48,735 nt of DNA, taken from contig JAQTUD010000002.1 in the NCBI GenBank assembly GCA_028710405.1, positions 1-48,735 on the forward strand, in the 5' to 3' direction. Positions 1 through 48,735 of this stretch are shown here, piece by piece. The position numbers and the translations under genes were made by a program. The notes below the pieces were generated by a model. It worked only from the letters and a program-made list of their open reading frames with translations. It was not told the origin of the DNA and did not search any database. Origin of the DNA: Candidatus Omnitrophota bacterium (lineage in GTDB: Bacteria; Omnitrophota; Gorgyraeia; Gygaellales; Profunditerraquicolaceae). Numbering within the stretch: the first letter of the stretch is position 1; every line of letters begins with the position of its first letter.

Positions 1-464
1 ATGTCATGGCCGCGGTTACCGGCGATGATGAGGATAACCTGATCATCTGCCAGGTAGCCAAAGAAAGATTCTCGGTCAACCGCACCGTCGGCAGGGTGAA
101 TAACCCCGACAATGAACATACTTTTTCTGAATTAGGCGTGGATGTGCCGGTGGACTCCACCAAGATTATCGCCAAGGTCATTGAAGAAGAAGCCTCATTC
201 TCGGATTTTGTGAACCTGATGAGTTTTAAGCGCGGAAAACTGGCTATCGTGCGCGTGGACCTTCCGGCAGACTCCCCGGTCATAGATAAAGAAGTAAGGA
301 ATATCCAATTACCGGCGGATTCTGTGCTGGTTTCTGTGGTGCGGGGGGAAGAGGTGATCGTCCCTAAGGGGGATACGGTCTTAAAATCCGGTGATGACGT
401 CATCGCGCTTACTTTGATCGGTAATGAGCCGCAGCTCTTGAACTTATTAGCCGGCAAACTTTAA
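1..464 (+). CDS. trkA: Trk potassium uptake system regulatory protein TrkA, C-terminal part (5' truncated by window edge)
   Basis: Cytoplasmic NAD-binding (RCK) subunit that gates the TrkH K+ channel. The reading frame is open to the window edge, so the gene begins upstream; the ATG at position 6 is internal. Visible are the end of a Rossmann RCK-N domain (AAVTGDDEDNLIICQVAK, then RVNNPDNEHTFSELGVD) and a complete RCK-C (TrkA-C) domain in the last ~80 residues (SVLVSVVRGEEVIVPKGDTVLKSGDDVIAL pattern, quoted here only as the family hallmark VVRGEEVIVP..GDTVL..GDDV). The next ORF starts on the last base of its stop codon and trkH follows, so this is a trk operon. Family assignment is firm; only the start is missing. 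Confidence 0.93.
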   Translation, partial: VMAAVTGDDEDNLIICQVAKERFSVNRTVGRVNNPDNEHTFSELGVDVPVDSTKIIAKVIEEEASFSDFVNLMSFKRGKLAIVRVDLPADSPVIDKEVRNIQLPADSVLVSVVRGEEVIVPKGDTVLKSGDDVIALTLIGNEPQLLNLLAGKL

Positions 465-580
465 TGAAGATAAAATTACCCTTTAATATAGTCCTGGGTA
501 TCGCTACCGAAATTCTCTATATCCTGGTAATAATGGCGGCAGTCTTTATTATTTGCCTGGTGGCATCTGTTAAGCTATGA
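464..580 (+). CDS. 38-aa single-span membrane peptide between trkA and trkH
   Basis: Unrecognised micro-ORF of 38 codons. Its ATG overlaps the trkA stop (TAATG) and its TGA overlaps the trkH start (ATGA), so it fills the gap exactly and would be translationally coupled on both sides. The peptide starts MKIKLPFNIVLG and has a hydrophobic stretch from about residue 16 to 35 (EILYILVIMAAVFIICLVAS), ending in VKL. One transmembrane helix is likely. Small single-span subunits are known in other K+ systems (KdpF in Kdp), so an accessory subunit of the Trk channel is a reasonable guess, but no homologue is recognised and function is inferred from position only. Confidence 0.72.
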   Translation: MKIKLPFNIVLGIATEILYILVIMAAVFIICLVASVKL

Positions 581-2082
581 TCCTTAAACCTCGCCTAGAG
601 GACTTGAAGATCATCGGTTTTTATCTGGGCAAAATCATCCTGGGTTTTGCTTTTACCATGCTGGTCCCTATTCTTTTTGGATGGGGTTGCGGCGAACTCA
701 ATCCCGCCCTTGATTTCATCATCTGCTTTCTTATTTCGTTTATAATAGGTTTGATTTTGACCAAACTCTGCTTTACAGAACATGACCTGAATTGGATGCA
801 GGGTATGATCGTGGTCAGTTTATCGTGGTTGGTGGCGATGCTCTTGGGTGCTATCCCGTTATACCTGAGCGGCCACTGGAGATCATACCTGGACGCTTCT
901 TTTGAGGCCATGTCCGGGCTTGCCACTACCGGTTTAACTTTAGCGCAGGACCTGGATCATTTATCTTTAGCCCATAATCTCTGGCGGCATCTGATTATGT
1001 TTATCGGAGGCCAGGGCGTGGTGATAGTAGCACTTTCCTTTTTTGTCAGAGGGTTCTCCGGCGCCTTTAAGATGTATGTAGGTGAGGCACGCGACGAAAG
1101 AATCCTGCCTAATGTGGTGCATACAGCCAGGTTTATTTGGCTGGTGAGCATTACCTATTTAGTTTTAGGGACCCTGGCATTAGGCATGGCAGGTATCCTG
1201 GGAGGGATGAGGCCGCTGGCTGCCTTTTTCCACGGCGCCTGTGTTTTTATGGCGGCTTTTGATACCGGTGGTTTTGCCCCGCAATCCCAGAATATCCTTT
1301 ATTATCATAGTTTGCTGTTTGAGGTTATCACTATCGGGATCATGATCTTGGGGGCGATCAATTTTAAATTGCATTACCATATCTGGATGGGTAACCGTAA
1401 AGAGATATATAGGAATATTGAAACGGTCACGCTTTTCTTTACGATAATAACTACTTTTTCTATCGTGGCTGTAGGCCTGGCCCAGGCAGGGGTCTATCCG
1501 CAGGCCCTGATGCTATTTCGTAAAGGTTTTTATCAGCTGATCTCCGCCCATACCGGAACGGGTTTTATGACTATTTATGCCCCACAGTTTCCCGGTGAAT
1601 GGAACCAGTTGAGCCTGGTGGGTATTATTTGTGCCATGGCCCTGGGCGGGGCGGTCTGCTCTACTACCGGCGCGATCAAGATGCTGCGTATCGGGGTTAT
1701 ATTCAAGGCCCTCAAGGAAGACTTAAAAAGGATTATCCTGCCTGAAAAAGCGGCAGTAATAGAAAAGTTCCATCATATAAAAACTATCTTTCTGGAGAAC
1801 CAGCAGGTCAGGAGCGCGCTCCTGATCACCTTATTATATCTGGTCCTTTACGGATTAGGTTCTCTGGTGGGGATGTTTTTCGGTTATTCTTTTCTGGATT
1901 CTTTATTTGAATCAACCTCGGCGGCAGCCAACGTGGGCCTATCTTGCGGGATCACGCAAACAGGAATGCCCTCGGCGCTTAAGATTACCTATATATTACA
2001 GATGTGGGCGGGGCGTCTGGAGTTTATGTCCGTATTTACTCTGATCGGAGTGCTGATCGCGGTAATCAAAGGAAAGAAATGA
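577..2082 (+). CDS. trkH: TrkH family potassium uptake channel
   Basis: Inner-membrane K+ translocating subunit, 501 aa, about the usual size. The four pore loops with their filter glycines are visible: MSGLATTGLTL near residue 110, AFDTGGFAPQS near 227, SAHTGTGFMT near 323 and TSAAANVGLSCG near 447. Hydrophobic helices occupy the intervening sequence. It works with the TrkA RCK protein encoded just upstream. Its ATG overlaps the stop of the 38-aa peptide, and its own TGA overlaps the ATG of the next gene (2079), so translation is coupled along the cluster. Ion selectivity (K+ versus Na+) cannot be settled by eye. Confidence 0.93.
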   Translation: MILKPRLEDLKIIGFYLGKIILGFAFTMLVPILFGWGCGELNPALDFIICFLISFIIGLILTKLCFTEHDLNWMQGMIVVSLSWLVAMLLGAIPLYLSGHWRSYLDASFEAMSGLATTGLTLAQDLDHLSLAHNLWRHLIMFIGGQGVVIVALSFFVRGFSGAFKMYVGEARDERILPNVVHTARFIWLVSITYLVLGTLALGMAGILGGMRPLAAFFHGACVFMAAFDTGGFAPQSQNILYYHSLLFEVITIGIMILGAINFKLHYHIWMGNRKEIYRNIETVTLFFTIITTFSIVAVGLAQAGVYPQALMLFRKGFYQLISAHTGTGFMTIYAPQFPGEWNQLSLVGIICAMALGGAVCSTTGAIKMLRIGVIFKALKEDLKRIILPEKAAVIEKFHHIKTIFLENQQVRSALLITLLYLVLYGLGSLVGMFFGYSFLDSLFESTSAAANVGLSCGITQTGMPSALKITYILQMWAGRLEFMSVFTLIGVLIAVIKGKK

Positions 2083-2552
2083 AAAAATTTATTATTCTGT
2101 TTTCTGCGTTCTGCATTCTGCGCTCTGTTTGTTATGCCCAATCTATCTCTAGCGTGGAATTGATCCGGCAGGCAAAAGAATATGATGGTAAGACAGTATC
2201 ATATGCCGGAGAGGTAATCGGCGATATCATGCGCCGCGGAGAATATTGCTGGTTAAATACTAGCGATGGGGCAAATGCCATCGGTATCTGGATAGGCAAG
2301 GATATGGTAAAGGATATAATCTATACAGGCAGCTATAAGTCTATCGGAGATGAAGTAGAAGTTATCGGCGTATTTAATCGTGCCTGCGCTGAACACGGCG
2401 GAGACCTGGATATACACGCCCAGGTTTTGCGTAAGATAAACTCCGGCCGGCCTCTGCAGGAGAAATTAAACCCTGCCAAGAAAAACCAGGTTATTATCCT
2501 GGCAGGGATATTGGGATTGATATGGATATTAACGCTATTGGCGCGCAAGTAG
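2079..2552 (+). CDS. Secreted or membrane-anchored OB-fold-like protein, unknown function
   Basis: 157 aa from the ATG at 2079, chosen because it overlaps the trkH stop (ATGA) and gives a proper signal peptide; an upstream start at 2004 would lie inside trkH. Layout: signal peptide to about residue 20 (ends CYAQS), a ~100-residue beta-rich part (YDGKTVSYAGEVIGDI; YCWLNTSDGANAIGIWIG; IGDEVEVIGVF) resembling a tRNA-anti-like OB fold, and a C-terminal membrane helix (VIILAGILGLIWILTLLA). Predicted to be exported and held in the inner membrane with the OB part outside. The 3' end overlaps pheS by 31 bases. The signal peptide is encoded by a heptanucleotide repeat (2095-2129). Function unknown. 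Confidence 0.75.
   Translation: MKKFIILFSAFCILRSVCYAQSISSVELIRQAKEYDGKTVSYAGEVIGDIMRRGEYCWLNTSDGANAIGIWIGKDMVKDIIYTGSYKSIGDEVEVIGVFNRACAEHGGDLDIHAQVLRKINSGRPLQEKLNPAKKNQVIILAGILGLIWILTLLARK
2095..2129 (+). repeat. Heptanucleotide tandem array, 5 x 7 bp (TTCTGCG type)
   Basis: Five consecutive 7-mers read TTCTGTT, TTCTGCG, TTCTGCA, TTCTGCG, CTCTGTT. The array lies inside the signal-peptide codons of the OB-fold-like gene. Since 7 is not a multiple of 3, the same unit is read in all three frames. Comparable arrays occur at 3774, 14673, 19409, 20576 and 21837. Confidence 0.8.
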
Positions 2553-3547
2553 GGCCCGACATAGACAAGATAGTATCTCTCCAGGAATGGGAGTCAGCGC
2601 GGGTGAAGTATCTGGGCAGAAAAGGCCTGATCGCCCAGCTCACCGCGGAGATCCCCAACCTGCCACTCCAGGAGCGCGGTAAATTCGGCCAGGAGGCCAA
2701 TGTTTTAAAAAATAAGATCTTGGCGCTCCTGGAAGAGAAGAAGAGGTCTATTGAGATCCAGCCGGCTAAGTCCACAATGGGCGCCATAGACATTTCTCTC
2801 CCCGGCATTGCCGCTCAGCCCGGCCACCTGCATCCTATTACTCAGACTATTGACGAAATCTGCATGGTCTTTAATCGTATGGGATTCTCAGTGGTAGAGG
2901 GGCCGGAGATCGAAACCGAAGAGAATAATTTTACCGGTTTAAACATCCCTTTAGAGCATCCTTCCAGAGACGCGTTTGATACTTTCTATTTGAAGCCGCA
3001 GGCAAAATCCAGCCAGCGTTTACTGTTGCGCAGTCATACTTCTCCGGTGCAGGTGCGCACGATGAAATCGCGTAAGCCGCCTTTAGCGGTAGTAGTCCCC
3101 GGGCGGGTTTATCGTCCGGACGCGGTGGATGCCAGCCATTCATTCATGTTTCATCAGATAGAAGGAGTAATGGTGGATGCCGGTATAAAATTTTCTGACC
3201 TCAAGGGGGTTTTAGAGGTTTTTGTCAAAGCGATCTTCGGGCAGGATATTAAGATGCGTTTTAGGCCGCACTTTTTTCCTTTCACCGAGCCGTCGGCAGA
3301 GGCGGATATCTCCTGTATTATCTGTAAAGGCAAGGGCTGCTCGGTCTGCGGCAGGAAAGGGTGGCTGGAGATCCTGGGTTCGGGGATGATCCACCCTAAT
3401 GTCTTTAAATATGTCGGATACGACCCTAAAAAATACACCGGTTTTGCCTTTGGTTTGGGCATAGAGCGTATCGCGATGCTAAAATACGGCATTGATGATA
3501 TACGGTTGTTCTTCCAGAACGATCTAAGATTCCTGAAACAATTCTAA
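2522..3547 (+). CDS. pheS: Phenylalanine--tRNA ligase alpha subunit
   Basis: Catalytic class II subunit of PheRS (alpha2beta2), 341 aa, normal length. An N-terminal coiled coil (about residues 1-85) binds tRNA. The class II core follows: motif 2 region RSHTSPVQVRTM and the substrate-site segment GRVYRPDAVDASHSFMFHQ, and motif 3 GFAFGLGIERIAMLKYGI near the C-terminus. A small Cys cluster (CIICKGKGCSVCG, residues ~263-275) interrupts the core and could bind zinc. The start at 2522 overlaps the previous gene by 31 bases, and pheT begins one base after its stop. Confidence 0.96.
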   Translation: MDINAIGAQVGPDIDKIVSLQEWESARVKYLGRKGLIAQLTAEIPNLPLQERGKFGQEANVLKNKILALLEEKKRSIEIQPAKSTMGAIDISLPGIAAQPGHLHPITQTIDEICMVFNRMGFSVVEGPEIETEENNFTGLNIPLEHPSRDAFDTFYLKPQAKSSQRLLLRSHTSPVQVRTMKSRKPPLAVVVPGRVYRPDAVDASHSFMFHQIEGVMVDAGIKFSDLKGVLEVFVKAIFGQDIKMRFRPHFFPFTEPSAEADISCIICKGKGCSVCGRKGWLEILGSGMIHPNVFKYVGYDPKKYTGFAFGLGIERIAMLKYGIDDIRLFFQNDLRFLKQF

Positions 3548-3548
3548 T

Positions 3549-5564
3549 ATGAAAGTCACTTATAACTGGTTAAAAGATTTTGTCCCGATAAACATCTCCC
3601 CGCGGGAGTTGGCGCATAAACTTACCATGGCCGGCCTGGAGGTTACCGCACTGGAGGAGAGAGAAGGGGATTTTGTCTTTGAGATCGAGATCACCTCTAA
3701 TCGCCCGGATTGGCTGAGCCTGATAGGGATAGCCAGGGAAGTAGCGGCGATCACTGGCGCAAAATTAAAAGTTGTTACCAGCCACCAGTCACCAGCCGTC
3801 GGTAAGAGCCTACAACCTTTCTCTTTAGAGATCGAGGATAAAAAAGATTGCTCTTTATACGCGGCTAAAATAATCTCGGGCGTAAAGGTCGGCCCTTCTC
3901 CGGAGTGGCTACGCCACAGATTGGAGCTGATGGGCTGCCGCAGCGTGAACAATATCGTGGATATCACTAATTATATCCTCTTTGAATATGGCCAGCCCCT
4001 GCATGCCTTTGACCTGGATAAATTGGGTGGGCAGAAGATAATCGTACGCCGGGCAAAAGATAAAGAAAAGATAGTTACTCTCGACGGCCAGGAGAAAACC
4101 CTTGATTCCGAGGTCCTGGTTATCGCCGATGAGAATAGGCCGGTGGCTATCGCGGGGGTGATGGGAGGAAAGGATACAGAGGTCTGCGGCAGCACAAAGA
4201 ATATCCTTTTAGAGGCGGCGGTCTTTGATCCCATATTGATCCGCCGTGCCAAACGTAAACTTGCCCTGCAGAGCGAATCCGCGTATAGATTTGAGAGGGG
4301 TATAAATCCGGAGATGGTCGAAGACGCTTCCCGGCAGGCGCTGAAATTAATACAGGATTTAAGCGCCGGAAGATGCGTGTTGGCCAAGGCCTTGGGCAAA
4401 GTAAAGATAGAAGACAAAAGCATTAGTTTTTCAGTTAAACAGGCAGAGGATATTTTAGGTATAGGTATTAATAACGCGCAGGCCAAAAAGATTTTGTTAG
4501 GCCTGGGTTTTAAAGTCAAGCCTGCGGCAGGAGGCCTGTTAAAGGTATTTGTGCCGGCGCACCGTCCGGATGTGAAACTCCAGGTAGACTTAATGGAGGA
4601 GATTGCCCGGATCAGTGGCTTTGAAGATATCCCCAGCACTCTACCGAAAGTTATGCCCGAGGTAACCACGGGCCAGAGAAGGGATAAGGTCTTTTTTGCC
4701 AAAGAAACGCTCATAGGCATGGGGTTAAATGAGGCAATTACTTACAGCCTGGTTGACAAAGATATGCTGGAAGGATTCGGGATCGGCATCCAGGCAATAG
4801 AGATATTGAATCCCTTGAGTAAAGAGCAGGGAGTTTTAAGGCCCGCGCTCCTGCCGAGCCTGGCGGCCGCGGTTGCCTATAATTTGAATCAGAAGCAGGA
4901 GTATGTGAATCTCTTTGAGATCGCCCCCGCGTTTATTACCCCGGATAAAGAAGAGTTAAGATTGGGGATAGCCTTATGCGGGACAAAACCTTTTTTAGTT
5001 TCCGGCGGCCTGGTCAAGGATGAAACAGGATTATTGCATTTAAAAGGGGCAGTAGAAATTTTCTTTGCGCGCCTGCAGATAAAAAACTTCAGTTTCACCC
5101 CGGATAACGACGGGGCAGTAAATGTTCATATAAATCAAGAGCAGATAGGCATAATGCAGAAATTAAAGGCGTCTGCCGCGGATAGGTTCGGGATCAAGAA
5201 CAACGATGTATTTTTGGCAGAGGTTAATTTAGAACGGGTTTTTGCCCTCTGCCAAAAGCAAAAAAAGTTTGCTCCCTTACCTAAATATCCGGGCATTACC
5301 AGGGATATCAGTTTTATCCTTAAGGATAATCTTCCCGCGGGGTCATTATTGGAGGCCATTAAAGAAAAAGGCCGGCCTTTTCTTGAGCAAGCCGGTATTG
5401 TGGATTATTATCAGGGCAGGCAGATACCTCAGGGGTACAGGGGGTTGACCATATCTTGTGTCTACCGCTCTCGAGAGGGGACGCTCACAGAGGCCCAGAT
5501 CAATCCTGTGCATCAGGAGATCTGTAGTTTATTAACAGAGCAGTTTGGGGCCAGATTGCGCTAA
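3549..5564 (+). CDS. pheT: Phenylalanine--tRNA ligase beta subunit, short form lacking the tRNA-binding (EMAP-like) insert
   Basis: Partner of PheS; carries tRNA recognition and editing domains. 671 aa versus about 790-800 in most bacteria. The B1 start MKVTYNWLKDFVPI runs from ...AGLEVTALEEREGD straight into FEIEITSNRPDWLSLIGIAR, so the ~100-residue OB-type tRNA-binding domain usually inserted here is absent. The B3/B4 editing region (YAAKIISGVKVGPSPEWLR, NNIVDITNYILFEYGQPLHAFD), B5, the catalytic-like domain (NPLSKEQGVLRPALLPSL) and a C-terminal FDX-ACB anticodon-binding domain (FAPLPKYPGITRDISFILK) are all present. A 4 x 7-bp repeat lies at codons ~76-84. The 6S RNA promoter begins directly after the stop. 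Confidence 0.95.
   Translation: MKVTYNWLKDFVPINISPRELAHKLTMAGLEVTALEEREGDFVFEIEITSNRPDWLSLIGIAREVAAITGAKLKVVTSHQSPAVGKSLQPFSLEIEDKKDCSLYAAKIISGVKVGPSPEWLRHRLELMGCRSVNNIVDITNYILFEYGQPLHAFDLDKLGGQKIIVRRAKDKEKIVTLDGQEKTLDSEVLVIADENRPVAIAGVMGGKDTEVCGSTKNILLEAAVFDPILIRRAKRKLALQSESAYRFERGINPEMVEDASRQALKLIQDLSAGRCVLAKALGKVKIEDKSISFSVKQAEDILGIGINNAQAKKILLGLGFKVKPAAGGLLKVFVPAHRPDVKLQVDLMEEIARISGFEDIPSTLPKVMPEVTTGQRRDKVFFAKETLIGMGLNEAITYSLVDKDMLEGFGIGIQAIEILNPLSKEQGVLRPALLPSLAAAVAYNLNQKQEYVNLFEIAPAFITPDKEELRLGIALCGTKPFLVSGGLVKDETGLLHLKGAVEIFFARLQIKNFSFTPDNDGAVNVHINQEQIGIMQKLKASAADRFGIKNNDVFLAEVNLERVFALCQKQKKFAPLPKYPGITRDISFILKDNLPAGSLLEAIKEKGRPFLEQAGIVDYYQGRQIPQGYRGLTISCVYRSREGTLTEAQINPVHQEICSLLTEQFGARLR
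3774..3801 (+). repeat. Heptanucleotide tandem array, 4 x 7 bp (GYYACCA type)
   Basis: Units GTTACCA, GCCACCA, GTCACCA, GCCGTCG inside pheT, encoding the surface-type stretch VTSHQSPAVG between two conserved blocks. It belongs to the same dispersed family as the arrays at 14673, 19409 and 20576. Confidence 0.7.
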
Positions 5565-5565
5565 G

Positions 5566-5594
5566 TTGACTTTTCCGACAAGATGTGCTATACT
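5566..5594 (+). promoter_or_regulatory. Promoter of the 6S RNA gene
   Basis: TTGACT (5566-5571), a 17-bp spacer and TATACT (5589-5594): a near-consensus housekeeping-sigma promoter immediately after the pheT stop. Predicted start near 5601, shortly before the 6S RNA body. Confidence 0.85.
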
Positions 5595-5600
5595 TTTTCT

Positions 5601-5780
5601 GTAATAAGTTCTTTAAAATATCCCTGCGGTGCACGTTGGAAAGAGGAAAATTGTTGAACCAACACCAATTTTAAGGGGGCCGACCTTCCTTGGCGCTTAG
5701 GCGCTTTAGGAGAGGCACCCACCTGAAGCCAAAACGGTTCAGACTATCCCTTCCAACGGCACAATGCGGGGATTTTTTTT
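5601..5780 (+). ncRNA. ssrS: 6S RNA
   Basis: About 165-180 nt RNA that mimics an open promoter and sequesters sigma70-RNA polymerase. The closing stem pairs TCCCTGC (5621-5627) with GCGGGGA (5766-5772), and the next helix pairs CGTTGGAA (5634-5641) with TTCCAACG (5751-5758). The 3' half has the family's typical segment CACCCACCTGAAGCC followed by GGTTCAG, and the end GCGGGGAT runs into eight T residues that serve as terminator. A strong promoter precedes it. I recognise the family from the 3' half and the closing stem; the exact mature 5' end (5601 to about 5617) is uncertain. Confidence 0.85.
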
Positions 5781-5785
5781 AAACG

Positions 5786-6071
5786 AGGTCATAACTTACG
5801 GAGCTCGCTGAAAGCGAGCGAACGTAAGTTATTGACCGAGTTAACTCCGATAGTTACGAGTAAATTGATTTAAATTGAGCTCATCAATTTACGAAGTGCA
5901 TTACTATCGGAGAAGCAACTTACACTTACAGAACTCGCTCTCTATAACCTTCTCTCCGATACTAATACGCTTCAGAAATTGATAAGCTTAGATGAAATCA
6001 ATTTCTTCGCAAGTATCGGAGTAAATTCGGCCATACAACTTATGTTCGCTATCGCTCCATAAGTTGTGGCC
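5786..6071. repeat. Array of nested palindromes between 6S RNA and rarA
   Basis: No convincing ORF. Four large hairpin-forming units lie in tandem. (1) 5786-5837: arms ATAACTTACG / CGTAAGTTAT with inner CTCGCT/AGCGAG. (2) 5845-5912: arms CTCCGATAGT / ACTATCGGAG with inner TAAATTGAT/ATCAATTTA. (3) 5954-6021: arms CTCCGATACT / AGTATCGGAG with inner GAAATTGAT/ATCAATTTC. (4) 6029-6071: GGCCATACAACTTATG against CATAAGTTGTGGCC. Units 2 and 3 are diverged copies. Units 1 and 4 share AACTTAYG, and 5916-5940 looks like a decayed half unit. The last arm ends 6 bases before the rarA ATG. Confidence 0.8.
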
Positions 6072-6077
6072 TCATTT

Positions 6078-7394
6078 ATGGAACTCTTTGAAGAAAAACC
6101 TAATCCAGAAAACCTAAAAGACCTGCCTCTTGCGGTGCGTATGCGGCCGAAGACCTTGGATGAATTTGTCGGCCAGAAACATATCCTGGGGGAGGCTAAA
6201 TTATTGCGCCGGGCGATCGAAGCCGACCGCCTTAGTTCGCTGATCTTATATGGCCCTGCCGGCACAGGCAAGACATCCCTGGCCTGGTGTATCGCTGCCG
6301 TCACCAAGTCGCACTATGCCTCTATCAATGCCACGACATCTAATGTAGAGGAATTAAGAAAGATTATCCAGGCCGCCAAAATTAGAAAAACCAATACCGG
6401 TAAAAAAACCATACTTTTCATTGATGAGATACACCGCTTTAACCGGGCGCAACAGGATGTGCTCCTGCCGGATGTGGAGGAGGGGAACCCTATTTTGATC
6501 GGGGCCACAGTACAGAACCCCTTCTTTTCTTTAGTCTCTCCGCTGCTTTCGCGTTCGCTTGTCTGCGAACTAAAATCGCTTAAGGAAGAAGAGATCTTAG
6601 CCATCCTTGATGCGGCGATCAATAATAAAGAATCCGGCCTGGGAAACTATAAGATCAAGGCCGAAAAGAGGGCCTTGAGTTTCCTGGCCAAAAGTTGCGA
6701 GGGAGACGCGCGCCGTGCGCTGAATGCCCTGGAGGTAGGGGTGCTGACTACCCCTAAATCTAAAGATGGGACGATCGGTTTTAATTTAGAGGCCGCCTCT
6801 GAGTCCATTCAGAAGAAAGCCGTGGTTTATGACCAGGACGGAGACCAGCATTTTGATACTGCCTCGGCTTTTATAAAATCTATGCGCGGTTCAGACCCGG
6901 ACGCGGCGCTATATTGGATGGCCAAGATGCTTTATGCCGGGGAAGACGCGCGTTTTATCGCCCGGCGGATCTGTATCCTGGCTGCCGAAGACGTAGGGAA
7001 TGCCGATCCCATGGCGCTGGTCCTGGCTAATGCCGCGCTGCAGATATCGGAGTTTGTAGGCCTGCCGGAGGCCAGGATCCCACTGGCTCAGGCCTGTATT
7101 TATGTTTCCTGCGCCCCTAAATCCAATGCCAGTTATCTGGCGATAGATAAGGCTTATCAGGATATCGAGCAAGAGAAGACCCAGGAGGTGCCTGATCATC
7201 TTAAAGATGCTTCTTATCCGGGGGCAGAAACCTTAGGGCATGGTAAAGATTACAAATACGCGCATGATTATCAAGGGCATGTGGTAAAGCAAAAATATAC
7301 CCGTAAGAGAGTGCGTTATTATGAGCCCACGGATATCGGTTATGAGGCCAAGATTAAGGAACGCCTGGAGAAGATACGGAAATTGAATAAATAA
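6078..7394 (+). CDS. rarA: Replication-associated recombination protein A (RarA/MgsA AAA+ ATPase)
   Basis: Cytoplasmic AAA+ clamp-loader-like ATPase acting at stalled replication forks. 438 aa from the ATG at 6078; a GTG at 6066 in the same frame lies inside the upstream hairpin and is less likely. Walker A LYGPAGTGKTS (residues ~58-68), Walker B TILFIDEIHRFNRAQQD (~110-126), sensor 1 IGATVQNPFFS, arginine finger region LLSRSLVCEL, and the C-terminal MgsA tetramerisation domain (SDPDAALYWMAKML; YPGAETLGHGKDYKYAHDY; YYEPTDIGYE). No Shine-Dalgarno sequence is visible because the palindrome array runs up to the start. It is followed after 18 bases by the EF-G fusion gene. Confidence 0.95.
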   Translation: MELFEEKPNPENLKDLPLAVRMRPKTLDEFVGQKHILGEAKLLRRAIEADRLSSLILYGPAGTGKTSLAWCIAAVTKSHYASINATTSNVEELRKIIQAAKIRKTNTGKKTILFIDEIHRFNRAQQDVLLPDVEEGNPILIGATVQNPFFSLVSPLLSRSLVCELKSLKEEEILAILDAAINNKESGLGNYKIKAEKRALSFLAKSCEGDARRALNALEVGVLTTPKSKDGTIGFNLEAASESIQKKAVVYDQDGDQHFDTASAFIKSMRGSDPDAALYWMAKMLYAGEDARFIARRICILAAEDVGNADPMALVLANAALQISEFVGLPEARIPLAQACIYVSCAPKSNASYLAIDKAYQDIEQEKTQEVPDHLKDASYPGAETLGHGKDYKYAHDYQGHVVKQKYTRKRVRYYEPTDIGYEAKIKERLEKIRKLNK

Positions 7395-7412
7395 AAAACG
7401 GGGAAATAGTAG

Positions 7413-10400
7413 ATGGCCTTATTGTTGCAAATAATTATTTTGTTGGGTTTGGGCATGGTAGCATACGCGCTTTTTGGCGTATTCTCCACTCAGGATAATT
7501 CCAGAAAGTATAAGGAAAAGAAAAAGACTCCTACCCCCAGCCAGGGGCAGGATTTTTCTTATAAAGACCAGAAGGTTTCGGCCTTAGAAGAAGAAGTCAG
7601 TTCTCTGGAGAGAGAGCTAGAGAAGATAAAAACCGAATATGACTTGGCGCAGAAGGAATTTTCCACCGCTAAAAATAAACAGGCAGAATTAGGGGAGGAA
7701 TTAAAGCGCCGGCAGGATTGGGTGGATAAGTCCGAAGAGATGCTTAATAAGGTCAAAGATGAGAATTTGGACCTGAGGAATAAGTTTTTGGTTAAGGAGA
7801 AAGAGTTACAGGGGGAATTTACCAAAAGCATTAACCTGAAGAAAGAGGCGGAGGATTTAAGGTCCCAATTACGTCTTTTAGATGAGGAGGCCAAGAATAA
7901 GAGCGATCAGTTTGAGGCCCTGAAGCATCAGCTGGAGAAGGCCAAAGAGGAGATAAAGAGACATCTCGACGCCATCAATGATTTTAAAAAGAAAGAACAA
8001 GCCAGCGAATGGGTGCCGAAGGCGGAATTCAATAAATTAAATGAAGAATATACGGAATTGGAAAAGGAGCTGGAGGTAAAAGAGGAGAAGCTGAGGTTCC
8101 TGGCTCAGGAGATTAATCAGTTAAGAGAACGCCCGGTCCAGAAGGAGCCCTTGCCAGTTGAGCCTGCTTTGGAGCCGCCCGCGCCAGAGCCGCCTACGGC
8201 ACAACCAGCGTCAGAACCGGAGAATATCGAGCCGGAGAAAGAAGCGGCTCTGCCGGAAATTCCAGAAGCGATACCCGTACCGCCGCCAGAAGAAAAACCG
8301 GCGCAGGATGAGATAGTTGAGAAGAAGGCGGATAAGCCGGCGAAAAAAGAAGAAGCTCGTCCGGAACCGGAGATCAGCCTGGATAGGATCAGGAATATCG
8401 GCATTATGGCGCATATTGATGCCGGCAAGACCACTCTTTCCGAGAGGATTTTATTCTATACCGGTAAGACCTATAAAATAGGAGAAGTCCACGACGGAAA
8501 AGCTACGATGGACTGGATGAAGCAGGAACAGGAGAGAGGCATTACTATTACCGCGGCGGCCACCACTTGTTCCTGGAATGAATACAGGATTAATTTCATT
8601 GATACCCCCGGCCATGTGGATTTTACCGTGGAAGTGGAAAGAAGCCTGCGGGTTTTAGACGGGGCGATCGCGGTCTTCTGTGCGGTGGGTGGGGTTGAAC
8701 CGCAGTCAGAGACGGTATGGCACCAGTCGGATAAATACAATGTGCCGAAGATCGCCTTCGTAAATAAGATGGACCGCATGGGAGCGGATTTCTTCGCTGT
8801 TTTTAAAGGTATTGAAGAGCAATTAGGAGGCAATGTCATTCCTTTGCAGATACCCTTGGGCGCGGAAGATAATTTCCGCGGGATAATTGATTTGTTAGAG
8901 ATGAAGGCGTACATTTACACAGAAGGTGAATTGGGGAAGGAATTTCATACCGAGGATATCCCCGCCGAATATATGGAGGCGGCCAAGAAATATCGGCATT
9001 TATTATTGGAGAGGGTTTCCAGCTTTGATGAAGAATTGACCAAGAAATTCCTGGAGGGCCAGGAGTCTTTTGCGCCCGCGGAATTAATTCCGGTTATCCG
9101 CCGGGGGACTATCGCCAACAAAATGGTCCCGTTACTCTGCGGTTCCGCTTTTAAAAACAAAGGGGTGCAGAGATTGCTGGACGCGGTTACTCTGTATTTG
9201 CCTTCCCCGTTGGATCTGCCGCAGACAAAAGGGCATGATCCTGATGATCCTCAAAAAGCGCTGGAAAGAAAGCCCGATATCAATGAGCCCTTCTCCTGCC
9301 TTGCCTTTAAAGTCCAGGCTGATCCCCATGTGGGCAAGGTTGTGTACGCCAGAATTTATTCCGGGTTTTTAAGCACCGGTTCGTATGTATTGAACTCCAC
9401 TAAAAATAAAAAGGAGAGGATCGGGCGTCTCCTGCGTATGCACGCCAATCAAAGAGAGAATATTGAATGCGCCTTTGCCGGAGATATCATCGGTATACCC
9501 GGGCTTTCCTATACCATAACCGGCAATACTCTCTGTGATCCAGATAACCCCATTATGTTAGAGGCGATACAATTCCCCACCCCGGTGGTTTCTTTAAGTG
9601 TCACGCCCAAATCCAGGAGCGATCAGGACAAGCTGGGTAAGGCGCTGGCCAAACTTGCCGAAGAGGACCCGACTTTTATGGTTTCTACCGACGAGGAAAC
9701 AAAAGAAACTTTACTTACCGGCATGGGTGAACTGCATCTGGAGATAATCGTAGACAGGTTGAAAACAGAGTTTGGCGTAGAGGCAAATGTAGGCCAGCCA
9801 AAGGTAGCTTTCCGCGAAACTGTCCTGGGGTCTTCGCAGGCAGAAGGTAAATATATCCGCCAGACCGGAGGCCGCGGCCAATATGGGCATGTAGTAATGG
9901 AAGTATCCCCGGCGCCGGCAGGAGAGGGTTTTCAGTTTACCGACAGTATAAAAGGCGGGGCAATACCTGCTTCATTTATCCCCGCTATAGAGAAAGGTGT
10001 AATTGAGGCGATGCAGAAAGGGGTTTACGCGGGTTATCCGGTAGTGGATGTCAAAGTTAATCTTATTGACGGTTCCTTCCACGAAGTAGATTCTTCGGAG
10101 CTGGCGTTCAGGATCGCCGGCAGCATCTGTTTTAAAGAAGCGTTCCTTAAGTCAACTCCGGTGCTCCTTGAGCCTTATATGTCGTTAGTAGTCACTACTC
10201 CCGAGGAACATGTAAATAGCATCGTCGGCTATATCTGCTCCCGGCGCGGGAAGATTTTAAATATGGAGAGCAAGAATAAGCAAAAAATTATTATTAGCCT
10301 TGTCCCGCTTTCAGAGATGTTTGGCTATGCTACCGCGGTGCGTTCCTTAAGCAGCGGGCGCGCCAACGCCTCTATGGAATTTGATAAATACCAGCAGGTG

Positions 10401-10472
10401 CCGCAGGAGATCGCCAAAAAGATTATTGAGGAGAAGAAGGAAAAAGAGAAGGGAAAGCAAGGGGCAGGGTAG
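7413..10472 (+). CDS. fusA: Elongation factor G with an N-terminal membrane anchor, coiled coil and Pro/Glu-rich linker (natural fusion)
   Basis: 1019 aa. Residues 1-24 form one membrane helix ([20 protein letters not shown]); about 52-240 is a charged coiled coil; about 241-320 is rich in Pro, Glu and Ala; from about 321 to the end is a full-length EF-G. GTPase motifs are intact: G1 AHIDAGKT (333-340), G2 RGITIT (~375-380), G3 DTPGH (397-401), G4 NKMD (451-454), G5 CGSAFKN. Domains II-V follow, including domain [15 protein letters not shown] and domain [22 protein letters not shown] normally begins at the equivalent of residue ~322; no in-frame start codon lies just before that point, so the fusion appears genuine. 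It should move tRNA/mRNA on ribosomes, but tethered to the membrane. Whether it is the cell's only EF-G is unknown. Confidence 0.9.
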
Positions 10473-10481
10473 GTATTTTAC

Positions 10482-10510
10482 TTGCCGCTCCCGGTCAATA
10501 AGAGTATAAT
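10482..10510 (+). promoter_or_regulatory. Promoter giving a possibly leaderless metV-like mRNA
   Basis: TTGCCG (10482-10487), a 17-bp spacer and a perfect TATAAT (10505-10510). The usual start 7 bases downstream is 10517, which is the A of the next gene's ATG, and no ribosome-binding site precedes that ATG. Confidence 0.75.
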
Positions 10511-10516
10511 CTATTT

Positions 10517-11167
10517 ATGATCATTACCGAGCAGAAAAAATTAACCGAGATCTTAGGCAGCCTGGAGGGGTATCAGAAGATATTCTTAGTCGGTTGCGGA
10601 GAGTGCGCAACCACCTGTAAAACCGGCGGGGAAACAGAGGTTCGCAAGGTCAAGGAGCAGCTGGAAGAGGCAGGTAAAAGCGTAGTAGGCGTCTGTATAC
10701 CTTCGGCTCCTTGCGTTGCCAGCAAGGTGAAAGCTGAATTCGCCAAGAATATGCCGGCGCTACGCCAGGCAGAGGCGATCCTGGTCCTGGCCTGTGGCCT
10801 GGGCACGCAGTCGGTAAAGGCAAATGACCGCCTGGGCCTGGTAATTTTACCCGGATGCGATACGCTTTTTGGCGCGGTGATGGACGCCCAGGGCGCGTTT
10901 TACGAAAAATGTTCCTTATGCGGCGAGTGCGTTTTAGAGGTAACCGGTGGAATCTGCCCGATCACACTTTGCGCCAAAGGCCTTTTAAACGGCCCCTGCG
11001 GCGGGATGAATAAAGGTAAATGCGAAGTAGATAAAGATAAAGATTGTGCCTGGGTGTTGATCTACCAGGAATTAGAGAAGAAGAAAAAACTGGCGCGGCT
11101 AAAACAGATACAGTGCCCTAAGGATTTTAAGAAACAATTACGGCCGCGTAAATTGGTGTTGACTTAA
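10517..11167 (+). CDS. Methylenetetrahydrofolate reductase C-terminal-domain protein (MetV-like Fe-S/zinc protein)
   Basis: 216 aa. Resembles the MTHFR_C family, the MetV partner of MetF in acetogenic methylene-THF reductase. Cysteines cluster as CGECATTC (~32-39), KCSLCGECVLE (~134-144), GICPITLC and the family hallmark GPCGGMNKGKCEVD followed by DCAWVLIYQEL. It should be cytoplasmic and bind Fe-S clusters. No metF is adjacent in this window, so the partner enzyme may be encoded elsewhere. The promoter lies so close that the transcript may start at the ATG. A NifU-like scaffold gene follows after 5 bases, consistent with Fe-S loading. Confidence 0.85.
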   Translation: MIITEQKKLTEILGSLEGYQKIFLVGCGECATTCKTGGETEVRKVKEQLEEAGKSVVGVCIPSAPCVASKVKAEFAKNMPALRQAEAILVLACGLGTQSVKANDRLGLVILPGCDTLFGAVMDAQGAFYEKCSLCGECVLEVTGGICPITLCAKGLLNGPCGGMNKGKCEVDKDKDCAWVLIYQELEKKKKLARLKQIQCPKDFKKQLRPRKLVLT

Positions 11168-11172
11168 ATAAG

Positions 11173-11589
11173 ATGGAAAACTTGCCCTATAGCGAAAAGG
11201 TGATGGACCACTTTATGCACCCCAGAAATGTGGGAGATATGGCTGATGCCAGCGGTGTCGGCACGGTGGGTAATCCGGTATGCGGGGATGTGATGAAGAT
11301 GTTTCTTAAAATAGAGAAGAATGTCATTGTAGATGCTAAGTTTAAGACATTTGGATGCGGCGCGGCAGTGGCCACAAGTTCTATGGTCACGGAGCTGGTC
11401 AAGGGTAAGACCATAGAAGAGGCGTTGACGATCTCTAATAAAGCTGTAGCAGAAGCATTAGGGGGCTTGCCCGCTATAAAGCTCCATTGTTCAGTCTTGG
11501 CTGAGCAGGCTTTAAGGTCGGCCCTGGCGGATTATTACAAGAAACAAGGCATGCCTGTTCCATTTGAGGAAAAAGGGCATTCGCATTAA
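11173..11589 (+). CDS. nifU: NifU/IscU-type iron-sulfur cluster assembly scaffold
   Basis: 138 aa, only the NifU N-terminal (IscU-like) domain. The three scaffold cysteines are visible: C37 in NPVCGDVMK with D39, C62 in TFGCGAAVATSS, and C106 in KLHCSVLAEQ. The C-terminus ends in a His-containing tail (EEKGHSH). It assembles [2Fe-2S]/[4Fe-4S] clusters for transfer to apoproteins. No cysteine desulfurase (NifS/IscS) gene is in the window. Its place right after the cysteine-rich MetV-like gene suggests a dedicated pairing, though that is inference. Confidence 0.92.
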   Translation: MENLPYSEKVMDHFMHPRNVGDMADASGVGTVGNPVCGDVMKMFLKIEKNVIVDAKFKTFGCGAAVATSSMVTELVKGKTIEEALTISNKAVAEALGGLPAIKLHCSVLAEQALRSALADYYKKQGMPVPFEEKGHSH

Positions 11590-11597
11590 AAGTTCCA

Positions 11598-11656
11598 GGG
11601 GACAGTGTCCCGAACAAAATGGAAACAGTTTCCGCTTTGAGTTGGAAACTGTTTCC
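11598..11656. repeat. REP-like palindromic element, copy A
   Basis: Three small palindromes in a row: GGGACAGTGTCCC (11599-11611), GGAAACAGTTTCC (11621-11633) and GGAAACTGTTTCC (11644-11656). The first two, with the GAACAAAAT between them, match copy B at 34185-34220 in order and spacing. It lies between nifU and the cyclo-ligase gene. Confidence 0.75.
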
Positions 11657-11670
11657 GAGTGAGTCCTGCT

Positions 11671-12216
11671 ATGTTGACAAAACAACGAATCCGTAGTAAA
11701 ATTCTTCTTAGGTTAAAAGCACAGAAGGAGGAAGAACGGGAACAAAAAAGCTACATCATAAAAAAGAAGCTTTTTGGTAAAGGCGTTTTTCAGAAGGCAA
11801 AGGTCGTGATGTTTTACATCGCTCTTGCCGGTGAAGTGGATACGGAAGAAATGATAAAAGAAGCGCAAAAATCAGGTAAGATAGTTTGCGTGCCAACTTG
11901 CAATAAAAATAGAAACCAGATGAGCCCCTGTGTATTAGATGAACACGCAAAGTTAAAAAAAGGCCCTTATGGAGTATGTGAACCTGTCCGGAGGAAACCC
12001 TTACGCTTTAAAGATTTAGAGTTAGTAATTGTCCCGGGAGTCGCCTTTGACAAAAAAGGCAGGCGCCTGGGCCGTGGTAAGGGTTGTTATGATTATTTTT
12101 TAAGAAGACTTCCGGAAGATACCCCCACCCTGGGCCTGGCTTTTGACTTCCAGATCTTACCTTATATTCCTACCACTCTCCACGACGTAAGCGTAAACAA
12201 AGTTATCTTTGCCTGA
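11671..12216 (+). CDS. fau: 5-formyltetrahydrofolate cyclo-ligase
   Basis: Converts 5-formyl-THF to 5,10-methenyl-THF with ATP. 181 aa from ATG 11671; the frame is open from a GTG at 11659 but that lies next to the REP-like element. Hallmarks: Lys/Arg-rich N-terminus KQRIRSKILLRLK, the FYIALAGEVDTEEMI block, PGVAFDKKGRRLGRGKGCYDYFL (the substrate/ATP loop GRGKGYYD with C for the first Y), and a C-terminal ending HDVSVNKVIFA. Upstream of rny, as in several bacteria where this gene neighbours 6S RNA or rny. It fits with the one-carbon theme of the MetV-like gene. Confidence 0.93.
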   Translation: MLTKQRIRSKILLRLKAQKEEEREQKSYIIKKKLFGKGVFQKAKVVMFYIALAGEVDTEEMIKEAQKSGKIVCVPTCNKNRNQMSPCVLDEHAKLKKGPYGVCEPVRRKPLRFKDLELVIVPGVAFDKKGRRLGRGKGCYDYFLRRLPEDTPTLGLAFDFQILPYIPTTLHDVSVNKVIFA

Positions 12217-12288
12217 TACTGTTAAACCCGCCTTAATTTTCAACCTTTAAGCTTGCGTTATTGCATAATAGAGGGAGGTTGATTTTCT

Positions 12289-13842
12289 ATGTTGAACATA
12301 ATCGTGTTTTTCGCGGTGGCTTTGATTGCCGTTTTCGCAGGATATTCTTTCAGAAGATATGTAGCGGAGAAAAAAGTCCAGGACGCCGAGGCAAAGGCGC
12401 GGCAGATTCTAGAGCAGGCCAATAAACAGGCGCAGGATAGGCACAGAGAGGTAGAATTAGAGGCCAAAGACCTTCTTTACCGGATGCGCCAGGATTTTGA
12501 GCACGAAACAAAAGACCGGCGCCTGGAGATAGCCAGCATGGAGAAGAGGCTGGCCCAGAAAGAAGAGAATATTGACCGCAGGCTGGATCTCTTGGAGAAG
12601 AAAGAGAAGGAGATAGAACTTAAGCATGACGGGATAAAGAAGCAGGAGGAGTCCCTGAAGGCAAAAGAAGGGAATCTGCATGCGCTTATCGCCGAAGAAA
12701 AAGAGAGGCTGCAAAAGATTTCGTCTCTCTCCGCGGAAGAAGCCAAGCAGATCTTGTTGGCCCGCCTGAATGAGGAGTTAAATAACGAGAAGGCGGTATT
12801 CATCCGAAAACAAGAAGAAGAGTTACGCAGTATCGCCGATAAGAAGGGGCGGGAGATCGTCAGTTTGGCTATCCAGCGCTGCGCCGCCGAGCACGTGGTG
12901 GAATCCACAGTCAGTGTCGTAAATTTGCCCAATGACGAGATGAAAGGCCGGGTAATCGGTAGGGAAGGAAGAAATATCCGCGCCCTGGAGATGGCCACCG
13001 GAGTTGACGTGATCATTGATGATACCCCAGAGGCAGTAACGCTCTCTGCTTTTGATACCGTGCGCAGGGAGATTGCCCGTTTAAGCCTGGAGAAACTTAT
13101 TGCCGACGGCAGGATTCATCCCGGAAGAATAGAAGAGATAGTAGAGAAAACAAAGAAGGAGATGGATGAGAAGATCCGCGAGGAGGGGGAACACGCGGCA
13201 TTTGAGGCCGGAGTAAATGGCCTGCATCCGGAGTTGATCAAACTTCTGGGCCGCCTGAAATACCGCACCAGTTTCGGCCAGAACGCCCTGCAGCATTCTA
13301 AGGAGGTCTCATTTCTCTTGGGGATAATGGCTTCAGAACTAGGCCTGGATTTCAAGTTAGGCAGGCGTATCGGCCTGTTGCATGATATAGGTAAAGCCGT
13401 CGATCATCAGATAGAAGGCACGCACGCAAAGATCGGGACGGATTTGGCCAGGAAATATAATGAATCACCGCAGGTCCTGGAGGCAATTGAGGCGCACCAC
13501 GAAGAGATTGTCCCGCAGAGCCTGTATGCGGTCCTGGCGGTAGCAGCGGACGCCATCAGCGCTGCCCGGCCCGGCGCGCGCCGCGAGACCCTGGAGACTT
13601 ATATAAAGCGTTTAGAAAAACTGGAGTCTATCGCCAACCTTCTGAAGGGAGTAGAGAAGTCTTACGCTATTCAAGCCGGCAGGGAAATACGCGTGATCGT
13701 CCAGCCGGAAAAGATCTCCGATGGTGATGCCGTGAATATGGCGCGGGAGATCCGTAAGAAGATAGAAGAAGGGATGGAATATCCCGGTGAGATCAAGATA
13801 ACCGTGATCCGCGAGACCCGGGCTATTGAGCGGGCTAAATAA
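12289..13842 (+). CDS. rny: Ribonuclease Y
   Basis: Membrane-bound endoribonuclease that starts mRNA decay. 517 aa, the usual length. N-terminal membrane helix ([18 protein letters not shown]), a long charged coiled coil (~25-200), a KH domain with [21 protein letters not shown] (~220-240), and an HD domain with [10 protein letters not shown] (~364-373), followed by the conserved C-terminal [16 protein letters not shown]. Preceded by GAGGGAGGT, a good ribosome-binding site. It is followed after 3 bases by ymdB, the common rny-ymdB pairing. Confidence 0.97.
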
Positions 13843-13845
13843 AAA

Positions 13846-14628
13846 ATGAATATACTCTTTATCGGAGACATAGTGGGTTCACCGGGCCGGGAGGCGGTAA
13901 AAAAACTCCTGCCGGAATTGCAGAAAGAGTATGGCTTAGAATTTGTGGTGGCTAATGCCGAAAACTCTTCCGGCGGCTCGGGGATCACGCTTAAAGTCGC
14001 TGAGGAGTTGTTTCCTTTGGGGATAGGGGTGTTTACTTCCGGAGACCATATCTGGAAGAAGAGGGAGATATTTGATATTATCAACCAGGAAGCAAGAATC
14101 CTGCGGCCGTTGAATTTTCCTGACGTCGCTCCCGGGCAGGGCTGGGGGTTATTTACGGCCCGAAACGGGGTTAAGGTCGGGGTGATCAGCGTCTGCGGCA
14201 GGGTTTTTATGGAGGCGTTGGAGTGTCCCTTTAAAACAACCTTAGTCGCGGTAGAAGAACTATCCAGCCAGGCCAAGATAATCATCGTGGACATCCACGC
14301 CGAAGCCACCTCGGAGAAGGTGGCTCTGGGATGGTATTTGGATGGAAAGGTATCCGCGGTTTTAGGCACGCACACGCATATACAGACTGCGGATGAAAAG
14401 ATACTGCCGCAAGGCACCGCCTATATCACTGACGCGGGAATGACCGGGCCTTATGACTCGGTGATCGGCCGCCGTAAGGAAGATGTCTTGCAGAGATTTC
14501 TATCTTGCGTTCCGGTAAGGTTTGAGGTAGCTAAAGATGACGTGCAGCTGCATGGAGTAGTGGTGGATATAGATCCGGCAAGCGGCAAGGCAAAATCTAT
14601 TGTCAGGATACAGAGGAAACTTCCATGA
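13846..14628 (+). CDS. ymdB: YmdB-family metallophosphoesterase
   Basis: 260 aa cytoplasmic dinuclear metallophosphatase (TIGR00282 type; the Bacillus homologue hydrolyses cyclic nucleotides and influences biofilm decisions). Metal ligands appear in order: MNILFIGDIVGSPGR (Asp8), VANAENSSGGSG (Asn/Glu), TSGDHIWKKRE, IIIVDIHAEATSEK, and VLGTHTHIQTADE with the final THTH pair. Length and motif order match the family. Its stop overlaps the start of the next gene (ATGA at 14625-14628). Its substrate here is unknown. Confidence 0.94.
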   Translation: MNILFIGDIVGSPGREAVKKLLPELQKEYGLEFVVANAENSSGGSGITLKVAEELFPLGIGVFTSGDHIWKKREIFDIINQEARILRPLNFPDVAPGQGWGLFTARNGVKVGVISVCGRVFMEALECPFKTTLVAVEELSSQAKIIIVDIHAEATSEKVALGWYLDGKVSAVLGTHTHIQTADEKILPQGTAYITDAGMTGPYDSVIGRRKEDVLQRFLSCVPVRFEVAKDDVQLHGVVVDIDPASGKAKSIVRIQRKLP

Positions 14629-16385
14629 AAGTCTTCTACAGAATAATTTTCTGCCTTTTAACTTTTTCCCTGGCTACCGGCCACCGGTTACTGGCTACTG
14701 AAATTTCCGTCCAGCAAACAGAGGACCTGGAATTTAACCTGGATGTTGACTCTAGCACAATTACTTTACCCAAGGTATTCCGGCCGGCCCTTGATCTGAG
14801 CGGCCGTGGTTTTCATCAACAGGCAAATTGGCCGCAGAATTTAGCCGCCAAGGAAGTCTTGGATTCCTGGCAGCAGGATATCGGCTTCGGCAGCATCTAC
14901 CGCCTGCAATATAATCTTTGGGAGATCAATCAATTATCCAAGGATCCAGCCACGCAGAAAGAGCTCTTGGATAATTATGATAGCCTCTTGAAAAAAATTA
15001 ACGATGCCGGCGGGATAGTGATTTTGGATATATTCGGCACCCCTTTTGGCTTAAGCAAGGGCTTAGATAAGAGAGTCCCTCCTACCGACTTGAAAAAATT
15101 TAAAGAGTTGATAAAAGAAACGATCCGTGAATTAAGCTGTAAAAAGAGATACAGTATCTGGTATGAGGTTTGGAATGCCCCGGATTTAGACGATTTCTTC
15201 TTGGGCCGCAAACAGGACTATCTCAACTTGTACCAACAAGTCGCCGAGGCTGCCCGCGAGCTGGAGGCAGAGACCAAGATCCACATCCCGGTCGGGGGCC
15301 CAAGCACCAGCTGGTGGTTTCAGGGTACCGAGGATAATAATATCATGACCCCGGAGAAGGGCCTGCTTTATGAGCTGATCAAGTTCTGCTATCATTACCG
15401 TCTGCCGTTGGATTTTATCAGCTGGCACGCTTATTCCACTGATCCGCGGACAGAAGACTGGGAGACAAAATACAAGAAAAATACCGTGAGTCTTATTCGT
15501 GACTGGCTCTCTTATTTTGGCTTTAACCGGAATACGCCTTTAGTAGTGGATGAGTGGAATTTTGACCGCCAGGCCAATATCTTACCGGAGAGAAAAGAAC
15601 AGTCTTATATTACCGCAAGTTTTATTCCCGCGCGCATAGAAAATATGTACCGGGCAGGCCTGGACTACCAGGTATATTTTTGTTTAGAAGATTTTCAGGA
15701 TAATAAAGAGGCAGTGGCCAGAAATGTCGGCATCTTTTCATTTGAGCCCGGGCAATCAGTGTATAAAGGCGCGCCCAAAGCGATATATAATGCCTTTAGG
15801 ATGTTAGGCGGCCTGGGAAACCAGATGTACCAGGGTAAATTTAAGGATGAATTCGTAGGGATAATCGCCACTAAAACTGCCGACTACACGGCGTTTTTGG
15901 TTTATAATTATATTGATCCTGAGATCGCCACAAACTTCCTTTCTAAAGAGATCGCCGCATTCAATGATGCTGAAAGGAAATTCTTGCTCAACCTGATCAA
16001 GCAGGAGAAACTGAACGAGATTTTATCAGGTAAGACGGATATTTCCAAGTTACGCGCCAGTAATAAAATCAAAAGCGCGTTAAAGAAGGCCGCGGAGTTG
16101 GATAGCCAGGCCAAAAAGTTCCAGGCCCAGGAGCGTACCTTAAAAATCGGGCTTAAAAACTTAAAAGGCGTATACATATATCAAAGATACACCATAGACC
16201 CTTCGTGCAGCCTGGATTGCGTTTTCGCTCCTTCTGAAGAGAAAGAAATAACCGCCGATGATCTTTATCAGGAGACATTAGTTTTGAAACCTTATTCTAC
16301 GCATCTTCTTATCTGGAAGCCTAAGCCTGTAGAACCCATAGTATCCGATACGCCCAAAGTTACGGATGCAGAACAAAAAGAATAA
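14625..16385 (+). CDS. Secreted GH39-like glycosidase-fold protein with an altered acid/base site
   Basis: 586 aa with a signal peptide (residues 1-25, ending RLLATE). Residues ~60-420 resemble a family 39 (beta-xylosidase-like) TIM barrel: YRLQYNLWEINQL, GGIVILDIFGTPFGLSKG, YEVWNAPDLDDFF, FISWHAYSTDP, and the nucleophile strand LVVDEWNFDR (Glu310). The acid/base motif WNEP reads WNAP: Ala185 replaces the catalytic Glu. C-terminal to the barrel are an Ala/Lys-rich helical insert and a beta-type tail. It may be a pseudoenzyme, or Glu181 may substitute. The signal peptide region carries a 4 x 7-bp repeat. It overlaps xseA by 20 bases; why a secreted protein sits in this housekeeping operon is unclear. 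Confidence 0.7.
   Translation: MKVFYRIIFCLLTFSLATGHRLLATEISVQQTEDLEFNLDVDSSTITLPKVFRPALDLSGRGFHQQANWPQNLAAKEVLDSWQQDIGFGSIYRLQYNLWEINQLSKDPATQKELLDNYDSLLKKINDAGGIVILDIFGTPFGLSKGLDKRVPPTDLKKFKELIKETIRELSCKKRYSIWYEVWNAPDLDDFFLGRKQDYLNLYQQVAEAARELEAETKIHIPVGGPSTSWWFQGTEDNNIMTPEKGLLYELIKFCYHYRLPLDFISWHAYSTDPRTEDWETKYKKNTVSLIRDWLSYFGFNRNTPLVVDEWNFDRQANILPERKEQSYITASFIPARIENMYRAGLDYQVYFCLEDFQDNKEAVARNVGIFSFEPGQSVYKGAPKAIYNAFRMLGGLGNQMYQGKFKDEFVGIIATKTADYTAFLVYNYIDPEIATNFLSKEIAAFNDAERKFLLNLIKQEKLNEILSGKTDISKLRASNKIKSALKKAAELDSQAKKFQAQERTLKIGLKNLKGVYIYQRYTIDPSCSLDCVFAPSEEKEITADDLYQETLVLKPYSTHLLIWKPKPVEPIVSDTPKVTDAEQKE
14673..14700 (+). repeat. Heptanucleotide tandem array, 4 x 7 bp (GYYACYG type)
   Basis: Units GCTACCG, GCCACCG, GTTACTG, GCTACTG within the signal-peptide codons of the GH39-like gene, giving ATGHRLLAT. 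Same family as the arrays at 3774, 19409 and 20576; the array at 2095 also lies in a signal peptide. Confidence 0.75.
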
Positions 16386-17721
16386 TATTATATCCCCAGG
16401 CATCCTGGAAGCGCCCGATAGTCCAAATAAACCAGGCGAGCTCAGGCATATTTATACCGTCTCTGAGATTACCCAGGATATAAAGATCCTGCTGGAGAAT
16501 TCCTTCCCCGAGGTCTGGGTGGAGGGAGAGATCTCCAATGCCAACGCGCATCCCTCCGGGCATTTTTATCTTTCCCTAAAGGATAAAGACGCGGTATTAC
16601 CTGCGGCGATATTCGCCTGGCGGAATAAAGATATCAAATTCAAGCTGGAAAACGGCTTAAAGGTTATTTGTTTCGGTAAACTCAATGTTTATCCGCCATT
16701 TGGCAAATATACTTTTTTAATCGATAAACTCGAGCCAAAAGGTATCGGTGGACTTCAACTTGCCCATGAGCAGTTAAAGAAAAAATTAGAAGCCGAGGGG
16801 CTTTTTGCCCCTGGACACAAGCGGCCCATACCGTATCTTCCGTCGGGAGTAGGGGTAGTGACTTCGTTATCCGGAGCCGCGGTCAAAGATATACTAAAAG
16901 TCCTAGACCGGCGTTTTAGTACGGCGCGTATCGTCATCAGGCCGGCCCAGGTGCAGGGGGAAGGCGCCAAAGAAGATATCGCCCGGGCGATAAAAGAGAT
17001 GAATGATTTTAATGACACCCTACCTGCCTTCGGGCGGATTGAGGTAATGATTGTCGGCCGCGGCGGAGGTAGTATGGAAGATCTCTGGGCGTTTAATGAA
17101 GAGGTAGTGGCGCGGGCAATATACAATTCAGGCATCCCGGTGATCTCGGCGGTAGGCCATGAGCGCGACCAGACGATAGCAGACCTGGTGGCGGACCTGC
17201 GCGCGCCCACTCCTTCGGTAGCCGCGGAATTGGCAGTGCCCAAAAAAGAAGATCTAAAAGAAAGACTTGATGATTTATCCATGGCCCTGGGGCGTTCTTT
17301 CTTGGAGGCTACACTGAATTTTGAAGAAACGATAGATACCTTCACGCATCGACTGAACTTAAGCGCGCAAAATTTACTGAGGTTAACCGTTAGCGAATTC
17401 GAATCCACCGTAAAAAAATTAGCGTTTTTAAATCCCGTGGTCTTGGTCCCGCAATATAAAGCAAAAATCACAGACCTGGCGCAACAGATCTACGTGCGCA
17501 TGCAGCATTTATTTCAATTAAAGGGGGCGGAGTTTAACGGGGCCTTGGAAAAACTGTCCAGCCTTAGCCCTTTGAATATATTAAGCCGCGGCTACAGCAT
17601 TACCTTTAAGGCGGACCAGGATATGATCATCAAAGATTCTAAGAACGTTGGGCCCGGAGATGCCATTAAGACCAAATTGCATAAAGGTGAGATTTTAAGC
17701 ACTGTTACGGAGGTTAAATAA
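16366..17721 (+). CDS. xseA: Exodeoxyribonuclease VII large subunit
   Basis: Catalytic subunit of the ssDNA exonuclease ExoVII, 451 aa. An N-terminal extension of ~25 residues (Pro/Asn-rich) precedes the OB-fold (YTVSEITQDIKILLENSFPE, GEISNANAHPSGHFYLSLKD). The catalytic core includes GVVTSLSGAAVKDIL, the Gly-rich GRGGGSMEDLWAFNEE, and VISAVGHERDQTIADLVAD, then a coiled coil and the C-terminal LSRGYSITF. It overlaps the preceding gene by 20 bases, and xseB begins one base after its stop, the standard pairing. Confidence 0.96.
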   Translation: MQNKKNNIISPGILEAPDSPNKPGELRHIYTVSEITQDIKILLENSFPEVWVEGEISNANAHPSGHFYLSLKDKDAVLPAAIFAWRNKDIKFKLENGLKVICFGKLNVYPPFGKYTFLIDKLEPKGIGGLQLAHEQLKKKLEAEGLFAPGHKRPIPYLPSGVGVVTSLSGAAVKDILKVLDRRFSTARIVIRPAQVQGEGAKEDIARAIKEMNDFNDTLPAFGRIEVMIVGRGGGSMEDLWAFNEEVVARAIYNSGIPVISAVGHERDQTIADLVADLRAPTPSVAAELAVPKKEDLKERLDDLSMALGRSFLEATLNFEETIDTFTHRLNLSAQNLLRLTVSEFESTVKKLAFLNPVVLVPQYKAKITDLAQQIYVRMQHLFQLKGAEFNGALEKLSSLSPLNILSRGYSITFKADQDMIIKDSKNVGPGDAIKTKLHKGEILSTVTEVK

Positions 17722-17722
17722 T

Positions 17723-17959
17723 ATGGCAGAGATCAAGTTTGAAGAGGCGCTTAAGAAATTAGAAAAAATCGTAGAAGATCTAGAAAAAGGGGACCTCTCT
17801 CTAGACGAGGCGATGAAGAAGTATCAGGAAGGGATTGAGCTCTCCCGTATTTGTAACCAGAAGCTGGATAATGCCAAAAAGAAGATTGACCTTCTGGTAA
17901 AGAATAAAAAAGGCGAGTTTGAATTAAGGCCCATAAGCGAAGCAAAGCCGGAAGAATAA
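17723..17959 (+). CDS. xseB: Exodeoxyribonuclease VII small subunit
   Basis: 78 aa, two-helix protein that packs on XseA's coiled coil. Family signature FEEALKKLEKIVEDLEKGDL and LDEAMKKYQEGIEL is clear, with a charged C-terminal tail. It sits directly after xseA (one base gap) and 16 bases before dxs, an arrangement (xseA-xseB-dxs) seen in many bacteria. Confidence 0.96.
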   Translation: MAEIKFEEALKKLEKIVEDLEKGDLSLDEAMKKYQEGIELSRICNQKLDNAKKKIDLLVKNKKGEFELRPISEAKPEE

Positions 17960-17975
17960 CTTTGCAAAGATAGCC

Positions 17976-19844
17976 ATGCTATTAGAGAAGATAAATAGCC
18001 CGCAGGATTTAAAAAGATTATCCCTGGAACAGTTACCGGTATTGGCCGCGGAGTTAAGGGCGGGTATGCTGGATACGGTTTCGCGCACCGGAGGGCATCT
18101 GGCCTCAAGCCTGGGGGCGGTAGAACTGATTATCTCCCTGCATTATTGTTTAGAGGCCCCGCGGGATAAGATAATCTTTGACGTCGGGCACCAGGCATAC
18201 GCGCATAAGATCCTGACCGGAAGAAATAAATATTTTTCAAGCCTGCGCCAATACCAGGGTTTAAGTGGTTTCCCTTCTAAGGAAGAATCGGAATATGATG
18301 TCTTTACTTGCGGCCACAGCTCCGCTGCCGTGGCATTAGCTGCTGGTCTGGCCTGCGCCAGGGATTATCTTAAGGAGGGGAATTTTAAGGTAGTAGCGGT
18401 GATCGGAGACGGATCTTTAAGCGGGGGTTTATGTTTTGAAGGCCTGAATAATGCCGGGCACCTCAAAAAAGATATGCTGGTAATTTTAAATACCAATGAA
18501 TTGAGTATCGCCCCTAATGCCGGCGCCTTAAGCACTTATCTGAATAAAATTATTTCTTTACCGATATATAATCGTTTTAAGGCCTCTTTAGAAAATTTCG
18601 CTAAGTCGCGCCTGCCTAAAGGAGATCGTCTGATAAAGCTGGCCAACAGGTTTGAGGAAACTTTAAAGGGCCTTTTTATCCCCGGCATTGTCTTTGAAGA
18701 ACTGGGGTTCCGTTATTTTGGCCCCCTGGATGGGCATGATTTTAATACCCTGGTCCCCACTCTAAAGAATATCGTTAATTTAAAGGGGCCGATAATGCTG
18801 CATCTGGTAACCAAGAAAGGGAAAGGTTATCCTCCGGCGGAGAATAACCCGGTCAGGTTCCACGGCACCGGGCCTTTTAATCTGAATACAGGCGTCAGCC
18901 TGTCTACGGCCAATACTCTAGAAGCCAAGACTTATACTGAAGTATTCAGCCGGAAGTTGACAGAGCTGGCTGAGACTGATAAAAAGATTATCGCCATTAC
19001 TGCGGCTATGCCGGAAGGGACCGGCCTGGACAGGTTCCGTGATGCTTATCCGGAGAGATTTTTTGATGTGGGCATCGCCGAAGGTGGAGCGGTCTGTTTT
19101 TCCGCCGGATTGAGCAAAGCTGGATTCAAGCCGGTAGTAGCCATTTACTCCACATTCTTGCAGCGCGCTTATGACCAGATAATAGAGGAAGTTTCTTTGC
19201 AGGGTCTGCCGGTAGTTTTTGCTATTGACCGCGCCGGTATTGTAGGAGAAGATGGAGTAACGCATCAGGGTATTTTTGATATTGCCTTTCTGATGACAAT
19301 ACCTAATATAATTATTATGGCCCCCAGGGACGCGGAAGAATTATCCCGGATGCTGGAATTTGCCTTGAGCTTAAACAAACCGGTAGCAATACGTTATCCT
19401 AGAGATCGGTCGCCGGTCGCCGGTCGCCGGTCGCCGGAAAATATAGAATTAGGAAGATCTGAAATGTTAAAAGAAGGCAAAGATTTTGCCGTGGTAGCTT
19501 TAGGCAGCATGGTTTGGCCCGCGCTGAGGGCTTTAGAAATATTAGAAAAAGAAGGACTATCCGGGACCTTGATCAACGCGCGTTTTGTCCGGCCGCTGGA
19601 TGAAAATCTCATTCGGGAATTGGCCAAAAAAATGAAGTTCATCATCACCGTGGAAGAAGGGATAGAGCAAGGGGGTTTAGGGAGCGCGGTAAGTCACTTG
19701 ACCGCCAGGCCCGTAGAAAAGATAGGATTGCCTTGCGCTTTTATCCCGCATGGGAAAAGAGATTTATTGCTGGAAAAATACGGATTAACGGCAGAAGGCA
19801 TAGCCGCAAGGATTAGGTCTGTCTATGGCAAAAATACTCATTAA
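17976..19844 (+). CDS. dxs: 1-deoxy-D-xylulose-5-phosphate synthase
   Basis: First enzyme of the MEP isoprenoid pathway (pyruvate + glyceraldehyde-3-phosphate to DXP; TPP- and Mg-dependent). 622 aa. Motifs: SRTGGHLASSLGAVEL, FDVGHQAYAHKILTGR, TPP motif GDGSLSGGLCFEGLNNAG, GPLDGHD, YPERFFDVGIAEGGA, DRAGIVGEDGVTHQG and VAIRYPRD. Immediately after RYPRD the coding sequence contains four tandem GTCGCCG units (19409-19436) encoding RSPVAGRRSP, a loop normally shorter or different; slippage of one unit would frameshift the gene. It overlaps the ferredoxin gene by 20 bases. Confidence 0.97.
   Translation: MLLEKINSPQDLKRLSLEQLPVLAAELRAGMLDTVSRTGGHLASSLGAVELIISLHYCLEAPRDKIIFDVGHQAYAHKILTGRNKYFSSLRQYQGLSGFPSKEESEYDVFTCGHSSAAVALAAGLACARDYLKEGNFKVVAVIGDGSLSGGLCFEGLNNAGHLKKDMLVILNTNELSIAPNAGALSTYLNKIISLPIYNRFKASLENFAKSRLPKGDRLIKLANRFEETLKGLFIPGIVFEELGFRYFGPLDGHDFNTLVPTLKNIVNLKGPIMLHLVTKKGKGYPPAENNPVRFHGTGPFNLNTGVSLSTANTLEAKTYTEVFSRKLTELAETDKKIIAITAAMPEGTGLDRFRDAYPERFFDVGIAEGGAVCFSAGLSKAGFKPVVAIYSTFLQRAYDQIIEEVSLQGLPVVFAIDRAGIVGEDGVTHQGIFDIAFLMTIPNIIIMAPRDAEELSRMLEFALSLNKPVAIRYPRDRSPVAGRRSPENIELGRSEMLKEGKDFAVVALGSMVWPALRALEILEKEGLSGTLINARFVRPLDENLIRELAKKMKFIITVEEGIEQGGLGSAVSHLTARPVEKIGLPCAFIPHGKRDLLLEKYGLTAEGIAARIRSVYGKNTH
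19409..19436 (+). repeat. Perfect heptanucleotide tandem array, 4 x GTCGCCG, within dxs
   Basis: Four identical 7-bp units (28 bp), with two further matching bases before and one after. This is the least diverged array in the window and so perhaps the youngest or most unstable. It sits in the linker codons between the Pyr domain and C-terminal domain of Dxs. Confidence 0.9.
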
Positions 19845-20028
19845 TAAAGATAAATGCAAAGGGTGCCTGCTTTGCGTGGCTTCCTGCCCCAGGAAATTGA
19901 TTATAAAAAGCAGCCGCCTGAATAAGCGGGGGTCAAATTACGTAGAATTTAAAGAAGCGCAGGAATGCTTAGGTTGCGCATTCTGCGCGATGGTCTGTCC
20001 GGATTGTTGTATTGAGGTATATAAATAA
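19825..20028 (+). CDS. korD: 2-oxoacid:ferredoxin oxidoreductase, ferredoxin-like delta subunit
   Basis: 67 aa with two [4Fe-4S] motifs: CKGCLLCVASCP (first) and CLGCAFCAMVCP (second). It carries electrons from the TPP site to soluble ferredoxin. It starts inside the end of dxs (20-base overlap) and is followed one base later by the alpha subunit ATG. The assignment as the delta subunit rests on the operon with alpha, beta and gamma. An extra Cys pair (PDCC) follows the second motif. Confidence 0.9.
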   Translation: MAKILINKDKCKGCLLCVASCPRKLIIKSSRLNKRGSNYVEFKEAQECLGCAFCAMVCPDCCIEVYK

Positions 20029-20029
20029 C

Positions 20030-21097
20030 ATGACTACAAAAAAATTATTAATGACCGGTAACGAAGCGATTGCCGAGGGAGCGATACAGGCAGGGTGTAG
20101 TTTTTACGCCGGTTACCCTATCACCCCCCAGAATGAACTTACCGCTTATCTTGCCGCGCATATGCGCCAGGCAGGAGGGATATTTCTGCAGGCGGAATCG
20201 GAATTAGCCGCTATAAATATGGTCTTTGGCGCCTCTGCTGCCGGAGTAAGGGCGATGACTTCATCTTCCAGTCCCGGTATAAGTTTAAAACAAGAGGGGA
20301 TATCCTATATCGCAGGGGCCCAGTTACCCGCGGTGATCGTAAACGTGATGCGCGGCGGGCCCGGATTAGGCAATATCGCACCGGCGCAATCGGATTATTT
20401 TCAGGCGACCCGCGGCGGAGGGCATGGGGATTATCGGTGTATTGTTTTTTCCCCGGCGTACGTTCAAGAGGCATATGACATGATGCCACAGGCATTTGAC
20501 CTGGCCGATAAATACCGCGTTCCCGCGCTGATACTGGCGGATGGAATGCTGGGACAGATGATGGAGCCATTACAAGTTACCAAGTCGCCAAGCCACCACG
20601 TCACCAGCCAAGTTAAAAAATGGGCGTTGACAGGTTGTAAAGATCGCAAGCCCAATATCATAAAGTCTTTTTATATAAAAGAAGGCGACCTGGAGAAAGC
20701 CAACCTTATCCTGCAGAAAAAATATAAGACAATTCAAGATAAAGAGCAGCGTTATGAAGGATTATTTTTAGATGATGCCCGCATTATCCTGGTCGCGTAT
20801 GGGACAATGGCCAGGATCGCCAAGAGCGTTGTTTTAGGCTTAAGGGAAAAAGGTAAAAAGATAGGGCTTATCCGTCCTTTAAGGCTCTGGCCTTTTCCGA
20901 AAGATATATTCCAGGAATTAGCAACCAGTCGTAAGAAACCTGCTTTTCTGGCTGTAGAGATGTCGTACGGACAGATGGTAGAGGATGTAAAATTGGCGCT
21001 GGAAGGTAAGTGCGTAGTCGGATTTATCGGCCGTTCCGGAGGCGGGATACCGACGGAGGAAGAAATAATAGGTAAAATCAAAAAGATCGGCGTATAG
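20030..21097 (+). CDS. korA: 2-oxoacid:ferredoxin oxidoreductase, alpha subunit (VorB/KorA type)
   Basis: 355 aa from ATG 20030; a TTG at 20012 is in frame but lies inside korD. It covers the pyrimidine-binding ([15 protein letters not shown]) and domain II parts: [48 protein letters not shown], then the transketolase-C-like domain ([16 protein letters not shown]). Sequence style is closest to 2-oxoisovalerate (VorB) or 2-oxoglutarate types; the substrate is not decided by sequence alone. An array of four 8-mers (20576-20607) encodes the linker [12 protein letters not shown]. Confidence 0.9.
20576..20607 (+). repeat. Octanucleotide tandem array, 4 x 8 bp (GYYRCCAN)
   Basis: Units GTTACCAA, GTCGCCAA, GCCACCAC, GTCACCAG within the korA linker. 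Related in core sequence to the 7-bp GYYACCA arrays, with one extra base per unit. Confidence 0.65.
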
Positions 21098-21101
21098 CGA
21101 A

Positions 21102-21830
21102 ATGGAAAAAATCTTTAGCCACCCTAAATCTTTAAGAAACATATCTACACATTACTGCCCCGGTTGCGGACACGGTATCGCGCACCGGATGGTCGCCGAG
21201 GTAGTTGACGAATTAAGCATCAGAGAGCGTGTCATCGCGGTAGCCCCAGTTGGTTGCGCGGTGATTGCCTATGATTACTGGGATTTTGATTGTTCGGAGG
21301 CCGCGCATGGCCGCGCCCCGGCAGTAGCAACCGCGATCAAGAGGGTCAGGCCGCAGAATATTGTCTTTACTTACCAGGGAGACGGAGATCTGGCTTCTAT
21401 CGGCACGAATGAAATAATCCATGCCGCTAACCGCGGCGAAAATCTGACCGTGATATTTATCAATAATGCCATTTACGGGATGACCGGAGGACAGATGGCC
21501 CCTACTACACTCTTGGGGCAGAAGACTGCCACTACTCCCAGAGGGAGGGATCCCGGCCAGGAAGGATATCCCTTAAAGATCTCCGAGATGCTGGCGTTAC
21601 TTTCCGGGGTAAAATATGTTGAACGGGTATCATTACATTCTCCGCAGGAGATCATAAAAGCAAAGAGGGCGGTAAAGCAGGCATTCCAGAACCAGATAGA
21701 TAATCTCGGTTTTTCTTTAGTAGAAATATTATCTTCTTGTCCGACTTACTGGGGTCTTTCTCCTCAGGGCTCTCTGGAGTGGATAAGAGATGTAATGGTA
21801 AAAGAATATCCATTAGGGAGAATTAAATAG
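21102..21830 (+). CDS. korB: 2-oxoacid:ferredoxin oxidoreductase, beta (TPP-binding) subunit
   Basis: 242 aa. Binds thiamine pyrophosphate and part of the cluster path: [14 protein letters not shown] near the N-terminus, [22 protein letters not shown] with the TPP motif GDGD...N, and [16 protein letters not shown]. Acts with KorA/C/D to oxidise a 2-oxoacid and reduce ferredoxin, or to run in reverse for CO2 fixation. Four bases separate it from korA. The 43-base gap to korC is almost wholly a heptamer palindrome array. Confidence 0.93.
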
Positions 21831-21836
21831 CAATTA

Positions 21837-21871
21837 GTCCGTAGTCTATAGACTACGGACCATAGACTAAA
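21837..21871. repeat. Intergenic heptamer array containing a 24-bp perfect palindrome
   Basis: Units GTCCGTA, GTCTATA, GACTACG, GACCATA, GACTAAA. The segment 21837-21860 is perfectly self-complementary, centred on TATA (GTCCGTAGTC on the left arm, GACTACGGAC on the right). It fills the gap between korB and korC and replaces any recognisable ribosome-binding site. Confidence 0.8.
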
Positions 21872-21873
21872 TC

Positions 21874-22404
21874 ATGATTGAACGAATTATAATAGCCGGT
21901 TCAGGCGGTCAGGGCGTGATGCTCCTGGGGAAGGTCCTGGCGCAGGCAGCGATGGAGGAGGGGAAATTCGTCAGTTGGTTCCCTTGCTACGGAGCGGAGG
22001 TGCGCGGAGGGACGGCGTATTGCATGGTGGTGATCTCTGATAAACAGATAGGCTCGCCTTATATCCAGCAGGCAGATACCTTGATTATAATGAATGAGCT
22101 TTCATTAGAGAAATTCAAAGGGAGAGTAAAGAAAGGTGGGCTTTTGATCGTCAATTCTTCCCTTATCCCTAAGTATATGAATAATAATATTTCTGTGTTA
22201 CAATTACCCTTTACCGATACCGCCCTGAAATTAGGTAATATAAAGGTCGCCAATATGGCCGCCCTGGGATGTTTTCTGACCCAAAAGAAAATTGTGAGCT
22301 TAAAGGGTGTTGAGCATGTGATCTCGGAGATTGCCCCGCAGGATAAAAAAGGCCTTATCGAGATCAATCGTAAAGCGTTGAATGAAGGAGCTAAGCTAAA
22401 ATGA
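21874..22404 (+). CDS. korC: 2-oxoacid:ferredoxin oxidoreductase, gamma subunit
   Basis: 176 aa. Typical gamma-subunit start IIIAGSGGQGVMLLGKVLAQAA, then SWFPCYGAEVRGGTAYCMVVIS and MAALGCFL. It completes a four-subunit enzyme (delta-alpha-beta-gamma order). Its last codons overlap the gltX ATG (22401). The start is ATG 22-ATCATG directly after the palindrome array, with no clear Shine-Dalgarno sequence. Confidence 0.93.
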   Translation: MIERIIIAGSGGQGVMLLGKVLAQAAMEEGKFVSWFPCYGAEVRGGTAYCMVVISDKQIGSPYIQQADTLIIMNELSLEKFKGRVKKGGLLIVNSSLIPKYMNNNISVLQLPFTDTALKLGNIKVANMAALGCFLTQKKIVSLKGVEHVISEIAPQDKKGLIEINRKALNEGAKLK

Positions 22405-23699
22405 TCAGGGTACGTTTTGCGCCATCACCTACCGGTAATCTCCATATAGGAGGAGGGCGCACCGCGCTTTTTAATTGGCTTTATGCCCGGGCCAAGCAGG
22501 GTAAATTTATCCTGAGGATAGAAGACACGGATCAAGTTCGTTCCAAGAAAGAATATCTGGATGAGATTACAGACAGCTTGGGGTGGTTGGGGTTTAATTG
22601 GGATGAGATCTATTATCAGAGCCAGAGGTTTGACCTTTACCGCCAACAAGCTGAAGCGTTATTAAAAAAAGGCGCGGCATATATAGAGAAGACTGATAAG
22701 GGAGAAGCAGTGATCTTTAAAGTCACCCCACAGAAGATACAGATAAATGACCTGATCCGTGGGCAGATCGAATTTGATTCCCAGAATATCAAGGACCAGG
22801 TGTTGATAAAATCCGATGGGACCCCTACTTATAATTTCGCCTGCGTGGTAGATGATGCCGGGATGAATATAACGCATGTGATCCGCGGCGATGACCATAT
22901 CTCTAATACCCCTAAGCAGATCCTTTTTTACCAGGCATTGGGGTTACCTATACCGGCATTCGCGCACCTGCCTTTAATTATGGGGATGGAGGGAGGCCGG
23001 CTCTCTAAAAGGACAGGGGCCACCGCCATTAGCGAATACCGCCGGGCAGGCTATCTTTCCGCGGCCCTGGTGAATTATCTGCTTTTATTGAGCTGGTCGC
23101 CGGGAGCCAACCGCGAGGTGATCGATATCAATGAGGCGATAAAGTTATTTGATATTAGCGCGGTAAATAAGACCGCGGCTACTTTTGACCTGAAAAAATT
23201 GAACTGGATGAATAATCAGTATCTTAAGACAGAGGACCCTGAGAAACTTACTGACCAGCTTATCCCATTGCTTTTGGAGGCGGGCTATATAAAACAGGAG
23301 GGTTTTGATAGACAATACATCACCACCCTGGTAAAATTATTCCAGGAGCGCTTACCCACCTTAAATGATTTTGTGCAGTGGGCGGATTTTTTCTTTTTAG
23401 ATCAGATCACCATAGACCCGGACGCAGAGAAGAAGTTTCTGGGCCGGGACCTCTCAAAAGAGTTCGGGCTTTTTATCCAGAGCCTAGAGGCGCTACAGCA
23501 GTTCGATATCATAAGCATAGAGGCAGCCTTCAGGGAACTGGTAAAAGAACTCAATATTGAAACCAAGGCGCTTATTCATCCTATCCGGGTGGCATTGACC
23601 GGAAAGACTATCGGCCCGGGGTTATTTGAGGTGATCTATTACCTGGGCAAGAAAAGGACCGCAGAAAGATTAAGTAAATTTATAAAAAAAGGCGTATAG
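22401..23699 (+). CDS. gltX: Glutamate--tRNA ligase (short form)
   Basis: Class I synthetase, 432 aa (usual 460-500). HIGH motif region FAPSPTGNLHIGGGRTALFNW, KMSKS equivalent GGRLSKRTGATAISEY. The catalytic core and RGDDHISNTPKQI are intact; the C-terminal anticodon-binding part is trimmed but present (IHPIRVALTGKTIGPGLFEV). Whether it charges Glu only or also Gln-tRNA (needing GatCAB) cannot be told here; a tRNA-Gln lies 235 bases downstream. It begins 4 bases inside korC. Confidence 0.94.
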   Translation: MIRVRFAPSPTGNLHIGGGRTALFNWLYARAKQGKFILRIEDTDQVRSKKEYLDEITDSLGWLGFNWDEIYYQSQRFDLYRQQAEALLKKGAAYIEKTDKGEAVIFKVTPQKIQINDLIRGQIEFDSQNIKDQVLIKSDGTPTYNFACVVDDAGMNITHVIRGDDHISNTPKQILFYQALGLPIPAFAHLPLIMGMEGGRLSKRTGATAISEYRRAGYLSAALVNYLLLLSWSPGANREVIDINEAIKLFDISAVNKTAATFDLKKLNWMNNQYLKTEDPEKLTDQLIPLLLEAGYIKQEGFDRQYITTLVKLFQERLPTLNDFVQWADFFFLDQITIDPDAEKKFLGRDLSKEFGLFIQSLEALQQFDIISIEAAFRELVKELNIETKALIHPIRVALTGKTIGPGLFEVIYYLGKKRTAERLSKFIKKGV

Positions 23700-23715
23700 C
23701 CAGGAGGGAGCGAAG

Positions 23716-23928
23716 ATGGATTTTGCTAAGAAAAAAGTTTTCGCGGGTGTATTGTTTTTAGCTGTTCTCTCAAGCGGATGCTCTACCGTAAAAGGGGCAG
23801 CGGCAGGGACGGCCGGAGGGGTAGCTTGTGGCGTAGGTTATACCGCTATGGGCGTGGCTGAGGATGCCAAGGGCACCCGCAACGCGGTTGTCTGGATGGA
23901 TAATTGGGTCAAGCGTAATCTTTGGTAG
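23716..23928 (+). CDS. Small Gly/Ala-rich lipoprotein
   Basis: 70 aa with a lipoprotein signal peptide: basic MDFAKKK, hydrophobic FAGVLFLAVL, and lipobox LSSGC with lipidated Cys at about residue 22. The mature part is a glycine-zipper-like stretch (VKGAAAGTAGGVACGVGYTAMG) followed by a short hydrophilic tail. A strong ribosome-binding site (CAGGAGGGAG) precedes the ATG. Function unknown; glycine-zipper lipoproteins often sit in the outer membrane. It is followed 7 bases later by tRNA-Gln. Confidence 0.8.
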   Translation: MDFAKKKVFAGVLFLAVLSSGCSTVKGAAAGTAGGVACGVGYTAMGVAEDAKGTRNAVVWMDNWVKRNLW

Positions 23929-23934
23929 ATTAAT

Positions 23935-24008
23935 TGCCCTGTCGTCTAATGGTAGGACACAAGATTCTGGATCTTGTTATCATGGTTCGAGTCCATGCGG
24001 GGCAGCCA
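23935..24008 (+). tRNA. tRNA-Gln (anticodon CTG)
   Basis: Acceptor stem TGCCCTG pairs with CGGGGCA; anticodon stem CAAGA/TCTTG closes the loop TTCTGGA with anticodon CTG; T-arm CATGG TTCGAGT CCATG. The 3' CCA is encoded. It has no obvious promoter of its own and may be read through from the preceding operon. Confidence 0.93.
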
Positions 24009-24012
24009 TGAC

Positions 24013-24093
24013 GCGCGGGTGGTGGAATGGCAGACACGCTACTTTGAGGGGGTAGTGGGGAAACTCGTGAGGGTTCAACTCCCTCCCCGCGCA
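24013..24093 (+). tRNA. tRNA-Leu (anticodon GAG)
   Basis: Acceptor GCGCGGG/CCCGCGC, D-arm TGGTGGAATGGCAGACACG, anticodon loop TTGAGGG with anticodon GAG, a class II variable arm and T-arm GAGGG TTCAACT CCCTC. Discriminator A at 24093; CCA is not encoded, unlike the neighbouring tRNA-Gln. It is followed by a strong hairpin terminator. Confidence 0.92.
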
Positions 24094-24098
24094 TAAAT

Positions 24099-24150
24099 AA
24101 AAAAGCCGTATAAATAAGCTTAGAAAATGCTTATAATATACGGCTTTTTT
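24099..24150. terminator. Bidirectional rho-independent terminator
   Basis: A-rich AAAAAGCCGTATA on the left pairs with TATACGGCTTTTT on the right, with an inner TAAGC/GCTTA stem. It ends the plus-strand tRNA unit with a T run and, read on the other strand, ends the minus-strand REC-GGDEF gene, whose stop codon touches it. Confidence 0.9.
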
Positions 24151-25075
24151 ATTTACGTTTATCTTTTACGTAGTTACTGCGCTCCATGTGCTTGGCGGCT
24201 TCTTTTAATTCCGCGCCGATCTCACCGACCTGGGCCACATGTTCTATCTTGCGGTATTCATTAGTTACCACTCCAATAGAGACAGAGAGAAGGGATGTCC
24301 TTTGTTGCTTGCCTTGCCTGTCCTTGGCGATGATATAACCATTCTTCCTGTCAATCTCATTATAAAATGAGGGGGAGGTTTTATCAAATTCGGCGATTAT
24401 GTATTCACATATGCCGTCGGCGGCCCCGGGGGTGGTGATGATCACAAAATCATCTCCTCCGATATGGCCGATGAAATCTTCGGAGTTGCCGTGTCCTTGC
24501 GTTGCGCGGATCAATATACGGGCGGTCTCCCGAATAACCTGGTCTCCATGCTCAAAGCCGTATGTATCGTTATAGGATTTAAACTTATCCAGGTCTATAT
24601 AGCAGACGGCAAAAGGGGCTGTCTTATCTATCCTGCGCGAAAGTTCGTTTAAGATAGAGACATTTCCGGGAAGCCGCGTTAGAGGGTTTGCTTCCAAGTC
24701 GCGCTCCGTGCGCCTGAGGATCATACGGATGCGCGCCAGCAGTTCTTTGGGCTCAAAAGGTTTTACGATATAGTCATCCGCTCCGGAATCTATCCCGCAG
24801 ACCTTATCCTCAATCTCCCCTTTGCCTGTGACCATAATTATAGGCAGGTGCCTTAAGAGAAGGTCTTTTTTGATCAGGCTGCAGACTTGACGGCCGTCTA
24901 CCTTAGGCATCTTATAGTCTAACAGGGCCAGGTCTACCGGCTTGGAGTTGATAATATTTAAGGCCTCTTCTCCATTTGAGGCCTCCAGTATTTCATAATT
25001 CTCTTCGGAGAGGGTTATTTTTAGCACATCCCTTATGTCCGGGTCATCATCAACTATCAATATTTTTATCGCCAT
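24149..25075 (-). CDS. Response regulator with GGDEF (diguanylate cyclase) domain
   Basis: 308 aa, PleD-like in layout with one receiver. Receiver: acidic pocket DDDPD (9-13), phospho-acceptor Asp53 in LLDYKMP, and Lys105 in IVKPFEP. GGDEF domain from ~130: DLDKFKSYND with Asn169, GFEHGD with Asp178, and signature GGDDF (206-210), i.e. Asp in the fourth position where Glu is usual. The inhibitory RxxD site is NSED, so Arg is missing. Asn169/Asp178 point to c-di-GMP rather than cyclic AMP-GMP synthesis, if active. It is the last gene of a minus-strand operon after a histidine kinase and a FIST protein. Confidence 0.92.
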   Translation of the reverse strand: MAIKILIVDDDPDIRDVLKITLSEENYEILEASNGEEALNIINSKPVDLALLDYKMPKVDGRQVCSLIKKDLLLRHLPIIMVTGKGEIEDKVCGIDSGADDYIVKPFEPKELLARIRMILRRTERDLEANPLTRLPGNVSILNELSRRIDKTAPFAVCYIDLDKFKSYNDTYGFEHGDQVIRETARILIRATQGHGNSEDFIGHIGGDDFVIITTPGAADGICEYIIAEFDKTSPSFYNEIDRKNGYIIAKDRQGKQQRTSLLSVSIGVVTNEYRKIEHVAQVGEIGAELKEAAKHMERSNYVKDKRK

Positions 25076-25079
25076 AATT

Positions 25080-26579
25080 TTATCCTTGAGTAGATTCGGG
25101 CATAGTGAAACTAAATGTTGAGCCGGCGTTAATCCTGCTCTTTACCCAGATTTTTCCGTTATGCGCTTCAATAATATGTTTCACCAGCGTCAGGCCTAAG
25201 CCCGTTCCTTTTGTCTGTTGGTTGATCAGGTTATCTACCCGGTAAAATTCTTCAAATATAGCCTCCAGGGCTTCTTCCGGCATGCCGCATCCGGTATCGT
25301 TAATATCTACCTGGATGTTTTTATCTACCTTATGGCTCTGCACGGTGATCTTTCCGCCTGCGGGAGTAAACTTTATAGCATTGCCAATGATATTAATAAA
25401 GACGCGTTCTATCTGGCTGCGGTCAGCGGATACCATCCTGGCTTCTTCAGGCATCTGGGCGCTAAACTCGATCTGGTGGTCTTTGAATTGCACCGACAAG
25501 AGGTCTGAGACTTTCTCAGTGACAGCATTTAAATCTACTATCTCTTTCTTCATTATCTCTCTTCCGCTTTCTATGCGGGCGATATCTAACAGGTTATTGA
25601 CTAATTGCACCAATTCGTCGCTATGACGGTTTATCTTATCCAGGCGTTCCCGGATCTGATCGGGGATTGCACCCAGGTTCCCGGTGAGCAGTATTGAGGC
25701 GTACCCCTTTATAGAGGTAAGTGGAGTCCTTAATTCGTGGGAAACGCTGGAGATAAAATCCGTCTTTCTCTTGCTGACGATTCTTAATTCATCCAAGGTA
25801 TGCGTCAATTCCTGTGTTCTCTCTTCCACTTTTTTCTCTAAATCCTGCTGTGAGCGCCAGGTCTTTTCAAATAAACGCGCGTTCTCCAATGCCTGCCCGA
25901 TCTGGTTAGCCAGGATAGTGATAAGTTCCCTATCTCCTTCGCTGATTATTGTATCTATGCTTTCGGTCCCCAGAAAAAGGAATCCCTTGTCTCCTTCTTT
26001 GGGTGATACAGGAGAGAGGACAAAGGAAGTGACTTTAAAGATAGATTTTATCTTATCTCTGAGCGCGGGTTCTTTCTGCAGGGAGTCAGAAGAGAGGGTT
26101 TTACCGCTATGGATTAAGTCCAGATAGGCGCTTTCTAAATCCGTAGCCGATTTTATCCTTTGCGTGTCTTCTTGCGTATAACCCAGGCTCATCTGCAATA
26201 TAAATGTTTTTTCTGCGCTGCTCCAGGAGAAGGCGCAGGCCTTTTCAAAATCCAGGTCTTCCAAGTGTTCAACTTCTATTTTTTTAAATATTTGGCCTTC
26301 TTCCATGGTAGTGCTCATCTGGTGCGAAAGCCTTTGTAGGGCGTATAAGCCGGTTATTTTTTTGTCTAATTCTTCCTGGATTTTATTTAACTCTATGTCC
26401 GTGCGCACGATTAATTTAGCCTGTTCATCCATCTCGTCCAAGGACTTCTTTAGTTTTGTCACCGCGCCATTCAGGTGCCTGATCTTGTTCATTTTTACCA
26501 GTATGACTATTCCCAGGAAGATAATAGATGCCAATGAGGCCATCCCCAGGAAATTGATCAGATACTTGCTTTCATACAT
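25080..26579 (-). CDS. Membrane sensor histidine kinase with GAF-like domain
   Basis: 499 aa. One N-terminal membrane helix (FLGMASLASIIFLGIVILV), a short coiled coil, a GAF-like sensory domain (~80-235), a coiled-coil linker (LEKKVEERTQELTHTLDEL), HisKA with the phospho-acceptor His281 in ISSVSHELRTPLTSIKGYA, and an HATPase domain (NIIGNAIKFTPAGG; DINDTGCGMPEEAL; GTGLGLTLVKHIIEAHNG). It likely phosphorylates the REC-GGDEF protein encoded 4 bases downstream; the FIST protein upstream may be a co-sensor. All lie on one minus-strand transcript. Confidence 0.93.
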   Translation of the reverse strand: MYESKYLINFLGMASLASIIFLGIVILVKMNKIRHLNGAVTKLKKSLDEMDEQAKLIVRTDIELNKIQEELDKKITGLYALQRLSHQMSTTMEEGQIFKKIEVEHLEDLDFEKACAFSWSSAEKTFILQMSLGYTQEDTQRIKSATDLESAYLDLIHSGKTLSSDSLQKEPALRDKIKSIFKVTSFVLSPVSPKEGDKGFLFLGTESIDTIISEGDRELITILANQIGQALENARLFEKTWRSQQDLEKKVEERTQELTHTLDELRIVSKRKTDFISSVSHELRTPLTSIKGYASILLTGNLGAIPDQIRERLDKINRHSDELVQLVNNLLDIARIESGREIMKKEIVDLNAVTEKVSDLLSVQFKDHQIEFSAQMPEEARMVSADRSQIERVFINIIGNAIKFTPAGGKITVQSHKVDKNIQVDINDTGCGMPEEALEAIFEEFYRVDNLINQQTKGTGLGLTLVKHIIEAHNGKIWVKSRINAGSTFSFTMPESTQG

Positions 26580-26585
26580 AACGGG

Positions 26586-27776
26586 TTATCCTCCGATCCC
26601 TAAAAGGGTGATTGTCTGGTTATGGAAATAATTCCGCCCGTGGTAGCCAATAGCCTTCAAGGGCGCTTGTTCCCCGTAAGTATAGAGCCCGATAATGGGG
26701 GTATTTTTATCCAGCCCCTCCTTAATAACCTCTAATTCTCTCTTTGCCTGTCTGCCCATTAACATATATCTTGAAGCAGAGTCAAATACGAAAAGAAACT
26801 TGATCGGCTTTCCCATGAGGGCACTCTTTACTTCTTCCAACGCGCTGGATGCGGCAGAAAGGCAGGATTCCTTTGTGCCGATCATCAATCTTATGCGGCT
26901 ATCCTGCGGGACATTACCCTGGAAGACCAGGGAACCGTCTTCTTTTATCCACAGGATATTTCTTAAAAGGTACTCGTCTTCTCCCGGCAGATACACGCCA
27001 ATGGGATAAAATATAGAAATGCGTTTTAATTCTTTCTTTAATTCAGGCAGATCATACGCCAGGTATTCCTTATATATATTTACCGCAGGAGCGCCATCTA
27101 TTTCTTCCAGGGTATTGCCGTTAGACCTGGTGACCTGATGTGGTTTCCCTAAGGGTTTCCAGCCGTGTTTTGTGCCTAATCCGAAGTTGAATTTACCTCC
27201 CCAGAGTATGCCGCAGGCGGCTTCAGTAAGCACTTCTTGATTAAAATATATGTAAGTTTTTTTAAAGGAGAAGTTATCTGAGGCCGAGGCGCCGACCCAG
27301 GGGAAACTTATCCCCAGCCTCTCCTGGAGCCCGCCGATAAAGGAAGAGCCATCCGGTATCAGGCCGTCGGAAAATATGGTGCCAAAGTCTCTGCGCATGC
27401 CCTTAAAACCGTATAGTAGTTTTTCCCCTAATTCCCTGCCCGCTTCCGTAATGGGCTTTGTATTTATCTCTTTTACGCAGGCAGTATTAAAATATATCTC
27501 TTCGGTGAAGCTGAAAAGGGCGATGGCCAGGCCTTGTTTAAATATCCCAAGGTCAGAGATAACGGCTAAGCTGCTGGCTCCAATAACGGGTATAGGGCCC
27601 AATAGGCTGCTGATTGTCCGTAAGATAGCAGGATGGGCAAAATGTATGGAACTAAAGACAATAGCCAGGTGGATTTGTTTATTTTGTAAATTTGACTTAG
27701 CTTGTCTTAATGCTTCCTGCGTCGCCTGCAGGGAGTCTTTTTGCGTGCTTACGCCCACCCCGAACTGGATTGACAT
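26586..27776 (-). CDS. FIST domain sensory protein
   Basis: 396 aa from ATG at 27776; a longer frame to 27833 would run back over the promoter's -35 box. FIST-N: FGVGVSTQKDSLQATQEAL, HLAIVFSSIHFAHPAILRTI, VIGASSLAVISDLG, LFSFTEEIYFN, SDGLIPDGSSFIGGLQERLG. FIST-C: YKEYLAYDLPEL, YPIGVYLPGEDEYLLRN, FLFVFDSASRYMLMGRQAKREL and IIGLYTYGEQAPLKA. FIST domains are predicted ligand sensors, proposed for amino acids, usually paired with signalling outputs. No signal peptide is seen. First gene of the FIST-kinase-GGDEF operon. Confidence 0.9.
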   Translation of the reverse strand: MSIQFGVGVSTQKDSLQATQEALRQAKSNLQNKQIHLAIVFSSIHFAHPAILRTISSLLGPIPVIGASSLAVISDLGIFKQGLAIALFSFTEEIYFNTACVKEINTKPITEAGRELGEKLLYGFKGMRRDFGTIFSDGLIPDGSSFIGGLQERLGISFPWVGASASDNFSFKKTYIYFNQEVLTEAACGILWGGKFNFGLGTKHGWKPLGKPHQVTRSNGNTLEEIDGAPAVNIYKEYLAYDLPELKKELKRISIFYPIGVYLPGEDEYLLRNILWIKEDGSLVFQGNVPQDSRIRLMIGTKESCLSAASSALEEVKSALMGKPIKFLFVFDSASRYMLMGRQAKRELEVIKEGLDKNTPIIGLYTYGEQAPLKAIGYHGRNYFHNQTITLLGIGG

Positions 27777-27804
27777 TGCCTGGCATCCCTTTCTTATGAA
27801 AAAT

Positions 27805-27833
27805 AGTATATACTGCCGTAAGGGCGGGGTCAA
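27805..27833 (-). promoter_or_regulatory. Promoter of the FIST-kinase-GGDEF operon
   Basis: Reading the minus strand: TTGACC (27833-27828), 17 bp, TATACT (27810-27805), followed by the FIST ATG 28 bases further on. Its -35 box is one arm of the palindrome at 27828-27847. Confidence 0.8.
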
Positions 27834-27847
27834 TAAAATTATTGACC
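27828..27847. promoter_or_regulatory. Palindrome joining two divergent -35 boxes
   Basis: GGTCAATAA-AA-TTATTGACC, 9-bp perfect arms. The left arm contains the -35 of the minus-strand FIST promoter and the right arm the -35 of the plus-strand tRNA-Glu promoter. It could simply reflect two identical -35 boxes, or be an operator acting on both. Confidence 0.6.
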
Positions 27848-27870
27848 TTATAATCTCTTTATATTAGAAT
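27842..27870 (+). promoter_or_regulatory. Promoter of tRNA-Glu
   Basis: TTGACC (27842-27847), 17 bp, TAGAAT (27865-27870), 16 bases before the tRNA 5' end. Confidence 0.75.
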
Positions 27871-27886
27871 AACAACAATAAATTAC

Positions 27887-27961
27887 GGCCCCATCGTCTA
27901 GCCTGGTCTAGGACGCTAGGTTCTCAGCCTATAAACAGGGGTTCAAATCCCCTTGGGGCTA
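27887..27961 (+). tRNA. tRNA-Glu (anticodon CTC)
   Basis: Acceptor GGCCCCA pairs with TGGGGCT (first pair G-T), D-arm TCGTCTAGCCTGGTCTAGGA, anticodon loop TTCTCAG with anticodon CTC, T-arm CAGGG GTTCAAAT CCCCT. Discriminator A at 27961; CCA not encoded. The outer anticodon-stem pair (C-T) is mismatched, but the rest of the stem (TAGG/CCTA) pairs. Confidence 0.9.
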
Positions 27962-28218
27962 TAATTTTTGTATTTTCCAAAGTCAGTCAAAAATTATACC
28001 GGTTCCCCCGCCATAGGTTTTAGCAAAAAGGCGGGATCCCGATCCTCTCTAAAAGAAACATTATCGGGGAAATCCGGTTGGGGCTAAATTTCCCGTTAGG
28101 GTATTTTAATTTTTTCCCCCGGGAAAAATTTTCTTGCTTTTTTAGAGAATATATGATAAAAATAAACAATAAGCCTGCCCATCGGTAGGCGGGTTTGCTT
28201 ACGGCCCAAGGAGGATCA
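27962..28218. other. Non-coding stretch with a possible three-way junction and a C/G palindrome
   Basis: No gene seen. Segment 27998-28078 can fold into a three-way junction: outer ACCGG/CCGGT (27998-28002 with 28074-28078), arm A CCCGCC/GGCGGG (28007-28012 with 28030-28035), arm B CCCGAT/ATCGGG (28038-28043 with 28063-28068). At 28112-28129 TTTTTCCC-CC-GGGAAAAA is a strict palindrome flanked by T runs, possibly a terminator. At 28172-28200 a GC-rich hairpin (CCTGCC..GGTAGG) precedes the next gene. No confident promoter. Confidence 0.5.
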
Positions 28219-28461
28219 ATGCGGGAACACTTAGGATTCTTAAAGACTTCCAGCGCAGTAGTTAAAATTGCTGCCTGGATTTTTTTGTTTATGGGAATAT
28301 TGGGTGGCGTTTCTGTCATCCTGGGCAAGGTGCCCGGGTATAATCCCGCGGTGGGTTATGTAGTATTGGCAGGATATATATTTGCCTTCTTTTTCTTTTA
28401 CCTGATCGCCAAGATCGCGGATTTATTGATAAAGATTATTAACGAGATAAAGAAAGAATAA
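28219..28461 (+). CDS. Small two-span membrane protein
   Basis: 80 aa from ATG 28219, chosen for the strong ribosome-binding site AAGGAGGATCA; the frame continues upstream to 28195. Two hydrophobic segments: VVKIAAWIFLFMGILGGVSVI (~14-35) and VGYVVLAGYIFAFFFFYLIA (~45-65), joined by the polar turn LGKVPGYNP, with a Lys/Glu-rich tail. Family not recognised. It is 19 bases ahead of the PpiC-type lipoprotein gene and so probably heads the tad transcript; a pilus-related role is only positional. Confidence 0.75.
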   Translation: MREHLGFLKTSSAVVKIAAWIFLFMGILGGVSVILGKVPGYNPAVGYVVLAGYIFAFFFFYLIAKIADLLIKIINEIKKE

Positions 28462-28480
28462 AAACAAAAAGGAGTAAAAC

Positions 28481-29386
28481 ATGAAACTGCGGCTTAGTTT
28501 AGTCATTGCGGCGGCATTTTTGGTATCTTTGGCGACGGGTTGCGACCTGCTCAAGATTAAAAAAGAAACAAAACCTGTTGCGCCTGCTTATAATACCGTC
28601 CCTGTCACCGGAACGGTGATCGCCACGGTAAACAATATGCCTATTACCTTAGAAGATTTGAATGCTGATGTCGAGGCTTATAATTCCGTAGTCCCCGAGG
28701 ACAAGCCGGAGAATAAGATTACCACCGCAGAACAGAAAGTCAATTATTTAAAGAATGAGATGGTCCGTAGGACGTTGCTTTATCAGGAAGGCCTGGCCAG
28801 GGGTTTAGACAGGGCGGACCTGGTACGCCAGGATTTAGAAAAAGCAAAGCAGCAACTGGTGCTCATGGAATTAGGAAAGACGCTCACCGAGAATACCGAT
28901 GTCAGCTCTAAAGAAATAGAAGATTATTATAATTCCTATAAGGACCAGTTAAAGGAACCGGAGCAGAGGCAGATACGCGAAATAGTGCTTTCTACAGAGC
29001 AAGAGGCAAAGGACATAATGATCCAGCTTTTACAGGGCGCGGATTTTGCCACATTGGCCAAGGATCGCTCCAAGGCAGCCAGCGCCAAAAACGCGGGGGA
29101 CTTGGGTTTCATCCAGAGAGGGACAAAGTCTGCCGAATTTGATGAGGCGGCATTCTCTAACACCCTGGAAGCAGGGAAGACGAGTTCTATCTTTAAAGGC
29201 CCCGACGGATACTATATTATAAAATTGGAAGCCAAGCGCGGAGGCGGACAGAAGTCGCTATCCGAACTCTGGGATAATATCAAGCGGATGCTTGTTTTCT
29301 TAAAACAACAACAGAAAATAGAGGATCTGGTAGGTAAGCTTTCTAGCGAGGCCAAAATAGTAATTGACGAGGGGAAGGTGCAATAA
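28481..29386 (+). CDS. PpiC/SurA-type peptidyl-prolyl isomerase lipoprotein
   Basis: 301 aa periplasmic folding factor anchored by lipid: lipobox LATGC at ~18-22. The SurA-like N-terminal helical part (NNMPITLEDLNADVEAY; RRTLLYQEGLARGLDR) is followed by a parvulin domain (~165-260: REIVLSTEQEAKDIM, FATLAKDRS, GDLGFIQRG, KGPDGYYIIKLEAKR). The C-terminal helix closes the SurA core. It ends one base before cpaB, so it belongs to the pilus operon and may help fold the secretin or pilins. Preceded by AAAGGAG. Confidence 0.88.
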   Translation: MKLRLSLVIAAAFLVSLATGCDLLKIKKETKPVAPAYNTVPVTGTVIATVNNMPITLEDLNADVEAYNSVVPEDKPENKITTAEQKVNYLKNEMVRRTLLYQEGLARGLDRADLVRQDLEKAKQQLVLMELGKTLTENTDVSSKEIEDYYNSYKDQLKEPEQRQIREIVLSTEQEAKDIMIQLLQGADFATLAKDRSKAASAKNAGDLGFIQRGTKSAEFDEAAFSNTLEAGKTSSIFKGPDGYYIIKLEAKRGGGQKSLSELWDNIKRMLVFLKQQQKIEDLVGKLSSEAKIVIDEGKVQ

Positions 29387-29387
29387 C

Positions 29388-30302
29388 ATGACGAATTTTC
29401 CGCAGATGCCACAGATGAAGAAGCAGCGCATCATCCTTATAAGCGGGATAGCCCTGATCGTGGTCGCCCTATTCGCGCTAAAAATATATGTTGACCAGAT
29501 CCGCACAGAGGCTGATATAGAGGCAAAAGCAAAATCGCAGAAATATCAGGCTAGCCAGGTTATGGTGTTAATAGCCAAGAGAGATATAGATAAGGGTGTG
29601 GCTATTGACATTGAAGATCTGCAAACAGAGAATATGCCCAGCCAATTTGTTCAGCCGCAGGCGGTTACTTCTTTTGACAGGATCTCCGGAATGATTACGC
29701 TGGCCCCTATTTCCAAAGGAGAACAAATTACCTTAAGTAAACTGGCATATCAGCGTGCCGGCAACCTTGCATCCATTACTCCCGTCGGGAAAAGGGCAGT
29801 CAGTATTGCCGTAGATAATATTTCTTCTCTGAGCGGGATGATCAAAGGCGGAGATTACGTGGATGTCATCGGGATGATACCCGTTTCTATGCAGACCCCG
29901 GATGGCAAGACGGTAACTCAGATTAAAGTAGCGCCTTTATTCCAAAATATCCTGGTTTTGGCAGTAGGCCAGGACATGGGGATGCCCGTTAAGGAAGAGT
30001 CACGGTATAAGAAACAGGAGAGCACAAAAGAAGCCTCCCCTCTTATCACCTTGGCGCTATCCCCGCAGGAAGCCAGCCTTATTACTTTTGTTCAAGAGCA
30101 GAGCAAGATCAGGCTGGTATTGCGTTCTCCGACCGATGCCAAGATAGAGTCGGTCCAGCCGGCCAGCTGGGATACATTATCCCAATATATTATGCCTGGG
30201 CCGCCGGCGGCGGGAGAAGCAGGGGTCAAGCCGCAGGAGGAAGAAGGGGAATACGTAGAGATATACAGGGGTCTAAATAAAGAGAAAGTCCCTCTGCGCT
30301 AA
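29388..30302 (+). CDS. cpaB: Flp pilus assembly protein CpaB/RcpC
   Basis: 304 aa from ATG 29388; an in-frame earlier start at 29364 lies inside the upstream gene. N-terminal membrane helix (IILISGIALIVVALFALKIYV), a SAF-type domain (VLIAKRDIDKGVAIDIEDL, ISGMITLAPISKGEQITLSKL), then the RcpC region (VGKRAVSIAVDNISSLSGMIKGGDYVDVIGMI; LALSPQEASLITFVQEQSKIRLVLRSP as hallmarks, quoted in parts). In Tad systems it sits in the periplasm and links pilus assembly to the secretin, whose gene follows. Confidence 0.92.
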   Translation: MTNFPQMPQMKKQRIILISGIALIVVALFALKIYVDQIRTEADIEAKAKSQKYQASQVMVLIAKRDIDKGVAIDIEDLQTENMPSQFVQPQAVTSFDRISGMITLAPISKGEQITLSKLAYQRAGNLASITPVGKRAVSIAVDNISSLSGMIKGGDYVDVIGMIPVSMQTPDGKTVTQIKVAPLFQNILVLAVGQDMGMPVKEESRYKKQESTKEASPLITLALSPQEASLITFVQEQSKIRLVLRSPTDAKIESVQPASWDTLSQYIMPGPPAAGEAGVKPQEEEGEYVEIYRGLNKEKVPLR

Positions 30303-30335
30303 ATACGAAATAAACAACTAAAATAAAGGGGCAAG

Positions 30336-32003
30336 ATGAAAAGATCTATTCTTTTGACGGCATTATTTTTGGCGGCGTTAAACTTGGCGACGGTCTCCGG
30401 AGATAGTATCTACGACACGGTCACAGAGGATGCGGAAGAGATAAAATTATACCTAGGGGGGCCAAAGGTCATCCCTGTGAGCAATCCGACCCGTATCGCG
30501 GTAAGCAATCCTAATATAATGGATGTGACTAATGTGACAAGAAGCGAAGTAACTCTTAGCCCCAAAGCCGTCGGGAACACTACCCTGTTATTTTGGGATA
30601 GTTATGGTGAGCAAACCTTTAGGATTAAAGTCCTCACCGAGAATATGCTGGAGATAAAAGCCCGCATAGATAAGTTATTGGCCAGCCTGGATTTTCCGGA
30701 AGTTTACACCCGCGCTCAGGAAGACGAAGGTAAAGTTATGCTTCTGGGTAGGGTTAAGACCCCGCAGGATAGAGAGCGCATTACCCTGGCCTTGGGAGCG
30801 TTGAAAGAAAAGGCCGTTGATCTCATTGAAGTCAAAGAAGAAGAGACATTGATTGAAATAGATGCCAATGTCATGGAGATAAGCAAGGATTCCACCACCC
30901 GCCTGGGATTTGGCTTACCGGAAAAAGTTAATATACTTGAAGTCGGTTCTCCGGGTATACCTGCTTCCGGTTCGGTCTCCGTTACGACCGGGACTACCCC
31001 CAGCACTTCTTTTGCTACTACAAATACGGGTTCACGTTGGGATGATCTCTTCAGGATATTCCGTGTCAGCCGCGATGCCTTTACGGCTTCCATAGACGCT
31101 TTGGTGGTAGACGGGAAAGCAAAAATTCTCTCCCGTCCGCGCCTGGCCTGTCAGAGTGGCAAAGAAGCACAATTAATGGTGGGAGGGGAGAAACCCACTT
31201 TTTCTACTTTTACCGGGGAGACGAGTTCGGCTGTAGAAATAGAATATAAAGAATATGGCATAAAGGTAAAGGTGCGTCCTACCGTGATGAAAGATGATCG
31301 GATAAAATTGGGGTTGAATATAGAAGTAAGCGAGGTAGGTGAGGCCGAGACCATCGGTACGACTACTTCAGTAACTGCCAAGGCCTACCCGGTGACAAAA
31401 CGTAATATTTCCACAGAACTCTTTATTAATAATGAAGAAACCGTAGCCATAGGCGGCCTGATTAAACAAAGCTCTTCGGAAGAGATCCGCAAGGTTCCTT
31501 TCTTAGGAGATATTCCGGTAGTCGGCCTACTATTTAGGAATAAAACGGCCACTAAGGGTGGCGGGAGCGGTAACAGGGGCGATACGGAATTATTTATTAC
31601 CCTTACCCCCAGCATCATCGCCCGCGATAACCCTCGTCTTCCTGTGGCAGAGCAGGTCATAACGCAACCGCAGGCCAGGCCGGCAGCAATAGCGGTGCCC
31701 GAGATAGGCGTAAACCCTATAAAAGATTATGCTTCCATAATCCAGCAACGTATTATGAATAACCTGGAGTATCCATCCCTTGCCAAAAAAGCGGGTTTTC
31801 AGGGAATAGTAAAATTGAGCCTTCAGTTTTCTCACGTAGGCGCACTTCTAGGGTCCGCAATCGGAGAATCATCCGGGTATAAAATACTTGATGATAACGC
31901 CCTAAACGCGGCCAGAAGTATCGCCTCTTATCCGCCTTTCCCCGTCTCCATAGAGCAGAATGAAATATGGATAGAAGTGCCCATAGCTTATCGCCTGGAT
32001 TAA
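30336..32003 (+). CDS. cpaC: Tad secretin CpaC/RcpA fused to a TonB-like C-terminal domain
   Basis: 555 aa outer-membrane pore for the pilus. Signal peptide 1-22; pilus-secretin N-domain (KLYLGGPKVIPVSNPTRIA, SEVTLSPKAVGNTTLLFWD); BON domain ~125-165; secretin core ~170-430 with VPFLGDIPVVGLLFRN and ELFITLTPSII. After a Pro/Ala linker, residues ~463-555 read as a TonB_C/energy-transducer domain: EYPSLAKKAGFQGIVKLSLQF, ESSGYKILDDNALNAAR, YPPFP and IEVPIAYRLD. Secretins normally end shortly after the core. The extra domain could bind peptidoglycan, another pilus protein or itself. The next gene starts 3 bases on. Confidence 0.9.
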   Translation: MKRSILLTALFLAALNLATVSGDSIYDTVTEDAEEIKLYLGGPKVIPVSNPTRIAVSNPNIMDVTNVTRSEVTLSPKAVGNTTLLFWDSYGEQTFRIKVLTENMLEIKARIDKLLASLDFPEVYTRAQEDEGKVMLLGRVKTPQDRERITLALGALKEKAVDLIEVKEEETLIEIDANVMEISKDSTTRLGFGLPEKVNILEVGSPGIPASGSVSVTTGTTPSTSFATTNTGSRWDDLFRIFRVSRDAFTASIDALVVDGKAKILSRPRLACQSGKEAQLMVGGEKPTFSTFTGETSSAVEIEYKEYGIKVKVRPTVMKDDRIKLGLNIEVSEVGEAETIGTTTSVTAKAYPVTKRNISTELFINNEETVAIGGLIKQSSSEEIRKVPFLGDIPVVGLLFRNKTATKGGGSGNRGDTELFITLTPSIIARDNPRLPVAEQVITQPQARPAAIAVPEIGVNPIKDYASIIQQRIMNNLEYPSLAKKAGFQGIVKLSLQFSHVGALLGSAIGESSGYKILDDNALNAARSIASYPPFPVSIEQNEIWIEVPIAYRLD

Positions 32004-32006
32004 AAT

Positions 32007-34166
32007 ATGTCTAAGAGGATAGTATTTTTTAGCACAAAAGGCGGAGTAGGTAAAACTCTGATTGCCGCCAATCTGGCTGTTGATTTGGCCAAGAAAGAAG
32101 AGAAGCGCGTTTGTCTGGTTGATCTGGATACGCAGGCTGTGGGCGATATGGCGCGCTTGCTTAATCTAAAGCCAAAAAAATCAATGGCGGATTTGATTTA
32201 TCTGCTGAAGAAATATCCGCAACAACTCGACAAGAACGACTTTTTAGTAAACAACCCATCTTTAGGCGCTGATTTCCTGGAAGGAATCAATAAACCCCAA
32301 CAGTCTCCTCATCTTGACCCGGAAAAAATAAAAGATGTCTTCGCCTTGCTAGATAAGTCTTATGACTATCTTGTTATTGATGCCGGCAAGAGTTTTAGCG
32401 ATATCCTGATAAAGGTCATAAATGAGGCCAACCTTATACTTTTAGTGGTAACGCCGGATATATTGTCTATATACCAAACGGAATGGATCTTGGACGTATT
32501 ACAGAATTTACATATCCCATTGAGCATGATCAGGGTGGTGCTTAACAGGGCTGAATCTGTCTCAGGTATCAGCTGGCAGGAGGTCAGGGTAAGCCTTCCG
32601 GTCGATATTATAGCCAGGATCCCATCCGAAGGCAAAACCGTGGGTGACGCCCTTAATCGCAACGTACCCTTTGTATTAGAAAACCCCAGGGCAAGGATTT
32701 CTATAGCCCTGAATAATTTTGCTCATGAACTAGCCACCAACGACCAGTTATTCCTTGGCCAGGTCAGTGCTATAGAAGATCTCAAGTTAAAGGAAATACC
32801 GGTAGAAAAAACAGGCCAGACCTGGAAGAAGGAAGGCCTGGATGAAGAATTGGCTGAGCCGGAGCCGGCGGAGAAAACAGACGAGATCATCCTGCTTAAA
32901 AGCAGGATCCATAATCGTCTTATTGATGAATTAAACCTCAAGCGACTGGATTTAAAGGCATTCACAGACTCAAAAAAGACTAAGGATTTAAGGGATAAAG
33001 CGGAAAGAATGGTCACTAATTTCCTGGCCGAGGAAGCAGGGAGTTTTATCTCTGCTTCCGGGATCCGTAATAAATTGGTAAAAGAAATCCTGGATGAGGC
33101 GCTTGGTTTAGGCCCCTTAGAAGATCTCCTGGCCGACCCCGAAATTACCGATATTATGGTAAATAATAAAGACGAGGTCTTTGTAGAGAAACGCGGTAAG
33201 ATAGAATTAACCAGCAAGAAATTCATCTCTAATTCCCAGGTCAAGACGATCATTGAACGTATCATCGCCCCTATCGGCAGGAGGATAGATGAGTCTGTGC
33301 CGATGGTAGACGCGCGCTTAGCCGATGGTTCGCGCGTCAATGCCATTATCCCGCCTCTGGCCCTGACCGGACCGACGCTGACCATTAGAAAATTCCGTAA
33401 AGAGAGGTTCAAGACGGAAGAGTTGATCAGCATGGGGACTACCAATCAGGCGGTAGTTGATTTTATAAAGGCATGCGTATTATGCAGAAAGAATATAATC
33501 GTCTCCGGAGGCACCGGCAGCGGTAAGACGACAATTTTGAATATCCTTTCCGCATTCATCCCGGATAATGAACGTATTATTACCCTTGAAGATGCCGCGG
33601 AGTTAAAGTTAAGCCAAAGCCACTGGTTGAGATTGGAATCTCGGCCTCCTAATATTGAAGGCAGAGGCGCGGTCACTATCAGGGATCTCTTTAGAAATAC
33701 TTTGCGTATGCGGCCGGATAGAATTATTATCGGAGAGTGCCGTGGCGCTGAAACCCTGGATATGCTTCAGGCGATGAATACAGGCCACGATGGCTCTATG
33801 ACCACTATTCACGCCAACTCTACTCACGATGTCCTCTCCAGGCTTGATTCCATGATCCTTATGTCAGGGGTAGAATTGCCTGTAAGGGCCATACGTGAGA
33901 TGGTCGCCTCTGCCCTTGATATCATCGTCCATACCGCCAGATTGTCCGACGGCACCCGTAAGATAATCCAGGTGAGCGAATTAACAGGGATGAAAGACGA
34001 GACCCATATCGGGCTGGAAGATATCTTTGTCTTCAATCAAACAGGCATGGGCCCGGACCATAAGGTATTGGGGGACTTTCGGGCTACCGGCTATGTGCCT
34101 TCATTTGTTAATGAAATAAAGATAAAGGGCATAGCGCTTCCTGAAAACGTCTTTAAGTCTGCTTAA
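32007..34166 (+). CDS. cpaF: CpaE-CpaF fusion: ParA/MinD-like localiser joined to the Tad secretion ATPase
   Basis: 719 aa. Residues 1-~250: a MinD/ParA-type P-loop protein with deviant Walker A KGGVGKT (11-17), VCLVDLDTQ (36-44) and YLVIDAG (121-127), the TadZ/CpaE role (polar placement of the pilus); no receiver-like domain. Linker ~255-295. Residues ~296-719: full CpaF/TadA motor ATPase with Walker A GGTGSGKTT (501-509), RIITLEDAAELKL, Walker B DRIIIGECRG (571-580), and the His box GHDGSMTTIHA (593-603). In known tad loci these are two genes. No in-frame stop, and the joint is clean, so one polypeptide is expected. Downstream lies a REP-like palindrome. Confidence 0.93.
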   Translation: MSKRIVFFSTKGGVGKTLIAANLAVDLAKKEEKRVCLVDLDTQAVGDMARLLNLKPKKSMADLIYLLKKYPQQLDKNDFLVNNPSLGADFLEGINKPQQSPHLDPEKIKDVFALLDKSYDYLVIDAGKSFSDILIKVINEANLILLVVTPDILSIYQTEWILDVLQNLHIPLSMIRVVLNRAESVSGISWQEVRVSLPVDIIARIPSEGKTVGDALNRNVPFVLENPRARISIALNNFAHELATNDQLFLGQVSAIEDLKLKEIPVEKTGQTWKKEGLDEELAEPEPAEKTDEIILLKSRIHNRLIDELNLKRLDLKAFTDSKKTKDLRDKAERMVTNFLAEEAGSFISASGIRNKLVKEILDEALGLGPLEDLLADPEITDIMVNNKDEVFVEKRGKIELTSKKFISNSQVKTIIERIIAPIGRRIDESVPMVDARLADGSRVNAIIPPLALTGPTLTIRKFRKERFKTEELISMGTTNQAVVDFIKACVLCRKNIIVSGGTGSGKTTILNILSAFIPDNERIITLEDAAELKLSQSHWLRLESRPPNIEGRGAVTIRDLFRNTLRMRPDRIIIGECRGAETLDMLQAMNTGHDGSMTTIHANSTHDVLSRLDSMILMSGVELPVRAIREMVASALDIIVHTARLSDGTRKIIQVSELTGMKDETHIGLEDIFVFNQTGMGPDHKVLGDFRATGYVPSFVNEIKIKGIALPENVFKSA

Positions 34167-34184
34167 TTTTCTTTTCTTCCAGTA

Positions 34185-34243
34185 GGGGACACTTTCCCGA
34201 ATAAAACGGAAACTGTTTCCAATCCAATCGGGAAAGTGTCCCC
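34185..34243. repeat. REP-like palindromic element, copy B
   Basis: A 16-bp perfect inverted repeat, GGGGACACTTTCCCGA (34185-34200) against TCGGGAAAGTGTCCCC (34228-34243), with the smaller palindrome GGAAACTGTTTCC (34208-34220) between the arms. Related to copy A at 11598. It follows the cpaEF stop and could also act as a stem-loop at the mRNA 3' end. Confidence 0.8.
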
Positions 34244-34270
34244 AAGTATTTCTTAGAGGTCTCAATAAGA

Positions 34271-34612
34271 ATGCGGCTGATCAATAAAACCAAGAATACG
34301 GTTCTGGCCACAGAAGTTAAGATCGCCGGCACTATTTTCACCAGGCTTAAAGGATTATTAGGTAAAAAAGAACTGCCAAAAGGTGAAGCGCTGGTAATAA
34401 AATCTTGCAATTCTATACACACCTTCTTCATGCGTTTTCCCATAGATGTGCTTTTCGTAGATAAAGGAAATAGAGTGGTAGAAGTAATTTCTTCCCTGCC
34501 TACTTTTAGGATCTCCGCCATATATTTTAAGGCCTCTTTTGCTATTGAGCTACCTTCCGGAACTATTACTCCTGCTTCTGTTTCTAAAGGCGACATCCTC
34601 CTGATAGAATAA
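34271..34612 (+). CDS. DUF192 family protein
   Basis: 113 aa. The DUF192 pattern is clear: LINKTKNTVLATEVKIAGTI, RLKGLLGKKELPKGEALVI, CNSIHTFFMRFPIDVLFVD, and the terminal VSKGDILLIE. No signal peptide here, though many members are exported. Biochemical function of the family is not settled to my knowledge. Members often sit near tad/flp genes, as here. It starts 28 bases past the REP-like element. Confidence 0.88.
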   Translation: MRLINKTKNTVLATEVKIAGTIFTRLKGLLGKKELPKGEALVIKSCNSIHTFFMRFPIDVLFVDKGNRVVEVISSLPTFRISAIYFKASFAIELPSGTITPASVSKGDILLIE

Positions 34613-34632
34613 CCCAGATTAAAAACATAATA

Positions 34633-34697
34633 TAAATGTCCAATCTGAAAAGCTTGACATAGAAGATAGGATATGTTATATTTTAAATGTCCAATCT
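34633..34697 (+). promoter_or_regulatory. Promoter flanked by 14-bp direct repeats (likely operator pair) for the HTH/transposase-like gene
   Basis: TTGACA (34654-34659), 17 bp, TATATT (34677-34682). Identical direct repeats TAAATGTCCAATCT lie at 34633-34646 and 34684-34697, start-to-start 51 bp, about five helical turns. One copy is 7 bp upstream of the -35 box; the other covers the predicted start site. The upstream copy also pairs imperfectly with AGATT..ACAT at 34616-34629. The layout suits repression by looping, perhaps by the HTH protein encoded next. Confidence 0.75.
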
Positions 34698-34708
34698 AAA
34701 GGTAGAAT

Positions 34709-36241
34709 ATGGGTATTATCCATAAATTAAAGCCAGAAATCAAAGATTTTATATTAGAGCAGAAAAAGACTAATTCCAGGATTAGTTGCCGCAAGCTTTC
34801 CGGTTTACTTCAGAAAAAATATCAGATTAAACTCTCCAAATCCAGCATTAATGCCATATTTAAAAACACAGGCCTGAGTATGCCTGTAGGCAGGAGAAAG
34901 AGGCTTAGCAGTAGCAAGCCGGTCAAAGAAACGCTATTACAGAGCCCTTTGCCAGCAACTCCGGAAGCGCCAAGCCAAGAGAGATCCTCTGGTATTATAA
35001 TCCTGAAAGCAGTGGATTATTTATTAGGAGGTAGCCAGAGATTCAGCGAAATAATCCAGAGAAAAATAGGCACTGACCAGAAAGATATTCTATCCCAGAT
35101 AGAGCGGATTATTTACGGGGCGTTATATATGTCCAAAGAGGAAGAAACAAAGAGCAGTTTATCTTATCTTAATGAATTTCAATATGTTACAGAAATAAAA
35201 TCTGATATGGCTTTACAATTCTCCAACGTGTTCCGTGAGACACGTAACATAAAAGTGGATTTATCAGAGAATGAGGTTTTATATTTAGATGCCCGATTAC
35301 ATACTATTTGGTCTACGCCATATACCCCATATGATTTTGATGTAACTACTTCTAATATAAGTAGTTATATACATAAGCATCTCCAGGAGAATGTTTTTTT
35401 ATTGGGTATGGCGCCGGTTAATGATATTCCGGGAAAGGATTTTTTTGATTTTATTAATGGCCTTTATGGCCAGGAGAAGAGTATATTAAAATTTACCCTT
35501 TGTGGTAATAATTTTGAGGAACTGGAGGTTATTACTCCACCCGTAGATCAAAGATGCTATTGTGTATTTGGGGCCTGGCCCTGGCAGTTTAGGGAATACC
35601 GTAAAGTAAATAAAATCGGAGAATTTAATCCTTTTTATTTTTCCGGCCTGAAGAAGTATTATTATATTGCGCAGGTAGAGATTGAGTTATTGCAACCGAT
35701 TGAACAACAAAGAGTTACATTAATAGGTGTAGCCTTGAAGACAGCCCTGGCGGAGAAGGCGCGCCTGCTTATCCTGACCAATCTTCCTGCCGAATCAGTT
35801 TCTTATGAGAAACTAGCGGATGATTATCTTAACCGTTGGCCTAACCTTGAAGAGGGGTTTGAAGATTTTAACCGTAAAATCGAACTTTTTACCTACACTG
35901 CCGGTCTCAAAAGCTCTTTTTTACCGCCCAAAATTAATCTTAATAAAGCCGTCTCCTGCGATGTCAAAGATCTCCTTGCTGTCTACTCCCATGCCCTGGA
36001 TCTATACCTAAAGTGTTATTTTGCCCCGACACAACTCCAGAAAGATGATTCTCCGTCGATGAAAGAGTGTTTTTACGGCTTAGAAGCCATCCCGAAGAAG
36101 GAGAAAAATAATACTTTTATTACCTTTTCCCCTCCTGCCGGATATCCTTTCCCGCAGGAACTGGCTTATCTGTGCCGTAGGCTCAATGAAAGAGAGCTCT
36201 TCCTACCGGATAAGACCCGCCTGCGCTTCTGTGTTATTTAG
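34709..36241 (+). CDS. HTH protein with a transposase-like body, inside the tad locus
   Basis: 510 aa. N-terminal ~70 residues look like a homeodomain-type HTH used by transposases (SRISCRKLSGLLQKKYQIKLSKSSINAIFKNTGL), then a basic/Pro linker. The body has blocks reminiscent of IS4-like DDE transposases: YLDARLHTIWSTPY (~190-203), KARLLILTNLPAESVSYEKL (~347) and YLNRWPNLEEGFEDFNRKI (~371), comparable to the Y..RW.IE..F.DLK element. No terminal inverted repeats frame it. It has its own strong promoter with paired operator-like repeats, and the pilin riboswitch follows. A domesticated transposase acting as regulator is possible; family not certain. Confidence 0.6.
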   Translation: MGIIHKLKPEIKDFILEQKKTNSRISCRKLSGLLQKKYQIKLSKSSINAIFKNTGLSMPVGRRKRLSSSKPVKETLLQSPLPATPEAPSQERSSGIIILKAVDYLLGGSQRFSEIIQRKIGTDQKDILSQIERIIYGALYMSKEEETKSSLSYLNEFQYVTEIKSDMALQFSNVFRETRNIKVDLSENEVLYLDARLHTIWSTPYTPYDFDVTTSNISSYIHKHLQENVFLLGMAPVNDIPGKDFFDFINGLYGQEKSILKFTLCGNNFEELEVITPPVDQRCYCVFGAWPWQFREYRKVNKIGEFNPFYFSGLKKYYYIAQVEIELLQPIEQQRVTLIGVALKTALAEKARLLILTNLPAESVSYEKLADDYLNRWPNLEEGFEDFNRKIELFTYTAGLKSSFLPPKINLNKAVSCDVKDLLAVYSHALDLYLKCYFAPTQLQKDDSPSMKECFYGLEAIPKKEKNNTFITFSPPAGYPFPQELAYLCRRLNERELFLPDKTRLRFCVI

Positions 36242-36271
36242 AAAACGCTTTCCTATTAGGTAGAGATTTCC

Positions 36272-36300
36272 TTGACGCCACTATATATAAATGTTATATT
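36272..36300 (+). promoter_or_regulatory. Promoter of the pilin/riboswitch transcript
   Basis: TTGACG (36272-36277), 17 bp, TATATT (36295-36300); predicted start near 36307. The -10 region ATGTTATATTTTAA (36291-36304) is identical to that of the HTH gene promoter (34673-34686). Confidence 0.85.
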
Positions 36301-36329
36301 TTAATTGCGATTAGAAGGCGGCATCGAAA

Positions 36330-36450
36330 GAGCAAGGCGGGGATGGAGGTCTCTGCTGCGCAAAGCCACGGGATGCGCTCGCCAGAACATTTTAGGTTTT
36401 TTAATTTTTGCTTCCATGGGTCTGGAGCGAGGACATTAGCCGGGTTACCG
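36330..36450 (+). promoter_or_regulatory. c-di-GMP-I / GEMM-I class riboswitch, A20 variant (candidate cyclic AMP-GMP specificity)
   Basis: Leader of the pilin operon. Conserved pieces occur in the family's order: AGCAA (36331-36335), P2 hairpin GGCGGGGA/TCTCTGCT (36336-36343 with 36350-36357), the junction GCGCAAAGCCACGGG (36358-36372), a long P3 (CTCGCCAGA, 36378-36386, against TCTGGAGCGAG, 36421-36431), then TAGCCGGGTTACCG (36437-36450). The base aligned with G20 of the Vibrio Vc2 aptamer is A (36331), the change linked in Geobacter-type GEMM-Ib to 3',3'-cGAMP recognition. The P2 loop is not a GNRA tetraloop. Its 3' side is also the first arm of a terminator, so ligand binding should switch expression on. 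Ligand identity is inferred. Confidence 0.85.
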
Positions 36451-36485
36451 AAAGCCGACAGGATTTTTGGTAATCCGGCTTTTTG
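36439..36485 (+). terminator. Riboswitch-controlled intrinsic terminator
   Basis: GCCGGGTTACC (36439-36449) pairs with GGTAATCCGGC (36469-36479), followed by TTTTT. The 5' arm is part of the aptamer core, making aptamer and terminator mutually exclusive. Confidence 0.88.
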
Positions 36486-36537
36486 TTAAAAAAATTTTTA
36501 ATGACTTTAATAAAGTGCTTAAGAGGAGGTGAAAAAA

Positions 36538-36711
36538 ATGTTACGCAAAAAGGGCCAGTCAACACTGGAATACGTGTTAGTTCTAACCGCGATCATCGCG
36601 GCAGTAATTGTGGCGGCAACTAAGTTTGTCAAACCTAGGGTGGAAGGTTCGTTGGACCATGTTTCCCAGGAGATGGAGGACCAGGTAGGGAGAATTCAAT
36701 TTGGAAAGTAA
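36538..36711 (+). CDS. Class III signal-peptide pilin 1 (first gene under the riboswitch)
   Basis: 57 aa from ATG 36538, placed 7 bases after AGGAGGT; an in-frame GTG at 36529 would overlap that site. Leader MLRKKG, processing motif KKGQSTLEY, then a hydrophobic helix (VLVLTAIIAAVIVAATKF) and a short amphipathic tail. The Q-S-x-x-E pattern is the class III (archaellin-like) or Flp prepilin type, cleaved before or after the Gln by a dedicated peptidase not present in this window. Shortest of the riboswitch-proximal pilins, and so a good candidate for the major subunit. Confidence 0.9.
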   Translation: MLRKKGQSTLEYVLVLTAIIAAVIVAATKFVKPRVEGSLDHVSQEMEDQVGRIQFGK

Positions 36712-36724
36712 GGAGGTGATTTTG

Positions 36725-37066
36725 ATGTTAGGCAGATTAGGCAAAAAGGCGCAGAGTACTGCTGAATACGCAATCATTATCGCTTTGGTTATAGCCGCGG
36801 TAGTGGCGATGCAGGTTTATGTGAGAAGGGGCATACAGGGTAGAGTCAGAGATGTGGTTGATCATACCGGTGCCGGTGGCGATGTTGGCGGAGAGAATCT
36901 TTCTTTTAGCAGCGGCCAATATGAGCCTTATTATAATCAAACAACGGGTTCAACCTCCCAGAAATCACAGAATACGGAGAGCGTAGACGGCACATCCAGG
37001 AGTTCTACTACTTCTGTTGATGCTACCAGGGAACAGACAACGGGTTGGTTTGGTTCTGAAGAATAA
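36725..37066 (+). CDS. Class III signal-peptide pilin 2
   Basis: 113 aa from ATG 36725, preceded by AAGGAGGTG. Leader and motif GKKAQSTAEYAIIIAL, helix ending MQVYVRRGIQGRVRDVV, a block shared with pilins 3, 6 and 7. The tail (~60 residues) is rich in Ser, Thr, Gln and Gly (SSGQYEPYYNQTTGSTSQKS), probably extended and surface-exposed. It follows pilin 1 by 13 bases. Confidence 0.88.
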   Translation: MLGRLGKKAQSTAEYAIIIALVIAAVVAMQVYVRRGIQGRVRDVVDHTGAGGDVGGENLSFSSGQYEPYYNQTTGSTSQKSQNTESVDGTSRSSTTSVDATREQTTGWFGSEE

Positions 37067-37091
37067 GTTTTTTAAAAGGAGGTGAAAAAGA

Positions 37092-37403
37092 ATGTTTATA
37101 CGTCTGAACAAAAAGGGGCAAGGCACGCTTGAATACGGAGTAATTATTGCCGTAGTAGTCGCGGGGTTAATTTTTATGCAGACCTATGTAAAGCAGGGAG
37201 TACAGGGGAAACTAAAGCAATCCGCAGATGAAATAGGAGAGCAGTATTCGGAGCATTCGACGGGAACAATAACCACGATCAGCAACGTAAATACCGAAGA
37301 GAATACGACCGGCGGGGATAGGCCTGTTACTACTAGTTCCAGCACTCAACATCAGACCCGCAGCTCTACCGAGAATATAACCGTCTCTGATCAGGAGGAG
37401 TAA
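37092..37403 (+). CDS. Class III signal-peptide pilin 3
   Basis: 103 aa. Preceded by AAAAGGAGGTG. Motif NKKGQGTLEYGVIIAVV, helix ending MQTYVKQGVQGKLKQSAD, then a Thr/Ser-rich tail (TGTITTISNVNTEEN, TTSSSTQHQTRSST) that resembles pilin 2's in composition but not in sequence. Confidence 0.88.
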   Translation: MFIRLNKKGQGTLEYGVIIAVVVAGLIFMQTYVKQGVQGKLKQSADEIGEQYSEHSTGTITTISNVNTEENTTGGDRPVTTSSSTQHQTRSSTENITVSDQEE

Positions 37404-37437
37404 GCCAGGTAAGTATGCATCGACAGGAGGATAAAAA

Positions 37438-38283
37438 ATGATTTTGATTATTGCTCTTTTGTTTTCAGCCTCTTTGCTGCTTTTGGGGATGGCCCTGGCA
37501 CCTTCTTTAGTCGATAAAGCAAGGCAGTGGCAGAAGAAGAAAGAGGTGTTCTTGGAGAAGGAGCTCGACAAGACTTTTTACAGCAAGAGCCCGAAAGAGC
37601 TCTTAAGGCTTTACTTCATTCTGCCTCCTGTCTTCGGCGTCGTTGTTTTCCTTCTCCTGAATTCCGCGATTTTAGCGGCGGCAGGGGCAGTCTTGGGGTT
37701 ATTTGTCCCTACCATAATCCTGCGGATAAGGGACAGCCGGCACAAGCAGAAATTTAATACCCAGCTTTTAGACGCTATCATGATCTTGGCCAGTTGCCTT
37801 AAGGGAGGGCTCTCTTTATTGCAGGCCCTGGAAATATTAATAGAAGAGATCCCCGCACCGATGAGCCAGGAGATGGGCCTGGTAGTCAGGGAGAACAAGA
37901 TGGGGGTGCCTTTAGAGGAGAGCCTGGTGCATTTAAATGAAAGGATAGGATCTGAAGAGCTGGGGTTAGTAATAAACTCTATACTGGTTGCGCGCGAGAC
38001 CGGGGGCGACCTGACCAAGGTATTAAGCCGGCTTACCACAACTATCCGCGATAACCGTAAATTAACGGATAGCATTAAGACGCTGACTATGCAGGGAAAG
38101 ATGCAGGGCATTATCATGTCTTTCCTGCCTTTTGGTTTTATCTGGTGGGTGGTGACATTCAACCGCGAGCATTTTGATATCATGCTTAATACCGAAAAAG
38201 GGAGGATGCTCCTTTTCGTGGCGGTGGTCTTGCAGATTATAGGTATGTTTTTGATTAAAAAATTTAGTACCATAAAATTGTAA
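37438..38283 (+). CDS. tadB: Tad inner-membrane platform protein TadB
   Basis: 281 aa type II secretion F-domain protein. N-terminal helix, a pair of helices (RLYFILPPVFGVVVFLLLNS, AGAVLGLFVPTIILRI), cytoplasmic F domain (LLDAIMILASCLKGGLSLLQALEIL, RENKMGVPLEESLVHLNERIG region, ILVARETGGDLTKVL) and C-terminal helices. Forms the platform with TadC on which the CpaF motor acts. Good ribosome-binding site GACAGGAGG. It is separated from the motor gene by the HTH gene and pilins. Confidence 0.93.
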   Translation: MILIIALLFSASLLLLGMALAPSLVDKARQWQKKKEVFLEKELDKTFYSKSPKELLRLYFILPPVFGVVVFLLLNSAILAAAGAVLGLFVPTIILRIRDSRHKQKFNTQLLDAIMILASCLKGGLSLLQALEILIEEIPAPMSQEMGLVVRENKMGVPLEESLVHLNERIGSEELGLVINSILVARETGGDLTKVLSRLTTTIRDNRKLTDSIKTLTMQGKMQGIIMSFLPFGFIWWVVTFNREHFDIMLNTEKGRMLLFVAVVLQIIGMFLIKKFSTIKL

Positions 38284-38293
38284 GGAGAAGATA

Positions 38294-39154
38294 ATGGTCC
38301 TTATTTATCTGCTTATAATAATAGGAATAATGGCTGTCCTGGCGGGGCTTTTGGGTATGCCTTCATTCTCGAGCCCGAGAATGAATTTTACTCCGAAACA
38401 GAATCAAAGCCGCGCGCCCAAAGCACTCTTGAGCCAGGCGCTTGGCCTAAGTTTTCCTTTCAGCAAACTTTTCCTGGAGAACACAAAATTATCCGCGAAA
38501 ATGAAAAATCGGCTTGATTCCGCGCATGTCGGGCTCACCCCCGCGGCATTTTTTAACCTGAAGTTGATACTGGCGGTAGTGTTAAACATCGCGGCTTTTT
38601 TTACCCTGCAGAAGATAGATCCCGTCGTTATTATCTTCTGCCTTTTCTTTGGGTATATGGTTCCGGATATCTGGCTGAACAGGAAGGTCCAGGAACGCAA
38701 GGAAAAAATCGTAAAAACAATGCCTGAAACAGTAGACCTTTTGGGCCTCTGCGTAGAGGCGGGACTGGATTTTGCTTCGGCAGTGAAGTGGGTCATAGAA
38801 AAAACTCCGCACAACCCTATGGTGGAAGAGCTGGCTTTTGTCCTGGAAGAGATCCGCTGGGGAAAACCTCGTACCCAGGCATTAAAAGATATGTCCACAA
38901 GGTTACAGGTTTCGGAGATAACTTCTTTTGTGCAGACTTTGGTGTTGGCAGAGCGCATGGGGACCCCGGTTTCTGAGGCATTCGCCATACTTTCTGAAGA
39001 TACGCGCCTGCAGCGTTACCACCGTGGAGAGAGGATCGCGATGAAGGCGCCCTTAAAAATCCTCATTCCCCTGATATTCTTTATCCTGCCGGTGATCGCT
39101 ATTGTTATCGGCGGGCCGATATTCTTGCAGTTTATGGATAAGAAGATGTTTTAA
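38294..39154 (+). CDS. tadC: Tad inner-membrane platform protein TadC
   Basis: 286 aa, second F-domain protein. Helices at the N-terminus (LLIIIGIMAVLAGLLGM) and around 90-135, F domain with MPETVDLLGLCVEAGLDFASAVKWV and VLAERMGTPVSEAFAILSED, and C-terminal helix LIPLIFFILPVIAIVIGG. It pairs with TadB. Preceded by TAAGGAGAAG; the next pilin ATG follows 2 bases after the stop. Confidence 0.93.
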   Translation: MVLIYLLIIIGIMAVLAGLLGMPSFSSPRMNFTPKQNQSRAPKALLSQALGLSFPFSKLFLENTKLSAKMKNRLDSAHVGLTPAAFFNLKLILAVVLNIAAFFTLQKIDPVVIIFCLFFGYMVPDIWLNRKVQERKEKIVKTMPETVDLLGLCVEAGLDFASAVKWVIEKTPHNPMVEELAFVLEEIRWGKPRTQALKDMSTRLQVSEITSFVQTLVLAERMGTPVSEAFAILSEDTRLQRYHRGERIAMKAPLKILIPLIFFILPVIAIVIGGPIFLQFMDKKMF

Positions 39155-39156
39155 AT

Positions 39157-39339
39157 ATGGCGGGCGATAACATGAAAAAAACATTTATGAGAGGACAGTC
39201 CATTGCGGAATATTTCATCGTTATGAGCGTGGTCCTGGCGGCAATACTGGCCCTGGGTTTTGTCGGCCGCATGCGCAATACTTTTGGTGAATATTTTACG
39301 GATGCCGCCAGCGTAATGACCAAAGAGACAGAGCCTTAA
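39157..39339 (+). CDS. Class III signal-peptide pilin 4
   Basis: 60 aa from ATG 39157, or 55 aa from ATG 39172 (MKKTFMRGQ); neither has a clear ribosome-binding site, and the first is closer to the tadC stop. Motif MRGQSIAEYFIVMSVVLAA, a helix and a short tail. It lacks the MQxYVKRG block. Likely a minor pilin. Confidence 0.85.
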   Translation: MAGDNMKKTFMRGQSIAEYFIVMSVVLAAILALGFVGRMRNTFGEYFTDAASVMTKETEP

Positions 39340-39348
39340 GAGGGACAT

Positions 39349-39513
39349 ATGTTAAAATTCTTTTATAGCAAACGGGCGCAGAATTTCTTAGAGTATACGG
39401 TATTAATCGCCGTAGTCTCGGCGGCGTTATTGGCGATGAGCCAATATATCCAGCGGGCAGTAAACGCGCGCTTCAGACAAGTGCAGGTAGAATTGGATGA
39501 GTCCAAAAGGTAA
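39349..39513 (+). CDS. Class III signal-peptide pilin 5, 54 aa
   Basis: Short ORF starting ATGTTAAAATTC after AAGAGGG. Leader MLKFFYSKRAQ, motif KRAQNFLEYTVLIAVVSAA, helix ending MSQYIQRAVNARFRQVQ, then a brief charged tail (VELDESKR). Its helix end aligns with the MQxYVKRGxQGKIR block of the other pilins (Y, R and spacing kept), so it is a real member of the set despite its size. Confidence 0.85.
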   Translation: MLKFFYSKRAQNFLEYTVLIAVVSAALLAMSQYIQRAVNARFRQVQVELDESKR

Positions 39514-39530
39514 CTAAAGGAGCCCTCAAG

Positions 39531-39866
39531 ATGAGGCGTAGTAAAGCGCAGAATACTCTGGAATATTGTATGCTTATAGGTGTAATCGCCTTGGCCTTGC
39601 TTGCGATGCAGGTTTATCTCAAGAGAGGAGCGCAGGGCCGGATAAGGGGCTATGCCGATGAATTAAGCGAAGGGTTCGGTTATTCTCCGGGCGCTTCATC
39701 CGCGGATAACGTAATTACCCGTAACATAACAGAAAACTCAAAGTCTTATTCAGAGGGGAAGGTTGGGGAGATAAAAAAGAGCGTTACTGATTCCAGCACT
39801 ACGATCCATCAGAATATCCAGCGTCGGGAAAATACGCTTCCTTTCGGCGCCGAACCGAAAAGGTGA
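39531..39866 (+). CDS. Class III signal-peptide pilin 6
   Basis: 111 aa. Preceded by TAAAGGAG. Motif SKAQNTLEYCMLIGVIALA, helix ending MQVYLKRGAQGRIRGYADE, then a polar tail with Ser/Thr/Asn (DNVITRNITENSKSYSEG). Very close to pilins 2, 3 and 7 in the block after the helix. The next gene's GTG/ATG start region overlaps its stop. Confidence 0.88.
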   Translation: MRRSKAQNTLEYCMLIGVIALALLAMQVYLKRGAQGRIRGYADELSEGFGYSPGASSADNVITRNITENSKSYSEGKVGEIKKSVTDSSTTIHQNIQRRENTLPFGAEPKR

Positions 39867-39871
39867 GAGAT

Positions 39872-40585
39872 ATGAATAAGCGTGCAAACACAATAATGGA
39901 GTGGGTTATCCTTATCGGATTAGTCTCGTTAGGATTTATCACGATGAATATCTATGTCAAGCGCGGCCTGCAGGGAAAGATCGCCGATATGAGCGATTAC
40001 TTTATCGGCGAAGAGCACGCCGCGGATGCCAATCCTACGGCTATTGTTACCAGCAAAACCGTAAGCAGCTCCAGCGGTACCACTACATCCGATATGTCAT
40101 TTGGGGGAGGGATGCAATTGGCGCTTTTAGAAGACAGGGATATAACCGCAACCAGCAGGGTGGTGGATGAATCAAAGGAGCAAAAACCAGGAAAATTTGT
40201 TCCGCAGGAATCAGGTAATATTGATGTGCCTGTGCCGCCGGATCCCCAGCAGATAGCCGCAGAAGCGGACCAGACTGAAGAGGTCGTTGATTTTAAGACA
40301 CAGAGCAAGGAAAACCAAGTAAAGATCAGGCTTAAGGAAGCCGCTCAGTTAGAAAAGAAAGCTGATGAGTTAGATGCGAATGCTGCGAAATTAAGACAAC
40401 AGGCAGATGATATAGATTGTCCACGTTACCGTAGTGGATCATGTAAAAGCGGGAAAAAGAAAATGCGGCTGGAGGCAAATGAGATGGTCGCTGAAGCCAA
40501 GGAGATGAGAAAAGAAGCCGAAGCCAAAAGAACGGAAGCCGCACAGATCCAGGCCGAGATCGACCAGTTAAAGGGTGACCAATGA
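39872..40585 (+). CDS. Class III-type pilin 7 with a long coiled-coil tail
   Basis: 237 aa from ATG 39872 (AAGGTGAGAG upstream); an in-frame GTG at 39863 is possible. Motif KRANTIMEWVILIGLVS: Asn replaces the usual Gln and Trp the Tyr. Helix ends MNIYVKRGLQGKIADMSD. Then a Ser/Thr-rich part, a Pro-rich part (VPVPPDPQQ), and a charged Ala-rich coiled coil (~135-235) interrupted by a Cys pair (CPRYRSGSC). Pilins do not normally carry such a tail; it may be a minor pilin linking other parts. It overlaps the next gene by 4 bases. Confidence 0.83.
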   Translation: MNKRANTIMEWVILIGLVSLGFITMNIYVKRGLQGKIADMSDYFIGEEHAADANPTAIVTSKTVSSSSGTTTSDMSFGGGMQLALLEDRDITATSRVVDESKEQKPGKFVPQESGNIDVPVPPDPQQIAAEADQTEEVVDFKTQSKENQVKIRLKEAAQLEKKADELDANAAKLRQQADDIDCPRYRSGSCKSGKKKMRLEANEMVAEAKEMRKEAEAKRTEAAQIQAEIDQLKGDQ

Positions 40586-41364
40586 AATATTCCCATAATA
40601 AAAAAGCCCAAGCAGTGGTGGAGTTAGCAATATTCGGCAGCATTATCTTAGTTGTCTTCGGCATCCTGCTTTCTTATGTGCAAAGGCTTAATGACCAGCA
40701 ATATGTGCAGATGGAGGCTTTCCGCCGCGCTTTAGAAAAGGCTTGCAATACCACAGCCGGCGCTTCAGTGCAATATACGTTGATTACCGACAGGCACCAT
40801 GCTGATCTAAACGGCGGCTTGGGAAAGGGAAGCCCTACTACGGTCAGTGCATCTACCAATGTCTTCTGGGCAGTCCCCAAAGCCGCAGAGGATGCCAAGG
40901 CGAACAGCTTAATAATCTTTAGAATTAACGAAGACGAGAAGTCGCGTTCTTACGATGAATTTGTGCCCGTCGAACATGACGGTAATGTAAAAGAAGGCGA
41001 TCCTGCAGAAATAGAGTGGTCATTTAGGACCGAAGAGATGATTTCCAGCTCGGATGCCAAATTTGACGAAACAGTGCGTAAGCAGGAATCACCTTCAGGT
41101 ATAACCAATACAAGGGTCTCTAAATTATCCGAAAGCAAAAAATATAAGATCCCCTATACTGTGCGGGTAGAAGATGACGACGATGATGACGAAAATGATG
41201 TGGAAGCCAAGCCGGGCGGCACTTTTTGGGAAGGGCCGGATTCTCCTGGCGGAGAATTAGTGCAGCGTCTTTACCGCGATACAGACGGCCAGTATAAATA
41301 TAGCAGCAAAGTGCCGGAAGGCACGGTAGTTGAGAGGACAAGGCAATGGCAAACCGGATTTTAA
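40582..41364 (+). CDS. TadE/TadF-like minor pseudopilin, 260 aa
   Basis: Class III-like leader KKAQAVVELAIFGSIILVVFGILLSYV; the Glu after the processing motif is kept. After the helix lies a typical TadE-style stretch (RLNDQQYVQMEAFRRALEKA) followed by a ~180-residue extracytoplasmic part with an acidic run (VEDDDDDDENDVE, residues ~195-207). It overlaps both neighbours (4 bases upstream, 19 bases downstream). It probably sits at the pilus base or tip; precise family not certain. Confidence 0.78.
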   Translation: MKYSHNKKAQAVVELAIFGSIILVVFGILLSYVQRLNDQQYVQMEAFRRALEKACNTTAGASVQYTLITDRHHADLNGGLGKGSPTTVSASTNVFWAVPKAAEDAKANSLIIFRINEDEKSRSYDEFVPVEHDGNVKEGDPAEIEWSFRTEEMISSSDAKFDETVRKQESPSGITNTRVSKLSESKKYKIPYTVRVEDDDDDDENDVEAKPGGTFWEGPDSPGGELVQRLYRDTDGQYKYSSKVPEGTVVERTRQWQTGF

Positions 41365-41612
41365 ATTTAAAAGGGCAGGCAACGCTGGAAACGGCGATCG
41401 TTTTTTTCCTGGTCGTGGCATTATTCGGCGGGATAATCAAGATCTGGCTCTGGGAGAACCGCCAGATAGTGGAACGCCAGCTTCGTTATAATGCCACAAG
41501 GGTGAGTGCCGGCACAGGAAGCGATACCTATAAATTGCAGTGGCCGATTTATACGCCTCCGGACCTTAAGGAAGAAGATGTTATCATAAATAATTCATCT
41601 TTTAGGAGATAA
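41346..41612 (+). CDS. TadE-like minor pseudopilin, 88 aa
   Basis: Leader and helix NLKGQATLETAIVFFLVVALFGGIIKIW; Glu in the +5-like position as in TadE proteins. A short extracytoplasmic part (ENRQIVERQLRYNATRVSAG) follows. It begins inside the previous gene (19-base overlap) and ends 3 bases before the TadG-like gene. Confidence 0.8.
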   Translation: MANRILNLKGQATLETAIVFFLVVALFGGIIKIWLWENRQIVERQLRYNATRVSAGTGSDTYKLQWPIYTPPDLKEEDVIINNSSFRR

Positions 41613-41615
41613 AGG

Positions 41616-43292
41616 ATGTTTACCTATTTCCATGAGAATAAATTTTTCGGTAACCAGAAAGGGCAACTGACTGCTTTATTTATAGTAATAATTGTGGTCC
41701 TGGTAATAATGGCGATGGTCACGGTAAGCCTGACCAAAGTTTCTTTCATGAAGACCGAATCCAGTAATGCCACTGATTCTGCTGCCCTGGCGACCGGAGC
41801 AGTCATGGCGAATATTTTTAATTCCATAGTCCAGGCAAATGACGATATGGAAGCGAAATACCAGCAGTTCTTGATCACTGTTTCGGCGGAGTTCGCCGCG
41901 GCGCAATTAGCATTGTTGTTGGGCGAAACCCAGGTAGAGGCCAGCTTAAATACTTCTCAGCAGACCAAGAAGAGTTGCAGCGACCAAAACTGTCCAGATA
42001 CCGTTGAATCAATGGTCGCCGCCGGCCAAGAATCATTAGCCAAAAACTATATAATGGAGACCTTTTTATCATTGGTAGAGTCAATAATTGTTACTATTAC
42101 AGCCTACTCCATCGGCACTTTTTACTATTATAAATCCATCAGAAAAATGGCCGAGGAAGGGCGCAATAGCGCCATAAAAATGGGGCATCAATTCGCGTTT
42201 ATGAATAGCGGCATAGGCGGAAAATTAAAGGAGGGCAAGCCGCCGGCTGAGGTAACCGATCCGGATGCCAGGCGTAATTACCGCGATGAATTTAGTAAAT
42301 TTATGGATATTTTTAGCAATGAAGATCTCGTGCCGGCAAATGAATATACATATTCGTGGATAGACGGTTCTGGCGGGAAACATTATATAAAATCAAAGGT
42401 GGAAACAGAGAAGCTGGATACTTTTAAATTAAAGATTACTGCTATGCCCTGGGAGGCGGAAATCGCATTATTGATGCTGGGGACAGGAGTCGGCATTCTA
42501 TTTTTATACAGTTTAGGCGGCGTCTTTTACGGTGTTGGTTGTATCTGTTATGCCTTGAGCAGCGCATTTAGCTGGTTTCCGCCATTAAAGGCGGCTTTTG
42601 AGGTTTGTCAATATGTCGCCTGCCTGGCAGGAAATCTGTCAATAATATCAGGAAATTTCGTGAACAAGTATGTTGAATATCAATTAAACGGAGTAAGAGC
42701 CGCTTTATTGATCGCGTCACTGGGGGTATTCCCCGGTTTTACGATCAGGGATGATTCAGGGGATGTTATGTGGGCAACGATCTGTTGGCTGGAAGATATC
42801 GTCCACGACCGTAAAGTCAGGGTGGATACCTGGGCATATCACGAGGGGACAGATATGGGATTATGGCAGGCAAAATATCCCCAGACGCATAGTTACAGTA
42901 TTATAGATTTCACAAATAACTGCAAGATCTATCCCCCGGATGATGAGAACAAAAAACATGACCCATCTATTGTGGCGACTGATGTCATTGGCATACCGCA
43001 AACCGACCCCGATCCGCATAAGGATTGTCCTTATGCCACCGAGGAATGCGCGAATATTGAGAAAGAGATCAGCGATTCGCTGGCGGCTGCTGATGAATAT
43101 GATGCGCAGGCAAAGGAATTGGAGAAGACAATTACGCTTTATCAAGAGCAGGGTATGAGCCAGGAGCACATAGCCGAAATGTCTAAGCTGGCCCAGGATG
43201 CCCGCGGCCGCGCCGAAGAAGCTCGTAAGCAGGTTGGCGATCTTGAAACCAAGAAAGAAGATCTAAAGGAAGAATATGCGCAGTGTTTTTAA
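41616..43292 (+). CDS. TadG-like protein
   Basis: 558 aa. N-terminal class III-like leader NQKGQLTALFIVIIVVLVIMAMVTVSL; the conserved Glu is missing as in TadG. Then the TadG-type block (KTESSNATDSAALATGAVMAN), an additional hydrophobic pair near 135-165 and a central hydrophobic region near 285-350 (EIALLMLGTGVGILFLYSLGG), and a C-terminal charged coiled coil (~470-556). Several Cys are present (CSDQNC; CPYATEEC). It lacks an obvious von Willebrand-type domain. Role: outer part of the Tad assembly, inferred. Its end overlaps the upstream in-frame extension of the next gene only. Confidence 0.78.
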   Translation: MFTYFHENKFFGNQKGQLTALFIVIIVVLVIMAMVTVSLTKVSFMKTESSNATDSAALATGAVMANIFNSIVQANDDMEAKYQQFLITVSAEFAAAQLALLLGETQVEASLNTSQQTKKSCSDQNCPDTVESMVAAGQESLAKNYIMETFLSLVESIIVTITAYSIGTFYYYKSIRKMAEEGRNSAIKMGHQFAFMNSGIGGKLKEGKPPAEVTDPDARRNYRDEFSKFMDIFSNEDLVPANEYTYSWIDGSGGKHYIKSKVETEKLDTFKLKITAMPWEAEIALLMLGTGVGILFLYSLGGVFYGVGCICYALSSAFSWFPPLKAAFEVCQYVACLAGNLSIISGNFVNKYVEYQLNGVRAALLIASLGVFPGFTIRDDSGDVMWATICWLEDIVHDRKVRVDTWAYHEGTDMGLWQAKYPQTHSYSIIDFTNNCKIYPPDDENKKHDPSIVATDVIGIPQTDPDPHKDCPYATEECANIEKEISDSLAAADEYDAQAKELEKTITLYQEQGMSQEHIAEMSKLAQDARGRAEEARKQVGDLETKKEDLKEEYAQCF

Positions 43293-43305
43293 CTTGGAGG
43301 TAAAT

Positions 43306-44217
43306 ATGTCTCTAAAAAATAATATTTTATTATTGATTTTTACAGGTGTCTTTCTATTGAGTACGGCAAATTTATCTGCTGCTTGGTGGGAGCAACAGGG
43401 TATTCCTGTCCCTTCGGGAACGACCAAGGTAAAAGAAGAAACCCGCAAAGTAGTCGGTATAGATTACGAAATGATCCACTATGAATCAGATCAGTCAGCA
43501 GAACGAATCAAAGATTTCTATCGCAAGGAGCTGGCCGGGTCAGGTTGGACATTATTGGACCCGTATGCCAACCTGGCGGCGAATTCTGGCGAAGGAATGC
43601 CTAAAATGGAGAGCGGTTATCTGGATAAAGCAATAGGAAAGAACCTTATGTTTGAAAACGGTGAAGATATACTTTCATTTAGCTTCTTGCCGGAAGGTTT
43701 TGCCCGCGACGAAAAGACCCATTTTACCGTAACAAAAGGGAAAAAGCCTCAAGCAGGCTCCAATATCAGTGGTAATAAAATACAGTTACAGGTCCCCGAA
43801 TTAGTCGCAAAGCCCAAAAAAGATGTTTATCCGGTATATCCGGGGTCATCCCTGGTAAACCTTTCAGAAAATGAGCGTACCTTAAATGCTACTTATTTTA
43901 CGCGCGATGATATTGAAGACGCGGTGATCTTTTTTAAAAAAGAGATGTCCAGATATGGCTGGTATCTTAGCGATGAAAGGCCGGTTTCAAAGGCCAGCAA
44001 GGTGGATTCTGCTCAGGCGAAAGCCAGTTGCCCTTCGTGCGAGCAGCAGTTACCAGGGCTATCTTTAGAGGTATGGTCCGCGGAGTTGATTTTTACCAAT
44101 GACAGGCAGGATACCTGCCGGCTGACTCTGGCCCAGGCCGTACCTCCGGCAGACGAACAATACGCGTCTCTTGGTATGACTACTATAACGGTGGATTATG
44201 CGGAAAAAACCAGGTAA
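43306..44217 (+). CDS. Secreted protein with two copies of a ~55-residue domain
   Basis: 303 aa from ATG 43306, chosen for the ribosome-binding site TTGGAGGT; the frame also opens earlier at 43276. Signal peptide 1-25 (ends LSAAWW). Copy 1 at ~32-84 (IPVPSGTTKV ... IKDFYRKELAGSGWTLLD) and copy 2 at ~173-224 (YPVYPGSSLV ... AVIFFKKEMSRYGWYLSDE) share the layout (Y/I)PVxxGxxxV...x(F/Y)(Y/F)(R/K)KE(L/M)xxxGW. A CPSCEQQ pair follows copy 2. Family not recognised. The domain's form suggests a periplasmic scaffold or pilus accessory. Confidence 0.75.
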   Translation: MSLKNNILLLIFTGVFLLSTANLSAAWWEQQGIPVPSGTTKVKEETRKVVGIDYEMIHYESDQSAERIKDFYRKELAGSGWTLLDPYANLAANSGEGMPKMESGYLDKAIGKNLMFENGEDILSFSFLPEGFARDEKTHFTVTKGKKPQAGSNISGNKIQLQVPELVAKPKKDVYPVYPGSSLVNLSENERTLNATYFTRDDIEDAVIFFKKEMSRYGWYLSDERPVSKASKVDSAQAKASCPSCEQQLPGLSLEVWSAELIFTNDRQDTCRLTLAQAVPPADEQYASLGMTTITVDYAEKTR

Positions 44218-44404
44218 GGCACAGGGTTTTCTGGAATACGCGGTATTCATAATGGTAATAGCCGCGGCGCTTTTTGCGATGCGGATATATTTTGCCCGCG
44301 CGATACAGGAAAAATACCGCCAGGCCGGGGATGTATTCGGCGAAGGAGAGCAGTATCAGCCGGGCGTAACGCAGACGGCAGAAACAAGCAATACGCATCA
44401 ATAG
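44198..44404 (+). CDS. Class III signal-peptide pilin 8
   Basis: 68 aa, starting within the last codons of the previous gene (20-base overlap). Motif GKAQGFLEYAVFIMVIAAA, helix ending MRIYFARAIQEKYRQAGD (aligned with the MQxYVKRGxQGKIR block), then a short polar tail. It lies next to the large secreted protein and so may be its partner in the pilus. Confidence 0.87.
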   Translation: MRKKPGKAQGFLEYAVFIMVIAAALFAMRIYFARAIQEKYRQAGDVFGEGEQYQPGVTQTAETSNTHQ

Positions 44405-44416
44405 GAGATCACGATA

Positions 44417-47400
44417 ATGAATAAGGTAAAAGAGAAACTATTGAAGATCGGAGCCAAGGCTATCGGTTTGATCTTAGTATTCTCTTTGGCCATTCCCCAG
44501 TATGCCCTTGCCGGACGTACTCACGTAGGCGGCGGTGAGGATATGAAAATAGACTGGTCAGATATCGGAGATCAGCTTGCTTTAACTATAGGCGTATCAT
44601 TCGGCTCGGCCTGGCTATCCAGCAGTTTTAACTCTGCCTGGCAGGCGTCCAATACCGCAAACCAGGCAGGCCAGACAGTTAACATTGTTAAGGATGTAAC
44701 CGGGCCGCTGAGCGGGATCAGGCAATTTATTGCCCAGCCCCTGGAATGTATCAGCGTAGGTTTAGACGCGACGGCTAAATTAGTCACTAATCCCACATAC
44801 ATTATTCAGGGTGCCACTGATATTGGCAAGATGGGCAAACTGGCGAGTATGGCAGCCACAGGTTTTGCCACTTGGACCGCGGCAACTCAGGTCGCCGGAG
44901 CAGTTGGTGCTTATGGGCAATATCATGATTGGAACCCCAGAAAGATCTATACTGTTTCCAGCTTAATGGTCGGCGGGACTGCCGGTTTAATTAATCCTAA
45001 CGCCTATTTGAGCCAAAATAACGGTTTTCAACCGATACAAGGTGCTTTAGTCGGCGGTTTCGGGGCCTGGGCAAACGCGGCAACAGTAGCGGCTATTGAC
45101 GGAAGTAAGATTAATAAGAACCAAGACCCGGGCGTAGGCGCGCAAGTAGCCGGATACGCTGCTGGACTGTATGCTACAGAATTAGGCCGGACGGCATTTG
45201 ACCCGAATACATATTTTAATAAAATGCAAGAAGTTCACAGCTATAAGGCTCCCGATGAAATATATAAACTACAGTATGACGAAGCAACAGGAACTTCTAC
45301 TTTTAGAAATGGTGCTGGCGAGCAAAAGACCTTTGAGGAATTGTATGGTATGGGCGGCACAATTAATACTGACGGAGATATGGTTATCACTCACGACCCG
45401 GCACTTGTGCGTTATGAATTCCCCGGTACCGCGGATAGGCAGACTTATAGGCAGGGCCAAAACCAGACTTGGGTAGACGAATCTGATCCGAACAAGGTAT
45501 TAAGCAGGCAGGAATGGGAAGCTTTGCAGAGGAACCCGGGCCTTAAAATCACAACTAAAGATGGCATAGCTACATTGACACGCGGCAATGCCATACCTGT
45601 AACCAGCGAAGCCGAATTCCAGAAAATAATGGGAAATCAGATCAGCGATAAAACAAGGTTTGACCCCAGGGCCGGCGCGCAGACAGATATCTATGAGCAG
45701 GCATATCATAGTAATGGTGGGTATATAAATAAAGAGGGCGAGGTATTAAGCAGCGGGGAATTCTATGACCGTTTTGCTGGAAAGCCGGATATACAGGTCA
45801 CACCTGGACCGGATGGGTCTATGGCAGTAACCCGTGCTGTCTCTCCGGAATCCTCCTGGCGCAGCTCGTCGGCTTTGATAAGAAGGCCCGATACAATTAT
45901 AGCCCCCACGCAGGATGGCAACTACCAGCTAACCCTCTTTTCAGGAAGTAAGGATCCGATAGTGGTTGACGAAGTCTCAGGACGTTCTATTTACTTTGCA
46001 AGGAATATTAAACCCGGCTTTGGGGTGAATGAAGGCAGAAGCCAGTGGATCCCAGCGGAGATGTTCTCTCCTGCTTATAGACCTTCCGCATCAACAGTAT
46101 TTTGGCGCCTGGGCGCCGCGCCGTTTATCAATACTGCTAATTTATGGCCGCAAATACTCACCAAATATATGGTTTTAATGGCCAGCAAAAAATTTGAAGA
46201 GCATAATAAAGATAATTGGGCGGAAAAATGGAAGCCTTTGATTGAAGCATCTATCCAGTCCACGGCAGGGCCACTGCTTGATAGTTCTGCTACCATATTT
46301 GGCTGGAGGATTGACTTAGACAGGCAGTTGGGTTATTACCCGGCAATGGAGGCTTATCGCGAACAATTATTTGGCCAGGCATTAGCCAAGAGGGACTGGA
46401 AACAGTTAGCTAACAGGCCGAAAGATATTTACAAACAGGTAGATTTAGGCGGTGTTCCAGGGTATATAGATTCAAAGGGGAATATACTTTCTACTCAAGA
46501 TGTAGAGATGTTGAATCGTCTAAACCCCGGAAAATTCTCAGTGGAAGCTAATGGGGATCTACAGGTATTCAAAGATCCTATACCCGATTCCTTGACTAGG
46601 AATCTTGCGCCTGACAAAAAGATTGAATTCGCCCCATTAAAACGCACCCCCGACGGGGAAATCACTGATTATATGGATTCTAAAGGTAAGGTATATTCCT
46701 CGGAAGAAGTAGCGGATTATACTTACGCATTCCCGAACCTATATTTTGATAAGGATGGATCGGTTTATTCGTTACATTCACCCGATGATGCTTTCTATAA
46801 GGCGTTACAGAACCGCGGCCTGACAAGCGAGAAGGAACAGGTTAAGATCTTAAGCGATGCTATTGCCAGGAAAACCAGGATGGAAACGGCTTCAGAGTGG
46901 AGCGCGTATAAAAATATCGGCGGATCAAAATGGGAGGCATTTGGCCTGGCCGCGGGGAATACCCTGCGCACCGAACTGCCTATCGGTCTTATCGCAACAG
47001 CGATTGAGATAGGCATAGATGATTCTACATCAAGCGACAAAGAAGATTTCTCCCATGCCTTAACTGCTTCTCTGCGTAACATCGCCGCCTCCAGTGTAGC
47101 CAGAGGGCTGGTTTGGGGGCTTTACGGTGATTACCTACATAGCAAACAACTTTCCGAGATCGGCAAGGCCGGGATTCCTAATGAGATCTTTCCTTATAAT
47201 CTGCCTGAAGATGAAATAATGGCTGCAAGAGTGCAGGGTAATCTAGCGCAGCCCGGCCCAAGAGTCACTATAGGGGAGATGGGTTTTTATGATAGGGATG
47301 GAAAACCTCTCACCGATGCCCAGATGACCGAACTTCAGGAAAGAATAGATAAGGCATATGCTGCTTATGGAGCGCAGGCCCCGGATATCCGCACTACAGA

Positions 47401-48541
47401 TTTAAATACCATCAAAGAAGGGCTAAGCAGAGCAGGCGCAGCTTCAGACGGGCTTAAGGTGGAATTTGCTCCCAACGGCAAATTGGTATTAAGCCAATAC
47501 AATCAAGACTTTGGGAAATATGTCGTGGCAGGAGAATATATCCCGATACCTGATTATGAATGGTCCTGGGGTAGAGACGACGGAAGCGCTGAGAAGATTT
47601 CAGGAAAGAGCCTTAGCCAGATGCTCTCTCGGCAGGAAGCCAAAGATACGCTTAGCTATCTAACCGATGGCATAGTCGGGCAGGGTGTTACCAGCGTCAA
47701 GCCGGATATTAACGGCAATTTCCGTCTCGCCAGCGATGTAGCGTTGTCTGATAATCCTGACAATAAAGGGTATTATACGCTGCAGAGGGCTCCTTACCAT
47801 AAATCTCCTTTAATGCCTAACACAATCTACGCCGGGGTAGATAGAAATAAAAACACTATCTTTGTAGATGATCCAGAGTTTGAATGGAATAATCGGCAAA
47901 TAATTGCATTCACTATTAAGAATGGAGAGATTGGCATCAAGGATAAGTCTACTATTTTTGCCAAAAAGTATGAGTTTATTCCAACGGCGGGTGTGGTGCC
48001 TTCAATTGTAGGAAGTTTTGGGCAGAGTGCATTTGAATTTGGGCTGCAGACCATAGCAATGGGACTTTATTATACGCCCGGCGGAAAAATGAGCACGCTG
48101 GCCGTAGTCAATTATACGGATAAATTACGGCAGCTGGCTTCATCAGGCGCCTACAAAGGTATGTTCCAGACAATGGGTGAATATATGACTTCCACAGGTA
48201 GTTCATCTAATTTCGGAGTAGCAAAAGATCTGGTAACGCGTAATATTCTGACTGCTATGGCAGATATTCCGTATGTCGGGAGCTCCCTCGGATTGGCGCC
48301 TTATGTGCCTGTAAGCGGGTATAAAGGAATGCCTTTTAGCGTAGTCGCCAATGTCGGCGGTGGATATGGAGAAATGAGGACCAGGTATTATCCTTACTGG
48401 CCTTATGACCGTATTAATATCGTGCCGCAAGATACGTTCTGGAGAAATATAAAAATAGGCCAAACGCTCAAAACTACCGGACAAACCATCTTGCCTCCTG
48501 TTGAGCAGCCGGACACAAAATTAGAGAATAATAATGACTAA
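44417..48541 (+). CDS. Large secreted protein with repeated D-x-x-G modules, pilus-locus cargo or surface component
   Basis: 1374 aa. Signal peptide 1-32 (LILVFSLAIPQYALA). N-terminal ~250 residues are Gly/Ala-rich with weakly hydrophobic stretches (ATGFATWTAATQVAGAVGAY). From ~280 modules recur with the form (Y/W)(I/V/M)D..G.(V/I)(L/Y)S..E....NPGL.(V/I)...DG...(V/L): near 352 (WVDESDPNKVLSRQEW), 435 (YINKEGEVLSSGEFYD), 683 (YIDSKGNILSTQDVEM), 752 (YMDSKGKVYSSEEVAD), and a weaker one near 957 (FYDRDGKPLTDAQM). Residues ~600-660 and 890-950 are helical. No known enzyme motif. An adhesin, tip protein or export partner is possible; family not recognised. Confidence 0.8.
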   Translation: MNKVKEKLLKIGAKAIGLILVFSLAIPQYALAGRTHVGGGEDMKIDWSDIGDQLALTIGVSFGSAWLSSSFNSAWQASNTANQAGQTVNIVKDVTGPLSGIRQFIAQPLECISVGLDATAKLVTNPTYIIQGATDIGKMGKLASMAATGFATWTAATQVAGAVGAYGQYHDWNPRKIYTVSSLMVGGTAGLINPNAYLSQNNGFQPIQGALVGGFGAWANAATVAAIDGSKINKNQDPGVGAQVAGYAAGLYATELGRTAFDPNTYFNKMQEVHSYKAPDEIYKLQYDEATGTSTFRNGAGEQKTFEELYGMGGTINTDGDMVITHDPALVRYEFPGTADRQTYRQGQNQTWVDESDPNKVLSRQEWEALQRNPGLKITTKDGIATLTRGNAIPVTSEAEFQKIMGNQISDKTRFDPRAGAQTDIYEQAYHSNGGYINKEGEVLSSGEFYDRFAGKPDIQVTPGPDGSMAVTRAVSPESSWRSSSALIRRPDTIIAPTQDGNYQLTLFSGSKDPIVVDEVSGRSIYFARNIKPGFGVNEGRSQWIPAEMFSPAYRPSASTVFWRLGAAPFINTANLWPQILTKYMVLMASKKFEEHNKDNWAEKWKPLIEASIQSTAGPLLDSSATIFGWRIDLDRQLGYYPAMEAYREQLFGQALAKRDWKQLANRPKDIYKQVDLGGVPGYIDSKGNILSTQDVEMLNRLNPGKFSVEANGDLQVFKDPIPDSLTRNLAPDKKIEFAPLKRTPDGEITDYMDSKGKVYSSEEVADYTYAFPNLYFDKDGSVYSLHSPDDAFYKALQNRGLTSEKEQVKILSDAIARKTRMETASEWSAYKNIGGSKWEAFGLAAGNTLRTELPIGLIATAIEIGIDDSTSSDKEDFSHALTASLRNIAASSVARGLVWGLYGDYLHSKQLSEIGKAGIPNEIFPYNLPEDEIMAARVQGNLAQPGPRVTIGEMGFYDRDGKPLTDAQMTELQERIDKAYAAYGAQAPDIRTTDLNTIKEGLSRAGAASDGLKVEFAPNGKLVLSQYNQDFGKYVVAGEYIPIPDYEWSWGRDDGSAEKISGKSLSQMLSRQEAKDTLSYLTDGIVGQGVTSVKPDINGNFRLASDVALSDNPDNKGYYTLQRAPYHKSPLMPNTIYAGVDRNKNTIFVDDPEFEWNNRQIIAFTIKNGEIGIKDKSTIFAKKYEFIPTAGVVPSIVGSFGQSAFEFGLQTIAMGLYYTPGGKMSTLAVVNYTDKLRQLASSGAYKGMFQTMGEYMTSTGSSSNFGVAKDLVTRNILTAMADIPYVGSSLGLAPYVPVSGYKGMPFSVVANVGGGYGEMRTRYYPYWPYDRINIVPQDTFWRNIKIGQTLKTTGQTILPPVEQPDTKLENNND

Positions 48542-48735
48542 AAAGAAAGTCATTTTTTTTAACTACTTTTTAAGCCGGTTTATAAATGTTTTAATTGTTT
48601 TTTTTCTTTCAATTCCCCCCGCCCTCGCCTCGTTTGACTCCGGCTCCGGTGATGAATTCGGCTACGGCGAGAGCAGCCCGGTCAATGTCGGTGCGCCCGT
48701 CAGCTTCACTCAAGGCACTTTTAACACCGGCACCT
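48534..48735 (+). CDS. Start of another secreted protein (3' truncated by window edge)
   Basis: 67 codons visible. The ATG lies 8 bases inside the previous gene. Signal peptide MTKKKVIFFNYFLSRFIN plus the hydrophobic run VLIVFFLSIPPALA, then a Ser/Gly-rich mature start (FDSGSGDEFGYGESSP). No domain can be named from this part. Co-directional overlap puts it in the same operon as the large secreted protein. Confidence 0.75.
   Translation, partial: MTKKKVIFFNYFLSRFINVLIVFFLSIPPALASFDSGSGDEFGYGESSPVNVGAPVSFTQGTFNTGT

Follow-up and report, generated by a model that had tools for sequence, protein, structure and literature searches.

A putative cyclic-dinucleotide riboswitch of a divergent GEMM-I type precedes a Tad pilin operon in Omnitrophota

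The Tad locus and its leader region

The window analyzed here is a contig of 48,735 nucleotides (JAQTUD010000002.1) from an Omnitrophota genome (GCA_028710405.1) of 1.16 Mb that is 86.7% complete. It carries a Tad (Flp) locus with the components common to the Tad operons of this phylum, namely a secretin, CpaB/RcpC, a TadZ-TadA fusion, TadB, TadC, and many small pilins. The genes for CpaB/RcpC, the secretin and the TadZ-TadA fusion lie upstream of the leader examined below, at 29364–34166. The secretin (30336–32003) is unusual in being fused to a C-terminal TonB_C domain (PF00263, E = 1.2e-39; PF03544, E = 6.5e-14), and the 719-aa protein encoded at 32007–34166 joins MinD/ParA-like (TadZ) and T2SSE (TadA) domains. 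Elsewhere in the window, a 6S RNA is present at 5618–5776 (59.7 bits).

Downstream of the leader and on the forward strand, the first gene of the operon (36538–36711) encodes a pilin of 57 aa bearing the sequence KKGQSTLEYV. Its Class_IIIsignal match (E = 4.8e-4) falls below the Pfam cut-off, as do most single pilins of the operon, and an orthologous pilin follows the other leaders too. The remainder of the operon (36725–44404, forward strand) holds ten further genes with pilin-like N termini, bringing the total to eleven, along with TadB (37438–38283) and TadC (38294–39154); among the ten are a TadE-like gene (41346–41612) and a TadG-like gene (41616–43292). A sequence-only reading of the region had placed eight or more pilins plus TadB and TadC under the control of this leader, and at least eight pilin-like genes and two T2SSF (TadB/TadC) genes are indeed found.

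The strong promoter that had been noted for this leader is located at 36272–36300 on the forward strand, where TTGACG and TATATT are separated by 17 nucleotides in a sigma-70-type arrangement with an extended −10 element (TGTTATATT). The TTGAC…TGTTATATT promoter, which reads TGTTATAGT in one copy, is common to 27 of 30 homologous leaders. A palindromic box, GAAAACGCTTTC, to which no strand is assigned, occupies positions 36241–36252, 19 bp upstream of the −35 element. With up to two mismatches, this box is found upstream of 28 of the 30 homologous leaders compared with 4.9% of control stretches, and its distance to the −35 element is 19–20 bp in all 25 leaders that have both the box and a mapped −35 element. 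This sequence is probably the site for a candidate regulator protein, an operator LacI-like in form. Because GAAAACGCTTTC is kept at this spacing in most leaders, a second layer of control over the pilin operon is likely. No Rfam matches were found beside the other genomic copies of the palindrome.

The leader spanning 36319–36457 folds as a GEMM-I three-way junction. The unconstrained minimum free energy (MFE) structure of the transcript to position 36463 corresponds exactly to this junction (−47.4 kcal/mol), wherein P1 (36319–36326/36449–36457), P2 (36336–36357) and P3 (36364–36446) are all intact, and none of 200 shuffled sequences folds as well (z = −4.0). The conserved GEMM-I blocks, which had been listed as AGCAA, P2, GCGCAAAGCCACGGG, P3 and TAGCCGGGTTACCG, occur in that order on the forward strand. 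The 5′ strand of P1 (CGGC-AT-CG) pairs with 36449–36457. Alignment to GEMM-I places A36331 at the position equivalent to G20 of the Vc2 aptamer, as had been stated. The expected GNRA tetraloop is likewise absent from P2, whose covarying stem carries the loop UGGAGG (36344–36349) instead. P2 is followed by the core GCGCAAAGCCACGGG (36358–36372), which includes the A47 equivalent (A36362), and by a P3 extension (36372–36437) made of an outer helix (GATG/CATT), a CUCGC/GCGAG helix, and an apical hairpin (36410–36428) with the loop UGGGUC. The 3′ core AGCCGGGTTACCGAAAGCCG (36438–36457) then supplies the P3 partner strand, the C92 equivalent (C36448), and the 3′ strand of P1. Thus, the MFE structure, the alignment and covariation all point to a junction of P1, P2 and P3 around a GCAAAGCC-ACGG core, with a pocket that reads A20, A47 and C92.

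An intrinsic terminator followed by a U-tract lies at 36438–36485 (forward strand) and shares nucleotides 36438–36457 with the aptamer. As the sequence-only reading had proposed, the 5′ arm of this terminator is part of the aptamer core: GCCGGGTTACC (36439–36449) pairs with GGTAATCCGGC, with a predicted stability of −28.9 kcal/mol for the terminator alone. In the full leader, the terminator fold (−68.9 kcal/mol) is preferred over the aptamer-constrained fold (−53.1 kcal/mol) by about 16 kcal/mol. Strand 36438–36457 participates in both folds, which are mutually exclusive in the manner of a transcriptional ON riboswitch, and among the 30 leaders nearly all have a terminator that takes the 3′ strand of P1, often with C92. 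These predicted structures support a GEMM-I-type transcriptional switch before the Tad pilin operon, with a terminator competing with the aptamer.

A conserved variant of the GEMM-I family

No match above cut-off was obtained when the leader was scanned with Rfam models, only sub-threshold ones. The window copy scores 29.4 bits against c-di-GMP-I (RF01051), where the cut-off is 35 bits (E = 4e-4 in its own genome), and 28.2 bits against c-di-GMP-I-UAU (RF03168), its best match in the clan, where the cut-off is 65.9 bits. A covariance score below threshold had been named in advance as grounds for rejecting the riboswitch assignment, and for the single window sequence that is formally the outcome. 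When 20 orthologous leaders were scanned with RF01051, 13 passed the cut-off with scores of 36.8–51.4 bits. The group therefore belongs to GEMM-I, with the window copy as a divergent member, and we maintain the family assignment on this comparative basis. The two pocket variants of the same clan do not account for the leader: RF03168 calls for U20/A47/U92, and c-di-GMP-I-GGC (RF03167), which calls for G20/G47/C92 and 59 bits, is not the best clan match and yields nothing at its gathering score, whereas the window copy reads A/A/C. Three ordinary c-di-GMP-I aptamers of 69–73 bits, all with G20, are present elsewhere in the same genome, and aptamers above the cut-off occur in 94 of 98 related genomes.

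Searching with a model based on Omnitrophota aptamers (R1) added five long leaders, each located upstream of a TadB orthologue, and these were combined with the window copy to build a second model (R2) from six leaders. A search of 243 Omnitrophota genomes with R2 yielded 30 strong matches of 60–122 bits, mostly one per genome, and in 29 of these a pilin N terminus of the class III/Flp type is encoded by the first downstream gene detected. No strong match to the variant was found outside the class of the window's genome in a phylum-wide sample of 384 genomes. Two loci with closely related TadB proteins (L045 and L046) have an ordinary GEMM-I aptamer far downstream and are without the variant.

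The variant shares with c-di-GMP-I RNAs the three-way junction, the GC-A47-AAGCC-ACGG core, the CCGGGUU partner strand, and C92. It differs in that P2 ends in a UGGAGGU loop rather than a GNRA tetraloop and lacks a recognizable receptor, P3 is long and capped by an AGGGUCA hairpin loop, and J1/2 has one base fewer than its counterpart in ordinary aptamers; the window copy differs further in having A20. The GGAGG of the P2 loop is kept in 27 of the 30 leaders and the GGGUC of the P3 loop in 26. A kissing contact between UGGAGGU and AGGGUCA was considered, but by eye the loops show no consistent complementarity and they are not lost together (L097, L104). A leader peptide starting from a recurrent ATGCTC was set aside as well, since its reading frames, also judged by eye, vary in length between leaders. 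In several lineages of the variant (L078, L083, L092, L098 and L106), J1/2 contains one or two additional hairpins beside the ligand pocket.

Covariation among the leaders suggests that this fold has been maintained through evolution. Changes on both sides of a base pair number 27, compared with 7.8 ± 2.3 in shuffled alignments (none of 500 shuffles had as many), and paired alignment cells amount to 92.9%, compared with at most 53% when the alignment is slid. Both figures lean towards the model, since it was used to fit the alignment. The P2 stems covary on a plain reading as well, and the outer helix of P3 varies between C-G and U-A at one pair and among G-C, A-U and U-A at another. In L093 and L103, P1 changes from CGGC/GCCG to CGGA/UCCG, wherein a C-G pair becomes A-U with the partner changed too. 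These compensatory changes support the GEMM-I fold as a feature of the whole group, which is apparently a conserved and undescribed variant of the c-di-GMP riboswitch family.

Position 20 and the ligand

The sequence-only reading assigned this aptamer to an A20-type subclass that senses 3′,3′-cGAMP. We take A14 of the Geobacter cGAMP riboswitch to correspond to G20 of Vc2. That Geobacter RNA has an A at A14, and a G20A version of Vc2 binds 3′,3′-cGAMP, as seen in crystal structure 4YB1 (PMC6274999). The window copy has the A20/A47/C92 combination of both RNAs, as expected of the cGAMP-sensing (GEMM-Ib) group. Its orthologues do not keep to it: 20 of the 30 variant leaders have G at position 20, 8 have A, and 2 have C. 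On a tree of TadB proteins, which has weak support and a small sample, the A20 leaders are scattered among C20 and G20 leaders such that at least two changes are needed. The A20 leaders do not form a single group and position 20 is unconserved, so placement in the proposed subclass is not supported. The variant also departs from GEMM-Ib in that its J1/2 lacks U19. The majority pocket, G20/A47/C92, is that of c-di-GMP aptamers.

The enzymes of the genome point in the same direction. The specificity residue of each GGDEF domain was located by counting 26 residues from the GGDEF motif, the distance between Ser348 and Asp374 in a Hypr GGDEF protein (PMC6456294). Ser is absent from the Hypr position of all seven GGDEF domains in the genome, where six have Asp and one has Glu. 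Likewise, no SMODS CD-NTase was found in this genome, compared with 6 of 98 relatives that have one, and the placement in a cGAMP subclass finds no counterpart in either type of synthase. The genome is only 86.7% complete, and therefore the absence of a cGAMP synthase is no proof. Among relatives, a DNA pattern for Hypr-like GGDEF domains matched in 1 of 243 genomes, whereas the canonical Asp pattern matched in 96 of 98. The sole Hypr-like domain (GHEKGS…GGDEF) belongs to L108 (G238), whose genome has no A20 aptamer by pattern.

A20 is also present in GEMM-I aptamers of the GNRA type from about twenty Omnitrophota genomes in which no Hypr GGDEF was seen (L026, L029, L037 and L111–L133, of which 15 were read), although G20 forms are far commoner. 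Many of them have a J1/2 of GAYAAUA, resembling the Geobacter cGAMP riboswitch.

Because position 20 varies, Hypr GGDEF proteins are absent or rare, and the genome has no detected CD-NTase, c-di-GMP is better supported than cGAMP and is most likely the ligand. Since the G20A change lets Vc2 bind 3′,3′-cGAMP, the ligand of the window copy may differ from that of its relatives with G20, and cGAMP or dual specificity is possible for this copy. The fullest form of this alternative, in which A20 makes the window copy a true GEMM-Ib-like ON switch fed by an unrecognized cyclase, draws on the pocket identity noted above and on the GNRA-type A20 aptamers with J1/2 GAYAAUA in the phylum. We consider it improbable, though the strongest of the competing explanations, given that neither type of synthase was found in this incomplete genome, that a Hypr GGDEF was found in 1 of 243 relatives, and that orthologous leaders of the same operon have A, G or C at position 20. 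More speculatively, single changes at position 20 could retune one orthologous pilus riboswitch between genera, from c-di-GMP to 3′,3′-cGAMP or another ligand, in which case both the A20 copies and the A20 aptamers of the GNRA type would respond to cGAMP from a cyclase belonging to neither the Hypr GGDEF proteins nor the known CD-NTases.

Variation at position 20 could also mean that ligand control has drifted away, or that the window copy is decaying, leaving a relic aptamer and a terminator with constant partial read-through. In three A20 leaders of one genus (L094, L100 and L107) the C92 position reads G, possibly a further pocket change or decay, and deviations at C92 or in P1 of these leaders are what such a relic might display. 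This explanation is very unlikely, as A47, GCC-ACGG and the CCGGGUU helix are nearly invariant across leaders (A47 in 30 of 30), P2 and P3 pairing is kept by compensatory changes, and every helix of the window copy is intact. Least probable of all is that a different ligand or a protein is sensed through the new loops UGGAGGU and AGGGUCA, which are conserved despite replacing the GNRA-receptor contact while position 20 is free to vary, because nearly all leaders retain A47 and C92 and the loops sit at the distal tips of P2 and P3, where they may simply provide a substitute P2–P3 contact.

A proposed switch for Tad pili

Our preferred explanation, to which we assign a probability of roughly 70%, is that a cis-acting cyclic-dinucleotide riboswitch from a divergent Omnitrophota branch of GEMM-I turns on the Tad pilin operon, most likely in response to c-di-GMP. 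Sequence and comparison show that the leader is homologous to GEMM-I and shares its predicted fold, that its aptamer and terminator overlap, and that its link to pilin genes is conserved. Weighing against this explanation are the score of the window copy under the Rfam gathering threshold, the loss of the GEMM-I tetraloop-receptor contact, and the possibility that A20 gives this copy another ligand than its G20 relatives have.

As RNA polymerase transcribes the 5′ half of the leader, P1, P2 and P3 would join as a three-way junction whose ligand pocket is made of position 20, A47 and C92. Binding of ligand (most likely c-di-GMP, or for this A20 copy 3′,3′-cGAMP or both) before the 3′ arm of the terminator emerges would keep AGCCGGGTTACCGAAAGCCG in the aptamer, and transcription would run into the pilin genes. 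When no ligand is bound, the AGCCGGGTTACCGAAAGCCG strand would pair with GGTAATCCGGC and transcription would be terminated. The layout is that of an anti-termination ON switch, and the direction in vivo is suggested by analogy. The pilM riboswitch of Geobacter metallireducens works through mutually exclusive aptamer and terminator folds, is induced by cGAMP, and shares with this leader a terminator overlapping P1 and the pocket, an ON-switch layout, and downstream pilus genes (PMC9262584). Because the layouts match, ligand should switch the operon on here as well.

Tad genes in Omnitrophota have been tied to a predatory lifestyle in a study that makes no mention of a riboswitch or c-di-GMP (PMC10066038), and the switch may act in attachment to surfaces or prey. 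Our literature search found no paper naming both Omnitrophota and a riboswitch, and riboswitch control of Tad pili in this phylum seems to be undescribed. Position 20 varies freely among relatives, and hence A20 alone is no safe sign of cGAMP sensing, which leaves c-di-GMP as the most likely ligand. Differing at position 20 (G, A or C) and in the extra hairpins of J1/2, and having a new P2 loop, the variant leaders offer a natural series for studying how GEMM-I RNAs that lack the GNRA-receptor contact retain or alter their ligand. The findings suggest that, in an uncultured phylum whose bacteria are very small and in part predatory, Tad pili are coupled to cyclic-dinucleotide signaling at the RNA level, through one conserved switch per genome.
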